From Peronospora farinosa (lineage: Eukaryota; Oomycota; Peronosporomycetes; Peronosporales; Peronosporaceae), in NCBI GenBank assembly GCA_947646735.1, contig CANTFK010000781.1, forward strand, positions 1 to 64,000: a DNA stretch of 64,000 bases, read 5' to 3'. Shown piece by piece: positions 1-64,000 of this stretch; position 1 is the stretch's first letter; each line of letters opens with the position of its first letter. The notes beneath the pieces were generated by a model. It searched no databases. It saw only the letters and a list, made by a program, of their open reading frames with translations, and had not been told where the DNA came from. Position numbers and translations under genes: made by a program.

Positions 1-2329
1 ACTCATGCTGCCTATTGGCAGGAGTACTGCTGCTGATGTGGACATTCTAGCCTTTTCGCCAAACGGACAGTACCTGGCAGCTGCTACGTGTAGGAAGGAG
101 GTCTTTGTCTGGGAAATAGAGACACGGACAGTCTTGCGGTCGTTCAAGATTGATTATCCAGCACTAGGTGTCCAATTTGCTAACAAAACTAACGCACTGG
201 TGGTGTATCATATTGGTGGCAAGCTGGCTTTTGTGAAGGACGTGATTCCAGCGGGACACACTCCACCCCAGCATATGATAGGGCAGTCTACTACATCAGT
301 TCAGGTCTTGCAGTCGGGAAAAACGAACGTGAAGGTGTCAGGACTTGTAGATGACGAGGCTAAGACGGATGGAAAGCACAAAGAGGAAGACGAAGAGGAA
401 GTGAGCTTTGATGATGACAATGAGGCAAGAGTAGAAGCCATCAAGGCCAGCTTCGGTTTTGGCTCGGCACTAAAAGCCACTAACAACAACGAGATTGAAG
501 ATGAAGACATCTCAGTATCGGCTTTACCGACTACGAAGTCATCGCCCCAGCAACTCTCACCATTGCGCACCATTACAGAGCCATTCCAGCCTGGCAGCGT
601 CATGGACGCAACAGGACGTAGCAGCAGTGCTACCTCATTGCTGGCTTGGACTCCAGAGGGCGAGATTGAGGTGATTCGAGGAGCGAGTATGAGTGAAAAC
701 TTAGTAAAGGTGGAATTCGCGGACAAGGGTCGTCGAGGATTCAAGTTTAACGACAACTATATGTTCTCAATGGCATTTCTGGACGACTACGGTGCTATTT
801 TTGCCGTCCCGCGACGCGCTCGTGAAGACTGGGAAGACCTCGAAGCAGGGACCGACGAAAGTGACGTTATTAGCAGCTTTATTTTCTACCGTCCGTTTGA
901 GTCTTGGGCTAGCAATAGCTCGTGGCACAAGACGCTGCCCGAGGGTGAGGATGCTGAATGCGTTTCTGCAGGTCGTGAGTTTTGTGCGGTGGCCACCTCG
1001 TTGCATACTCTTCGAATCTACACGTCAAGTGGCATCGACTATGCGCTACTGCGATTACCTGGTCGCGTTGTAACAATGACCGCAAAAGAAACTTTGCTGG
1101 CTGTTGTGTACCAGGGACTGCATGGACAGATGCTCTACCAGCTCCTTCGCATTCACGTGAACTCGTCACGCGAACGTGTTGTGTTGGTCTCCAAGGGTCA
1201 ATTGTCCATGACGCCTCCACCACGAGATGTTTTTGCGTCGCACAAGGAGAACGACACAATACGCGAAGACGTCCGAAACTGGTCGAAGCTGACATGGATT
1301 GGTTTCGATGACCGCCAGATTCTTTATGCGGTGGACTCGTTCTCGTGCATTCAGGCACTGTCACCCAGCACAGGATGGAACTGGTTTCCTATCGGCTGTG
1401 TTGGCAACGCGCTGCAGAAGAAGCCGGAGGACCGTCACGGTATTTTTACACTTGGCGTGGTTAACGACTCATTGCTCTACTTCCCGCTGGAGAAGGGCGC
1501 TCGGGTTCCCAAGCTTCGCGGTAATCACCGTCCGGTACCTGGTACGTTCCCATTGCGCACGGCGTCTTTTCCAAAGACGTCAAAGAAGAACGAGGACGCT
1601 TCAAATGGCCACATGTGGCAGAATGTGCGACTGTGTGGACTAGAGGCAATTGCAAACGATGCAAACGTTGGTAACATCGCAGACCAAGTAGTCCATGAGC
1701 AGGCTGAAATGGACAAGGCACTTATCTTGATGATGAAGACGGCTTGCATGAATGACGATCCTGCGCGAGTGCTTGACTTGGCAAAGTGTCTGCATCTTGA
1801 GAAATCCCACCAGATTGCACAGAAGCTCGCTATTCACTTCTCTCTGCGCCAGCTGCAGTCACAACTATACGAGCTGTACCGCGTCAAATTTGAACAGCCT
1901 CAGCGCTTCGAGCAGGAGTCGATGGTACAAGCTTCTTCTGAACCTCGTCAACAGGCACCTACAAACCGCTCTAGCACAATGAAAGACAAGCTCGAGCCAC
2001 GGAATGTGGAGCCTCTCAGTCGTGCTCGTAGCATTCTGTCGCGACCGCCGTCTACGCCTTTGCGTGACGAATACGACGACATGGAAACTGCCTCTATCGA
2101 CGAGACCCAAGAAACGAAGGCCTTGACCCCTACACCGAAGACTACTTTTGCAAAGGGAAGTGCTGTACGCGTAGAGCGGTCAGTGGTACCAGCGAATCCG
2201 TTCCTGAAGAAATCTAGTGGTTCCTCGACATCACCCACAGGCAGCAAGAAGACGGGTCTGCAGCGATTGGCCAAGTTCACGTCGCCATCACCAGCCAAGA
2301 AGCAGTGTCGGTCGACATGGAAGAAATGA
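1..2329 (+). CDS. WDHD1: Ctf4/WDHD1 (AND-1) replisome adaptor, 5' part outside window
   Basis: Open frame running in from the left edge; about 775 residues and the stop are visible. It opens inside a WD40 propeller (blade-like FSPNGQYLAAAT...VFVWEIETRTVLRSF), passes an acidic linker (EEDEEEVSFDDDNEARVEAI), a second beta-propeller-like region resembling the Ctf4/Mcl1 middle domain, then a helical stretch (MDKALILMMKTACMNDDPARVLDLAKCL) typical of the C-terminal part of this family, and a Ser/Pro/Lys tail with NPFLKKSS. Family role: the Ctf4/AND-1 trimer links the CMG helicase to DNA polymerase alpha in the nucleus and supports cohesion. I see no C-terminal HMG box, which animal WDHD1 has; yeast Ctf4 also lacks it. 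No intron in the visible part. Identification rests on domain order and helical-region similarity. Confidence 0.8.
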   Translation, partial: LMLPIGRSTAADVDILAFSPNGQYLAAATCRKEVFVWEIETRTVLRSFKIDYPALGVQFANKTNALVVYHIGGKLAFVKDVIPAGHTPPQHMIGQSTTSVQVLQSGKTNVKVSGLVDDEAKTDGKHKEEDEEEVSFDDDNEARVEAIKASFGFGSALKATNNNEIEDEDISVSALPTTKSSPQQLSPLRTITEPFQPGSVMDATGRSSSATSLLAWTPEGEIEVIRGASMSENLVKVEFADKGRRGFKFNDNYMFSMAFLDDYGAIFAVPRRAREDWEDLEAGTDESDVISSFIFYRPFESWASNSSWHKTLPEGEDAECVSAGREFCAVATSLHTLRIYTSSGIDYALLRLPGRVVTMTAKETLLAVVYQGLHGQMLYQLLRIHVNSSRERVVLVSKGQLSMTPPPRDVFASHKENDTIREDVRNWSKLTWIGFDDRQILYAVDSFSCIQALSPSTGWNWFPIGCVGNALQKKPEDRHGIFTLGVVNDSLLYFPLEKGARVPKLRGNHRPVPGTFPLRTASFPKTSKKNEDASNGHMWQNVRLCGLEAIANDANVGNIADQVVHEQAEMDKALILMMKTACMNDDPARVLDLAKCLHLEKSHQIAQKLAIHFSLRQLQSQLYELYRVKFEQPQRFEQESMVQASSEPRQQAPTNRSSTMKDKLEPRNVEPLSRARSILSRPPSTPLRDEYDDMETASIDETQETKALTPTPKTTFAKGSAVRVERSVVPANPFLKKSSGSSTSPTGSKKTGLQRLAKFTSPSPAKKQCRSTWKK

Positions 2330-3093
2330 AGGTGCCCCGGGACCAAAGAGCGATGGAAAAGTTCAACTATACATATAGTTGACGTGCGTTTTGGTCTGAC
2401 TTGATGGACGGGATGATTGCTATTGCAGATCAGAAGGCGATATACTTGGACTGAGCACTGTGCACTCTAAATGGATACATTTGACTCATATATCTATGCG
2501 TAATCTTTTTGATGACGTAAGGATCTGAAGCGGCGACTTATAAATGATGACGGGATGTGTAATCAGCACCGAATCAACTTTATTTAGTTTAACAGGTAAC
2601 TGAAATCCGTCTGACTACCAATCTTATGGTTCAGCAAGTATCAAATGAGAAAGAATATAGATTATTAGAAGCTGTTTGATCATAAATGGGCCGTTTGACG
2701 GCGAAGCAGTACTTCATTACGCTACTCATGACTTGTTGACTCACCATAAACAGGTGTACCGTCCCACGCTTTTTGGTCTTATATGCACAATACCTCAAAA
2801 TTAATAAATATACCCCTATGTTAACATATCATTTATAGTAGGTCAAAACAGAAAAATACATATAAATAAGTGTCGTCTCTCCATAACCTGATAACCCACA
2901 CCATCTCCAAAACTAGTTGTTCAATTCGTCTACAGCCAGGCGTCGACTTTATTATCATTATCATCATCTCTGATCTCTAGCAAAGTCTCTTGTCCATTTT
3001 GCAACCTCTCACGTCATACAAGTCTCTACTAAAAAAAGTCCTACAAGTCTCTACTATAAAAGTTGGAGCTCAATACCTCATATTCAAACTCTT
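2330..3093. other. Intergenic, AT-rich
   Basis: 3' flank of the WDHD1 gene and upstream region of the F-box/LRR gene. AT-rich with TATA-like runs (around 2800-2870); no RNA gene, repeat or credible reading frame recognised. Confidence 0.5.
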
Positions 3094-4588
3094 ATGGTCT
3101 CTACTTCTTTTGAATTTACTGCGAGTTCAACGTGGCACGATCCAATGGACATTCACGTTCGAAAGCTCATGATGACACGTCTTCAAAGTCATTCAACATT
3201 GACACAACAATATCCGCTCTTACAGACATCTAAAGATTCTGGTACAAGTCCATCACTTTTGCAACGACTTGAATGGATGTTGTACCATTCTGCAGGCTCT
3301 TTAGGTGAATACCTGCATCAGCCATCGCTGGAGCGACGTGTACAGGGTCTCGTGACCCATTATAAACGCAAACGATCCGAGACAGAACCAAACGACAACG
3401 TTATGACGTCTAGTCGAGCTTCGACTACCAAGAGACAGAGATTTCTAGTGACGATTACCGAAGATGAGAGTCGTGACTGTAGTGTCAGTGCTACAGATTG
3501 TGTGCTTAACAGTAACTTGGACTTGTTGCACCACGTGTGCAGGTTTCTAGACAGCTCCGACGTCTTACGATGTCGAACGGTCAACAAATTCCTGTACCTT
3601 CATGCACCGTCTTTTATACAGTCATTGCATATTGACGCAACGTCGTCTACAATGTCAGAGACGCAGAATGATGGTGGTGATGCTGCTGTGTCAGGACTGG
3701 CGGGCTTTGTTGCACGAATGCAAGAACCTCACAAGTCTCACGATCTCAAACCAAAACAACCAGTCACATCTCAAGGCAGGTATTGTATTTCCAAGAGCTT
3801 TCACGGTGTCAAAGTACGTGGCTTCGCTCGCGACAGCATCATACGGTCACCATTTGGTTTGTGACGTTGCCAGCGCGCTGGAAGGAGGAGCATGTCCTTT
3901 ACTACAGACATTTGAGCTCCTTGCTCCGTTCGACTTTACAACAGAGAGTGATACCGTTTTAGTGGTGCTGCGAGCACTGGCTGAGAGTAAGACAGAGCAT
4001 GGGCTCAGGATTCCGCTGCAGCATTTGGTACTTGATGCAACTTTTCTCGGTGATCGCGGCATTAAGCAGCTTACTGACCTGTTCGAGACTCGGAGAGCAT
4101 TCTTCAAGCACCTGCAGACACTAATCGTGCGCAACAATTCCATGGGTGAAACAGGTTGTCGCGCTCTTCTTGATGTCATCGAGCCGTTCAGTGACCTCAA
4201 GACGCTGGACCTGAGTCGAAACATCCTGACTGACACGGATGCACTCGCACTTGCAGATTTGCTCGACAATCCTGTCGCAGGCTGGAGTTTTTGCGAAAGC
4301 ATGAATGGTAACTGGATGACGTCGTCTAAAGAGGACATTGAACGTGAACGGTTGAGCGTGCTGGGACTTGCCGGGCTGCGAACGCTTAAGCTGCATGAAA
4401 ACTTCATCACGTGTGACGGGTTTCACGCCATCACGATTGCACTGTGCTCTCGAGAAGTCTTTGTGGCGACAATTGGTAATGCTGCTGAATCCAATGATGA
4501 AGAGGAAGACAATTACGATGATAATGAGGAGGAGGAAGAATTCATACATGGAGATCAAGAGCACCAGACGATATTTATGAAGAAATGA
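3094..4588 (+). CDS. F-box plus leucine-rich-repeat protein, interrupted by a one-base frameshift
   Basis: Two overlapping frames make one gene. The first (ATG 3094) has a basic Ser-rich N-terminus and an F-box-like segment (LDLLHHVCRFLDSSDVLRC, roughly residues 145-170). The second frame carries ribonuclease-inhibitor-type LRRs (LKTLDLSRNILTDTDALALA and LRTLKLHENFITCDGFHAI) and an acidic tail, ending at 4588. Similarity passes from one frame to the other at about 3718-3726: the first frame is convincing up to GFVARM, and the second resumes with NLTSLTIS. No GT-AG pair of workable length bridges this, so a one-base insertion in the CAAG at 3721-3724 is the simplest reading. F-box/LRR proteins usually select substrates for SCF ubiquitin ligases; the substrate is unknown. 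It is either a recent pseudogene or a consensus error. Confidence 0.6.
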
Positions 4589-5111
4589 TTGATGCAACTT
4601 TCACACGAGTAGAAGTAGAAAAAGTTAGCTAGGACACGAGCACCGGTCTTTTGCGTGTGCAGTACGTGCACCACAGACACATTCGCATTGCGACAGACTC
4701 AGAAGTTGCAGCAGTAATTTGCATGACAGCTTCCAGGTGACAACGAACACAAAGAACGTCGTTTTATTGACAAGTGACGGTCGAGTTGGCTGCCTTCTTT
4801 GCTCAGGATGTTGATTTGATACAAGTTTCGACGGTCATGATGACCAGGATAATGACATCACCTTGAGTCTTGCTGGACACTTACCAAGAAATCTTGTCCG
4901 TGATGAATGAGATGAAGCGCTGTCAACAATAACACTGCGTGGAGTGGGCAATGGCTAAGCTTTTCACCATCCGTCCCATCCAACAGATCATCTGCAGCTC
5001 AGCTGCTACCTGGACGACTTGTCTCCAGCAAAAGTGTCAAGTACAAAGTACACATGCCATTGTATCATTTGGCATTCGACCACCTCGATCAACAACCGTT
5101 TCCGAATAGCT
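4589..5111. other. Intergenic
   Basis: Between the LRR gene stop and the next ATG. No gene, repeat or RNA recognised. The reading frame of the next gene extends upstream to 5019, but that segment lacks a signal-peptide-like start and is read as 5' leader. Confidence 0.4.
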
Positions 5112-6611
5112 ATGCAAGGTCACAAGTGTGTCCTTGTGTGGACTGTCGCTCTTGCTGCGCTTGTGGATGCAGACTTGGAGGGTATTTCCAGCTTCACGAT
5201 TCCATCATTCGACTATGGTTTGTTACAAGATGGTGACACTCCAGACCGTCTCCTTCAAGCTCTGGAACGTGGAGGTATTATTGCACTCAAGAATATCCCA
5301 AACTATGCCCATGTTCGAGAACGCTTCTTGATTAGTGCTGTGCAATGTGCCGTTGCTTCGGAACATGTCGACGAAGGAAGACGCTACTTATCGACCAAAA
5401 CATTTCATGACGGAACTCGTCGCCTTACGTTGCGAGCTGCTGCAGGTCGTGAGCTCATGAACACGGACATTGATTCATTGAAAGTGATGGCAGCCATTTG
5501 CCCAGGTCACCGTGAACTCTACGAAGATTTCAGCAGTACAATTGAGCGAGCGGTAGACACGTTTGCATTAGCACTTGACAAGACCAAGTTCACGATGGGT
5601 GATGGCGAGCGAAGCATTAGTGCCCGAAAACTGATTGGAGACGCGAAACGGTTGGACCATTTCCACGCTTACGAGGCGGCTCCGGGGATCTCACCAATTT
5701 CCAGTCACCGGTCACTAATGGCCGAGAACATTGAGCAAGACTTGTCCTTGGGCATGCATGAAGACCACGGCCTCTTTATTGCAATGGCAGCACCGAGCTT
5801 CTACTCGTTCAATGGTCAGGATGGAAACATTCGCGAGAGATGCTTCGAATCCGATACGTCGGGTCTAGTGATCGGATCTCTCGAGCTCGATGAAATCGTT
5901 CGTCCAGAGCTCAAAGCAGACGAACTCGTTATCATGATCGGCACTGGTGCATCGCGTTGGTTGGAGACCAGCCACCATCTACCTGCCGTCACGCACGGCA
6001 TGAGAATGCCGAAAGAAATGGTCTGGGACGACGAAGTTGTACCAGGGCAACGCAATTTTCGTGCATGGTTTGGCAAGATGACGATGTTACCTTCGTATCA
6101 GCGCCTAGTCGAGACGAAAACATCCTTCGCTCAGTTCGCCAATCTATCAACTCGCCACTTGCAGGCCTATGGAAACTCAAAGGATGACTTGAAAGCCATC
6201 GGTTGCGCAGGAGGTCGTCATTTGGTAGAGTCCGAAGCAAGCTGCACCTACAGATTTTGCACATTGAGACCGGGCGTGGAAAAACCACCGACGGTCGGGT
6301 GTCAGCAAGCATGCAACTATAACATGGAGTTTTTTAACGACAAGTGCGAGAAGAAGTGTGATTGCACTAGAACCACCACTCAAGCTGATGAGTGCTGGAT
6401 GCTTTGTGTCCCTCAACTCCCCGTCGAAAGGTGTGCGCTCAAAGATCAGGAATGCTCAGGCCTGAAGCGTATCTGTACGGCAAACAACACTACCCCGATT
6501 GCATCCTCAGCCCCTGTGACACCAACGGAAGCGCCTGCATTCACAAAGATGCAAATGCCTCTTACGGAATCCCAAGGAGCACCCATGCCTTCGACACCTC
6601 AAAGTGTATGA
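5112..6611 (+). CDS. Secreted 2OG-Fe(II)-dioxygenase-like protein with Cys-rich tail
   Basis: 499 residues from ATG 5112. This start is chosen because it opens a clear signal peptide (MQGHKCVLVWTVALAALVDA); an in-frame upstream ATG at 5019 would bury it. The middle looks like an isopenicillin-N-synthase/2-oxoglutarate oxygenase fold: GMHEDHGLF gives H216-x-D218, and LPAVTHGMR gives H295 with a nearby Arg, so an iron triad is plausible. The last ~130 residues are Cys-rich (CDCTRTTTQADECWMLC and others) and end in a Thr/Pro/Ser tail. Secretion plus disulfide-rich C-terminus suggests an extracellular or cell-surface protein. Substrate unknown; the enzyme assignment is motif-level inference. Single exon. 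Confidence 0.6.
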   Translation: MQGHKCVLVWTVALAALVDADLEGISSFTIPSFDYGLLQDGDTPDRLLQALERGGIIALKNIPNYAHVRERFLISAVQCAVASEHVDEGRRYLSTKTFHDGTRRLTLRAAAGRELMNTDIDSLKVMAAICPGHRELYEDFSSTIERAVDTFALALDKTKFTMGDGERSISARKLIGDAKRLDHFHAYEAAPGISPISSHRSLMAENIEQDLSLGMHEDHGLFIAMAAPSFYSFNGQDGNIRERCFESDTSGLVIGSLELDEIVRPELKADELVIMIGTGASRWLETSHHLPAVTHGMRMPKEMVWDDEVVPGQRNFRAWFGKMTMLPSYQRLVETKTSFAQFANLSTRHLQAYGNSKDDLKAIGCAGGRHLVESEASCTYRFCTLRPGVEKPPTVGCQQACNYNMEFFNDKCEKKCDCTRTTTQADECWMLCVPQLPVERCALKDQECSGLKRICTANNTTPIASSAPVTPTEAPAFTKMQMPLTESQGAPMPSTPQSV

Positions 6612-6913
6612 GAGGTACTTCTGGATGTTAAACGAACCTTATGCTTCACGCTAGATGGTATGTAGAGCAGTTCAAATCAAAGACTCACCGACAAGCTTCG
6701 AGAAAATAAACTCGATGTCTGCATCTCAAATAGCACGCTTTCATTCGTGTGTATCCTTCGTCTTACCAATCGCTCAATCTCAACTTCTCTTTTGCTGGTC
6801 CTATGCCTAGACTCTGTCATGCAACTTGCCCTGTTGTGTCTTTGATCAGACTGCAACGTCCTCGAAGCGACGTTTTACAGTCCTCGGCTATTCTTCGCGT
6901 CGATCCAGCGAAT
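6612..6913. other. Convergent 3' spacer
   Basis: Separates the dioxygenase-like gene from the 3' end of EB1, which faces it. Nothing beyond presumptive 3' UTR sequence is seen. Confidence 0.4.
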
Positions 6914-7928
6914 CTACATTTGCTCGTCCTGCGGTTCTCCCGCGACCTGTTCATCTCCCACCTCCTCTTCCTCTCCCACCTCCTCTTCCTCTCCCACCTC
7001 CTCTTCCTCTGTAGCATACAGCACCTTGAAAACAGCCTGAGCCAGCGGGTTCGTTTCACTTTCTTCTGCCGATTGCAGCATGATCTCCACCTCACGCAGT
7101 TTATTAAAGTAAAAATCACGTTCCTTCTCCAAGCTTTCAACCTGTACAAAAAACACCATTTCAATCAGCTCGACAACTTCTCCCCACCCCATCGTATAAC
7201 AAAAGCCACAAAAATACCATTGCCCGGAGCTCTCCACTTTCATTCGTCAAGGCTTCATTACTAGCCATCAATTCCTCCAGCTCCTTTTCCAGCGGTGCCG
7301 TCGCCGCAGCAACTGCAGCTTCCGTGTCCACCACACTATTACCACCAGGACGACGTGACATTCCCGTCGATGTTTTCGTCGTACGTGTCACTCCGACCGA
7401 CGGAGCTCCCGACGGCATTTTGCCGCTTTTTGACATCGTAGGAGCTCCAACTTTCCGACGTATTGGAGCCCCCGACATAGCTACACCACCACCATATTTT
7501 TGCGTATATTGAGCACCTCCTTTTCCTTTTTCCCGCTGAATTAATGGATCATATGGCTGTCCCGAAGCATTCCGCTCAAAAAAAGCTTTAAACCACTGCA
7601 TAAACTCGAGATTATCTTGGTATTTCCCACGCACAAGACGATCAACTTCAACGTGTTTGTCAATCTTAAGTTGCACAAAAGCTTTCTGTAATACCTTGTA
7701 GTTCTGGATATACTCATAGTCTTTATTCGCAGACCAATCGACTTTACTCATTTGGACTTTACCTGGATACATGGCGTCCAAAATTTGACAAGCTACAGCA
7801 CCAGTACATGTCTGTTCAACCTTGGAAAGAGAGATACTACATAGATTATTAATCCAATCAAGAATCTCTTTACGACCGACGAAATACGTGCCATCCATAA
7901 GACTCATACTCTGATCCGCTGCAGCCAT
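6914..7928 (-). CDS. EB1: EB1 microtubule plus-end-tracking protein (MAPRE family)
   Basis: Two exons, 7928-7218 and 7141-6914, with a 76-nt GT...AG intron in phase 0; 312 residues. N-terminal calponin-homology domain (about residues 14-120: FVGRKEILDWINNL, KVQMSKVDWSANKDYEYIQN, FMQWFKAFFERN), a Ser/Pro/Gly/Lys linker, then a coiled-coil EB-homology region spanning the splice junction (LEKELEELMASNEALTNESG, then VESLEKERDFYFNKLREVE). EB1 binds the GTP-cap lattice at growing microtubule ends and recruits other plus-end factors. Odd: the tail is an acidic repeat (EEEEVG three times) and ends in DEQM instead of the EEY/F motif that normally docks CAP-Gly proteins. Divergent from the gene at 8059. 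Confidence 0.92.
6956..7009. repeat. 18-bp tandem repeat x3 in EB1 tail
   Basis: Three consecutive copies of TCCCACCTCCTCTTCCTC on the plus strand, encoding EEEEVG units on the minus strand in the EB1 C-terminus. Confidence 0.9.
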
Positions 7929-8058
7929 ATTGTGGTATTTATGACTGAGAGAGAAAGGATAGAAATAGGGTCGGGAGAATAGAAATAGAGTAGAAATGAG
8001 TACTCGGTCGAGTTAGAAATCCACCGAATGGGTATATATTGTTTTTGTTTAGAAAGCA
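7929..8058. promoter_or_regulatory. Divergent promoter, EB1 / unknown gene
   Basis: 130 bp between two opposed start codons, so both core promoters must lie here or in the leaders. No consensus element identified with confidence. Confidence 0.4.
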
Positions 8059-8952
8059 ATGGCTAAGAAGAGCAGAGGTGGTATGTTGGCTGGATAAGGG
8101 CGTGATTATGTTGTGTATTTGCTGACTTTTGTGGATATGTGATAGCTGTAAAGAGAAAGAAGAATGATGGAAAGAAAGGATCCGGTAACAAGCCTCGGAA
8201 AGTTGGCATGTTTCAAGCACTTAAGAAGCAGGAAAAGAGGTGCAGTGATCTGCAGTGCTGTGCAAAACTTTGACTCATATGTTTACATTGGATGGTGTTA
8301 TCAATTGGTCATTGTTATTGCTGGAAAAGAGCTGGTGTAGTTGAGATGAAGAAGAGTGATAGTTACAAGATCAAGCGGAAGGCGACGCCGGGGTCGAACG
8401 AGTTCCGTAACTTTGACGAACGAATGGCTGCAAAGAATTCACGACGACCACGTTTAGCACTTCAGGATACTGGTGTCGCATCTCTGACGTTTGTGATGGC
8501 ACCACCAACGTTTGAATTGTAAGTGATGTGTTTGACTTTCTAGCTGTAGCTTGTGCATGCCTTTCTAACGCGATGGTGCTGCTTTTGATCGATGCCATAG
8601 CAACGTCAACACTATGCAGCCAACACCGGCACTGCGTGAAGTGGAAGGTTTTCACGGCTTTATGTCTGCACTGAACGCACCAAAAGATGTGCCAATAGTA
8701 CACCAGGACCACGTAGTCCGCCAGTCCAAGCCCATGCAGTGTGACTACCAAGGCAGCAACGTGTTTGCAGTGCTGGACGACGATGATGAAGAGCAGCACA
8801 AGAAGACAGAGACGAATCGGCAGCCAGGACCTATATTCATGCAGCCAGCGACGTTCACTCTCGCACCCGTCAAGTCGACGAAACTTTTGCTGCAGTCTTC
8901 ACTTCGACAGAGTATACAGCCAGCAGTAGTCGAGATAGACCCCGATTTATAG
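8059..8952 (+). CDS. Unrecognised conserved-looking protein, four exons
   Basis: Reconstructed by splice signals and phase: exons 8059-8080, 8146-8239, 8330-8518 and 8601-8952, giving 218 residues. The first and third introns have strong donors (gtatgt, gtaagt); the acceptor of the second is ambiguous (AG at 8329 preferred for frame). The N-terminus is very basic (MAKKSRG..., then KRKKNDGKKGSGNKPRKVG), then KIKRKATPGSNEFRNFDERM, then a Pro/hydrophobic stretch FVMAPPTFEL and an acidic patch DDDDEE. The basic N-terminus suggests a nuclear or nucleolar RNA-associated protein, but no family is recognised. The consistent phases across three introns are the main evidence that it is real. Confidence 0.65.
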
Positions 8953-9249
8953 GCCGTTATTGCCACAGACTAATTGTATGGAGCATGTGGTTGTACGACC
9001 GTGGGTCTGATGCGTCGTCGTCACGATTGCAAAAAATCGTAATTAAGCACTTTTTATTAGCCTCCATGTCGTTCGAACAGCTGTCACCGTCGCACAACAT
9101 TCAAAGAACCCGGAGAAGCGAAGAGTTCCAGGCGACCCGAGCCGTCATAGCGCTAACAAGCACGACTTTGATTGTCATTTCTTGAGTGGAGAGCGAGTGC
9201 GTGCACGCAATAAAGACACACAGTAAAAGCAGCAGCATCAGGTCAAGTA

Positions 9250-10285
9250 ATGGGTAGTGCTAGTAGTAAAACGGGTGATGTGAACCCGAAGAATCTCGGT
9301 GCAGACCCGAACGATCCGAATGCGTTCCCAGTGCATCATCATCCATACTATAGCAATCAACCAGGCCATGGACAGACGCAACAGGGAGGAGGATATGATA
9401 ATATTGAATACGGGAAGCATCCACTGCCACGACAACAATATTACGGACAAGAGCAGGACCATACGGAGGCTATGGACGTGGACTTACCGACTGATTCCAC
9501 CTCGGACATGGACGGAGAAATGGACTCCTCTTTGCAATTGGATGTAAAAGACACGGACAATAGCAAGGGGAAGAATATACAAGCATCAGATACGACATTA
9601 CCACCGAGGGAAGATGTTGTACCGATGGTGTTCAAGTGGGAGCATGGAGGACGGAATGTGTTTATCACGGGCACATTCAATGGTTGGGACAAGCAGTGCC
9701 CGATGCACCGATCTGGCAATGATTTTACATACATTGCTAATTTAACACGGGGGAAACATATGTACAAGTTTGTCGTGGATGATGACTGGCGGTTTGCACC
9801 CGATCAATTGACAATGGCAGATGTGGAAGGCAATGTGAATAACTACGTGGACGTGTCGGAATTTGCACCATTGTCGGATTTTGACGGCAAGAATAAATTG
9901 CAAGAAGATGATGAGGATCCTGAGAACCCGTACTCGCGATATATTCCTGAGATCGACGAGTACACGAAGGAACCACCTCCACTTCCACCACACTTGCGGC
10001 ACATTATCTTGAACAAGGTAAGTCTCTTTAGTGTAGTTGCATCTGCAGATGTTGTGCTGGTTTTGTCTCGTGTTAGTCATTCTTTGTGCCTTGTGTGGTG
10101 TCATGGTTGTATAGGCGCCGCCGACCGTTGATGGTCGATTGTTACCTGTGCCTCAGCATGTGGCGCTCAATCATCTCTACTGCACCGCAATCAAGGATGG
10201 CATGATGGTGCTTGGCATCACTAATCGCTACAAGCAAAAGTTCGTGACCACCGTTTATTATAGCCTCATGCCTGGTGCCAACTAG
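9250..10285 (+). CDS. PRKAB: AMPK/SNF1 beta subunit
   Basis: Two exons, 9250-10017 and 10115-10285, phase 0, donor gtaagt; 312 residues. It starts MGSASSK, a good N-myristoylation signal (Gly2), as in AMPK beta. After a His/Gln-rich acidic linker comes the glycogen-binding CBM48 domain (about residues 125-205: VFKWEHGGRNVFITGTFNGW, KHMYKFVVDDDWRFAPDQ, VEGNVNNYVDV). The C-terminal ASC domain spans the intron (PPPLPPHLRHIILNK, then HVALNHLYCTAIKDGMMVLG, RYKQKFVTTVYY). It scaffolds the catalytic alpha and regulatory gamma subunits of the energy-sensing kinase and tethers it to glycogen or membranes. Confidence 0.93.
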
Positions 10286-10818
10286 CAGTCGATGTTCTAG
10301 ATCGACTCAACGTAGATGACAGGGAAAAGTAGTAGAACACGGGAGGAAGAGAGATCGGAGCCAAGTCGTGAATGATCCAAGTGTTGGACGCGGCGTGGAC
10401 ATGCAGTGCGCGTGGCTTTGTACCACTTCTGTAGGGAAAGTAGTAGATGGGGAAAGAACGCCTTCTTGTTTGTAAGGAGCTGCTTTGCTTGCGCAATGAT
10501 GCAAACAAGCAGCACAAAAATGTGGCAGGGCATGGCCAACCTAGGAACGGCAAAGCCTCAAGCAATGAGAAGCAAAAACTTACTGCATCTTTGTCCTCCC
10601 GAGCCATCTCCACCACATCATTTAACCATCCTTATAAAAAAACACGACAGCACCACGCAGCACAAAACCAGTAGCATATTTTTCATCTTCTTCAGCAAAC
10701 CAGGTCGTTCAACGTTGACGACTGGACTGCATTGTTGTAATGTGGTCCACCACCGATTCCTTCAGTCCAAGCTGAAGCACTTGATCAGATCTGCGTCACG
10801 GGATTGTCTGCCATGTGT
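10286..10818. other. Convergent 3' spacer
   Basis: Between the stop codons of AMPK beta and TMEM258. Open frames occur on both strands, but none has family similarity or splice support; nothing recognised. Confidence 0.4.
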
Positions 10819-11120
10819 TTATACGTAGATCTCGGCCCATAGAAAGAGAAAGAGCGAGCCAAAACCCAGCAGTAATGAAGCAATTAAAGCCAGTAGTAGC
10901 TCTACCAAAGCGTTCTTCTTGGGAGCGACGGCACGGATAAAGAAGATCGCCATGAACACAAGACCAGTCAGCAATAACGTGGCTGTAAGGAAGCCATATT
11001 TTTCAGGATTGATAGGGCTTGTATACGGGATTTCCTGGTGTATAAAGAGACAGAGAAATACGAGAGTCAGTAGCTGTAGATTACCATACATACAGCCAGA
11101 AAACCACGTACGAGTTCCAT
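10819..11120 (-). CDS. OST5: Oligosaccharyltransferase subunit TMEM258/OST5
   Basis: Two exons, 11120-11094 (MELVRGFLA) and 11034-10819, phase 0, intron gtatgt...accag; 80 residues, matching the family's usual ~79-86. Two membrane helices (LTATLLLTGLVFMAIFFIRA and LLLALIASLLLGFGSLFLFL) follow the diagnostic YTSPINPEKYG. The C-terminal FLWAEIYV matches the conserved ending of TMEM258. It sits in the ER membrane as an accessory subunit of the complex that transfers the dolichol-linked glycan to Asn. Without the tiny first exon the gene would look N-terminally wrong. Confidence 0.93.
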
Positions 11121-11309
11121 TATGAGAGCGAGAATATATATCTGACGTTGACTGCCACGTAATGGAAATGTATTTAACTTACGAACGTATGTCGTAAACT
11201 ATTTCGGCATTAATAATGATACATAACAACCAATCAAATGGATGGAAACGTGTGCTTTGCTGACCAATCACGTTGAGTAAGGAGTAGTCGAAACAAAAGG
11301 AGGATAGGA
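11121..11309. promoter_or_regulatory. Divergent promoter, OST5 / pinin, with two CCAAT boxes
   Basis: 189 bp between opposed ATGs. CCAAT at 11230-11234 and 11264-11268, both on the plus strand. Confidence 0.45.
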
Positions 11310-13316
11310 ATGGTCGAAGCCGAGGACGAACGTGCGCTACGTCGTGAGCTAGAAGCATTAGCAAAGAAACGCAAGACTCTTGACAGCACCAGTACGTTTT
11401 TCTCTCCATGGCTAGCTATTTTTTTATAATCTACAGAGCTGTAGAAACTGATATATTCTCATTTGAATCTTTATGCGGATTGTTTGTCTGTATAACTTAG
11501 AGCGTCAAGAAAATGGAGCAGCAAATAGGGCAGGAATAGGTCGAGGAAGTGTATTTGCACGACTGGGTGGCGAGGTGACACGGAAAGGCCGACAGAGTTT
11601 GCATCAAAAGGAGAAGAATACGCGGGAAAATGCTTCGTGGAGACTCGGGAAACGCAATAATGAAGACGTTCTATACGGTAATGCAGGGAAAAGACAGAAA
11701 CTTCATTCAGCAGTGACGAGGCCGGAAGGTGGTCACTATTCTAAGGGAGTCGAGATTGAAAAGAGTGCTGTTAGTGCTACGTCACCGACTGAGAACAATA
11801 CTTGTGTACAGGAGAGAAAACAACGTGCAATGGCACCATATGCACAGAAAGATGGTATTGCACGCAGTCGACGTATGTTTGGTGCGTTGATGGGACATTT
11901 GGGCAAAGCAAAGCGACAAATTGAAAAGGATACGGACTTGTTCAAACGTCAGGACACAAAGCAGCAGGAGGCAGAAGAGAGGGAGAAGGCACAGAGCAAG
12001 AATCTAGAGCACCGAGCTCGTATGGAGGCCAAGACAGCACGACTTGAGGCGTTGGTCGTACGCACTGAACTCGACCGTAGCGAGCAAGTTGCACGTGCCA
12101 AGCTGGAGCATTTGCAGATGGTCCGTAAGAGCGAAAGCCAATCCAAGTTTCTGATCACTATTGCGTCTCCACCTATCTACTATCTTCCTTCAAAGCACAC
12201 GAAAGAGACCAGAGAACTTGTTGCTGCGTCCATGGAGGCTCATGAAGCAAAGGTGAAAGCTAGAGAACGAAGTCACGAGGAAAAACTTCGAACGCTGGAA
12301 GCCGAGTTCGAAACCAAGTTGGAGCAGCTTCGTGAAGATCTCAAGGCTTTAAAGAAGGATAGGAGGAGGAGGAAATCGCTGATGAGCAGGTAACGAGCGA
12401 CAAAGATGATGATACGATGGAAGATGGAGACCAAGACATGGACCATTTTCCCCAAGAGAACGAGGAGCATCGACAGGAAAACGCCAGTGAGCATGGCAAC
12501 GGACCTCCAGCTATGGCAGCCGAAAACAAGGATGCCGCCCGGAAAAGTGTGTCTGGTAGCGAACCGGATGACAATAGCATCACAGAATCAAGGAATACTG
12601 GCGGAGAGGCTCGCAAGGATTCGGTTGAATCAAAGTCTCAGAGCACAGCTAAAAAAGAACGATCTGCTTCATTCCAGGGAACTGCGGACGGTGAGGACGT
12701 GAGTCACAGCAACGCGGAGACTTTACCTCATAGATCTCTGGACGGTGAGGACGTGGGTCACAGCCACACGAAGACTTTACCTCAGATAACTGCGGACGGT
12801 GAGGACGTGAGTCACAACGATACGGAGGCTTCACCTCAGGGAACTGCGGACGGTGAGAACGTGAGTCACAACGATACGGAGGCTTCACCTCAGGGAACTC
12901 TGGACGGTGAGGACGTGGGTCACATCGACACGGAGGCTTTACCTCAGATAACTGCGGACGGTGAGGACGTGAGTCACAGCGACACGGAGACTTTATCTCC
13001 TAGTCGGGTGAAAGAAAAGTTAGAGCTCGGGCAGGAGAACCTGACACAGAACGACCAGCCTGTCACGACTGGTGTCCAGAGAGGGTGCGAGGAAGCAGAG
13101 CCTGCACGTGACTCCAATATCGCCACTGCTAATAATGATGATGAGACTGGTATTCCCGCTGATCCCAAAGAAAGTGCGGTCATTGATGTCGATAAGATGA
13201 GGGTTATTGAGCTGCGAGCGGCGCTAAAGGAGCGAGGACTTGACACCAAGGGTCTCAAAGCTAAACTTGTGCAGCGGCTCAAGCACGCGATGCATGACGA
13301 AGACGAATCCAAGTAA
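11310..13316 (+). CDS. PNN: Pinin-like splicing protein with C-terminal SAP domain; possible frameshift
   Basis: Exon 1 is 11310-11391 and exon 2 starts at 11501 (intron 109 nt, gtacgt...ttag, phase 1). The pinin/SDK signature appears around RRMFGALMGHLGKAKRQIEK, followed by a long charged coiled coil (LFKRQDTKQQEAEEREKAQS) and IYYLPSKHTKET, typical of pinin. The frame closes at 12393, but an overlapping frame continues with acidic coding, six 18-residue repeats and a SAP DNA/RNA-binding motif (MRVIELRAALKERGLDTKGL). The two frames meet at about 12358-12362 (GATAGGAGG), consistent with loss of one base; alternatively a 98-nt intron 12390-12487 could join them. Pinin acts in nuclear speckles and in the PSAP complex. 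A SAP domain is usual in its functional relative acinus, not in animal pinin. Confidence 0.7.
12687..13010 (+). repeat. 54-bp coding minisatellite, six units, in pinin-like gene
   Basis: Units begin GACGGTGAG at 12687, 12741, 12795, 12849, 12903 and 12957, an exact 54-nt period. Each encodes 18 residues of the form DGEDVSH..TE.LP..... Units differ by a few substitutions and no indels, so the frame is kept. Confidence 0.93.
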
Positions 13317-13932
13317 GTTTCGTATTTATGCTGGGCATACACGACAATATACCAGACTGTTCCTTCAAACGGCTTTAACTGCTCTATCTGTGGATCAAAC
13401 TTTCGTTTGATAGGGAGACTTCATCGGCAGCATAACAGGCAGACAACAACTTCGGTCATTCAAAGTGAAATGTGGCATCGCTCCTAATGGCATAGGCTTT
13501 GAAGCGAATATCACAAAGAAAGTCAGTGGGCTTAGCAGAATATCACTGACATCTTCTTGATACAGCCGATCATAATGCCATGCGCATAGTCTGTTGCCGG
13601 ATTCTACGTCATCTGCTCCGTTCAAGTAGAGGAGCTACGTCGGGTAGTCTGGCAATAAATTACTGCGAAACCTATGAAACTATTGTGCTGTATACCGCAC
13701 CACGAAATAACGCGAGTCCTATTTGCATGTCGCTCTCACACGTCGTGACGCATGGAATGACGCAGCACGGAGTAAGAGAAACAATATTTTCCTTTTCAGT
13801 GGCTAATGATGCAAGTGCTATAGAAATCAAACGCTGTCAAAGCGTACCACACTAGTGCGGACCCAGATTTGGCATGATACCTCGTGTCTAGCAAGAGGTG
13901 TGGATTTGAAAACACCCACACTGCCTCTCTTT
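13317..13932. other. Convergent 3' spacer
   Basis: Between the pinin-like stop and the cytidylyltransferase stop. Small open frames only; nothing recognised. Confidence 0.4.
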
Positions 13933-15042
13933 TTAGCACAGTCCTTCACGTGCCATCTCCGACATGCGCTCTGACAAGCGCTCCTTGATGATCTTTCGAC
14001 GTTTGCGGAATGATGTGCGCTATATAACAAGCAGCAACATCGCATGAAACAACAATGTTAGCCAGCCACCTAACAACAAATCTATAAAAAACAGCTTCAG
14101 CTCTTACCAGACGGCCTTCCTTGCTAAAAAGCTCCAGAAATCCATGCTGCATGTCGTCGGCTTTGCTGATCCATTTGTGCACGAACCCATCGACATCGTT
14201 GCGAACCTTGTCTACTGCCATATCAAATTTAATTGTCTTCTCTTTAATGAATGGTACATTCATGTCCTTGCCGGAGTACCCGCGTTGCAAATTACGACGA
14301 ATGAACGTGTCGTACTCTGCAATGATCCGGATGATCAGATCCGACGTCGAGATCCCGTCCGTACGTCGTGTCTCCAGAAACTTGCCCATAGCTTTGATCC
14401 GAGCATACACATCACCCTCTGATGCTTCACCTGAAGTGTCCGAGTATGGCAATGCATCATGACACACGTAATCAATCTGATGTTGCTCTAGAAACTCATC
14501 TGATAGGACCCAAGGAGCGTCTTCAATCACCTCATCCACCCATTTACAATGACGCAACGATTCGTAACGTTCCGTGTCCGACATGACGGTACGACCTTTG
14601 AGTTTATGTGTAATTTCATCACTGCAACAGCCCACAATTAGGTACGAATTTGGGTATGCAACTTTGCATTGTTGCAGAGCTTTGGCATGTCCAAAATGAA
14701 AGAGATCAAAGATACCATCGGCATAAAGACGTAAAGGACGTCCAGTTAAAGTACCAGGTTCTCCTTCTTCAAGCTTTTTACGGTAGGGTTCAGGTTGTGG
14801 TTCATCGTCACCCTCCTGACTACTGACGCTACTGCTGTCATTCGATTCCTTTGAATCGGAAGCGGTACTTTTCGTCTCTTCTTCAGCAGCAAAAGCATGA
14901 TGATCGGCCTCAGCCTCTTCTGCATTGTTCATCTCATTCGCACGACGCTACATATGAATTAATAGTATAGTATTTTTTAGTATTGCGTTATTGTAAACAG
15001 TGTAACATCTAATGCGGGGGGGACACGTACCTTTCTCGCCAT
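13933..15042 (-). CDS. PCYT1: CTP:phosphocholine cytidylyltransferase
   Basis: Three exons: 15042-15031 (MARK), 14947-14108 and 14019-13933, both introns phase 0 (donors gtacgt and gtaaga); 312 residues. Catalytic nucleotidyltransferase core: [19 protein letters not shown] with the HxGH-type motif, then [26 protein letters not shown] and the family signature [11 protein letters not shown]. The C-terminal helical region ([19 protein letters not shown]) and a basic tail ([16 protein letters not shown]) follow. It makes CDP-choline from CTP and phosphocholine, the regulated step of the Kennedy pathway for phosphatidylcholine. The usual amphipathic lipid-sensing segment is short or absent here. 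The acidic/Ser N-terminus is not conserved. Confidence 0.93.
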
Positions 15043-15295
15043 CTTTATTTCCTCTTGTTTTCTATTCGTCGAAAATGAAAATGCCACAAGATCAAAAGGC
15101 GTCGGAAGGTTTTCGTACTTAGTGCAGTACTCGATTTTTTTCACACAATTGTGACGGACATATCGTCATCCGTCACTTCAACATCACAATATGTTTTTGA
15201 CAAATGCATGAAAAGGTCCAGTACCTTTTGGACGTAGACACGACAAAAAAGAGATATAAATTGTTACGAGATTTTTTTGGTCCACTCGAAGACGA
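15043..15295. promoter_or_regulatory. Upstream region of PCYT1 with TTTTTGACA motif
   Basis: Lies between the RGP1 stop and the PCYT1 start, both on the minus strand. TTTTTGACA at 15194-15202 matches the motif that recurs in other promoters of this window. Confidence 0.3.
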
Positions 15296-16720
15296 TCACG
15301 ATGATGACAGCGATGTCACACGAGTGCTGCCCGAGTAGAATTTGTGCGGTACGTTGGCAAAATGATTGCGTTCTGTGGTCATCGTAGACTGGACAATGAT
15401 GGGCACATGCCATTGGAACGATTGCCGCTGCTGAGTGGTTGTATTGCTTGAGCCTTGTAGCGGAGATGAAGGTGCACCTGCAGAGAACTCAAATCGTAAA
15501 AGCCACTGGAAGCGTACGAGATCGGTCTTGATGGTCGGCAGGGCGTCATGCGGAATGCTAAAGCGTGCATTTGTCTGCAGCACGCCTAGTGTTCGCTCGC
15601 GGAAGCTACCATAGACCTTGGACTGCACGACACGGTCTGGATCCAGCGCCATTGACGAAAGAATCTCTTCGAGGCAGAGCGTAGCTGACACCTCATAGCA
15701 TGGAATGCTGGCGCGAGTGAAGTCAAAAATGCCCAGCAGAACTTCCCCTGGTTGGTAATACTGCTTTAGAAGTAGGAAGCGCACCAGATGACTATTGTCC
15801 TTGCCAATGGTGAAGATGCTCGTCTGCGCGCGCTGCATTAGCTCTGTTTCCACACGACCATGCATCAGCGACGGACGCAACTCGAACGCAATTTCATTGC
15901 CCTTGCGCACCCCAACAGATGCCGGTGTCACGGAGAAGGGTCGTTCAACACGAGTAGTGCCACCCACAACCTGCTGAGTTTCGACACTCTTGTCGGCTGA
16001 CGTAGTGATATCATCTTCCTTTTGCTGACTTGTGGCAATGTGATTCGCGCTAGCAATTGTGCCAGTGTCGAAGAAATACTCTGAGCCATAGACATCAAAT
16101 GGCAAGTGTACAGACACAGATTTACTTCCATCACTTGCAAATTGTGCTGTGATCGAGATCACGTAGAAGACCTTGGCGGATACACCACGAAAGCTTGGGC
16201 AGATGTTCCATGGCAAAGCAATGGCAAACTCTCGCGTACAGCGCTCTGCCGTTGCTTCTTGTGCTGCTTCAAAGAGCGATACAGGATCAGCAATTCCTTG
16301 ATTGTTGTGAGAAGCCGCTTCTAACTCAATTTGAGTCGGTGCAATGTTAATGTCCGAGAAAAGAACCGACGGCGTCGCGCGAAAGATGCACGTGCCCGTG
16401 TTTCCTGAAAAGTTGCGCACGTCTGGTAGCGCTGCAACGACGTCCTCTAGTTTCTTATTCTCCTTATTCTCATCGTTTGATGCAAACCGAGGCGATTGGA
16501 CGTGAATTACTGGAAGTGTCAGCAAACTGATGTCCACTGTGACGTGACCGTGAACTTGAGCTACTACGTGGGCGATCTTTGAGTACGCATCCGGATCTTC
16601 ATGGTGGCTTACAAGTCTCACAACACCCTTGACAATACCTCCTGTTCGAAAGTAGCGGCTTGCGAGGCGTGCCACTAAGACACTCCCCTTGGCTGAATCT
16701 GTGACGTGATCGACTGCCAT
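15296..16720 (-). CDS. RGP1: RGP1, partner subunit of the RIC1-RGP1 Rab6/Ypt6 exchange factor
   Basis: 474 residues from ATG 16720 (an in-frame ATG at 16792 is also possible; the chosen start places the arrestin-like fold at the N-terminus as in the family). Arrestin-like beta-rich protein: SRYFRTGGIVKGVVRLVSH, VHGHVTVDISLL, then FSGNTGTCIFRATPSVLFSD matching the conserved RGP1 segment, and later KDNSHLVRFLLLKQYYQPGE and LGIFDFTRASIPCYEVSATL. With RIC1 it activates Rab6/Ypt6 at the trans-Golgi for endosome-to-Golgi recycling. No intron. VPS35L, another endosomal recycling factor, lies at 31.9-35.7 kb, probably by chance. Confidence 0.82.
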   Translation of the reverse strand: MAVDHVTDSAKGSVLVARLASRYFRTGGIVKGVVRLVSHHEDPDAYSKIAHVVAQVHGHVTVDISLLTLPVIHVQSPRFASNDENKENKKLEDVVAALPDVRNFSGNTGTCIFRATPSVLFSDINIAPTQIELEAASHNNQGIADPVSLFEAAQEATAERCTREFAIALPWNICPSFRGVSAKVFYVISITAQFASDGSKSVSVHLPFDVYGSEYFFDTGTIASANHIATSQQKEDDITTSADKSVETQQVVGGTTRVERPFSVTPASVGVRKGNEIAFELRPSLMHGRVETELMQRAQTSIFTIGKDNSHLVRFLLLKQYYQPGEVLLGIFDFTRASIPCYEVSATLCLEEILSSMALDPDRVVQSKVYGSFRERTLGVLQTNARFSIPHDALPTIKTDLVRFQWLLRFEFSAGAPSSPLQGSSNTTTQQRQSFQWHVPIIVQSTMTTERNHFANVPHKFYSGSTRVTSLSSS

Positions 16721-17103
16721 GGCGATGAAATTGGGAAAATATGACACAAAAACGCACTTAGGAGTGATTGTACAAGTGGTGGTGTCACGCACACCAATAT
16801 TTTGAAGTGATGTTATCGGAACGTCGTTCTAACAAAAACTGTCCAATGGCATTAGAAACTAAAGCAAAAACATACCCCGATTTAAGGGTGGCTGGACTCA
16901 GCACCTTTATTAGCAATGCACTGATCCCTTCTATTTCCGTAGCTCTTTATTATTGATACTATCGCATCAAGTAGGAGCAGTCATGACGTCATATAACAGC
17001 TTTCTGAACCTTTTGTGCCGCCGACGCTGCCACCAGCACTGCCTGTAGTCCTACAAGAAATGCACTTCATGTAATGTCCATCAATTTAGAGCACAAATGA
17101 CAA
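16721..17103. other. Intergenic upstream of RGP1
   Basis: RGP1 leader and the 3' flank of VMA22; nothing else recognised. Confidence 0.4.
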
Positions 17104-17615
17104 TTACGACGCTACACAAAACGCACCATTCAAGAACTGCTTCTGTGCTTGACGAAGGTCACTTGGCGGCAATGCACTGAACCAAAGCAGTGTGTCTGAT
17201 TCCAGTCCAATCTTGCTGTGGACAGGATCTTCATCCTCATACCTCGTTCCTGCTCTTCGATGGTGCAGCATCGCGTCTCCGCTCTTCTTGTTCACATTCA
17301 ATACTTCAGCTTCCGACGCATTTTGTAGTCGCCAGTTCCCATCAGAATCCAACGTCACTACACGAGACGCCTCAAACGTTTCATGATACGAGACCTCACT
17401 CAGTGCGTGTTCCGGCAGTCGCATTTTCGCTTTTATCAGCATGAAAAATCCCTGTTCAAACACCGTCACTATCTCTTTGAAAACTAATTCCTCGTCATCA
17501 TAGCAAAACGCACCTGCTTGAGCTTTGTGCACAAGACATTGTGTTCGTCAAGATACGTCTCCAAGGACTCTACGCACTCTACTAGCACAGTATCAACGTC
17601 TGTATCAGTCTTCAT
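17104..17615 (-). CDS. CCDC115: V-ATPase assembly factor VMA22/CCDC115
   Basis: Exon 1 is 17615-17514 (MKTDTDVDTVLVECVESLET...), exon 2 is 17472-17104, giving 156 residues. The inferred intron is only 41 nt (GTGCGT...AAAGAG), phase 0, and is required to place EIVTVFEQ-type sequence after the N-terminal helix. Family features: N-terminal helix, then the conserved FFMLIKAKMRLP block, a variable middle, and the C-terminal signature LLWFSALPPSDLRQAQKQF shared with CCDC115. It acts in the ER, helping to assemble the V0 sector of the vacuolar proton pump. Divergent from ARMC6 with a 155-bp spacer. Confidence 0.8.
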
Positions 17616-17770
17616 CTTGGGTCAAATGAATTATTACATTTGCTGCGCAATATTTGTCGAATTTTCAGCAAATATGTTGTCAAGTCACAAATATATATTT
17701 AGATGACAAATATTGCTGTATAATTTGAAATATTCGATTTATTATTGCAACAATTACAGTTTTGGTCACG

Positions 17771-19330
17771 ATGTCCATGCAGCGTAAGCAGATATCGCAG
17801 GAAACGTTCGATCAGTGCGTGAGTGAGAATGTGGAAGACTTTGACATGTCACTAGAGGAAGCAGTGATTGATGCTGTGCAGCAGTTTGAGTCACAGGGTG
17901 TAGATTTGTCCAATATCATCAAGACAGGCGTAACATTGACGTCCGAGGGACAGGAACCACTGCCATTGCGATTGAAACGGCTAATTACAGAGTTACAGGA
18001 GCTGTTGAAGCTCAACAATAAGGAGGATCAAGTGTTGAACATCATTGCTGAGCTTTATAGCGTCTGTCAAGAGGTACCAGAGGCTCGTGTGGTGGCAGGA
18101 CGGAATAACGTTGTGGATACATTGTTGGCTCTGCTGGACGGAGGCCTCGACGCTGTGGCAGCATCTTGCAGCACGTTATTGGTGCTGCTGTGTACAGATA
18201 ATGTAGACAACCAGGATTTTGTCGGTGTTACGGGAATGCAACGACTTGTGGCGGCTCTCAAGCGTCAGTGGGAGAATGTGGATACTGTGATACGGCTTTT
18301 AGCACTTGTGAAGGCGACGAGTGTCCAACACGAGCGAAACAAGACACATTTTACCAAGTCTGGTGGAGTTGAAGCACTGTGTGGATACTTGGACAGAGCA
18401 AAGAGCAATAAAGTGTTGTCGAAGCAGCTGGCACTTTGCTTTCGTGTGCTGACTATCAATGACGATCCGCACGCGATGTTTTCGCAGGCGCAGGATACTA
18501 TTAAAGCCCTTGTCGATCATGACGTGATACCCTATAGCTTAGATGTCCTGCGTCAAGTTGGATGCAGTGATGAAACTGAACAGGCAATAGATGTGTCGCT
18601 GGAACTGCTGGCCAATTGGCTTGCAGTACTGAAGCAACTTGCCGTGACGGAAGAAAACTGTAAACAAATTGCTGATCTTGCAGGCTTGACAACCGTCCAG
18701 GAAGTCATGAAGAAGTATGAGCACAGCGCGCCAGTTACTAAACGTGGTATAACCGTTTTCCGAAATGTGGCGGCGGCAGACGATCTAAAGCGTGTGATTC
18801 TGCAATCAGGAGGCATCGAACAGACATTATTGATCATGCGACGCCACGAAGCCGATGCATCTATTCAACAAAACGCGTGCGCTACGCTGGCTGCAATTGC
18901 ACTTCGCTCGCCAGAAAACAGTTGTGCACTAGTCGAGCTTGGAGCTATCCGACATATTTCGCGAGCCATGCAGGTTCACCACAATGATGTATCTGTATTG
19001 CGCCAAGCCAGTCTGGCAGTGCGTAACATGGTGGCCCGTAGCGTAGAGTTGCGTTCACGCTTTCTGCACGATGAGCTAGAAATTGAACCACTGCTTCGTA
19101 AGGCACAACAGTATCGTGGCTGTGGTGACGAAGCCTATGCAGCGCTGCGCGACTTGGGCTGCGATATTCAGCTGTCCTCCTTCGGGGCTGCCACCGTTAC
19201 TGGTGCTTCTTTTTCCGGGTCTATGAAGGTGCTCACAACCAAACCGCGATTTAACCCAGTGCAAGCTGAGTCTAAACAGTTGCTTGACAGTGTAGAGGAA
19301 GCTTCCGAGGCTCCATTATCCCAAAAATGA
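17771..19330 (+). CDS. ARMC6: Armadillo-repeat protein ARMC6
   Basis: 519 residues, single exon, first ATG at 17771. The N-terminal block (QETFDQCVSENVEDFDMSLE, then QQFESQGVDLSNI) is diagnostic for ARMC6, followed by armadillo-type helical repeats through most of the protein (for example NACATLAAIALRSPENSCAL, ASLAVRNMVARSVELRSRF). ARMC6 is widely conserved; its molecular role is poorly defined. Starts 155 bp from the divergent VMA22 gene. Confidence 0.9.
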   Translation: MSMQRKQISQETFDQCVSENVEDFDMSLEEAVIDAVQQFESQGVDLSNIIKTGVTLTSEGQEPLPLRLKRLITELQELLKLNNKEDQVLNIIAELYSVCQEVPEARVVAGRNNVVDTLLALLDGGLDAVAASCSTLLVLLCTDNVDNQDFVGVTGMQRLVAALKRQWENVDTVIRLLALVKATSVQHERNKTHFTKSGGVEALCGYLDRAKSNKVLSKQLALCFRVLTINDDPHAMFSQAQDTIKALVDHDVIPYSLDVLRQVGCSDETEQAIDVSLELLANWLAVLKQLAVTEENCKQIADLAGLTTVQEVMKKYEHSAPVTKRGITVFRNVAAADDLKRVILQSGGIEQTLLIMRRHEADASIQQNACATLAAIALRSPENSCALVELGAIRHISRAMQVHHNDVSVLRQASLAVRNMVARSVELRSRFLHDELEIEPLLRKAQQYRGCGDEAYAALRDLGCDIQLSSFGAATVTGASFSGSMKVLTTKPRFNPVQAESKQLLDSVEEASEAPLSQK

Positions 19331-19694
19331 TCAAAATGTTTAATCAAATCGTACGACAGCTAGCAAGTCAAAGTTTACTTCATTTTTCTTCCATTCTCTG
19401 CCTATTCGACCTAGTTTGCTATTTTCCAGGTTCACCTTACCTCGTAAAATGCACTACTACTTCAGCTTCATCTTCTCTTGCTCCTTCCATTTCCTCGCTC
19501 GTGTTTTTAACCTGACGCTCCGACGTTATCTCTCCTCTTCTCTACCAAAGTCCGTATGTTGGTTAGAGCACATACACAAAGAGGCCGTTGCATCAACAAC
19601 AATGACGGGCACTCCACTTGTGCTACAGTACTTCCGGAAGGTACGAGACGAGCTGTGTAGTGGTTGCACTACACGTCGACAAGCGAACACTTTT
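19331..19694. other. Convergent 3' spacer
   Basis: Between the ARMC6 and RAD6 stop codons; Tyr/Phe/Ser-rich open frames only, no gene recognised. Confidence 0.4.
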
Positions 19695-20308
19695 TTATGC
19701 AATGGCCTGCCAGCTCTGCTCGACAATCTCACGGACACGCCGGTTGTATTCTCGTCGATTTTCTTGAAAAAGACGTGCGGCTTCCGAGTTAGCGGGTGAG
19801 TTCGGATTGGGATCGCATAGCAGGGACTGAATGGACGTAAGGATGGCGGAAATGTCGTAAATCGGCGACCATTGGTTCTGTAAAATGTCCAAGCAGATCT
19901 GACCGTCGTTATAGACTACAATAATTTATACAACAACAATTTAAGTATCGTCACTTCATTACTGTGAAGTAGCAGGAAAGTACGTACTGTTTGGATGGAA
20001 CATCTTGGTGATAAATTTGACGGTCGGTGCCTTGTTTGGATAATCTTCACTAAACTCGAGCGTGAGATTAAAAGTACCGCCTTCCCATGGCGTATCATCG
20101 GGTCTAAGATTTAAAAAAGATAAACACACAACAAGTAAGAGACAAAGTGGCATTGTAAGGGGTTCATAAAAACTTGTGTGTACCCAAAGATGACAGCCTG
20201 CCAGAGCATAATATTGTTGTCCATGGGAGCACCCGAGACACCCGATGGTGGATCATTCTGAAGCTTGCGAAAATCACGCATTAAACGTCGACGAGCGGCG
20301 GTAGACAT
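19695..20308 (-). CDS. RAD6: Ubiquitin-conjugating enzyme E2 RAD6/UBC2
   Basis: Three exons: 20308-20184, 20103-19988 and 19915-19695, introns 80 and 72 nt in phases 2 and 1; 153 residues, close to the family's 151-172. N-terminus [20 protein letters not shown] and the UBC core [20 protein letters not shown] and [15 protein letters not shown] are nearly canonical. The catalytic Cys falls at residue 88 ([13 protein letters not shown]), the same position as in yeast and human RAD6. The C-terminus lacks the yeast acidic tail, as in animals and plants. It works with RAD18 on PCNA in lesion bypass and with BRE1 on histone H2B, the latter upstream of COMPASS (RBBP5 is at 28.4 kb). Confidence 0.96.
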
Positions 20309-20951
20309 GGCTACTTTTGTAGATGACGAAGTGAGGGCAGACCGACCGATACTTGGTGGTCTATGACTTAGTTTGATTATGGTCGAAGAAAGAACGTCGG
20401 AGATTCGAGAAAAAGGTCGTCTCGATTTGACGAAAGGTCCGGTTAAAAGTGTTGCTTAAGTAGCAACACCAAAATATGCATCTGGCTGACTAAACAAATC
20501 TCAACTCGCTACTTCACCGTGGCGTCACTTATAGTTTTCTTACTGGCAAGAAAGTATGACAGCATGACCTAAGACTGTCTGTATTCTGTCGGTAGTCAGT
20601 CAGTCAATAACATTATATACAATAACAGCATCATGCAGTTCTTCTATTGTCTAGCTCTATCTCTATCTATACCATCCTGACCTACAAGTAGATGACAATA
20701 TTAAAAGAACAGAGCGCCATGCGTCAGTCAGATACTTTATGAGATGTGCCAACTACTCATGGACTGATCAAGAGTTATCTTGATTAAGCTTACCATGGAA
20801 ATAGGAGGTGCGTCGTCTCCTATAAATATATACGAACCTTACGTGCCCAATGGCTCTTCTTCCTGTTTACTTACGAAGTTGTCATCCTTTACCACCAGTC
20901 TGCACTCATACCGTCCTGATACTTCTCTCGGCGTCATTCATCAGCAGTCGT
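20309..20951. other. Intergenic, RAD6 upstream / TFIIB 3' flank
   Basis: Low-complexity CTAT-like runs around 20640-20680; no gene recognised. Confidence 0.4.
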
Positions 20952-21878
20952 CTATGTCATCACCACACCTTCAAAGAGCATCACACGACTCTTGTTTAGC
21001 TCCTTGCACACTCTTTTCATGCTCTTCTCACCAATCATCGTTACATCGCTAATCTCCTGAATAGAGCGCTTTGCATTCGTGTAAGCTGCCACGAGGTAAA
21101 TCACAGAAGCCGCTACAGCAACAGGAGGCTGTCCACTAGACAATTCCAGACTGTCTGCCTTCTTTGCCACAGCATGTGCAATCATCTGTGTCTTATTTGG
21201 TAAACCAAGTCTCGAGCAAAAGCGTTGAACGTATTCCTCCGTCGTTGCTTGTTTAACCTCGAGATTCAAACGGCGCTGTAAAGTCATAAAGGACTTGCCA
21301 ATACGTCGCTTCGGGATGCCCGACGCGTCCTCAAATTCCTTGAACGACCGAGCATTCCCAGCCTTCCTGCACGCAATAAACAGCACTGCAACAGCCATAC
21401 TCTCTCGTTCAGGTCCTCGCATATTAATGCCTTGCTTCTCTGCTTCTGCGTATACGTCCAATGCAATCTCTACAATCTTTTTCGGTAACGATAAAAAGTC
21501 TGCAACTTCTTGTATACGCGTCATTGTACGCTGCATTCTCTTGACCTTGGCACTATCACCTGAAATATTAGGCCTCTTGTGTTGATGTCCCGACGAATTG
21601 TCCGTCCCCCCGCCGCTTTTCTTGGGGTCGACTAAATACGTCGATAAAGAGACACTATCGAGCCGCACGTCCGCGACGTCACCGACCCTGGATTTTGCAG
21701 CGGGGTCACCACCCCGATCATCATTAGCAAACGTTCGCCATTCGGGAGAATCATCTATTATGCGCTCACCGAGGATCATACCGCAGCTGCGACATACAAC
21801 GTCACCTGCACTAAAGTCCGTCACGACGTCCGCGCTTCCACACTCACGACAGTGGTCCGGCACGCACTCACCTCCCAT
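20952..21878 (-). CDS. GTF2B: General transcription factor TFIIB
   Basis: 308 residues, single exon. Zinc ribbon with C10/C13 and C29/C32 (CRECG...CRSCG), B-reader/linker containing ERIIDDSPEWRTF, then two cyclin-fold repeats (FLSLPKKIVEIALDVYAEAE, ACRKAGNARSFKEFEDASGI; then CSRLGLPNKTQMIAHAVAKK, VAASVIYLVAAYTNAKRSIQ). Length and domain order match canonical TFIIB rather than BRF1. It bridges TBP-promoter DNA and RNA polymerase II. Gene tail ends soon after the second cyclin fold, as usual. Confidence 0.96.
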   Translation of the reverse strand: MGGECVPDHCRECGSADVVTDFSAGDVVCRSCGMILGERIIDDSPEWRTFANDDRGGDPAAKSRVGDVADVRLDSVSLSTYLVDPKKSGGGTDNSSGHQHKRPNISGDSAKVKRMQRTMTRIQEVADFLSLPKKIVEIALDVYAEAEKQGINMRGPERESMAVAVLFIACRKAGNARSFKEFEDASGIPKRRIGKSFMTLQRRLNLEVKQATTEEYVQRFCSRLGLPNKTQMIAHAVAKKADSLELSSGQPPVAVAASVIYLVAAYTNAKRSIQEISDVTMIGEKSMKRVCKELNKSRVMLFEGVVMT

Positions 21879-22181
21879 GACTGGTTGCTGTTACTTCACG
21901 AGCTTATAGAGCTTGTGAAATCGAAGATGCAATGGAGAGAGAGACGGAAGGCGTATATATATATGGCTTCACTTTGTTGGAAACTATTGTGATCCATTCA
22001 AAACTAGTATTGCATTTTTATCGAAAGTAATTCACGTACTGTACATCAAACATGTGTTCGATTCAAAACTAGTGTGGACACACCAAATGTATTAGCCCTC
22101 CAAAGTGTTGCAATCAATGCAGCACACACATAGAGTCCATGTCGTCGTGTCTCCTTCCCTTCGTGTATCTTCATTCTCTTT
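21879..22181. other. Spacer upstream of TFIIB
   Basis: Presumptive TFIIB promoter and DPM3 3' flank; a short alternating TA run at about 21955-21962. The sequence ttcaaaactagt occurs twice (around 22000 and 22060); significance unknown. Confidence 0.4.
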
Positions 22182-22460
22182 TCAAAACTTGAACCCCTTC
22201 TTGACAAGATCAGCTTTTGCTTCAATTACGTGACAGTCGAGCTCTTTGGCAGCTTCAGGGAAGTCTTGCACCGCCATAACCGACAGCACAATCACCACCA
22301 ACGAGTACACACCAAAGGATCCAATCGCGTACACGGGAAGTCCCTTCACTACATGAAGAACAATCTGATTTTGTACATTATCAGACACATACCACACAAG
22401 TAGCAGCCACAGTGTGACCAGCACAACGAAGGCACGGAGCCACTTCTGATACTTGAGCAT
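22182..22460 (-). CDS. DPM3: Dolichol-phosphate mannosyltransferase subunit 3
   Basis: 92 residues, single exon, the normal size for DPM3. Two N-terminal membrane helices (RAFVVLVTLWLLLVWYVSD and LPVYAIGSFGVYSLVVIVLS) followed by the family signature DFPEAAKELDCHVIEAKADL and VKKGFKF. It anchors the catalytic DPM1 subunit to the ER membrane for Dol-P-Man synthesis, the mannose donor for N-glycans, GPI anchors and O-mannose. Divergent from the transposase-derived gene at 22612. Confidence 0.94.
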   Translation of the reverse strand: MLKYQKWLRAFVVLVTLWLLLVWYVSDNVQNQIVLHVVKGLPVYAIGSFGVYSLVVIVLSVMAVQDFPEAAKELDCHVIEAKADLVKKGFKF

Positions 22461-22611
22461 ATTGACTAAATTTATTCTATTTGATTGAATGAAAATTCAT
22501 ATTTTCTTACCAATTTAACGACAATGATTGGATAGAAAGATAAATACAGAGTCCTGATTGGTACAAAATTGACTATGACGTTCATTTTTCAATATTGCTT
22601 TATTCTTCACC
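22461..22611. promoter_or_regulatory. Divergent promoter with CCAAT boxes and oomycete Inr-like element
   Basis: 151 bp between opposed ATGs. ATTGG (CCAAT complement) at 22527-22531 and 22557-22561, then GTTCATTTTTCAATATT at 22580-22596, a good match to the oomycete Inr/FPR consensus (GCTCATTYYNCAWTTT). It lies 16 bp before the ATG of the plus-strand gene. Confidence 0.55.
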
Positions 22612-24030
22612 ATGAAGAGCTCCTCGTTCTTACCAGCACCTCATCTTGAAGATGCTACTAACGCAATGGAAGCGATTGGTATCGAAGAAACAGTACAAGT
22701 TCGACGTAAGCCCAATATGACGGACAATGAACGACTTCTTATGGCCGATTTCCTGCTTAAACATAGCCAGGGTGAATCTCGATTACCCCGAGCAATCATT
22801 GCTGCAGCTGCAGATAAATTTCAAGTGCATCGCAATACGGTTTCACGTATCTGGAACCTAATGAAAGTGTCACTAGATGTTGGTGCATCCACTGATGTTG
22901 TACTCAAGCAAGTGTTGTCTAGAAAGCGTGGTAATTGTGGTCGCAAGAAGAAAGACTATTCAGCTGCACTGGAACGAGTCAAGCAGCTGCCTTTGAACCA
23001 GCGTGGCTCATTGCGAGCTTTATCTTCAGCTTTAGGTGTTCCACGTACGACACTCTTTCGTCTGCTTCGTAATGAGGGAACGAATAATAGCATCAGTGCG
23101 ACTGATCATCAAGAAACGAGCTTGGAACTCAAGCCAACGATTGCCAACTCTATCAAAGCAGCACTGTCGGATAAGAATAAGAAGGAACGACTGCAGTTTT
23201 GCTGCAGTAAAATGCAGCCAAATGGGGTGTTTGATAACATGTTCAACATGGTGCATATTAATACCAAATGGTGCTCGTTACCGGGCAATCGCGACGCGAA
23301 GAAGAAGAAAATCATGTTCTTAATCGCTGTCGCTCGACCGCAATGGGATGCAGAGAAGCAGCAACAATTTGATGGAAAACTTGGTGTATGGCCGTTTGTG
23401 GTGGCTGAACCACCCTTACCACTTGGAACGTATACTGAGGCCAATGCGCTCAGTGTAGATCCATCACGAATCAGTCGTGTGTTTCGTGTGCTAGAGACAA
23501 TCACGAAGAGGGAGATTCAAGCAATGATTACAACCTCTGTCATCCCGGCGATCAAGCTAAAGTTGCCAAGCTCTTTGCGCCGCGTACCGGTGTTGATCCA
23601 GATGGATAATCAGCAAGTGCGACTGACAGCTGACGACCCGATTGTAGCAGAACATGGCAGCACTGGTGGCTGGAACATTCGAGTGCAATATCAACCAGCT
23701 TACAGCCCTGAGCTGGTGGTACTAAATCATGGCTTCTTAAAGAGCATATATCCTGAAATGATTCCACCACAACTTCGTTGCCCGCAACTCCCTCTTGTTG
23801 AAGAACTCATTGCTGGAGTAGAGCGCACGTTTGCTGCATTACCCAAACGACAGATTAATGACGCCTTTTTGACGTTGCAGAAGACAATGGAGTGTATAAT
23901 GCTAGCTGGTGGTTCCAATGACTTTGAGTCACAAGAAGGTGCGACCAAGAAGAGTTTGCAGAATGACGGCAGTCTGCCCGTGAGTGTATTATGCAAACGC
24001 GAAGCTTTGTTGTGTGTCAATCCATTTTGA
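22612..24030 (+). CDS. Tc1/mariner-type transposase-derived protein, copy 1 (catalytic residues altered)
   Basis: 472 residues, one exon, no stops. The N-terminal third is a double helix-turn-helix DNA-binding region (MADFLLKHSQ... RNTVSRIWNLMK and RGSLRALSSALGVPRTTLFR), followed by a DDE domain with recognisable motifs: VHINTKW (about residues 214-220), VLIQMDNQQ, and YSPELVVLNHGFLKSI. In active relatives the first motif is typically DEKW; here the Asp is Asn217. The second Asp is kept (D332), the third is Asn372. No catalysis is therefore expected. I see no terminal inverted repeats abutting it. A host-like promoter precedes it. Likely a domesticated or decayed-but-intact transposase acting, if at all, as a DNA-binding protein. 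Confidence 0.8.
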   Translation: MKSSSFLPAPHLEDATNAMEAIGIEETVQVRRKPNMTDNERLLMADFLLKHSQGESRLPRAIIAAAADKFQVHRNTVSRIWNLMKVSLDVGASTDVVLKQVLSRKRGNCGRKKKDYSAALERVKQLPLNQRGSLRALSSALGVPRTTLFRLLRNEGTNNSISATDHQETSLELKPTIANSIKAALSDKNKKERLQFCCSKMQPNGVFDNMFNMVHINTKWCSLPGNRDAKKKKIMFLIAVARPQWDAEKQQQFDGKLGVWPFVVAEPPLPLGTYTEANALSVDPSRISRVFRVLETITKREIQAMITTSVIPAIKLKLPSSLRRVPVLIQMDNQQVRLTADDPIVAEHGSTGGWNIRVQYQPAYSPELVVLNHGFLKSIYPEMIPPQLRCPQLPLVEELIAGVERTFAALPKRQINDAFLTLQKTMECIMLAGGSNDFESQEGATKKSLQNDGSLPVSVLCKREALLCVNPF

Positions 24031-24288
24031 AAGGCCTTTGTCAGAAGAATATCTACACTCTTGTCCTGTTACAAGAGCTCATTACTACCGATTGAATGCA
24101 ATAAATGCATTGAAAGTAGTTATTAGTCTTCAGTTTGGCCAGGTATAATACATGATTGACAAGGACATGATGTTGAAGTTAGAGCGTGTGCACCACACAA
24201 AAGAGACAGAATACAATGACCTTTATTAGCCAATAAGAATGTTCAAGTGAGATTGCGTTCAGCTCAAACTGTCTCGTCCACGAAAAAA

Positions 24289-25713
24289 ATGAGCATGAAC
24301 GCACATCCGTCGAGTCTTGTTCCATCTTCAGAGCCGATTCCAGAGGTTCTTGTCGCTGTGGCAGATGATCCAATCATTGAAGAAGATTCGCTAGCTTTTT
24401 CTGTCTCTTCTGATAAAAAAACGAGCGCGTGGAAGGAACGAGGGAGCAAGAATTTAACGTATGAAGAACGTCGTTCGATGCTCGATTTTCTGTTAAAGCG
24501 ACGCGTTGACGGCACGTCAAAGCTCGTGCGTCACGCTGTCACAGATGCTGCAACTAAGTTCTGTGTGGATCGTCGCACTGTCTCAAGACTATGGAAACGA
24601 GCGTTACAAAGTCTTGAAAATGGAGACGAAGTGTGTGATGTGGCATCACGAAAAATTGGACGTCGTGGTCGTCGGAAACGTGATTGGTCCGTGGAATTGG
24701 AGCGTGTAAAGGAGATTCCATTGGCTCAACGAGGATCGATTCGTGCGCTGGCTACGGCTGTTGGAATTCCCAAGACAACACTCTATGAGTTGTTGAAAGA
24801 GGACGGAGGTCCTACTATTAACTCGATCAAGCCGTCACTTACAGACAAGAATAAGCTCGAACGACTTCGATATTGTGCTAATAAAGTGCGATCCAATGGG
24901 CTTTTTGATGATATGTACAATGTTGTGCATATTAATATGAAGTGGTTTTCACTTCCTAAAGACAAGAAGACAAAGGTGATGTTCATGGCTGCAGTGGCGA
25001 GGCCACAATGGGATCCGCAGAAGACAGAGTATTTTGATGGCAAGATTGGCACGTGGCCATTTGTACGGGAAGAATTACAGGTTGTCGATGCAGATATGAA
25101 GTTTCCACAGGAAAGACTAGAGCAGACATTCGTTGCGTTAGAGACAGTGACGAAAGATGATGTCCAACGGATGATCACGGAATTGATTATCCCGGCTATT
25201 CGGCTGAGAATGCCGGTGCACCTTATGCATGGCCCTATTTATATCCAGCAAGATAGCGCCAAGATTCGATGCTCTAGTGATACGATGTTTGCTGAAGAAG
25301 GACGAAAGGAAGGCTGGAATATTCAAATGCAAAACCTGCCGCCGTATTCCCCGGACTTCGCCGTCATGGATAGCACCCTTTTCAAGCTGATCCAGGCTGC
25401 AATGAAAACATTTCCTCCTTCTTCCCATGCGGCAACGGTGTCTGGTCTCACGGTATTGATGTCTAATGTAGAGCAAGGGTTTGTTTTGCTGACGAAAGAT
25501 CAAATTAACGACGCGTTTCTTTCGTTACAAAAGGCTATGGAATGTACGATGCGAGTTCAAGGCTCCAATACGTACGAGCTCGGCCCCACCAGCAAGGAAC
25601 AGCTCCAACTGGAGGGTAGTCTACCTGTGAGCATATTGTGCGACCCTGATGCAATGTTAGCGTGTAGAGCCGTGCTCGATCACGTAACCGAGGAAACCCT
25701 CGAAACAATGTAG
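24289..25713 (+). CDS. Tc1/mariner-type transposase-derived protein, copy 2 (first catalytic Asp lost)
   Basis: 474 residues from ATG 24289, one exon, 258 bp after copy 1 and in the same direction. Same architecture: HTH blocks (MLDFLLKRRVDGTSKLVRHA, RRTVSRLWKR, RGSIRALATAVGIPKTTLYE), VHINMKW with Asn216 in place of the first Asp, YIQQDSAKI with D322 kept, and YSPDFAVMDSTLF with D361 kept. Shared C-terminal blocks QINDAF.SLQKAMEC and GSLPVSILC align with copy 1, so the two are ancient tandem paralogues, moderately similar only. Retention of full-length frames alongside the same Asp-to-Asn change argues for selected non-catalytic function. Confidence 0.8.
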   Translation: MSMNAHPSSLVPSSEPIPEVLVAVADDPIIEEDSLAFSVSSDKKTSAWKERGSKNLTYEERRSMLDFLLKRRVDGTSKLVRHAVTDAATKFCVDRRTVSRLWKRALQSLENGDEVCDVASRKIGRRGRRKRDWSVELERVKEIPLAQRGSIRALATAVGIPKTTLYELLKEDGGPTINSIKPSLTDKNKLERLRYCANKVRSNGLFDDMYNVVHINMKWFSLPKDKKTKVMFMAAVARPQWDPQKTEYFDGKIGTWPFVREELQVVDADMKFPQERLEQTFVALETVTKDDVQRMITELIIPAIRLRMPVHLMHGPIYIQQDSAKIRCSSDTMFAEEGRKEGWNIQMQNLPPYSPDFAVMDSTLFKLIQAAMKTFPPSSHAATVSGLTVLMSNVEQGFVLLTKDQINDAFLSLQKAMECTMRVQGSNTYELGPTSKEQLQLEGSLPVSILCDPDAMLACRAVLDHVTEETLETM

Positions 25714-25902
25714 AAGAGCAGTGGCATGCCCAACGCTTACCAAATGCTTTGAAGTACGATGTGTTCTATCATTGTTTGGTGTCATGGCTAAATAGAACGA
25801 TGCAAGGTGGCTCGTTAGCAATACTTGCGGATCATCAATGAATCATTCAATCAGTTTCTGCTACTGCCCGTCGAGCACTCTAGTACCGTTATCACTCGTG
25901 CC

Positions 25903-28221
25903 TTAAGCAACAAAAGGCGCACCAAGACTCCATGCAATGAAAGCAAACACCTCGGACGTCTCCTCGATGATCTTGGTGGTAGGTTTACCAGCTCCATGGC
26001 CGGACTTCGTGTCAATTCGGATGAGCAAGGGGTTCGTCTGCATTTCCGAGCTACCGAGCTGGTGCTGCAGCTCCGCAATAAGCTTGTATGAATGCAGGGG
26101 CACAACTCGGTCGTCATGATCACCGGTAGTCAAAAGCACTGACGGAAAACCTCCACGCTCTGCAAGCTTTTGCATGATCGGGCTATCAGCATGAGGAACG
26201 TTGTGAACCGGCGAGTACTGCCGAATATAGTCAAAGTCGTCTGCCACGTCCGGATCACCGTATTCCGTGCGCCACGCGTGCCCAATGGTAAACTTGTGGA
26301 AACGCAGCATGTCCATAACACCCACTGCACCAACCATACAACGATAGAGATCGGGGCGCTGGTTGCTGGCAGCCGCCACCAGCAGACCACCGTTAGAGCC
26401 GCCATGGATAGCAATCTTTTCTGAATTCGTGTAGCCTTCCTCAATAAGGTATTCGGCAGCACTGTGGAAATCATCGAACACATTCTGCTTCTTGTGCAGC
26501 ATACCATCTTGGTGCCATTGCTCGCCGTACTCGCCACCACCGCGTAGGTTAGGCAGCGCCAGCATGCCATTAAAGTGCTGGACGAAAACAAGTCGCGAGA
26601 CGCTAAAAGCCGGTGTCAGGGAGATGTTGAAGCCACCGTACCCGTAGAGGTACACTGGCAATTCACCATTCTTTGGCGCGTTCTTACGTTTCACAAGAAA
26701 CATCGGAATCTTCGTACCATCCTTGGATGAGTAAAACACTTGCTTTGCCTCAAACTGACTCGGGTCAAAGCCCTTTACTTTCGTCTCACGAAACAGTTCA
26801 GCATCAGGCGCCATTCCTGAAGTTGTTCCTGTCTTCGAAAGATCGATGCGGAAGATAGACCCCGGGTACAGGAACGAGATGAAGTGGTAAAACAGCTCCG
26901 ACTCTGTGCGCTTGCTGGCGACTCCAACAGTGCCGATACTGGGCAACGGAATCTCGTACTGGAATACACCATCAAGGTTGTACACGTGCAATTCATTGTG
27001 CACGTCCTTAACAAGCTGCACGACGAGCAGGTTTGGCGCAGCAGGATGCACGCCTTCAATCACGATAGCATCCGGCTGTTCAGGAATTACCTCTTCCCAC
27101 ACAGGAACAGCATTACCGTCGCCCAACTTGGTACGTACGACACGTTCGCGAGGAGCATCAACATTAGTCTTGAAGTAATAGTAATCACCATCATTCAGAA
27201 TGTACGAGTACGCTGCATCCATATTATCGACAAGTTTCGTCACTGGAATCGTCGAGTCTTTTGGTCCTTTTAAAAAAGTCTCAAAGTCACTCAAATCTGC
27301 GACATGAAGCATATTGGCATTTTTGCATCCATCTTGCACGTACAAGAGCAACTTCTTGCCATCATCCGAGACCTCTGCACTAACATTAAACGTCGGTTCA
27401 CTTGGGTAGGCATACACTAGTTTATCCTGACTTTGTGAGGTATGCAATGTGTGGTACCACAGCTGATGATTCATATTCGACTCTGTCTCCGTTCCTCTCT
27501 TTAAATCTTCATCCTCATGACATTGCTCACTTTTCATGGTCTCTGGAGGTGGATATCGGGAGTAAAAAAAGCCCTGATCATCATGAGTCCATGCAATTGT
27601 CGAAAATTTCACCCACTCGATTGTATCCTCCAGCATCTGATTCTTATCATGTACAGCCATGATTTTAATTGTCTGCCAGTCTGATCCACCACGTGAGATC
27701 CCATGGGCAAAAAAGAGCCGTCCATCGTGCAGTTTTGACTCGGAAAAAGCACGACTAGAGAGCGCTGCGGTCCCGTCTGCAGCCAACAGGTTTGGATCCA
27801 ATAAAACACGTGGTTCACCTTGTAAATCATCCTGAATGTACAAAACACTTTGGTTCTGAAGACCATCATTCTTTGAAAAAACATATTTGTCTCCGTGCTT
27901 GTGAGGGGCCGAGAATTTTTCGTAATTAAAGAGTTCCGTCATCCGTGCTTTGGTTTCCGTCAAAAATGGAATTTCATGGTCAAAAATACGCTGGGTGACG
28001 TCATTTTGGTGCGTGATAAACTCACGCGTCTTGGACGAGTCGGGATCTTCAAGATATCGATACGGATCGACGACTTGGACGCCATGAAGATGCTCAACGA
28101 GGTGCTCGCGACGGACGGAAGGATACGTTAGTTTCTTGAGGGTTTGCATCATTGAAAAAGATCTTTTAGAAATGAAGGAAGGAATGTTTGAAGGAGGTTT
28201 ACAATTACAAAGATGAAACAT
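25903..28221 (-). CDS. PREP: Prolyl oligopeptidase, family S9A
   Basis: 772 residues, single exon. The core matches PREP from about residue 30 (VVDPYRYLEDPDSSKTREFI). Seven-bladed propeller region, then alpha/beta-hydrolase domain with nucleophile Ser in HGGSNGGLL, Asp in TTGDHDDRVVPLHSYK and His in KSGHGAGKPT. Cleaves short peptides after proline, usually cytosolic. The first ATG (28221) adds 23 residues (MFHLCNCKPP...KRSFS) before MMQTLKK at 28152; this could be a weak organelle-targeting extension or a leader, so the start is uncertain. Divergent from RBBP5 with only 144 bp between first ATGs. Confidence 0.95.
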   Translation of the reverse strand: MFHLCNCKPPSNIPSFISKRSFSMMQTLKKLTYPSVRREHLVEHLHGVQVVDPYRYLEDPDSSKTREFITHQNDVTQRIFDHEIPFLTETKARMTELFNYEKFSAPHKHGDKYVFSKNDGLQNQSVLYIQDDLQGEPRVLLDPNLLAADGTAALSSRAFSESKLHDGRLFFAHGISRGGSDWQTIKIMAVHDKNQMLEDTIEWVKFSTIAWTHDDQGFFYSRYPPPETMKSEQCHEDEDLKRGTETESNMNHQLWYHTLHTSQSQDKLVYAYPSEPTFNVSAEVSDDGKKLLLYVQDGCKNANMLHVADLSDFETFLKGPKDSTIPVTKLVDNMDAAYSYILNDGDYYYFKTNVDAPRERVVRTKLGDGNAVPVWEEVIPEQPDAIVIEGVHPAAPNLLVVQLVKDVHNELHVYNLDGVFQYEIPLPSIGTVGVASKRTESELFYHFISFLYPGSIFRIDLSKTGTTSGMAPDAELFRETKVKGFDPSQFEAKQVFYSSKDGTKIPMFLVKRKNAPKNGELPVYLYGYGGFNISLTPAFSVSRLVFVQHFNGMLALPNLRGGGEYGEQWHQDGMLHKKQNVFDDFHSAAEYLIEEGYTNSEKIAIHGGSNGGLLVAAASNQRPDLYRCMVGAVGVMDMLRFHKFTIGHAWRTEYGDPDVADDFDYIRQYSPVHNVPHADSPIMQKLAERGGFPSVLLTTGDHDDRVVPLHSYKLIAELQHQLGSSEMQTNPLLIRIDTKSGHGAGKPTTKIIEETSEVFAFIAWSLGAPFVA

Positions 28222-28365
28222 TCACTCCTGATTTTGTTTTATTTTGCTAAAATATAGCTTAAATATATTTTTGACATTAATTTAAAGCGAAAAGTTTGTG
28301 GAATCTTCTAAATAAATGTCAAAAATATATCTTGACATTGCCCTTTTTGACAGTCCTTTTTGACG
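28222..28365. promoter_or_regulatory. Divergent promoter PREP / RBBP5 with four TTTTTGAC motifs
   Basis: 144 bp. TTTTTGACA at 28268-28276, its complement TGTCAAAAA at 28317-28325, TTTTTGACA at 28344-28352, and TTTTTGACG at 28357-28365 directly before the RBBP5 ATG. Confidence 0.5.
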
Positions 28366-30522
28366 ATGTGGAATCAAGTATTGCGGCGCATTGTGCACGC
28401 GGAGGAGCGACAGCAGGAGGACCGTCGTCGACAGCAACTAGCACACGCAGCTTCCGCTGCGTCTTCTGCATCGACCAGTGCTAGTTTAAGCTCTCACCTT
28501 TCCGTAGAAGCTTCACAATCTTTACTAGAAGACGAGAAGTCTCAGACTGGAGGACGTTTTGTCGCTTCTAGTGAAAAAAACAAAGTGCTGGAGCCTACAA
28601 AGGCCGTAGAAAAAGATGGAGATGACAAGGAAGGTGCTGATTATCTGCAGAAACATTTGCTGTCGCGTCCGACGTCGTCGTGGAGCTGCCTTGAGGACAC
28701 TCAGCAGGCCAATTGCTTGGCGTTGAACACGTCATACACGCTCATGGCGGTGGGTGAACGTGATGGACGTGTGACGATATGGGACAACACGACCATTCGT
28801 GTAATTACACGGGAATTGGATCCGACGCTTATTGCACTTCCGACGGTAGAATCGATTAAAGATGCCGACAAATTGAATGGACAGGAGAAAGAGACGGTCA
28901 AGACAAAGAGTGGAGAAAAGAAAAAGAACGAGACAAGCTTAGGAAATGATGAGCGGGTAGTGAAGAAGGATGACACGTCGGTGGAAGATGAAGGAGAAGA
29001 AAGGACGGACGATGTAGTGTCAGTCGAGGAAGACGTGGCGACGGAGGAAGAGGAAAAAGTCGACGCAGATGAGGACAAGACTCTAGAGACGACGATAGAG
29101 GATGAAGGAGATACGGTAGAAGGAGGAGCTGTATTGACGCTGGCAGATCTTCGAGTAGTGAGGACGGCACTAAAGGTGGTGTCTCAGTGTTGTTGGTCCT
29201 GCGATTCTCGGTGGCTTTTTGCTGGATGTGAGGAGAAATCGACACGACGAGCGAGGTTGTGTGTCTGGAACGTGGAAGCAGCGACGCTTGTTTCAGCGTT
29301 TAAATTTGATGGTACAATCACCTCGTTAAGTGCCCACCCTCTTGACCCGAAGATGGTACTCGTGAGTTATTGGAACTCGCGCCCAGTGCTGCTGAATATC
29401 GTCTCCGGTGAACGTACAGTACTGGAAAGTGTGCCACTGGAAAATGCAGAGATTACCCAGTCAACGCCTCAAAGCAACTCACGGCACCCTGTGCTTGCTT
29501 CTTGCGCGCGATACGGACATTCAGGGAAGCGCATCTACTGTGCTACGTCGAAATCGACACTTGCCGTGTTGGACGCTGTTACTTTGCAGTGTCTTGACAG
29601 TTTTAAGCTGAATGTAACCATCCAGTTCGTGGACGTTTGTGTGAACTTGCGTGAGACGGCAGTGCTACTTACAAGCTCGAAAGGTATTCACGAGTTTGTC
29701 ATGAACCCTGCCGTGAAACCAGCCACTTCGAAGAATGTTCAAGACGTTAAGTCTATTATGGCAGCGGAGGAGCACCCACTTGGACTGCGCGAGGTGGCAC
29801 TGCATTCAACTGGTGCAGTGCGCGCACCTTGGGCAGTTTGCTGCTTTAGTGGCGGTGAGGAGTTTGTGGTTGGTACACCTGTAGTGCGTCATCGGCACGT
29901 AGGTGAGAACGGCTTGTTTACGTGGCATCGAGCCTCCACTCTTGGCAAGACAACGGGTCAACACAACGTTGGGGTAAAAGATGGTGTATTGACGCTGACT
30001 TGGGATCGATTGAGACAGAGTGTGATTGCTGTCTCTACCAGCGGAGCTCTGCACGTGCTTGAGGAGAAATTTACGACAACGTGGCCAGGAGCGATGTATC
30101 CTGCAGGTTTCCGTCTTATCACCGACAATGAACTGCACTTAGACGTGCTCGATCGTGACGTCGAAGAGCGAAAAATTGAGAAGGAGAAACTCACTGAAGC
30201 GGCAAAGCATACTCCAGTTGATGTGTTCACTGTAATGAACTTGCGTTCGGAGTTTCAAGGTGAATGCGATTTTGCTGGTGCATTTCTTTCCGAGAGCTCG
30301 TTTGATAAACTGTGCTACATTCCAGCCATTCCTATTGCTCATTACCATCGCCGACATCTACACCAACATCATGAAGGAGCCTTTGACGAAGATAGGCATT
30401 TTGGTCTCGGGCAGAGCGTTTTTGAGCCGCTCAAGGATGCAATGGACAAGCAAAAGAAGGGGAACGCTCGAAAACTGAGCAGTGGCGGCATCAACAGGAA
30501 CCTGAAGCGGCGGCGCAAATAA
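28366..30522 (+). CDS. RBBP5: RBBP5/Swd1-like WD40 subunit of COMPASS histone H3K4 methyltransferase
   Basis: 718 residues from ATG 28366, one exon. After an Ala/Ser/Gln-rich N-terminus comes a WD40 propeller: CLALNTSYTLMAVGERDGRV, VVSQCCWSCDSRWLFAGCEE, LCVWNVEAATLVSAFKFDGT, HPLDPKMVLVSYWNSRPVLL, GHSGKRIYCATSKSTLAVLD. The C-terminal WPGAMYPAGFRLITDNELHL matches the RBBP5 anchor/hinge region (WPGPMYPPGF in relatives). A long acidic insertion (about residues 165-255, rich in Glu/Asp/Lys/Thr) splits the propeller between the first and second blades, an unusual elaboration. RBBP5 binds SET1/MLL and ASH2L to stimulate H3K4 methylation. Confidence 0.87.
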   Translation: MWNQVLRRIVHAEERQQEDRRRQQLAHAASAASSASTSASLSSHLSVEASQSLLEDEKSQTGGRFVASSEKNKVLEPTKAVEKDGDDKEGADYLQKHLLSRPTSSWSCLEDTQQANCLALNTSYTLMAVGERDGRVTIWDNTTIRVITRELDPTLIALPTVESIKDADKLNGQEKETVKTKSGEKKKNETSLGNDERVVKKDDTSVEDEGEERTDDVVSVEEDVATEEEEKVDADEDKTLETTIEDEGDTVEGGAVLTLADLRVVRTALKVVSQCCWSCDSRWLFAGCEEKSTRRARLCVWNVEAATLVSAFKFDGTITSLSAHPLDPKMVLVSYWNSRPVLLNIVSGERTVLESVPLENAEITQSTPQSNSRHPVLASCARYGHSGKRIYCATSKSTLAVLDAVTLQCLDSFKLNVTIQFVDVCVNLRETAVLLTSSKGIHEFVMNPAVKPATSKNVQDVKSIMAAEEHPLGLREVALHSTGAVRAPWAVCCFSGGEEFVVGTPVVRHRHVGENGLFTWHRASTLGKTTGQHNVGVKDGVLTLTWDRLRQSVIAVSTSGALHVLEEKFTTTWPGAMYPAGFRLITDNELHLDVLDRDVEERKIEKEKLTEAAKHTPVDVFTVMNLRSEFQGECDFAGAFLSESSFDKLCYIPAIPIAHYHRRHLHQHHEGAFDEDRHFGLGQSVFEPLKDAMDKQKKGNARKLSSGGINRNLKRRRK

Positions 30523-30618
30523 ATGACAGCTAGAGTTGTATTTACTACGCTCTTGGAGCTGAGCGTGAGGCAGGTAATTTATGAAATGATGTCAAATTGA
30601 CTTCCGTCTGCCTATACA

Positions 30619-31624
30619 ATGGTGTTTCGTTCGACAGCAGCGCTAGTTTGTGGTCTGCTCTATTTTCGGGCATCAACCACCGCGGAGACACCGAAGGAGA
30701 TGCGGCTCAATGTGCCCCATGTTCCTGCTGGGGTGTTCTTGGGCTACGAAGCACTGTCGAAGGCGTACAATGCGTCAGCGCGCAGCAGCACGAACACCAT
30801 TGTTAAGGGTTTAAGGAAGATGTCTTCAAGTCTAATTCCTGTTGGGACATCCTTTCGTCTCGTTGAAGCATCATGGGAAACAAGAGCTTGCACTGTCCTC
30901 TGAGAAGCAAGTATAAACACGCAGCACGCGTAAATACTTTAGGCCACGATCATCTTGGCTAGTATTACCGACAATACGGTCGCATATCTCGAAGCACAGT
31001 CACTAGGTCTCATCGCAGTCGGTACCTCTCTCTCTTCGTCTTCAGCTCCTGCATTGGTTGGCGATTTGTGCGCCCGAAACGTTCGCCTTGATTCACTTCA
31101 CTATTACTGGATCAATTATATCCACCGCTTGAAGCGTATGCTCAAGCGTAGGAATACTTCGCCACCGACTTTCAACTGCTCTCATGTCTTACGTCGTTTG
31201 GTAGTGGTAGCACCTTGACGCATTCAAAATCACTGAAAGGATCGAAAGTACCAGACTTGAGCACCGCATGACTTCAGCTAGGACTCGCGGCTCGTACAGG
31301 CACCACAGCACTGGACCGCTTTCGCTTTCGCTTTCTAGGCAGAAAGGTTGCTTGAACTCTGGCGCAACTTCATATGTCTATAAGGCAATAACCTGTACAA
31401 TGAGCCGTGAGCATATCTTCCTTGGAAATTGCAGCCAGGAAAACTTAAACCATTTTGAGTCTGCATTTCCGGATGCTAGCATCTTCGAGGACTCACCGTC
31501 CTTAGCGCTCGAGTTTCCTACCTTCTGATCCTTGTCCATGCTATGACTGATGAAGCACTTCGTACTGCTTACTTGGCCAATGAATTTGGTTGCTCAAATT
31601 CGGCGCTGGAGATTTCAAAATGAA
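30619..31624 (+). pseudogene. Decayed gene for a secreted protein
   Basis: ATG 30619 opens a plausible signal peptide (MVFRSTAALVCGLLYFRAST) and a 94-residue frame ending at 30903. Protein-like sequence then continues in other frames (for example EAQSLGLIAVGTSLSSSSAP from ~30985, TSFGSGST near 31190, DEALRTAYLANEFGCSNSAL near 31555), interrupted by stops. Splicing could rescue part of it, but I could not build a coherent chain. No family recognised. The remaining stretch to 31855 is empty. Confidence 0.35.
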
Positions 31625-31855
31625 CTATTCGCTGGCCAGCGATGTCAAGAGAATCGAACCGATGGAAGGAAGACGTTCGTTGTCAGAGCGCATGGTGGCT
31701 AAACGCACTTCGTTTTCTATGCTGATCTTGATAGGTCGCAAGTAGGCCGTCTTCGTCTGGCTCAATGGCAACACGTCATGGACTAAACGTGTGGTGCTTG
31801 CCATCGCTAGTGTCGATCACCCCGATTTCAAAATGTAAAAGTCTGCACGAACACA

Positions 31856-34800
31856 CTAGAGCGCAAGCTGTCGAAAGGTATCAGCAAGAGTCATCATCGA
31901 CTGCTGACTAGTCGCGTCTAGATGAATGCCTGCAGCGCGCGTTGACATTTCCAGCATAAAATCGGTAACGTACACTCGCGTGCTGTCGAAGTAGCGACAG
32001 ATCCACGTGGTCCTCTGCAATTGGCTTGTCGACATCTCTCTCGGCTTCGCTTGCTTCAGCAGCTTTGCCTTCTCGTAGCTGTACGTCATACACTTGCGTA
32101 CCAACGCAATGCCAGAACGAGGCTTCTTTCGTCGTCGACTGCCGCTGCAACTAATACCAGTAGATTCATTGCCTCGAAATAAATCTGTTGTCCCATCCAA
32201 ACGAGATTCGTCGTACTCGAGCACAGGAATCACCTGGCTGACAAAGTCTAACATGAGCTCGATCTGCGCTGCCATTACTCGCTCGGCAGCATCACTCTCC
32301 GCGTTGTCGTTGTCATCCATCGGCTCACCTAACGCCTCGATATCTCGCGCTACTTCCTCAACAACCGAGCTAAAGCGCACCTGGACTTCGTTGTAAAAAG
32401 CGTCATCGCCACCGTAGAGCACATCATTCGAGTCTACACCATCAAGACGACCTGGTAGCGATTGCTGCGCCCATAACGCATAGACTTCAGCAAGCATGAG
32501 TAACACGCGCACACGTGCGACACCAGCTTCGAGTCGATGTGACAGCGACGGCGAGTTCCGCGGAATCCATGTCATCCGCTCCAGAACAGCTTTGCGCAGC
32601 GCAGTAATATAATAGAACGCATCTTCGTCGTTCAATGATGGAGCATACACCAATACGCTCATCAACTGACCGACTACTTGCACGACCTCATCGATTTTAT
32701 AGTTGCTACTGATGCCCACCACACCAAACAGTCTGACAGCAGCAGCGTGAGTTGGAGCGCCAAAAGTCAACATTCCCGAATCTGTATCGCAATTGAAGCT
32801 AGGCCGCACAGCACTTAAATCAATATCTGCGAGCATTACGATGGCAGCTTTCACCATTGAGTCCATCTGCGGTATGCAACTCGTTACCAGCGCTACATTT
32901 GCCGCCGAGACCATGAGTTGCAATTTTTCCAACGGCGTATCTATCGATGGAATCGTAACGTGCGCGAATGCTAAGCAGGATTGAATAAAGCTCCGACGCG
33001 CGTGAACACGCTTCTTGCTCCCATTTGCCAGCACAGCCTTACCGCTAATACGCTTGTGAGCGTGCATCGCTAGCCGGAGAACCATCGCTATCAGCAGCAT
33101 CTTGATCTGATCCAGCTTGTAAAATGCGCGACGGCAGTCTGTGTAAAGCATGAGTAACGCTTCCTGTTTCTCAATTTGTGCTCGTTCACTCACAGCAGAG
33201 CTTTCGTTTACGTATCCAAGTCGTGTAATGAAGGCCGATATGTCACGGCTAGCCTCAGCATGCTCTGACACAGTACTGAGTGAGTTAAGCGCATCGTGCA
33301 CGCGACAACAGACAACCAAGAGTGTGTGCGCCACAGCTGCCTCTGGACCAACGACGTGGAGTCGTAAGGTGCCTGAACGGTTGGACGATTTTTTCATGTT
33401 TCCTCCAACAAAAGCTCGCAATACTTTCTTCGCCACATTCACACTCGATTCTCGCTTAAACATGTCCATGATAGTCTACATACAACAGCAGATACGCGTG
33501 AGCGTCGAAAGACTAAGCAGGTCTTACACGCTCGGACACTTACCAAAAATGGTGTAGACGGGATGAGTTTCGAGAAGAACTCGTAATGCTGCTTAGCCCC
33601 GAAAACAGCATTTTCAATAAGGGCACCAAGTAAATTGTACGTTTTTGCTGTAAGCTCCTTGGGTGTTGCTGCGTTAAGGTGGCGAACAACATCCTTAAGG
33701 AGGATGAGGGCCTCGCGGTGCTGTCACCATGAAACACCAACATTAATATCATTTACTATTTGTCGCCCGATATAATGAATAGGTCTATCAGTCGACGTAC
33801 CGAAAAGTGAGCCACAATGAGCTTCATGTAAGCCGCTGCACATTCCATATACTGCGTGATGTCTTCTTGAGAAGTGATCGAAGACCACGAACTGTTTAAA
33901 AACTGCAATTTTCCACCTGACTCATTCTCGGCGATTACAGGCACATTGCTAAGTTGCACTGCAACCAGACTATACAGATGACACTTGGAAACAAGAGATG
34001 GGGAAGATGTGCGAATTAGCTCCAATATTTCGGTGGGCGTCGAGGCGTAAAATTGGGCACCCAAACATTCGCACAAGTGCTTTAACACCATGGAACTGTC
34101 AAAATACTCCTGAGAGTGTGCCAACAGCGAATCGAAGGTGTCCTGGCTGGCACCTGGAGCCGCACATTTGAAAAGCCACTCTACTGCAGGTGAATGAAGC
34201 GCCAGGTACTCTCCATATTCCATTTTGTGCGTACGTAACCAGTGCTCAAGCTTGTGTTGGCGAAACCAATTGAACGCGTAAAAGTAGTCGAACAGGCTGC
34301 TGCTCACTACAATAGTCTGATCAGCTGGCAAAGAGGTACCTAGCAGCTCCGAACTGGTTAACGATAGATATAGGCGTGCGTACAACGCAACCATTGGCTC
34401 ACCAACACCTCTAACGATTGGCATGGAATAAGGAAAGTAACGCAGCATTAGACACAATTACACATGCAGGCCAAAAACAATAGCAGAGGATTATATACTT
34501 GATCATGTTTGATAGCCGTGCTACAATTTGCGGATACTCGCCATCACAAAGAAAGCGATAACACCCAAGCAATGCAACCTCGATGTAACTATACAGACAT
34601 AACAGTTAAGCAGCATAACTAAATGCCAGCAAAGTTTTCATAAAACAAACAGCAACGTACATTCGAGGAAGAAGTTCTCGAATGCAAGCCGATTTGTAAA
34701 ACCAATTGCGACACGTTTCAGTCGCTTGGACATTAATGTCCGAGCTCGTAAAGTGTTCTCCTAGTACTTCTGGAAGAGGCAGGCCATTTTCGTCCTCAGA

Positions 34801-35664
34801 CGCTCGTGCATGAATACGATCAAACACAAGCTTTCCAAACGTATCCAGTACTTCACTCACCAACACAAACACGCATGGGTACAACTGAGGTGCTGTGTGA
34901 ATATCTGCAAGCAATTTCACACACTTGATTGCAATACGTAGTGCCTCAACTTTATAATTGTGTTCCCAGCTAGTAACTAATTTCTTTTGCATTTCTTTTA
35001 CTTTAGCCACATATTGACTTTGAGAAATTTCAATTGTTTCTTCGTCTTGTCCCGACAAAGACCGATTTTTCTCAGGTCCACGATCCAACTGTTCCAACCT
35101 TGTACGTGTTTTCTTAATCACTGATGCCTCTACAAGGTCATCCTTCATCTGATACTCACTTTTTGGTACACATAAGATTTCATTCTCCAGCTCATTCACT
35201 TCAAACATACTCGCTTTAATTTTAAACGTATGGTCAGCATATTTCGCCAATAGACGGTCCGTATGCTCTTTCCACTTGTGTTTGACTGTACTTGGTATTA
35301 CTATTGGAATCGAATGAACGAAATCAATTGACGTCGATACATTCACGTCTGGAAACTCGGAATGCGTCATTTTTCCGGCAGTTGACGACGAGAGAGCACC
35401 CAGAGGATCCATATCTCCATCTTGTAGCACCACAAGCTCCATTGACGCTCCACTACCGCTTTTTTTGCTCGATAACGAGTCATTAAACGTACAAGACGGA
35501 GAAGCCGATGGAAGTGTCAGATTTACCGGTTTCAAGCTGGAATTAGACGTCACAATAGCTAATGGATGTGATTCTTTGGTTAATAAAACATGTAGTGGTA
35601 GATTACGACGTGACTGAGGCACTTGACGCTCTCCCACGCGCCATTTAACGACCTGGGACGTCAT
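31856..35664 (-). CDS. VPS35L: VPS35L (C16orf62), core subunit of the Retriever complex
   Basis: Five exons: 35664-34661, 34588-34499, 34410-33801, 33720-33544 and 33475-31856; phases 2, 2, 0, 0 all agree; 1166 residues. Family matches across the length: the [17 protein letters not shown]-terminal segment, [30 protein letters not shown], a short exon encoding [43 protein letters not shown] joined across intron 3, [13 protein letters not shown] across intron 4, and KVDSNDSLYGG-like [15 protein letters not shown]. It forms Retriever with VPS26C and VPS29 for endosome-to-surface recycling. An upstream in-frame ATG at 35724 would add 20 residues. Confidence 0.9.
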
Positions 35665-36026
35665 CGGAAGCTCGTGGTCTGTTTTTGTTATTGTCAATCT
35701 AGAAATGGAAGAAATAGAGCGCAATGATTGGTTATAAATAAAACCTCGTTTCGACCAATGAAAACGTTTTCATTTAGACGCTCAAGTCCCTGCCAAGCAT
35801 CACACGGTCGAGGTGAAGGAAGTTCGATACGTCGCCGTGACGCCGGTAATAGATCCTATTTGCTTTATCGATAGGGTATTTGCATAGAAGAGGTACATTC
35901 ATACGCAATATGACGTGAAAATTCTCTTCGTTTCTAACTAAAAACAGTAAATTTGCTGTAAGATCTTACTCTATTACTTGTGCTGCAATCATTTAGAGAC
36001 ACTTTCTACCCTATACAAAGTACAAG
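35665..36026. promoter_or_regulatory. Divergent promoter VPS35L / NUP54 with CCAAT boxes
   Basis: 362 bp between chosen starts. ATTGG at 35727-35731 and CCAAT at 35755-35759 face each other 28 bp apart, nearer VPS35L. The palindrome-like GAAAACGTTTTC follows at about 35761-35772. No other gene. Confidence 0.4.
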
Positions 36027-37809
36027 ATGTTTGGCGCGACTACAGGATCGACGCAGCCAGCGGCTACTGGCTTTAACTTTGGCGGAGGGGCAGCTGCAAC
36101 ACCTTCTAGTGGGTTCAGTTTTGGTGCCACGCCAGCGAAGACTACAGGGTTCGGTTTTGGGGGAGCTGCGACGTCTTCGGCCCCTTCCACTGGCTCGACG
36201 GGGTTTAGTTTTGGAGCGACGCCCGCTACGGCTCCTGCTACTTCCAGTGGCTTTTCTTTTGGTGCTACGCCTGCTGCAGCTCCTGCTACTTCCAGTGGCT
36301 TTTCCTTTGGTGCTACGCCTGCTGCAGCTCCTGCTACTTCTAGTGGCTTTTCCTTTGGTGCTACGCCCGCTGCGGCTCCTGCTGCTTCTAGTGGCTTTTC
36401 CTTTGGTGCTACGCCTGTTGCGGCACCGGCTGCATCATCTAGTGGCTTTTCCTTTGGAGCTACGCCTGCTGCGGCTCCTGCTGCTGCTCCTAGTACTGGA
36501 TTCAGTTTTGGAGGTACCAGTGCAGTTCCGTCTGTTGGTGGTGGTGGCAGCTTTAATTTTGGTGGAACGGCTGCACCTGCTGCATCATCTAGTGGATTTA
36601 ACTTTGGTGGGACAAGTGCAGCCCCGGCTGCTGCTAACTCTGGTTTTAACTTGGGTGCCACGGCGCCAGCTACTAGCACAGCACCATCGTTTGGATTTGG
36701 TGCCACTTCTGTTGCAAAACCTGCACTTTTTGGACAGCAGCCTTCAGCCACTAGCACCACCACGACGGGATTTGGAGGTGGCTTTGGAGCAACTACAGGC
36801 ACTGGGTTCGGGTTCGGCACAGGGAATGGTACTACTGGAACTGGCACAGGCACAACAGGGTCGTGGAATTTCGGCGGTAATGGTTTCGGCACTGCAACAC
36901 CTGGCGCAGCGCCTTCTAGCCTTGTTGCTGCCTCAACTGCTCCAGCTCCGATCATCCTGGGTGCAGATGCCTCTGTTGCTCAGCTGAACACAGTCAAGGC
37001 TGCATACCAGGATCTTACTCAGTCACGCTTCAAGTTTCTCATGTACAACACTGTTGATCCGACGCAGCGACATTTGTACGTTCGACCACCATACATCAGT
37101 GAACGCTTGTGGAATCAGGCAGAGCTGGACAACCCAGATCCGCTTAACTGCACACCTGTCCCTATCTTGGGTTTTGATAATCTGCTCAAGCGTATTAAGG
37201 CGCAACAGGAGCATGCGGAGAAGTACAACAAGTACACGGATGACCTACGAGCACAACTTAATGAGATGGACAAACACACGCGGGCGACAGAGGAAAAGCT
37301 TGAAAAATGCCGCCACGAGCATGTGCAGCTCTTTCACGCGCTAGTAAAGGTCATGCGAGACATTGAGCTTTTACAGAATTACGGCAAGCCACTTCAACGC
37401 GAAGAGATGCAGCTGGCGTACGTTGATGTCGGTCATGCGATCGCATTTAGCACTTGAGGCTAATTTAATGTCTTTACGTCTTGGTTGATCTACACAGGAT
37501 GATGTTGAAGAAGCTTCAGACACTGTTGGACTCGCCAGGTCAGTACAAAGCACGGCTGAATGATGCTGTCTCACTTCAGCGTGTTCAGAAAACGGCACTA
37601 CCTCCTCCGACAAATCAACTCAGCCCGCAAGACCTGCAGCGACTCTATGAGGTGCGTATGATGATGTCCTAATACTGGGAAACATGTTGACACGTGCTTG
37701 CATTTCACAGCTTATGAACAAACAGAGACAGGGACTGGAACACCTGACAAACATTGTCAACGATGACCTCGCGGACATTGAGCTCATTAAGGAAACCTGG
37801 CGACGATAG
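36027..37809 (+). CDS. NUP54: FG-nucleoporin NUP54
   Basis: Three exons: 36027-37417, 37498-37651 and 37711-37809, phases 2 and 0; 547 residues. N-terminal ~300 residues are FG repeats (GFSFGATP, GFNFGGTS), with a 16-residue GFSFGATPAAAPATSS unit repeated in tandem. The C-terminal alpha/beta and coiled-coil region carries the NUP54 signature FKFLMYNTVDPTQRHLYVRP and VPILGFDNLLKRIKAQQEHA, and ends with a short helix (GLEHLTNIVNDDLADIELIK). It forms the NUP62-NUP58-NUP54 central-channel complex of the nuclear pore, gating transport. Confidence 0.93.
36230..36500 (+). repeat. Tandem FG-repeat array in NUP54
   Basis: Near-identical ~48-nt units encoding SGFSFGATPAAAPA(T/A)S, five to six copies; synonymous differences only in most units, so recent duplication or conversion. 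Confidence 0.85.
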
Positions 37810-38132
37810 GCAGATCGCATTCGATCATCCATCCTGCCATCTTGTGCACACTTGCGTCGCATCGCGCTAATAAATGACGAAAGTCGTAGCTTTTTGCCAT
37901 CGACATGTTCATTGTCTTTGTGTCGTACCCCATGACTGCATCAGTGCACAAGAATGACATAGACAACGCAGTGAAGCGCGAGAGAGATAGAAGAAGCAAA
38001 CATGCATGCATGTTCATGAAAAGTTACCAGACTGTGTTTGTTTTTTCTCTGAATATGTAACTTCTGTCTTCATGCTTATGCATGCCCAACACCATCATGT
38101 GATGAAATTATCAAAGCCTCAAGATCTCAAAT
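37810..38132. other. Convergent 3' spacer
   Basis: Between the NUP54 stop and the next gene's stop; nothing recognised. Confidence 0.4.
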
Positions 38133-38509
38133 CTAGTGGTACGGGTCCACGTCACCGTACGTCTCAATGACCAGAGGGGCTTCATCGAACTGGTGAAGAG
38201 GAGGGGGTGACGATAGACACCACTCCAGCGTCTGATGGACTTCCGGAATCACAACCTGAGGGTCTTCAGTGGGCGTGTTTTGCTCAGGGACACCATACAC
38301 TTTGCCGTCGGTGGAGAACCGAGCGATAGCGGGACGAATAGCGGCCGTAGTGTTTACTATAGAAAAGAAGTACAAGATGAGACAAAGAGCACGAGATTGA
38401 AGCCAATTTTGCTCAGTTTAGAGCAAATGGAACGTGAAAAGAGAGAGGGGGAAGAGAACGTTGACATACCGGTCTTTAGAGCACGCATGGAGTGGCGAAT
38501 AAGGCTCAT
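38133..38509 (-). CDS. Small mitochondrial-type protein, 87 residues
   Basis: Two exons, 38509-38470 and 38356-38133, phase 1, intron 113 nt (gtatgt...ctatag). N-terminus MSLIRHSMRALKTVNTTAAI followed by RPAIARFSTDGKVYG looks like a cleavable mitochondrial presequence (Arg/Ser/Ala-rich, RFST near a likely cleavage site). The mature part has LEWCLSSPPPLHQFDEAPLV and ends in GDVDPYH. The length, presequence and soluble acidic mature part fit an accessory subunit of a respiratory complex, but I cannot name the family. Confidence 0.6.
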
Positions 38510-39580
38510 TATGCAAGAAGTAGGGGCTCGTTTCTCGTGGTTTCTTGATTCCGAGGAGCTCTTTCAGGACTGGTAGGAGGAGGAGAAGTCCCTTATTACG
38601 CAACTATTTTGTAAGTATAATGCGCTTAGAAGAGCTATTGTACACCCTTATTGGGAAACTAACTGTAGTAACGTCGTCCGGGGACAGTAGCTGTCGGTGG
38701 CGCGATGAGACTTGCCTGTCACCAAACAGCATGTAATATGCTATGGAACCGAAGGTGTCCGATTCGTTACTGGTAGTAGATGAAGTACTTTAAATGGTCT
38801 TTAAGCAAAAGTAAAAATGAGGATAGAGAGATATCAATTGGCATAAAGAGAACCGATGCATCAAGATCGACTCTTTCCCATTGCCAAAGGATTTGACAAG
38901 TGACCAAACAGCGGCTGCAAAATGCGATTGTTGAATGGCATGACATCGCTGGATTGTCATGTCAGTGTCACTGTTGGCTACATTTTAACGAATGTCATCA
39001 TTATCCAGTCTCAAACCATTAGTTAACCATCTCACAGTAGGGTCGACTCTCAATTATAGTGTGGCAACTGGATACTTCTGTGGACCGTGACGTTCCGGCA
39101 AAGGCCTTGCAGTAGTGCTACTTTTAGTAGTGCTCCTTACTCTTTTTACATTAGGATTGCATGCCTCGTTTGACATACTGCCAGAGCACATGCAAGCCAT
39201 CTTATAAAGCCACCATTTTACCTCGAGACTACGCACCTAAGCGTTTCGTAAGAAACTTAACCATATATGGGATTTACTATGCTAACATAGAGATGTGAAG
39301 TATACAAGTACTCGTTGAGTTCGCGTATATGACAGTACACCAAACGCCAGCTCAAATTCCTCCAATCAAAACTCGTCACTGATGAATATTTCCACCAATC
39401 CTAGAAGCCACTCATTTCAAGCCTCAGATAAACCTCGGTAAGAAACCGGTTGTGCCAAGGGTTTTCCGTATTTTGTCGAATGGCCGCGCTTCGCCACTCA
39501 TTATTGGATTTTAATTCGCAACGGCGTTCAACGACAGGAAGAAAACCCCCTCCTACTAAAAGCTACTTCGAGCAGCAGTC
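38510..39580. other. Gene-free kilobase
   Basis: No convincing frame on either strand. Near the end, ACTCATTATTGGATTTTAA (39495-39513) loosely resembles the oomycete Inr element and may serve the gene at 39581. Confidence 0.4.
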
Positions 39581-40630
39581 ATGTCGGATGATGATAAGCC
39601 GACGACAGACATCACACTTAAAGACGGCGACTTGGATCAGCAGCAACAACAAGCGTTTCTTCAGCAGCAGCTTCAGCAGCAACAGTTACAGCTTCTCCAA
39701 TTACAGCAGCAACAACTTCAAAGCTTGAGTCAGAACATGAGTCCTAACGAACTTGCAGCGTTGCAGCAACAGCAACTAGCGCTCTTTATGATGCCAATGT
39801 TTCCTCTTATGATGCCGTTGCAGCAACAAGCACTAACGTCAGCTTCTACGATTCCAGCAACGAATTCAGACACGTCGTCCGAGGAGACGTCTGTGGAGGC
39901 TGCAATAGCTTCAGACGAGGCTGTTTCCATAGCTGCCGAGTCTGCAGCTGCTGCTTCATCTTCAACAGCAGGTGGTGAAGTGTCACTATCTTATTCATCA
40001 GCGTCTGCTGAATCTATGGGATTCACGTCGCCTTTTGGGGCTACGGACGGATTTGGATTGTTGTCTGGGACCAACACTGCATCACTTAATATGGATGAAG
40101 TACCTAAACGGAAGCGGGGTCGACCACCCAAAAAGGATGTAGCTGCACGAGCAAAGGCAGAAGCAGAGAAGACACTGAAGCAGCAGTTTCCTATGTGGGG
40201 CTATGGATTACCCATGCCGCTACTACCAGGTTTCTCAGGCATGCTGCCTGGTATGTCAAATCCTGGTGCTGTTGTGAAGGACCATTGTGCTTCTGATGAT
40301 CGGATAATAAAAGAGGAAAATGAAGATGTTGAACGCCCGGTCAAGGTGGCGAAAAAGAAACAGCGTGGGACAGGAAAACCTCGGGGTCGACCACGCACAC
40401 GTCCTCGTCCGGGCGAGATTATTCGTCGTGTCAAACCGCTCCCTATTGCGCCTGCAAGCTATTCCGTCATGTACAACTATTCTCTCTCCAATCTGGCACA
40501 GAGGAGCATGGAACTAAATGCCGATGGTACCATGGCTAACACGGAAACTTCGACGATCTCGGACGAAGCACAGGACGAGGATCGACTGGTGCCGCTTAGC
40601 GCGTCGTTATTATCTGGAGAGCACGAGTAA
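39581..40630 (+). CDS. PolyQ protein with two AT-hooks
   Basis: 349 residues, single exon. N-terminal Gln-rich tract (residues ~20-50, QQQ runs mixed with Leu/Phe), then Met/Ala/Ser-rich low-complexity sequence. Two AT-hook motifs: KRKRGRPPKKD (about residues 170-180) and GTGKPRGRPRTRPRPG (about 265-280). Basic KKKQR lies before the second hook. AT-hooks bind the minor groove of AT-rich DNA, and polyQ segments are typical of transcription regulators, so a chromatin or transcription role is inferred. No enzymatic domain. Confidence 0.75.
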   Translation: MSDDDKPTTDITLKDGDLDQQQQQAFLQQQLQQQQLQLLQLQQQQLQSLSQNMSPNELAALQQQQLALFMMPMFPLMMPLQQQALTSASTIPATNSDTSSEETSVEAAIASDEAVSIAAESAAAASSSTAGGEVSLSYSSASAESMGFTSPFGATDGFGLLSGTNTASLNMDEVPKRKRGRPPKKDVAARAKAEAEKTLKQQFPMWGYGLPMPLLPGFSGMLPGMSNPGAVVKDHCASDDRIIKEENEDVERPVKVAKKKQRGTGKPRGRPRTRPRPGEIIRRVKPLPIAPASYSVMYNYSLSNLAQRSMELNADGTMANTETSTISDEAQDEDRLVPLSASLLSGEHE

Positions 40631-40937
40631 GATCTACTATCTGTAACTTCATATGATGATTTGCAATGTCGACAAGTAGCGAGCGCTTTCATATCGTGTG
40701 CGTGTTTACAATTCCTGTCCAAGTACGTGCCGCATCAAATTCATGATGTTTTACTGTATGCATGAACAAGATATCTATATGGTCCGGCTTGTGCGCAAAC
40801 ATCGAGTGAGCTAGCACGCTTGGACAAATAAATAAAGAAGCTTGTGGCACTCTAATGCTCGGCCGTCTTCACGGGCGAGCATGCGTCATTTGACTTGACC
40901 CTACGTAACCTGAACTGCACCACGGTATAAAGGTGCT
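40631..40937. other. Convergent 3' spacer
   Basis: Between the AT-hook gene and the RPC7-like gene; nothing recognised. Confidence 0.4.
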
Positions 40938-41668
40938 CTAGAAGAAAACTTCTTCGTCACCGTCGTTGCTTTCAGCATCACTGTCGTAGTAGTCGAACGT
41001 ATAATCGTTCATGTCGTCACCTAAATCCTCGTCCACATCATCCATCATGCCGTCATCTATCTCCTGCTCTGCTGCCTTGGCCTTGTCTGCCGCAATTTTC
41101 GTCTCCTGAGCTTCTAATGATTTAAACACCGTTTCAAACGCACGCGGCTGCATGATGCCGCGATTCGTCGAGCCTGCAGTTGCCGATGTGCGCAGTCCAC
41201 TGAGTGAATTGGCTCGTAGCTCCTCTGGCACGTAAATCTCATTAGCCTTTTGAGTCTCGGGCACTGTCACGTGCACAAAAGCAGTAACATCCGACGTATT
41301 GCGTCCAGCATCGGGACCTGCCGGGTCAGCTTCCCACGGGTGGTACAGACTCTCGAGCTTGTGCGCCAAGATACGTTGTCTTTGGATTAAATAGGCATCA
41401 CCATCAGCCAGTGCTTCAGGGTGTGGTAACTGCATTGGCGGGTACAGTGACGCACCAGCTTCCGCCTGTATCAACATCAGTAGTAATGTCATATAAGACC
41501 CGACAATGTTTCTTAACAAAGCGAGAGAGTATTCATCCGTACATGCAGCAGTTCCATTTGCATATGCGAGAGTCCCAAGTCCTCCCGTGTCTCATCCATG
41601 ATATCTGCAAGCATTGAGTCTCGACTACCGCCGAAGCGCACGCGACTGCGACCACGTCCTCGGCTCAT
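40938..41668 (-). CDS. POLR3G: RNA polymerase III subunit RPC7/Rpc31-like
   Basis: Two exons, 41668-41543 and 41465-40938, phase 0, intron 77 nt; 217 residues. Begins MSRGRGRSRVRFGG, like the Gly/Arg-rich start of Rpc31/RPC7; the middle has LYPPMQLPHPEALADGDAYL and QRQRILAHKLESLYHPW resembling the PPLFP...YL..KQ..R segment; and the C-terminus is strongly acidic with aromatic residues (DDMNDYTFDYYDSDAESNDG), the hallmark of this subunit. With RPC3 and RPC6 it forms the Pol III initiation subcomplex. Assignment rests on this overall pattern. Confidence 0.75.
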
Positions 41669-41834
41669 TTGCAACGAATGCTTTACCGCCAAGAGATTTA
41701 AGTATGCTGTATCCTAGTTTTCAGCCTTCGTTTTTAAATAATAAAGACTCGTATCTTATTCTTCATTTTTTATGGTGGTGGTGCTATATGTATGTAAACG
41801 CGTAACGCAAATCGTCTTGCCCCTCATCATTGCG

Positions 41835-42362
41835 ACTTCATCCGACGTTCTACGTCGGGAGGCCAAAGGAATTTCGTCCGGCTACGCTTCACGGCTTGGC
41901 TCCGATGCCGGCTCCAGGGGTCCGTAGGTCGATCAGCCTTCCCGTCGCGCTCGACGCACCGATGACATCGGGCGCGGTTGCGATGCCGTCTGTGCACGAC
42001 CAAAAGCCTGACGCTCGAAAACCCTCATCCGTTCGAGCAGTTTACGGTTCGACTGCCGGATCTCATTCGCGATCTTTTCCGCCTGGACAGCACGATCATG
42101 GGCAGCCCCAGCTTCCAGCTGAGCATTGGCAGCTTTGTTCACGGCCTGATCAACATCGTCCTGAGCAGCCAGGACACCAGAACTACCATCGTGAGGGCCC
42201 ACCTCCGCTTGTTGGTGCGTATAATAGGTGCGCTGGATTGTAGACCGCATTGTGGGTCACGAAGACCCTCTCCAAACATGGCTACAGTCGGATCATGAGA
42301 AGCGCGCGGTTCCATCCGCGCGCAGGTACCGTGTACGCTGGCTTGGATTACCTCCCTTCGGG
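41835..42362 (+). mobile_element. Ty3/gypsy fragment: pol C-terminus with chromodomain
   Basis: Plus-strand sequence encodes HPTFYVGR (the end-of-integrase motif of gypsy elements) and later REGPPPLV, then in another frame a chromodomain-like block VDRIVGHEDPLQTWLQSDHE and RYRVRWLG. At least one frameshift near 42225. No reverse transcriptase is present, so this is a remnant. Confidence 0.65.
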
Positions 42363-43399
42363 TAAGAGGCCTTTTTTCTGGATGCCTTAGCACCAGCAGC
42401 AAGTTTGGCATAGCAGCGAGCCATCATATGGCCGGGCTTGCCGCACCTGTAGGAGACCACGTCTGCATTGCCTAACTCCATTGGAGTGGCATCCAGCTTC
42501 TCGGTCAACGGCTTATACTAAGCTGTCGCCGAGGCACTGTTGTAGGATTGCTCCTAAACCATGGCAATTTCAATTGCCTCCTCCATCGTCTTTGGCACCT
42601 TTCTAAAAAGGGCCTGACGTGATGGGCCGTGCCGTAGTCCGTTCATGAACGTAGGCACCTTAATGTGTTCCGGTATCGGACCCACATTAATGGACGCAGA
42701 CAGCGAACGCATCTCCTGCACATACTCTTGCAGAGATCGTTTCGCCTGTCGTGCTCCAAAGAAGCGCGCCTGAAGTAACACTTCATTGTTAGGCGAATGA
42801 TACATGGCGAAAATCTTTGATCTAAAGAACGTCCATGATGGAAACGCATCAGCGTTTGACATAAGAGCAGAGTAAGCCCACTCTGACGCTTTGCCACGCA
42901 AATTTGAGATCGCATACGACACCATCCTGGTGTCTTCTTCAATGAGCTGCGCCATACCGCTCTGCTCCACGGCTAAAAGCCAGTGGACAATCGTATGTGG
43001 GGCAGTCCCATTAAACTTCGGAGGGTCCATCCGAATGGGCCTTGGCTGATTAGGCCGGGCAGAGAGCGTCTCAACAGTTCTGTTGATCGCCTCATTCCGT
43101 GCTTGCTCAAGCCTAAGCTCATCCTGAGTCTTAGTGATGGACTCAGCCGTTGCTTGGCTGTTTACCTCGGACGCGTTTCTACGCTGTCCGAGCACAAACG
43201 CCTCGAATTGTTCCAACTGAGCAACATGTTGCTCGGGAGGACAATGCAAGAGATTGGCCAGGGCTTGTTCACCAAGTCCCTGTACCAAGTGCTCTGCCCA
43301 CCTTCCTATGATGTTGGAAGAGGTGAGGAAAATCACCCCAATCCATACTGACGGACATCCGTATCCACACGCACGTGCGCAGTGGGCGATAGTTAGCAA
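42293..43399 (-). mobile_element. Ty3/gypsy gag fragment, opposite orientation, degraded
   Basis: Minus-strand frame 43399-42554 encodes a retrotransposon gag/capsid-like protein (MDPPKFNGTAPHTIVHWLLA, VSYAISNLRGKASEWAYSAL, SLQEYVQEMRSLSASINVGP). A TAG near 42556 stops it. A zinc knuckle (YRCGKPGHMMARC) follows in the 42508-42293 frame; its first Cys position is Ser. It abuts the plus-strand chromodomain fragment near 42350, so two pieces lie head to head. Confidence 0.7.
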
Positions 43400-43989
43400 A
43401 TTTAAGACTGACCTATATTTAATAGGTTTTAAACTATATATAAGTCTAACAACTGATTGGTCAAATGTAAAGATTGGATACGCGTCTCTTTAGAAGCGTA
43501 TCCTTACGTGCAAGCTTACAAATTGTAAGCTACAATATATTTAAGCTCGCTGATGACGTGTGTCTGAAGCGTCACCATGACGCCCAGTCCCAACTGGCGT
43601 CATCCTCGTTGAATGTGAATCCATCCATGGATATCACATTCACGAGGGTGGGTCACATTGACAGGCCTAAGGTACCTCGTACCCATTAAGGCAGGCCTGC
43701 CCGTTAAGTATCGGATACTTGACGAACCATGTAACTTTTAGCCTGTCACAATGCCTGTAGTGTTGGGCTAATGTGTACATGGTCTTTGCAAGCAAGTTAA
43801 GCTGCACCAACACAACAACATGATACGCATGGTATGCTTAAAGTACTGCTCATGCTTGTTTGAAGCATATCACGCTACAAAGATTAGGAACGCACAGTCA
43901 CCTCAGGTTACGCTTCATTTTAATCTGGTTTTCTACACTCAGTCGTGAATTGTATAGTATGTCACAATGCGCTCCAAGATAAGCCCACA
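43400..43989. other. Possible LTR remnant
   Basis: Region beyond the gag 5' end, rich in short palindromes (TTACAAATTGTAA near 43519, GCGTCACCATGACGC near 43570). It is where a 5' LTR would lie for the minus-strand element; no matching second copy is seen, so this is tentative. Confidence 0.25.
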
Positions 43990-45213
43990 CTTCTCGTTAT
44001 GACTTTCGTGCTTCTTCTTGTTGCTGCCAGCTCTTCAAAAAATTTCGCACTTCGCAGCAAAACACGAATGGAAGCTCAGCTGCAATCGCCTCGGCTCCCT
44101 GCAACCGCTTTCACATTTCCATTTCGTTGTCGCTTACGGTCTCTACCTCCTTTTTCGATGCGTCTCACCTTGTCGTTAGTCCTAATGTCCAAATTCTTTA
44201 CAGATTCTGTCTCGAATTCTTCCTTCATGCTCTCGTCCAATTCCTCATTATCATTGCCATCATCAGCATCCTCATCCAACTTTTTTTCGGCATCAGCAGC
44301 AAAACGATTTTCAACCGCGTGGACGTCAGTCAGATCGACATTGGTAGCGGCGTCACGATAAGCTGCGAGTTTGTCCTTTTTTGGCTCTCTTCTTGCCCTT
44401 CTTGCTCTTGCGCAATCCTGCGTCGTCGCTGTTATCAATGTCATCAACATCAGCCCTGTGCATACGCAACACATGCTCCCTTTCAAGTCGATAAAGACGG
44501 TCACGTTCCTTCGCAGCAGTCTCCTTCGACAACATTCGTCTCTCCGTTGCCTTGGTCTCAAAGACAAGTTCCCGCGTTATTTTGCCAAAGCCGTCCATCG
44601 GCTCCGGTAACACTCGCCATTGGCAAAACTCAAGCAATCCACGCCGATCCGCAAACGCTTCATCCATTTGTCCGTAGCATCTTCCTGCGAGTGTTCATTT
44701 CTCTGCCACACCACCTTGTACACTTTTGCCTTCACCGCGAGTTCCTGCATCACTTCTTTGCATGTCTTCCTCTTCCCATCGTCTTCCTCAATTCCTGGTG
44801 CCTCAGCGTTTCCGTTGCCACCTCCGAAGTGGAGTTAGCTGACAATGTCCCTTTCATATCCCTTTTTTCCTCGAGTCATTCTCCTCGTCCAATAACCCGT
44901 TCACATTGTAAGTATCGTAGTCATCGTCTATCCTATCCTTCATTCACCATGTAGGGTCCTATTCACCAAGACGCTTGCCCTCAAACACATTGCTCTTGTT
45001 GCGGGCCTTGAACGCAGCGCCAAGCAAACGTCTTGTAACGTTAACGTCTGACTTCGGCAAGCGCGGCCGGCCTGTGCCTTTCACCTGACGACCAATGACC
45101 TCAAGCTTGGCGTTGCTGCGTTTGTCAAACGGTTTATCGTGAGCTACTGGCGCGCAAGAAGCACTTCTGCTTCTTCCGAGTAGACATTTTCTACCTCCGC
45201 CCTTTTTAATCAC
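43990..45213 (-). pseudogene. NOP14: Truncated NOP14 pseudogene (N-terminal half)
   Basis: Minus strand from ATG 45213. The first frame carries the NOP14 start: KPFDKRSNAKLEVIGR and RNKSNVFEGKRLGE, then a TAG at 44959 exactly where relatives have a Tyr codon. NOP14-like sequence continues in shifting frames: HFGGG and KRKTCKEVMQELAVKAKVYK (~44750), then CQWRVLPEPMDGFGKITREL and LYRLEREHVLRMH (~44600-44440), then an acidic EELDESMKEEFE part to ~44076. The C-terminal half of NOP14 (normally 800+ residues in total) is absent. Active NOP14 is a nucleolar factor in 40S ribosome assembly; a functional copy must lie elsewhere. Confidence 0.75.
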
Positions 45214-45267
45214 TTGACAAGGAGAGAGAGAACCAAAGAAGCAAGTAAAGAGAGAACACAGACGTAG

Positions 45268-45474
45268 ATGTCAACGAGAGCCAAGACTTTCACACAACTG
45301 GTAAAGAGATTTGCAGGTCTGCGAACAAGTTTGACGGCCAATACCAGTCAAACGGGAATGGTATTATGCCCAGAATGCAGGCGGGTAAAATTAGTACTAA
45401 GGCACATCATTGACGAAGGCTACAAAACCCCGGAGACTGATCATAAACAGGATTACGGTGATCTTTCTGGCTGA
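45268..45474 (+). CDS. Hypothetical small protein, 68 residues
   Basis: ATG 45268, 54 bp upstream of and divergent from the NOP14 remnant. Basic N-terminus (MSTRAKTFTQLVKRFAGLRT) that could target mitochondria, one CPEC pair, acidic end. No family recognised; it may be a chance frame. Confidence 0.3.
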   Translation: MSTRAKTFTQLVKRFAGLRTSLTANTSQTGMVLCPECRRVKLVLRHIIDEGYKTPETDHKQDYGDLSG

Positions 45475-45961
45475 GTATCGGCCACTTTGAGCAAACCGAG
45501 CTTGCACAGTAGCTGTATACACATGCAGAAATAAAAGATGAATACCTTGCATTGCTGAGACTACCTTTACAATTGGATTGCCAATTCCACTCGACAAGTT
45601 CACATGTTTAAAGCGAGACACATCATTTCTGTCATGATAGATGGAGCGCTAATAGGTCTCTGTTCTAGACATGACTTTTTTGTTGGCTGTCCTGTGTCAA
45701 CAAGATTGGCTAGACGGTTGGTTATCTCCTTAGTAGAAACTGCTAGTCTCTTTTATACTCTTTTTTAAAGAAAGTATAAGAATAAGATTAGCAGACAATA
45801 TATAGAATAACAAGTGCATTTTGCCCATCCGTAAACTGGCTTCATTCAAAAGTACGACAGATATTGCACCGTATACCTGACGATTCGAGAGACTCATTCC
45901 CTCTGCGTCACTTTCCATTCACCTCGATCAGCTCTAGAACTTCGCCAAGCCATCTACGATT
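45475..45961. other. Intergenic upstream of effector-like gene
   Basis: AT-rich; no gene recognised. TCACTTTCCATTCACC near 45909 could be an Inr-type start region but is not convincing. Confidence 0.35.
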
Positions 45962-47319
45962 ATGCACTTTCACTTCACCACGCTATGCGTGGCTTTTGCT
46001 GCCTGTCGAGTCTCTGGTTCACTTGCAGCGCCATCCCGTAGCATCGCCAAATCACCTCGCTCTCTACGTGAAGTGCCCACTAAAAAACATTCGGGAGCGG
46101 ATAAGCTTGAATCCGACGAAGAAGAGAGGTCTGGCAACATATCATGTGAAGTTGAAGGAATCGTGGGGGAAGCAAGCAAGTCATTGACGGAATCCAAGTT
46201 GGTGAATGCTTGGAACCGATTAAATATAAGAGAAGGGAACTACTTAATTTGCTGAATCACTGGGATCAAATTTCTCACTCGTATGAGACGAATGGAAGAA
46301 GGCCACAAATTTACCAAAGAAAGTTTCGATGAAAGCTTGGAAAGAAAAGCGGAAGAATTCTAAAGACGAGACCAAATCCCTCAAGGATTTTCTGAATGAC
46401 CGGAAACCGAAAGCGTTTGAAATCGAGTCCAGCACTGAACGGCTTCAGGCTTGGCTTGAAAACAAAGGATCACTAGACACTCTATTTACAGTGCTGGGAC
46501 TTCACGAAGCGATGGACAGAGCGGCGAACGGTCTTTTGATTAGCATGAATTTGGAAAGGTGGAATTTTGTCATGAAATACTTGGACAAGACGGGCCACTA
46601 CAACCTTCAAAATTCGCTTCAAGAAACCCTTACAGCTTTATGCGGAAATGAAAAGTGGGCAACTATTTTCTTGGAATGTCTTTTCCGCTTAAGAGACACA
46701 ACAAATAAAGTTCAATTGATGTGGCTGCATGAGATGCGAAAACCGAAGGATATTTACGATGGGATGAAAATTGACAAAAAGGATCTGCTTACGGGCTCAA
46801 AGTTGGCAAACGAATGGATTGCTTACTTGGTCACCTACAACGACTTGTACCCACAGTCTCGCACACCTCTGAATGCTGTGGTGCCTGATTTCGAAATAGA
46901 GTACATACAAACGATCTTACCTAAAGTAAGCCAATATCCGACCCAGGGTGTTCAAAGGCAAATAGTAGGCGAGATCCTCAAGTCATGGGCTGATGCAAAG
47001 CCCCCCCCTTTCTCCTTTTGAAGTTTTCAATCATTTTAAAAAACCAGAGAGTCCAGAGTTGTCATCAGTGCCTCTATCAGCATTGAAAAAGTACCTGAGT
47101 TTAATCAAATTTGGAATGCAGCCGGATGAACAATTTGCGGTCAAGGAACTGGAGACAAGTTTAAACAATCTTCTCACTGTGCGATTGCGAAGCGACTCCG
47201 AAGAGATGAAGCTATTCTATGACCGCCTGAAAGCTCTTGGGTCAAAGAACCTATTTAAACGGAAACCGGAGTCTCCCCCTGAAAATGCACGTGACAGGCA
47301 ACGTTCACGTGGTGAATAA
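45962..47319 (+). pseudogene. RXLR/WY-type secreted effector gene with an early stop and two frameshifts
   Basis: ATG 45962 opens a signal peptide (MHFHFTTLCVAFAACRVSGS), then RSLR at residues 33-36 and EEER at 53-56, the RXLR-dEER arrangement of oomycete host-translocated effectors. The frame hits TGA at 46253. Coding-like sequence resumes in the same frame to ~46350, passes to a second frame (to 47021) with Trp/Leu/Tyr-rich helical repeats (for example KWATIFLECLFRLRD, ANEWIAYLVTYNDLYP) like LWY modules, and to a third frame after a run of eight C at about 46999-47006, ending at 47319. Three breaks indicate a pseudogene, unless the consensus is faulty. Target unknown. It sits in the transposon/pseudogene island. 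Confidence 0.7.
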
Positions 47320-48346
47320 TGCTTGTCGAGGCATCACTACGAAACAGATACCCTCTAACCTGCTTGATGCTCCGGGAGAATATAAAAAAAGCTTTGTTGG
47401 ATGGTATACAAACGGTTCCGATTAAAACGGTAAGGAAGAGGGATAAATAATGAGGGTGTCGAAAACAGGCATGTATACTGCAAGCTTAGGGTAGATGATA
47501 TCATTCTACTACTTTTAATAACAATAACATGATCGCATTCCCATCAAAACAGACACTTCTTTTTTTCAACATATTAAGCATGTTGTACATTTTTCAATTA
47601 GCCGTCCTTTGCAATCCTAAACTCGGTAGAGACACAAGTCGATATTGTAGACAAGCAGCTTTGCGATTGCCAAATAAACTACGACAAATGCGAGCACATC
47701 TGAGATTTTAAATTTTCAAAGTGTTGTCGACGCAGACGCGCTCTTCGCGAATAGTAATGACAGCATTTAGCTGCTAGGGTACAGTTTCCAATACGCTTTT
47801 ATTCTACAAAGAAAAACAAGCTATAACTCAACATCCGTTGTCTTAATCAGACAGTCCCATCCCATAACTTGTATAGCTCAATTAACGTTTCCAGTGAAAA
47901 GGTACTTGTCAACGACAGGTTAGCTTCAGCGAAACACCATAGTAAGCATTCGCGTGAGTCCGACAAATGTTTCATCATCAGAAGTGGGGTGACTACAATA
48001 ACCCAAGCCTCAGTTCAGAGCCGAGGAACGACTCAGCTTCATTCGCAAATAACTGTGCTACGATTTCGTTGGAATCTCATTCCATCAGGACCAGCGACAG
48101 CTTCGAGATAATAGAAAAAGCTGTTCGTGTTGAGGTTGTGCGCAAAGCCTCGGTGAGGACTCACGTTCCGAGCAGATGAGATTCAGAAAGGAGTCAGAAA
48201 TGTTGTTACACGCTGCAACAACTAATACAATTAGCAATGCGAAACGATAGGTCTCAAAAAAACGAACTGATCATCAACATCATTATCTCGAGACTAAGTC
48301 TCTTGTTAATCCACTTTCCTGACTCTTGTCGAGAGCTGAGTGCCAC
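47320..48346. other. Gene-free kilobase
   Basis: Downstream of the effector-like gene and 3' of MRPL24. AT-rich; short frames only, nothing recognised. Confidence 0.4.
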
Positions 48347-49086
48347 TTACAGACGAGTGACTTCCCAGGTCTCGACCGTGCGTTCCAGCACGTCTTCAGG
48401 CGTCGTGTCAAATGGTCCAGTTTCTGGTAGATAGACGACATGACAATGACAACGACAGCGACAAAAAAGCTGTCAGCTACGAGCCACCAACATAGAATGT
48501 TCAGCAGCAACGCACCTGCTCGTCGTGGGTTGTGGCGTTCCTTAAGGACGGCAGGCTTAGGAATGATGGTGCCCGTCTTCTTCGACACGCGAACCTTTTC
48601 GCCTTCGTCCGTAAAGCGGATGGCAATCCGTGTGGGTTTGCCAATGGACGGGTCTACCAGGTTCACATTGCTATAATGAATGGGTGACGGTGACAAATAG
48701 GAACGCCCGGCAGCAGCAGGCGTTGCCTTCACATAGCGGTGGGTCTATCAAACAGCAAAAAAATGTCAGTCATTTTGAGACCTCTAGAGCCTTCCAACAG
48801 CTCGTTTTGACGCGCACCATTTTGACATTCTCGACAATAACTCTATTCTTGTCACGAACGACGCTCAAGACTTCACCCTGCGTCCCTTTGTGAGGTCCAG
48901 CAATGATTTCAACCTGAACATGTACATGGTCGTTAAAAGAGCAAAATCTCAGCGAATACAGTGATTCAAACGAGAAAAATAGCGCACCTTATCACCACGA
49001 AAGATATGCCAGTTCTTAATGAGGTCAATTGCTTTCTTCTTGGTACGCGGGCCACGTCGGAACGCAATCGGAATACGAGTCGCCAT
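48347..49086 (-). CDS. MRPL24: Mitochondrial ribosomal protein uL24m (MRPL24)
   Basis: Four exons: 49086-48988, 48913-48818, 48744-48516 and 48423-48347; phases 0, 0, 1; 166 residues. KOW motif across exons 1-2 (WHIFRGDKVQVEIIAGPHKG, GEVLSVVRDKNRVIVENVKM), then RSYLSPSPIHYSNVNLVDPS, a segment diagnostic of uL24, KPTRIAIRFTDEGEKVRVSK, and a last exon encoding TPEDVLERTVETWEVTRL. Component of the large mitochondrial ribosomal subunit near the exit tunnel. The N-terminus (MATRIPIAFRRGPRTKKKA) is basic, suiting import. Confidence 0.92.
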
Positions 49087-49284
49087 CGGAAGCTTTACTG
49101 TCCACAAATATGAAAGCTACGAGCAGCTCCGTTTTTTAATTGGTTAAAATGATTGGCGCTTACATTGTTTTTATTTGTCAAAATATAATGCAATATGATT
49201 TGCTAAAAAGTGAGGAGCCACTAGAAAAATCTCAAACATTTCGACACCAGCCAAAGCAAAAGGGGACCGTGGGATACAATTAAG
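49087..49284. promoter_or_regulatory. Divergent promoter MRPL24 / eIF2 beta
   Basis: 198 bp. ATTGG at 49139-49143 and 49152-49156 (13 bp apart), and TGTCAAAAT at about 49177, a near match of the recurrent TGTCAAAAA motif. Confidence 0.45.
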
Positions 49285-50074
49285 ATGGCTGACGTTATTG
49301 AGAATCAGGAATTGCCGTCTACGGATGACGCTGTAGTAGCTTCACCTGCTGTACCTGAGGATGTGGCTGCTATGTTTGATTTGAAGAAGAAGAAGAAGAA
49401 ATCCAAGAAGGTGAAGAAAGAGGTCAGTCAATTGAGCAGTTTTTATAATATTTTTATATTTTTTCCAATATTATTGTAAAAATCTCAATAACATTCATGT
49501 ACCAATGTAGAAAAATGACAATTTGGAAGATACTGTAGCCATTACGGATGCTGCACCTGATGCCAATCTAGTGCTAGTGCAGGACCCTGCTACGTACTCG
49601 TACAAGGACGAACTACTGGCCCGTATCATGGCTAAGTTGCATGAGAACAATCCGGAGCTAACGGACCGCAAGCGGCACACGATGAAGCCACCGCAGCTTA
49701 TGCGCGTGGGTACAAAGAAGACGCTATGGGTGAACTTTCAAGAGATCTGTCAGATGATGCATCGAAGTCCCGAGCACGTGCTTCAGTTCACACTGGCTGA
49801 GTTGGGTACAGAAGGGTCGATTGATGGCAATCAACGTCTTGTCATTCGTGGTCGTTACGTGCCCAAGTACATTGAGTCGCTCTTGCGCAAGTACATTACC
49901 GAGTACGTGTCGTGCCAAATGTGCCGTTCGCCCAACACGACGCTCACGCGTGACTCGGTCAGTCGTCTTTACTTTGTGCACTGTCAAGACTGTGGATCCT
50001 CGCGGTCGGTGGCTGCAATCCGCTCGGGTTTCCACGCTGCTACTCGCGCGGATAGACGGGCTGCACGCAAGTAG
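49285..50074 (+). CDS. EIF2S2: Translation initiation factor eIF2 beta
   Basis: Two exons, 49285-49422 and 49511-50074, phase 0; 233 residues. One poly-lysine block (KKKKKKSKKVKKE) at the end of exon 1; yeast and human eIF2 beta have three such K-boxes. The core (YKDELLARIMAKLHENNPEL, KTLWVNFQEICQMMHRSPEH, EGSIDGNQRLVIRGRYVPKY) and C-terminal zinc ribbon (CQMCRSPNTTL...HCQDCGSSR) are canonical. It is the beta subunit of the factor delivering Met-tRNAi to the 40S subunit, contacting eIF5 and eIF2B epsilon through K-boxes. Confidence 0.95.
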
Positions 50075-50280
50075 AGTAATTGGAGGTGGTCGAAAGTCGG
50101 GGACAACGAGTTTTCAGCAAAATGGTAGAGCAGACAGGTTAGAGCAGGAATTGAACATTCTGGGTTTTACTGGTCTCGCGTTGGGTTGTCACCGATACTA
50201 GGTGATTTGGTTAACGATTTGAGTGTTGAACACAGAGGAAGGGGAATCTATTATAGCTGTTCAGTGTTCAGTATCACGAG

Positions 50281-50310
50281 GTCTAGCCAAGTCTAGCCAA
50301 GTCTAGCCAA
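50281..50310. repeat. 10-bp tandem repeat x3
   Basis: GTCTAGCCAA three times in perfect tandem in the spacer between convergent genes; no function inferred. Confidence 0.9.
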
Positions 50311-50343
50311 GTCTTGTCATCTCTACAGCCTTCTTTTACCATC

Positions 50344-52697
50344 TCAAAGGCGGCGGCGCTTGCTCTTCTTGGACTTAAGACCTCTGCCAGAATCTGTAAC
50401 AGGACGTTTCGTACCATGGCGAGAGATAATGATATGACGATCAAGTCCCGTGCCAATGCTTTCGTGCCCAAGACCAAGACGCTCAGCACAATCGTGTGCC
50501 AGCAGCCGCTCAAACCCGTTTAGGTTAGCATCCAGATGCAAGTCTCCACCTTCATTCGACTTGTTATAAGCCTCAATCTTCTTCACCAAAGTGTGCGAGC
50601 TGCCAGCCGAGATGCCACCTGCCGTCTTGTTGCGTACTTGAACGGGAGCACGAAGAGGGGCGGGAGTGATAGATTTAAGCTGAGGAGCTTCGTCTTCGGA
50701 AGAGTCTGAAGATTCTACGCTAGACGAGTCCGACGACTCGGACGATGATGCCTTTTTCTTTGCCGCCGGCTTCGACGGAGCTTCATGTTTAGAGCCATTA
50801 GAAGATCCGGGGGACATTTTTGCCTTTTGTTGCTTCACAGCGTGAATGGGTGGAGCTTCATTGTTGTCGCCGCTTTCGGATTTAGAAGATATTGCCACCA
50901 AAACAGACTTACGAGCTGGTGTGGGCTGTACAGCAGACTTCAAAGGGGCTGCATCCTCGAAATCATCTTCCGACTCGGAAGACAAGGCTTCCTTGGACGT
51001 TGAAGAAAGGTCTCGGGTCGGTTCAAAGGATTCACTGTCACAACTGTCAGAATCGGATGACAACTCCATCTTCGGCACTGACGTAGATACAAGAGATGAC
51101 TTAGCAGCAGGTATATCATCAACATCGTCTTCAGATTCGGAGCCCGATGAATGAGAGGCCTGTGCTTTGACGACAGACGCGGTCGTTACGGAAGACAAAT
51201 GTGGCGGCTTGACATCGTCGAAGTCCTCGTCAGACTCCGATTTTGATGAAGCAGCAGCCATCGGCTCATCGCCATTGGACCCCTGAAAAGGCAAGACTTC
51301 TTTCATCACCTCTTCGTCTTCTGACTCAGATGCCGAGTCACTAGAAAACTCAAGCTGCGGTACGCTTTCGACGTAAAGCACTGGGTCAATGACCTGTGGC
51401 ATAGATTCCACTATGTGACTTTCCTTTTTCTTTGCTGCCATATGCTCTTGTGTAGCCTCCTTAGCATTCGGTTGTGTCTTACTGATATTCGCAGATAGTT
51501 TCACACGAACGTGCTTTCGCAAACTCTTAAACTGATGCACACTAGCATCACACGATGCACAAAATGGAACTTCGCACTGCTCGCAGCGCACATTAGCAGT
51601 CTTTGACTCACATTCGCCACAGCGCGGCAGCTTCGGCAATGATGGAAGTTTAATGCGCTTGTGTTTCGCCATCACGCGGGCACGATGTACCGTCGCATTA
51701 CAGTCATCACAGTAAAGTGAGTTGTCACACTTTGCACATTTCCACACGGCCTCGCCAGGCTTTTCACACTCGACACATGTGCGGCTGCCATCAGGTTCAG
51801 CTTCAACATCACTCTCATTGTCGCTGTTGCTACTCTGAGCAACAGCCTGGGGTGTACTAGCTTGAGCCGATGCAGCAGCACCTGCTGTCGGCTCGTGCAC
51901 ATACCTGCACGCATCACCACGAGCGCACACTCCGCTCTGAAAGAATAAACAAGGCTGTGCAACCTTCCCAGTAGGTGCAGGTACCGCCTGATTGGGGAGG
52001 CCTAACACGTGGGCAAATTTACACTGTTCACCTTGCGAGCAGTAGCCGCGTGAAAAATGACGGCAAACTTTCTTGTCTGGAATTGCTTGGATCTCTGGTG
52101 GTATAGCAATTCGTTCCATAGACTTTGGAGCTCTTATCTTGGGCTCACGCGGTGCTTTGGTACAGAGAGGAGGAACTTGCGTAGCAAAAGCCGCATCGTC
52201 GGTAACATGGTAATATCTACAAAAATAACATCCGTCATTAGCTGTCTCAGTGTGTGCTGTCTAATAGTATATATCACCACTGACGTACTTGCACATGTCG
52301 CCTTTTCGGCAGATTCCAGCTACAAAACCCCGACACGGCTCTGTTGTCTTTTTAAATGGGCGCTGGAGAGAAACTTTGAGCGTCTTGCCATACACTACAG
52401 CACCATTGGTGGCCTTCATAGCCTTCAAAGCGTGAGGTTTCTGTGCAAAGATTACTTGACTGTACATACACAGAGCAAGTCAGTACAAAGAGCTCAACAA
52501 CCAAGCAAAAACTCAAACCAAGATGGCTACATGTTTTCTACTTACGCCGAATTGGTTCCATTATGTCGGACACGGACGATAGGACCATATGTGCGGTACA
52601 TATTCATAAGCATTCTATCCGACAATTCTGTACCAATGCCTGACAAGACAAGAGTCGTTTCTTCGCCCCTAGACGCTACTGGATCATCACTAGACAT
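50344..52697 (-). CDS. RRM / CCCH zinc-finger protein with B-box-like fingers and Ser/Glu-rich tail
   Basis: Three exons: 52697-52546, 52459-52289 and 52216-50344, both introns phase 2; 731 residues. The donor at 52288 (AA|gtacgt) is chosen because it completes the first CCCH finger (CRGFVAGICRKGDMCKYYH). An RRM-like fold precedes it (TTLVLSGIGTELSDRMLMNM, VIFAQKPHALKAMKATNGAV). Two more CCCH fingers follow (CRHFSRGYCSQGEQCKFAH, CLFFQSGVCARGDACRYVH), then two B-box-type zinc modules (CVECEKPGEAVWKCAKC, CGECESKTANVRCEQC). The rest is Ser/Asp/Glu-rich low complexity. Probably a nuclear RNA-binding protein in mRNA processing; no orthologue named. Confidence 0.82.
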
Positions 52698-52803
52698 GAT
52701 GCACACTTAAGTCTTACGTAAGGTTTTGGCTGGTCAGAGGTTTGTTTGGCACTCTTTTGAGGGAATTTGAGGAGCTACACTCTTTCGAGGTCATTAAGGT
52801 AAA
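52698..52803. promoter_or_regulatory. Divergent promoter, CCCH protein / GTF3C6
   Basis: 106 bp between opposed ATGs, the shortest such spacer in the window; no known element recognised. Confidence 0.4.
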
Positions 52804-53351
52804 ATGAGCATGGAGGAACCTGCTGGAGGTTCATTAATGACGATAAGGAAGCGACAACGATCAATAGAAAGTGAGAATGAAAAGAAGATAAACGACATGA
52901 AGGAGATGAAGAAGATGGAGGTACAAGTGATGACTAGTGAGCAGCAGATGAATGAACAAGACGAGGAGAAGGTTACTGCAGATTTGACAGGAGACGATGA
53001 TGATGATGAAGAAGAAGAAGAGACGCTGGTGGTGCTGGAATTATGTGATTTTAAGAATCACCCGCTATTTAATGACTACAGCTTAGCGACACTTGAGGTG
53101 CGTGTGCTAGAGAGGACGTTTATCGAAAAGATTGAAGCTGATACGGTACTTGATTCGTGTAGGGGATTGACACGGCAACTCCGATGCTGAAAATTGGAGA
53201 GTATGCTTTGCATGGTCAATTGGAAGAAACTGTGGGTACGAGCTACTTTTACGATACGGACAAGACAAGAGCACCGGATAAGATGTACCAATTTGTAGGC
53301 CAGACCATCAAAAAGATCAAGTTTACCATTGCACCACCGGAAGATTTGTAG
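52804..53351 (+). CDS. GTF3C6: TFIIIC small subunit (GTF3C6 / tau55 family)
   Basis: Exons 52804-53097 and 53163-53351, 65-nt intron (gtgcgt...tgtag), phase 0; 160 residues. Without splicing the frame looks broken at 53190. N-terminal half is charged with an acidic run (DDDDDEEEEE); the C-terminal half has the TFIIIC subunit-6 triple-barrel signature (FNDYSLATLE joined to GIDTATPMLKIGEYALHGQL, EETVGTSYFY). TFIIIC binds the internal A/B boxes of tRNA genes for Pol III; an RPC7-like Pol III subunit lies at 40.9 kb. Confidence 0.82.
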
Positions 53352-53602
53352 ACGGCTTTCAAGACAATTGTCTGGACATGGACGTGAGTTTAGAACCAGA
53401 TACTTGGCTGACGTAGCTGCTGGATACTGACTGACACGACAGGCTGTCGTATTGGTGATTTTGTCTTTCAAACTCCATTCATTTGCTCTTATTTTCTTTG
53501 GTATCCCGCAGTAAACTGATGCTACAAACCTGTTCTGATCGATGCATCGGCTCCAAGCTCACACCTTGCAAGACATCCATTGTGTTATTTCTGTGTCTCT
53601 GC

Positions 53603-54387
<785 letters not shown>

Positions 54388-54572
54388 GGTATTGTATTTT
54401 GATAGTAAAGCGTGCGGCTGTCCGACGACCATTGGAGCAACTTTGTTTTGCAACTGAAGGGAAGATTATGTTGCGGGTAAGATATCGTGATGCGTAATTT
54501 AAACATTTTATATCAAAATTACAAAACTAGACTCGATGCTTTTCATTGGAAGCAAAAGCACCGAGTCGTAAA

Positions 54573-55644
54573 ATGATGTCGAGTGCGTTCTTGGTGTGTA
54601 AAGTGCGACATAATGTGAGTCTGTCACCATGTCACGCCACTGAGCCACGCGTAGGAATCGATCAGGATCTGACAGAGCAGCTTATGCGCTATTCAGAGCC
54701 TTTACAGGGTGTAGTATTGAGCTTTAGCAACGTACAGCTGGACCGACCCTATGGCGCTATTGTGAACGAGATGCCGTTTATCCACTGCAAAGTCCTGGCG
54801 GATGCGCTTGTATTTCAGCCTCAAGTGGGTATGCAACTACGTGGTATTGTCAATAAGATAGGCAGCAACCACATTGGTATGCTCTTTGCGGGCGTCTTTA
54901 ACGGCTCAGTGGCTGAAGCGGAGCTGCCCAAGGGATTCGTACATAACTACGCTCAGGACTGCTGGTACGTTGCTGTGGCTGCATTGAATTTTGTGGTTAA
55001 ACTGGTATTAACGCTGCTTGTGTATTTTAGGCTGGGTGAGGATGGCTCGACCATCTCTGTGGAAGATGAAGTGGATGTGAAAGTGTTGCGGTGAGTTGAC
55101 TGCTTTATTCATGCTATTTACTGCAATAATGAAGAGATGTTGACGTGGTTGTTGCTGAGCTAGTGTTCATGTTGCTGGAGGAATGATTGCGATTGAGGGC
55201 ACGATGCGTTTTGCCAACGTCAGAGTTGTGACACCTTTGTCGGTGAAAAAGATTAAGAAGGCTACGCATCTTAACTTGGAAGCAGGAGAGTCGATTACGA
55301 AGTCGAATAAGGAAAAGAAGGTCAAGAAACGGAAGGAGGGTGAGGAAAAGAAGCTCAAGAATGCAAAGGAGGTGGAGGTAGTCACGGTGAAAAAAACCAA
55401 GGTGGTGGAAGGTGAGGAAACTCAAGTGAAGAAGGCCAAGAAGACCAAGAAGGTTGAAGAATTTGAGGTGAAGAAAGTTTACGTTGAAGAAGCCACTCAT
55501 ACGAACGACAAGAAGAAAAACAAGAAGCGCAAGCTTGTGGAAGATGTAGTAGAAAAGGAAGAGGAGATGGTAGTGGTGAAACCAAAGAAACACAAGGAAA
55601 GAGACGCCAAGAAGAAAAAGCACAAGAAGGGCAAGCAAGACTAG
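54573..55644 (+). CDS. POLR1F: RNA polymerase I subunit RPA43 (POLR1F)
   Basis: Three exons: 54573-54964, 55031-55090 and 55164-55644, both introns phase 2; 310 residues. N-terminal RPB7-like tip domain and OB fold: YSEPLQGVVLSFSNVQLDRP, MPFIHCKVLADALVFQPQVG, GIVNKIGSNHIGMLFAGVFN, with the OB strand RVHVAGGMIAIEGTMR assembled across the third splice junction. The last ~130 residues are a Lys/Glu tail (KKAKKTKKVEEF and similar), typical of nucleolar proteins. With RPA14-type partners it forms the Pol I stalk that contacts Rrn3 at rRNA promoters. Divergent from NDUFS8. Confidence 0.9.
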
Positions 55645-55798
55645 ACTTACAGGGGATAGCGCTAGACGAGACGATAGATGGATGACAAGTATCCAGTTGC
55701 ATGTGATTATACACTTTCAAGAACATTGGCTCTTCGATCTGGATATTTCATAGCATGTACGCCACTACACAAAAGCTACCAGTGGCCAGTACTGCACA

Positions 55799-57151
55799 CT
55801 AGTCGTACGAGACCAGGTCCTCCAGCTCTGCGGGAATGTTTGGCAGTGGCTGTTTCGGATCGCAAATGCTCCAGTTTGGAGACTGCTGTGCTTTATGCCA
55901 CTTGAAGTCCTTTACTTTTGCCCAGAGTCCTGGATCCATTTGCAATCCCAAGCGCTCAAGTTGTGCCTTTAGTCCGTCGAACTGCAAGCGATAAGGCCCA
56001 AACTGCATTAGCTGACAGTCCTCAATAATAGGGTGACTCGAAATGCGTAGGTGGAAGGTCGTGGCAGTGCTCGAGTGCACGCGCAGCTGGCGGCAAGCAA
56101 CGATAAACTCGCAACCGTCACAGTGCTCAAGCCACAAGCTTCCGAAGATCGCTCCAGTGAAGAAGACACAGTCTTTCAGTGCATCACCACGAATTGCAGA
56201 TGTCTCCACGCATACGAACACAACGCAGTTCGTCAGATGAGAGAAGTTCAGGTCGCGACGCTTGTCATTTGCGTCAGTAAAGCTGCTGCTGTCAATAATA
56301 ATCACTTCGTTCTGTTTGTTGGCGTGCACGAGTTCATCAAACTCCATCATTTTCTGTGTTGTCGACAAAAGCTTCTGTTTGCCACGAGAATCAGTCGATT
56401 CGGATAAATCATCTTGCTTGGGTTCGTTCTGCTCTTTTACTTTCACGCTTTTCGCCGCTCGAGCTCGAAACGTAAACTTTTTCCTTGGAGCAAATGTCGT
56501 ACGAGTGGTATCAATGAGTTCCAGCAGCTTGGATAGGATCAATTGCGTATGGCGAGTATCATACGGCGACAAATACAATGATGCTGCCGTAGCAGCAGTA
56601 TCTCTTATGACGCTCACTTCGAGCAGCAGTGTATCCAACTTAACCTCTTTGGCAGGTTCACAAGGCAGCGGCTGCTTCTTCTGCTCGCAAAACAGTCCTA
56701 CCTGTTTACGCACATAATCTTCCTGCTGTGTAAACTTTTCCCAAAACGTCGTTGCCAGCTCATCAGTCGTCAGCTCCCGATGCAGCTTCGAGGCAGCACC
56801 AGCACTGATACCATTGCCTCTCGCCACCTTCTTCTCCTTTCTTCGCTCTTCCAGCGCATGTGCCAAACTATCTTCATGTGTCGTAAGTATAGGAAATTCA
56901 CCTTCCACATTAACTCTCTCTGGTCGCACAATAGCGCCATGTAATGGTTTACACTCGAAAAAACATTTGCCTTGGAACGATCCATCACCTTTACCCAGTG
57001 GTTTATCCAGCCTCACACCTATCCATCCATCTCCCACAAGACCATCTATTGGACCAATGTATGCAATCTCACCATACCGCTTGATGCTGGCGCGTAAGCT
57101 TTCAGTGGAACTAGAGGACAGGAGCTCGCACCGTGCTCCTAGAGTAACCAT
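55799..57151 (-). CDS. CAP-Gly / TBCC-domain fusion, tubulin cofactor-like
   Basis: 450 residues, one exon. Residues ~5-75 are a CAP-Gly domain (GEIAYIGPIDGLVGDGWIGV, then GKGDGSFQGKCFFECKPLHG and FVRP-like AIVRPERV). A helical spectrin-like linker follows (about 130-220), then a TBCC beta-helix from ~residue 290: GAIFGSLWLEHCDGCEFIVA, CRQLRVHSSTATTFHLRISS, HPIIEDCQLMQFGPY. TBCC is the GTPase-activating cofactor that releases folded tubulin dimers; its catalytic Arg lies in the QLR segment, conserved here. In animals and fungi CAP-Gly is found in cofactors B and E, not in C, so the combination is unusual. It could couple late steps of tubulin folding. Confidence 0.88.
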   Translation of the reverse strand: MVTLGARCELLSSSSTESLRASIKRYGEIAYIGPIDGLVGDGWIGVRLDKPLGKGDGSFQGKCFFECKPLHGAIVRPERVNVEGEFPILTTHEDSLAHALEERRKEKKVARGNGISAGAASKLHRELTTDELATTFWEKFTQQEDYVRKQVGLFCEQKKQPLPCEPAKEVKLDTLLLEVSVIRDTAATAASLYLSPYDTRHTQLILSKLLELIDTTRTTFAPRKKFTFRARAAKSVKVKEQNEPKQDDLSESTDSRGKQKLLSTTQKMMEFDELVHANKQNEVIIIDSSSFTDANDKRRDLNFSHLTNCVVFVCVETSAIRGDALKDCVFFTGAIFGSLWLEHCDGCEFIVACRQLRVHSSTATTFHLRISSHPIIEDCQLMQFGPYRLQFDGLKAQLERLGLQMDPGLWAKVKDFKWHKAQQSPNWSICDPKQPLPNIPAELEDLVSYD

Positions 57152-57342
57152 CTATTATAAGCTCTATAAAAAACGACGACGTTCGATTTGTCAAAATGAT
57201 AAAGATATTTAGACGAATCATAGAATTTTAATTATAAACCAATCACATTATACGATGGTAGTTTCAGAATGTCCCTCCCTTCATTAGCAAGTAGTCAGTC
57301 TTATTCCGACTATAGTTTCCAACTAAATAAGAAAAAAAGAAA
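57152..57342. promoter_or_regulatory. Divergent promoter, CAP-Gly/TBCC / repeat protein
   Basis: 191 bp; CCAAT at 57239-57243 and TGTCAAAAT at about 57189. Confidence 0.35.
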
Positions 57343-57846
57343 ATGTTCCCAGGAGGAGGCCCACCTCCGCACGGATACCCCCAGCAACAACCTGGTTACC
57401 CGCCTCAACAGGGCTATCCGCCTCAGCAAGGTTACCCACCCCAGCAGGGCTATTCACCTCAGCAAGGATACCCTCCTCAACCAGGGTACCCACCGCAACA
57501 AGGGTACCCTCCGCAACAAGGGTACCCTCCCCAACAAGGATACCCTCCCCAGTCAGGGTACCCGGCGCAGCCGGGGTACCCTGTTCAGCCGGGATACCCT
57601 GTTCGGCCGGGATACCCTGCTCAACCCGGGTACCCCGCCCACGGACGTGGACAACAGCATGGTCATGCGTATCCTCAGCCCGTGTACGTGGCACAGCCTG
57701 GAGTTATCATCGCTGGTGGGAAGATGAAGCATGGTAAGCACAAGGGATATAAGCACAAGCACAAGCACAAGCATCACAAGTACAAAGGATTCAAGGGCAA
57801 AGGCTTTAAAAAGATGGGCAAGAAGATGAAGAAAATGTTCAAGTAA
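57343..57846 (+). CDS. Pro/Gln/Gly/Tyr-repeat protein with Lys/His-rich tail
   Basis: 167 residues, one exon. Starts [16 protein letters not shown] and continues as about 15 hexapeptides of the form GYPPQQ (later [12 protein letters not shown]), the XYPPX type found in many eukaryotic proteins. Residues ~118-167 are extremely basic ([20 protein letters not shown], ending [12 protein letters not shown]). No signal peptide or membrane helix. The first part is likely disordered and self-associating; the tail would bind anionic membranes or nucleic acid. Plant GPRP proteins have similar GYPPQG-rich starts and HGKFKHGKFK-like tails, so this may be their counterpart. Confidence 0.8.
57370..57640 (+). 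repeat. 18-bp coding repeat array (GYPPQQ units)
   Basis: About fifteen 18-nt units with consensus CCTCAACAAGGGTATCCG-like sequence; later units diverge to PAQPGY and PVQPGY. Confidence 0.85.
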
Positions 57847-58305
57847 GATTGTTCACGCGTGGCACATGATTTGATGCAGTCGATACACCGGAAAGCTTGC
57901 TGAAGATGAGAGCGTGAGGTTCTGTTAAAGAAAGCTTAATATAATGGTATCTTGGTCCTGAGATTGTGCTGTACGGGTGCATTTATCGTAAGGTGTTGAC
58001 AACTATCGTACGTCTACCATGTTGAGCTATAAAAAGTGGCACCTTACATAAGAATATGATGTGTGCTACATTTGTAATAAAAACAAGTAAAGTGCTGCAT
58101 AAACGCTGCGAAATGTATTGAAATGCGTATAAACGGTACGCTATTTCGGGTAGCTTTCTGGGTGGCATTTGGCACCGACAAGTAGCAGTTATATAGTGTA
58201 TCTATTTAACTTGTTAAGATAATTTGATATTTTATTATCCATTTTGACTCAATAGAGGGATTAAACTTAATTCCTAAATTATCCACTCTAATAATACGAT
58301 ATACG
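57847..58305. other. Intergenic
   Basis: 3' flank of the repeat protein and promoter region of the SWEET gene; AT-rich, nothing specific recognised. Confidence 0.4.
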
Positions 58306-59150
58306 ATGTCGTCGCTGCAGTCGATAGTCAATGCTGCTTACATGATGTACTTCCTTGCCGCCAAAGCCGTGCCTGTCATTGCTGTAGGGTCATCCATTGT
58401 ATTCTCCATCTCTCCCTGGTACGCTCATCATTTTATTGTTTCGTATAAAGCTCTTTATTCATTAAAGCTTTATCGTATTATGTATCTCTATCTATTAGGC
58501 CCACTATCAGCACTATCCGTCGTGCTCGCAGCACGTTACAGTTCTCGTTCGCCCCATTCTTTTTCTTCTTTGTACAGAGTATTATCTATACTTTGTATGG
58601 CTGGACAACAAATAATCCTGTAGTAGGTGGGACTTCACTGCTTGGAGTCGTGCTGGGTTCGTACTATGTCATGATCTTTTGCAAATACACACACGACCGG
58701 ACACAAGCGACGAGAATGTTGACATCAGCTATGATAGTGATCATATTACTGACCCATCAGGTGGCTACACGGCTACCTGAGGAGACGCAGACAATTGTGG
58801 GTATCCCAGCCAACATCTTGTCCGTCTTTACGGCCGCCTCGCCATTGTTGCAACTTAAGAACATTTTGCGACGCAAAGACGCCTCTTGTTTGCCATTAGG
58901 TATGTCGGCGATGACTGTTGTGGCTGGAACTATTTGGTCCATCTATGGAACGATGCTGGGTGATCCACTGGTCATTTGCCCTAATTTATTTGGACTGACG
59001 ATGGGAGTGATTCAAGTGTCGCTGATTTTGCGTTATCCTGGAGTCAAGGGCAGCAGTAGTGTGGAGCCAGAGACCAAGCTGTCGTCTCCTACAAAGCTGA
59101 CAAAGAAGCCCAGCCCTCGTAACATGAAGAAAGCCGACCATCCAGAATAA
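58306..59150 (+). CDS. SWEET: SWEET (MtN3/saliva) sugar transporter
   Basis: Two exons, 58306-58418 and 58499-59150, intron 80 nt, phase 2; 254 residues. Two MtN3 repeats: the first ends with PFFFFFVQSIIYTLYGWTTN; the second has GIPANILSVFTAASPLLQLK, KDASCLPLGMSAMTVVAGTI, WSIYGTMLGDPLVICPNLFG and LTMGVIQVSLIL, all classic SWEET positions. Seven membrane helices and a Ser/Lys-rich cytosolic tail are expected. SWEETs are bidirectional sugar uniporters; substrate cannot be read from sequence. In a plant-associated oomycete it could serve sugar uptake, but that is speculation. Confidence 0.9.
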
Positions 59151-60073
59151 AGTGGAGATCGATCTCACTCTTTATTCACCTTGGAATGCCACCAATGTGG
59201 AAAACTGGATGCCGCTTGTTGAGATACGGCATAGCTAGTAATTTGCAGTGATTGAAGGTTATAAGCGAATGCAGCTGTAGCTATCGATGCTGCTTTTTGT
59301 GTATTGTTTACATTTGAGGGGCACTTTTCGCCATTACTTCAAAGCACAACTTTCACATTTGCTGCTTGCAGATCCAGGACCGATGCACCTTGCCAGGAGC
59401 TGTTCAGTCGTATACAACGAGCGTGCCATGCTGTTGTGCCATCAGTGACAAAAAATTACGGATGAAACTTGTAAGGCTAGTACCTCCTAGCACAAACTCC
59501 AGCTTCGACATCAAACTACTCACGTTTCTTTTTAATGGACTGCAGCTACCACCACCTACTTTATTTTGTCGGCTCCTTCTTCTTCCGCTCGAACTCGTTC
59601 CTTCCAACTCACGAGCGTCAAGTTCGTTTGAGTGCCAGGCCATCAGCAATATTCCACTCAGCCACCATTTGCACGTTCTTCCCACCTTTGCGCTGCAATG
59701 CCCGTAGAAGTGCGCTGTCATAAGCACTGGCTTGCAAACTTGTTCCTCACCACTTCTTTCGTACGCTCACGTTAGCCGTGTCATCCCTCTTTGCGTCCCG
59801 TGGATGAACTCATCTCTTTTCTTTGGCGCTTACTGGCGCTTGCTGAAGCGAAGTGCTCTCGCTCATTACAAACCTTTCTCCACTTCCAATACGCGACCCA
59901 CACTTCCAGCGCTATCGGAGGCGGAAGTTGCTGCATTTGCGAGCTCAAGAATATAAGCGAGAAAGCTTTCTATTGTCGCTGTGCAGTGTGTCTTCGTAAT
60001 CATTATGCTCGTCCTGGAGAATATGGAAGTCTGCTCGTCAAGCAGCGGGCTTTAGTATACACGATATGAGAGA
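59151..60073. other. Spacer with possible decayed minus-strand gene
   Basis: No intact gene. On the minus strand short protein-like pieces occur in changing frames (for example LLRALQRKGGKNVQMVAEWN near 59690, ADFHILQDEHNDYEDTLHSD near 60020), separated by stops. They may be a gene remnant or unsolved exons; no family recognised. Confidence 0.25.
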
Positions 60074-60937
60074 TCACTGGCCACCAAGGGTGTTTATAGC
60101 CTCCGAAAAGCCTGCAATAGGCTTTTCCAGCACATACCACACGTTGTCTGTCTCGGTTTGGACGTTTGAAGAGTGTTCCCCAGTATCGCTTCTCACTGTG
60201 CTCGTATCGTCACTTGTAGTTTGCTGTGCAACCGGATAGTGCAAGTCATCTTCTTGTGACTGCTTCCTACTGTCATCACTTCTGCATATTGTCAAGTAGT
60301 GCGTCCGACTTTTACTTTTTGGAAGCCGAAGCCTGAACTGCTGCTTCGGAAGAAATCCAGGAATACGCACAGGCTGGCGCTCCGCTAGCACTGCAATGTG
60401 CAACTTTGTTGCTGGTAACGCACTATGCAACAGTCAAAAAAGCAGATCGTTCAATCAAAGCCTCCAAAAAGCATATCACCAGTTCATAACCAAAGCAAGC
60501 CACATAACAAACTTTCCTCACCACGTAAAGTGCTCGATAGAACGTGTGAATAATGCACGCACAAGCTTTTGTGAGCACAAATGCATCAATTTTTCTCTAC
60601 TCATGGGTAATGCTGTTGACGTCAACGTCTCTGAGTCTTTGAATGACGTTTCTTTCTCATCCAATTGATGTAAAGTAGTAGCAGAGGACATCATCACTTT
60701 AGAATCATCTACATTGTCAAAATCAACAAGAAAAGCTTCGCGTGGACGCATCATCGACGACCCAAAAATGAATGCCACTTCACCTCAATTAGCAATAATT
60801 CTGCAGCTAAAACTCTAATAATTAAGAACTCACGTACCTCTTTTTACTTGCAATGAGAACATAACGTTCAATTGATTTCGGAATAATTTCTCACACGCTT
60901 CGACAAACTGGAATGCCTTCTTGATACCTCGAGTCAT
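60074..60937 (-). CDS. MAD2L1BP: p31comet (MAD2L1BP)-like HORMA-fold protein
   Basis: Three exons: 60937-60838, 60783-60522 and 60422-60074; introns gtacgt...tgag (phase 1) and gtgagg...catag (phase 2); 236 residues. Matches to p31comet: N-terminal helix (FQFVEACEKLFRNQLNVMFS), VAFIFGSSMMRPREAFLVDF like the IL.GGN.LSPKE.Y..D strand pair, KLHIAVLAERQPVRIPGFLP, and the seat-belt-like end DNVWYVLEKPIAGFSEA resembling DYIWFQAPVTFKGF. p31comet, with TRIP13, removes MAD2 from the mitotic checkpoint complex. Similarity is weak outside these blocks, so a related HORMA protein is possible. Confidence 0.6.
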
Positions 60938-61455
60938 TGAAAGTCTATTATAGTATACATAGTATACAGTATACAATTAGCATTCTCTATCCACTGTTGT
61001 CACCAATTTAAAGCGTATACCTTCTTTTGATTGGCTGATATACTTGTTGTTGTTTTTGACGCTCGACATTTTTGACAAACTGCAAAAGTTCGTCGTAAAG
61101 GCTGCAATACATTCACTCTTAGTCAGAATGTTGGACAATAAGTAGACCCAAATACAAGATCAGTCACACCATGGAACTTGACCACGTATATACAGCAAGT
61201 ATTTCACAAGTTGCTGCGTCATAAAAGCACACACTTTGCCATTTAACGACGTTCGATACGGTATTCGAAGCTCCGTCATTTACGTTTTTGACAAAAAACG
61301 AAAATAAAAAACCTCAATGTGTCAAAAATCCAACATTTTTACGTCAAAAATGTAAAAAAGGTTGTGGCCAATAATAATATTTATTGCAGCTTACGGTGCT
61401 GTACGACAATATCAAAACGCAGTCTTTTTTAATTTAATTAATTTGTACGACTAAA
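60938..61455. promoter_or_regulatory. Divergent promoter with five TGTCAAAAA-type motifs
   Basis: 518 bp between p31comet-like and MED6 starts. TTTTTGACG 61053-61061, TTTTTGACA 61069-61077 and 61285-61293, TGTCAAAAA 61320-61328, CGTCAAAAA 61342-61350. ATTGG at 61030-61034 and CCAAT at 61368-61372. A GTATAC-rich run at 60952-60976. Confidence 0.5.
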
Positions 61456-62336
61456 ATGGAAGTCACGGCCCATGCGGATGACTACAATGCGTCCTTCCGT
61501 GATACTGTATGGCTCCAGTCGTTCCCTTTGAACGCACAGACAGTATTGCACTATTTTGCACTGTCTCCGTTCTACGATCGCTCGTGCAACAACGAGCGCC
61601 TGAAGATGCAGCGTCTCGGACTCGATCAGCTCAAGAATCTTCGTGGTGTCGAGTACGAGCTGCTGCCGAATACCGCCAAGCAGTTACCACAGCAGATCTA
61701 TATCATTCGCAAACAGCGACGTAGTAGCCGTACACAAGTGGAGCCATTAGCCATCTACTACGTACTGGATGGTACAGTGTACCAAGCCCCAAACATCCAC
61801 GCCATGCTCACGTCTCGCCTCGTACGCTTGGATTCTTGACCAATTTACATTCGTGCAACATTATTAATTCTGAGAGTATTATTATTTTATAGAAAAAATG
61901 CAGTTATCGAGTGAACAAGGCGTTTCATGGATTGGCTGCAGGTGTACGTTTTAGCTCGACAGAAGGCTATGCATGGGATTTTAGCTCCAAGGACAAGAAA
62001 GAGCCTGTGATTCCTTCAGAGCGTGAGTGGACCGAGTGTTGGTTTTTTGATGAAGAAATGCTGAAATGTTGTGGGTTTTTGTGTGTGTCGGTAGAGCTCC
62101 AGCTGAAACTCAAGCAGAAGTATGAAAAAATGGAGAAACAGCGCGAGAATTCGGCGCGTGTGGACTCGATTTTGATTCAACTTATGAAGAAACACGCACC
62201 TGAAATTGCTGAAAAGCTGGAGAGCAATAATGCTGCCGCTGCAGCAGGAATTGAGGATCCGGTGGCTACGAACACTACCAAGCACGAAAACGATGTTGTT
62301 GGAACCGACGCTGTCAAGCGGCAGAAAGTTGCATAA
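61456..62336 (+). CDS. MED6: Mediator subunit MED6
   Basis: Three exons: 61456-61821, 61893-62022 and 62095-62336, phases 0 and 1; 245 residues (human 246). The second intron (72 nt, gtgagt...cggtag) keeps the frame open if unspliced, so it is easily missed. Hallmarks: WLQSFPLNAQTVLHYFALSP, FYDRSCNNERLKMQRLGLDQ, GVEYELLP, YIIRKQRRSSRTQVEPLAIY, VYQAPNIHAMLTSRL, then CSYRVNKAFHGL and GYAWDF. Head-module subunit of Mediator, bridging activators to RNA polymerase II; TFIIB is at 21 kb. Confidence 0.95.
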
Positions 62337-62485
62337 GCATCATTTGACGGAACTCAACACTGTTTTCCCTTATCTCAAACTTATCTCAACGTTGTTGATG
62401 TTAAATGTATGCAGCTACGAGTATCGAGTCGGCTCCTCTTTCAAGCTTTTGCTGATAATCATCAGGTCTCGATTATCGTCGCAAA

Positions 62486-63292
62486 TTACTGGTCCTTCTT
62501 GCTTCCCGCTTGCGCGTACTTGGCGCGCGCTTGGTCCATCAGTCCACTGGCACACTGTTTGGAGTACTCGACCTTGTCTCCAACGTTTCCAGCAACACCT
62601 TCAATGTTCGACTTGAGCTTCTCGCTATTCGGTGCGTCCCGTGCTAACACCGTGCGTGGTTGTTTCATCTTGTCCACGCTGGCTTTCCACTTCTTCGGGT
62701 AGCGACGACGCAGCATCATTAGCAGGAAAATGGCAAGCAGTGGAATGCTGAAGAACACCACGTGCCGCGCACAGATCCGATCCGTGGGCAATGGCAAGCA
62801 GTATTCTCGTTCACCAACGTTCTTGGCAGCTTCAGAGCTCTTATGCAATGTATCCTTGGCTTTTCCTCCGGCAGCGTGCATCGATTCAGCAATACGAGCC
62901 TTGACACTATCAACACGTTCTCCAAGATCAGTAATCTCATCATTGAGTTTTTCACTCGCCGCCTTGAAGGAATCCATCACCGAGTCACTGATAGCGTCCG
63001 TCGGTACAGGAGCAGAGTCCGGAAGCCCAGTGGATTCACGTGCCGAAGCTGCCGCTTCTCGCATCACTTCATTCATGTGCTGCATTTTGCCTCGCGCGTA
63101 TTCTCCAAGATTACGTGCATCTTCTTGGATCTGATCCAATGTCCGACGACTGGCGTCGCCCACATTATTACGACGACGCATTTGCTCCGCCTCCGACAAC
63201 ATTTCGTTCACCGTTTCGGATGCAGCCTCTTTGGCTCCACGACCGTCCTTTGACACGTGACTCTTTGGCATACTCGTGGGCATTCGTACCAT
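62486..63292 (-). CDS. Coiled-coil single-pass membrane protein, unknown
   Basis: 268 residues, one exon. Residues 1-165 are Ala/Glu/Lys/Asp-rich amphipathic helix with LEA/apolipoprotein-like periodicity (KEAASETVNEMLSEAEQMRR, DSVKARIAESMHAAGGKAKD). One membrane helix (HVVFFSIPLLAIFLLMML, about 185-202) is followed at once by RRRYPKKWK. A second amphipathic segment ends the protein. Topology would be N-terminus lumenal or cytosolic with the positive cluster on the cytosolic side. No family recognised. Confidence 0.7.
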   Translation of the reverse strand: MVRMPTSMPKSHVSKDGRGAKEAASETVNEMLSEAEQMRRRNNVGDASRRTLDQIQEDARNLGEYARGKMQHMNEVMREAAASARESTGLPDSAPVPTDAISDSVMDSFKAASEKLNDEITDLGERVDSVKARIAESMHAAGGKAKDTLHKSSEAAKNVGEREYCLPLPTDRICARHVVFFSIPLLAIFLLMMLRRRYPKKWKASVDKMKQPRTVLARDAPNSEKLKSNIEGVAGNVGDKVEYSKQCASGLMDQARAKYAQAGSKKDQ

Positions 63293-63659
63293 GTTTCAAA
63301 AGGTGTTTGTTTTGTTCAAGTGGTTCTTGGCTTTCCTGCTAGTTGGATAATGCCAATGCGTCAGCATTACCAAGCGTTGTTTGGGACACGAACCATCAAG
63401 AACAAATTGTTATCAACTGCCATGATCAAATCACCCAGAAACTGATGAACACCTCATCCCATAGAGAAAAGAGACAAGAAAAGAGAAAAAAGTGGCTCTA
63501 ACGGGTTTGAAAACGAAATTTATTTTATTTTTATACCATATAACTGACATTTGTCATTTTAATTTCATGAAAAAGGTTATGGTTAGTACATAGAACGGAC
63601 GGTTATATAGTTTTCATCCCATTGAACCAGTCATTTATTACCGACAATCGTTTTTTATT
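63293..63659. other. Divergent spacer
   Basis: 367 bp between the coiled-coil gene and the WD40 gene; AT-rich, no element identified. Confidence 0.35.
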
Positions 63660-64000
63660 ATGCATGCTCATCCGACCTTTACGTCGGCTGCCCAAGTGGA
63701 TGCCGTAGCTGCCTGTTCCTTGTCTCATGTGCTTTTTCTAGATGAAGAGAAGAACGTAAAAGAGCCGGAGTTGCCATTGCTGGCAGTAGCACAATCGCAG
63801 CTGGAAGGAAACGTCTGGAGTGGAAGTGTCGCGTTGCTCGAGGCGACGACGAGTGAGCAGCTTTGTGAGCTGCCACTGGAGACAGGCGTGGCTTCGTTGG
63901 CTTGGTGTGGTGCAGATGGAGATATACTTGCATTGGGATGTGACGACGGGGATGTACGGCTGGTGAGACTGTCGGCAGACGTCGTATTCACCTTTGTACC
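63660..64000 (+). CDS. WDR77: WDR77/MEP50-like WD40 protein, 3' part outside window
   Basis: ATG 63660; 113 residues visible before the right edge. WD40 strands: LEGNVWSGSVALLEA, then LPLETGVASLAWCGADGDIL and LALGCDDGDVRLVRL, which align with the start of WDR77 (WxGSLWLF..., [26 protein letters not shown]). WDR77 partners PRMT5 in the methylosome, which methylates Arg in Sm proteins and histones. The assignment rests on one and a half blades, so other WD40 proteins are possible. Confidence 0.55.
   Translation, partial: MHAHPTFTSAAQVDAVAACSLSHVLFLDEEKNVKEPELPLLAVAQSQLEGNVWSGSVALLEATTSEQLCELPLETGVASLAWCGADGDILALGCDDGDVRLVRLSADVVFTFV

Follow-up and report, generated by a model that had tools for sequence, protein, structure and literature searches.

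The window analysed in this study is a stretch of 64,000 nucleotides from Peronospora farinosa (assembly GCA_947646735.1, contig CANTFK010000781.1, positions 1 to 64,000 of the forward strand). On its plus strand, two genes of transposase ancestry with intact frames, here called copy 1 and copy 2, follow each other head to tail, and the genes that flank them look ordinary:

20952-21878, minus strand: TFIIB-like gene, flank of the pair
22188-22463, minus strand: DPM3 gene (79.9 bits), small, between the TFIIB-like gene and copy 1
22612-24030, plus strand: copy 1, 472 aa, no internal stops, with a DUF7769-type helix-turn-helix (HTH), a second HTH and a degenerate Tc1/mariner DDE fold
24289-25713, plus strand: copy 2, 474 aa from ATG, with the layout of copy 1 by alignment
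25903-28221, minus strand: prolyl oligopeptidase gene, flank of the pair

An earlier, sequence-only reading had proposed two intact, stop-free genes in tandem, and the frames at 22612-24030 and 24289-25713 bear this out. The open frame of copy 2 begins at a GTG (24247-25713, 488 aa); its start was placed at the ATG at 24289, which is the likely start codon, because P0027, a Peronospora effusa protein with 98% identity, has the resulting length of 474 aa. The residue numbers given in the sequence-only reading fit this ATG start, and numbers counted from the GTG are 14 higher. Copy 1 ends (24010-24030, plus strand) some 6-13 residues before its orthologues P0003 and P0017, and its C-terminus looks slightly shortened here.

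Each gene had been described as carrying two HTH blocks. Both blocks were recovered, the first as DUF7769 and the second from weak, sub-cut-off Pfam matches together with the structure model of copy 1, in which a second three-helix block is present.

22717-22875, plus strand: first HTH (DUF7769) of copy 1, 29.2 bits in the genome profile search; modelled helices 38-89
24454-24624, plus strand: first HTH (DUF7769) of copy 2, 36.9 bits in the genome profile search

Scored on the proteins, Pfam DUF7769 gave 25 bits for copy 1, below the cut-off of 27, and 32.5 bits for copy 2. Both copies also have an RNase H-type fold of the Tc1/mariner kind, like that of Mos1, Sleeping Beauty and SETMAR, in agreement with the DDE-fold landmarks noted before. 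The intact D-D-D/E triad of an active Tc1/mariner transposase is missing from the pair. The catalytic positions are N217, D332 and N372 in copy 1, with 39 residues between the last two, and N216, D322 and D361 in copy 2 (ATG numbering), with 38 residues between the last two; Asn217, Asn216, Asn372 and D361, as originally named, all proved correct when checked by position.

23260-23262, plus strand: codon of Asn217, first catalytic position of copy 1
24934-24936, plus strand: codon of Asn216, first catalytic position of copy 2

Two single-sequence protein searches, in each of which about 8,000 candidates were scored, gave 36 and 47 matches, comprising 60 distinct proteins. An alignment-based search, again with about 8,000 candidates scored, gave 38 matches. 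Three of these were new and partial (P0061-P0063) and did not enter the counts; one of them, P0061, carries the motif HIDEKWF as found in the outgroup. Catalytic positions were counted over 62 rows, namely the 60 database proteins and the two window genes, which fell into 27 copy-1, 28 copy-2 and 7 outgroup rows (P0035, P0036 and P0056-P0060, with P0058 coming from Aphanomyces astaci). At the first catalytic position, 25 of the 27 copy-1 rows and 27 of the 28 copy-2 rows have Asn and three have no residue, so that Asn occupies every one of the 52 orthologue rows with coverage there, namely 50 database proteins plus both genes of the window. All seven outgroup rows, in contrast, keep D-D-D, with Asp at the first position, and judged on these aligned rows the difference is above chance. 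The loss of the first catalytic Asp, claimed initially for the two window genes, thus extends to every covering row of both clades. None of the 52 covering rows retains the Glu that follows this Asp either, and in 54 of 54 rows, both copies included, Arg replaces the His of the DNAxPH motif, where the truncated gene model P0023 aligns poorly. No orthologue row that covers the second Asp has lost it (53 of 53). The third position is N in 14, D in 7, S in 2, T in 1 and H in 1 of the 25 covering copy-1 rows, and D in 24, N in 2 and E in 1 of the 27 covering copy-2 rows. Between the second and third positions there are 39 residues in six of the seven outgroup proteins and 40 in the other, 39 in the covering copy-1 rows, and 38 or 39 in those of copy 2.

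Orthologues occur in Phytophthora, Peronospora, Hyaloperonospora, Plasmopara, Bremia, Peronosclerospora and Nothophytophthora. Both genes were found in ten species (P. belbahrii, Ph. ramorum, Ph. cinnamomi, Ph. lilii, Ph. fragariaefolia, Ph. nicotianae, Ph. kernoviae, H. brassicae, Pl. halstedii and Nothophytophthora sp.). In six of the ten, an orthologue of each copy lies on contigs of equal size, and because of this equality the two orthologues are probably on one contig. The contigs differ in the other four; the matches from Ph. ramorum, Ph. nicotianae and Pl. halstedii come from different assemblies or strains, and in Nothophytophthora each gene is on a single, different contig. Four further contigs of 4,600, 4,996, 13,405 and 20,218 bases each carry one of each copy; on the two shortest, both genes can only be close neighbours. 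From P. effusa the matches included copy 2 but no copy 1; the names show one member per cluster, and the missing gene may be unannotated, filed in a cluster under another name, or absent. Intact orthologues of both genes are spread over many species, single-copy status having been checked in the genome of the window. Two orthologues from Ph. cinnamomi, one of each copy (P0005 and P0050), share an unrelated channel name in public records and are probably fused or misnamed gene models.

The main tree was built from 54 rows after 8 partial rows (truncated or split gene models) had been dropped from the 62. It set 47 orthologue rows apart from the 7 outgroup rows with support of 100/100, and the orthologues divided into a copy-1 clade of 22 and a copy-2 clade of 25 rows. 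The root was placed at the midpoint, with which the common Asn and Arg agree, and a smaller tree of 23 selected rows, in which long branches were fewer, gave the same picture, each label corresponding to one change. An outlying subgroup was present inside the copy-1 clade (P0019-P0022 and P0024) and another inside the copy-2 clade (P0049, P0051, P0053 and P0054), where the fork is poorly resolved. Three pairs of proteins across these two subgroups are on contigs of equal size, implying that both subgroups come from the same organisms. With the same outlying lineage in both clades, the duplication predates the split of that lineage from Peronosporaceae and, going by the branching, is old. Between copy 1 and copy 2 the NG86 method gave a dN of 0.55, with dS undefined because synonymous sites are saturated.

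Identity to the window proteins was lower for copy 1 than for copy 2 in seven of eight species, the exception being Ph. ramorum. Within the clades (17 copy-1 and 21 copy-2 rows), identity for copy 1 and copy 2, respectively, was 78% and 86% in the first HTH, 97% and 95% in the GRKKK linker, 88% and 92% in the second HTH, 83% and 82% in the fold core around the Asn, and 35% and 50% in the variable linker, with 74-80% in the later fold and C-terminal parts. Taken with frames that stay intact from genus to genus, these identities suggest that both halves of the proteins are probably under purifying selection.

A further departure from the outgroup concerns the clamp loop. According to PMC4820933 and PMC4027188, this loop connects the fold's strands 1 and 2 and spans the dimer interface in the Mos1 complex. 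The corresponding segment, from the first catalytic position to Met235, is shortened in both window genes.

23263-23313, plus strand: clamp-loop segment of copy 1, shortened to the 17 residues that separate Asn217 from Met235, against 35 in the outgroup
24937-24978, plus strand: shortened clamp-loop segment of copy 2, 14 residues, against 35 in the outgroup

Its length is 35 residues throughout the 7 outgroup rows and 14-17 in 45 of 52 orthologue rows. Among the 25 covering copy-1 rows it measures 17 residues in 18, 14 in one, 23 in one (P0013) and 24-29 in five, which are the outlying rows P0019-P0022 and P0024; among the 27 covering copy-2 rows it measures 14 in 26 and 5 in one split gene model. 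The shortening is thus general but uneven across these alignments, and may have taken more than one step or have occurred twice independently. Structures were predicted for copy 1 (mean pLDDT 79.7) and the outgroup protein P0056 (mean pLDDT 78.1). In the outgroup model a short strand and a long loop occupy the clamp-loop site with low local confidence (44-64), whereas in the copy-1 model strand 213-222 is followed by strand 233-241. The helix bearing the third catalytic residue, which spans 331-351 in the outgroup model, is cut to 373-377 in that of copy 1.

The genome of the window was searched over 46.85 Mb in 274 contigs. DNA and protein searches returned both copies and one weaker place on contig C265, and a marginal match was seen on contig C177 (26% identity, E 0.03). 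Each copy is single-copy in the genome as searched, without the several similar copies that mark an active element. The DUF7769 profile found at least three places, namely the pair and contig C265, where a third DUF7769 gene of 234 aa lies at about 153505-154209 on the minus strand (locus L005, 1456-2160). Its protein combines a DUF7769 match of 45.5 bits with a weak second HTH match, and a Glu-rich stretch precedes both; its best BLAST match among the 62 rows was the outgroup protein P0036 (36%). No catalytic domain was seen downstream of this frame when three frames were inspected by eye. The DDE_3 profile found three other places (L013, L014 and L015) with Tc1/mariner-like remains, each with an internal stop, in contrast to the intact frames of the pair. 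We found ten short inverted-repeat pairs, including one of 20 nt (75%) flanking copy 1 and one of 12 nt (92%) flanking copy 2. When the best 24-nt inverted pair was compared with 30 shuffles of the flanks, it had 17 matches for copy 1 (15-18 in shuffled flanks), 15 for copy 2 (14-17) and 15 for the whole pair (15-17); no terminal inverted repeats better than those of shuffled flanks were found around copy 1, copy 2 or the pair. Old terminal repeats could have decayed. The picture that had been named as speaking against domestication, many near-identical copies with terminal inverted repeats, did not appear, each copy being single as searched and the repeats lying within the shuffled range.

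These observations leave very little room for the idea that the two genes are recently dead transposon copies that have simply not decayed so far. Their transposase ancestry, the annotation of some orthologues as 'Transposase' and the short inverted repeats at both copies would suit it, but the pair is single-copy in the genome as searched, intact orthologues of both genes exist in many species and form two deep paralogue clades, and shuffled flanks contain repeats as good as the best ones beside the genes. An active or recently dead transposon was rejected on these grounds, and a pair of pseudogenes on account of the intact frames and conserved motifs. It is also improbable that the proteins are enzymatically active remnants, domesticated but with a nuclease or joining function that D332 and, in copy 2, D361 would continue to sustain. 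The invariant second Asp, the Asp at the third position in 24 of 27 copy-2 rows and a fold core around N217 conserved as much as the HTH blocks agree with such activity; the change of the first Asp and the next Glu in every covering row, the replacement of His by Arg, the clamp loop shortened in most rows and the drifting third position of copy 1 all speak against it.

A dead relative of a transposase could compete with the enzyme for the ends of its element, which is an established idea. Accordingly, the pair might act in genome defence as a repressor of related transposons, sitting on cognate DD39D ends and blocking or poisoning the transposase. The DNA-binding half has been kept, and Aphanomyces astaci (P0058) and other assemblies have DUF7769 relatives whose triad is intact. 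This role is nevertheless unlikely: the genome search, whose counts are lower bounds, found three DUF7769 places, the pair and the HTH-only gene, and no cognate element that could be repressed. The shorter clamp loop would also be likely to impede the formation of mixed dimers with an active enzyme. We rank repression of related elements below regulation of host genes, since this genome yielded no such element.

We consider, with a probability of about 85%, that copy 1 and copy 2 are an ancient host-adopted pair derived from one DD39D-type Tc1/mariner transposase that was duplicated once, probably non-catalytic and DNA-binding, and kept across Peronosporaceae. The sequence-only reading had proposed domestication into a DNA-binding family lacking the first catalytic residue. 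Of this, domestication is well supported because each gene is single-copy as searched and without repeats above the shuffled level, orthologues are intact in many species, the D-to-N change is present in every covering row, and the clamp loop is shorter in most rows; DNA binding stays a prediction. That relatives of both genes are present in many Phytophthora-like species suggests that they do some job for the cell now. By parsimony, the D-to-N change would have preceded the duplication. By homology, the paired HTH domains would bind a bipartite DNA site in a sequence-specific manner, and the RNase H fold would persist as a scaffold for dimer or partner contacts and not as a nuclease. Both paralogues have been retained for long and, going by equal contig sizes, share a contig in ten cases. 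This suggests joint action, and the two proteins may form a heterodimer that acts at chromosomal sites no longer within a mobile element. Their role is most likely the control of transcription or chromatin, for which we see roughly even odds if the pair is domesticated. More tentatively, the dead DD39D pair could be an obligate heterodimeric DNA-binding regulator, found in Peronosporaceae and at least one further lineage and with a third, HTH-only relative in the genome, which would form a class of oomycete transcription or chromatin factors not yet described.

DNA-binding proteins have repeatedly arisen from domesticated transposases, the known examples coming mainly from animals, fungi, ciliates and plants. 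In PMC7325037, the DD39D family (PlantMar) is reported from plants and a few oomycete hosts. The pair shares with it the RNase H fold and, in copy 1, the 39 residues between the second and third positions (38 in copy 2), and is provisionally assigned to it by this spacing; it differs in that it lacks the first Asp, has a mostly shorter clamp loop, is single-copy and shows no convincing terminal repeats. SETMAR (Metnase), a domesticated Hsmar1, has another triad residue changed (DDN), is fused to a SET domain and occurs in anthropoid primates, whereas the pair is changed at the first Asp and consists of stand-alone tandem genes in many oomycete species. CENP-B and Abp1/Cbh1/Cbh2 also derive from the Tc1/mariner superfamily and are DNA-binding proteins, as is predicted for the pair, but they are domesticated from pogo, a different family. 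In literature drawn mostly from outside subscription papers (including PMC7325037, PMC10351607 and PMC10799480), no description of this oomycete gene family was found. Domesticated Tc1/mariner transposases are already known as a kind, and this oomycete family is, on the sources available, apparently undescribed. In oomycete plant pathogens, the pair would represent a case of deep conservation within the DD39D group, with two paralogues that have both lost the first catalytic Asp, and with Phytophthora orthologues now named, its function can be sought in that genus.
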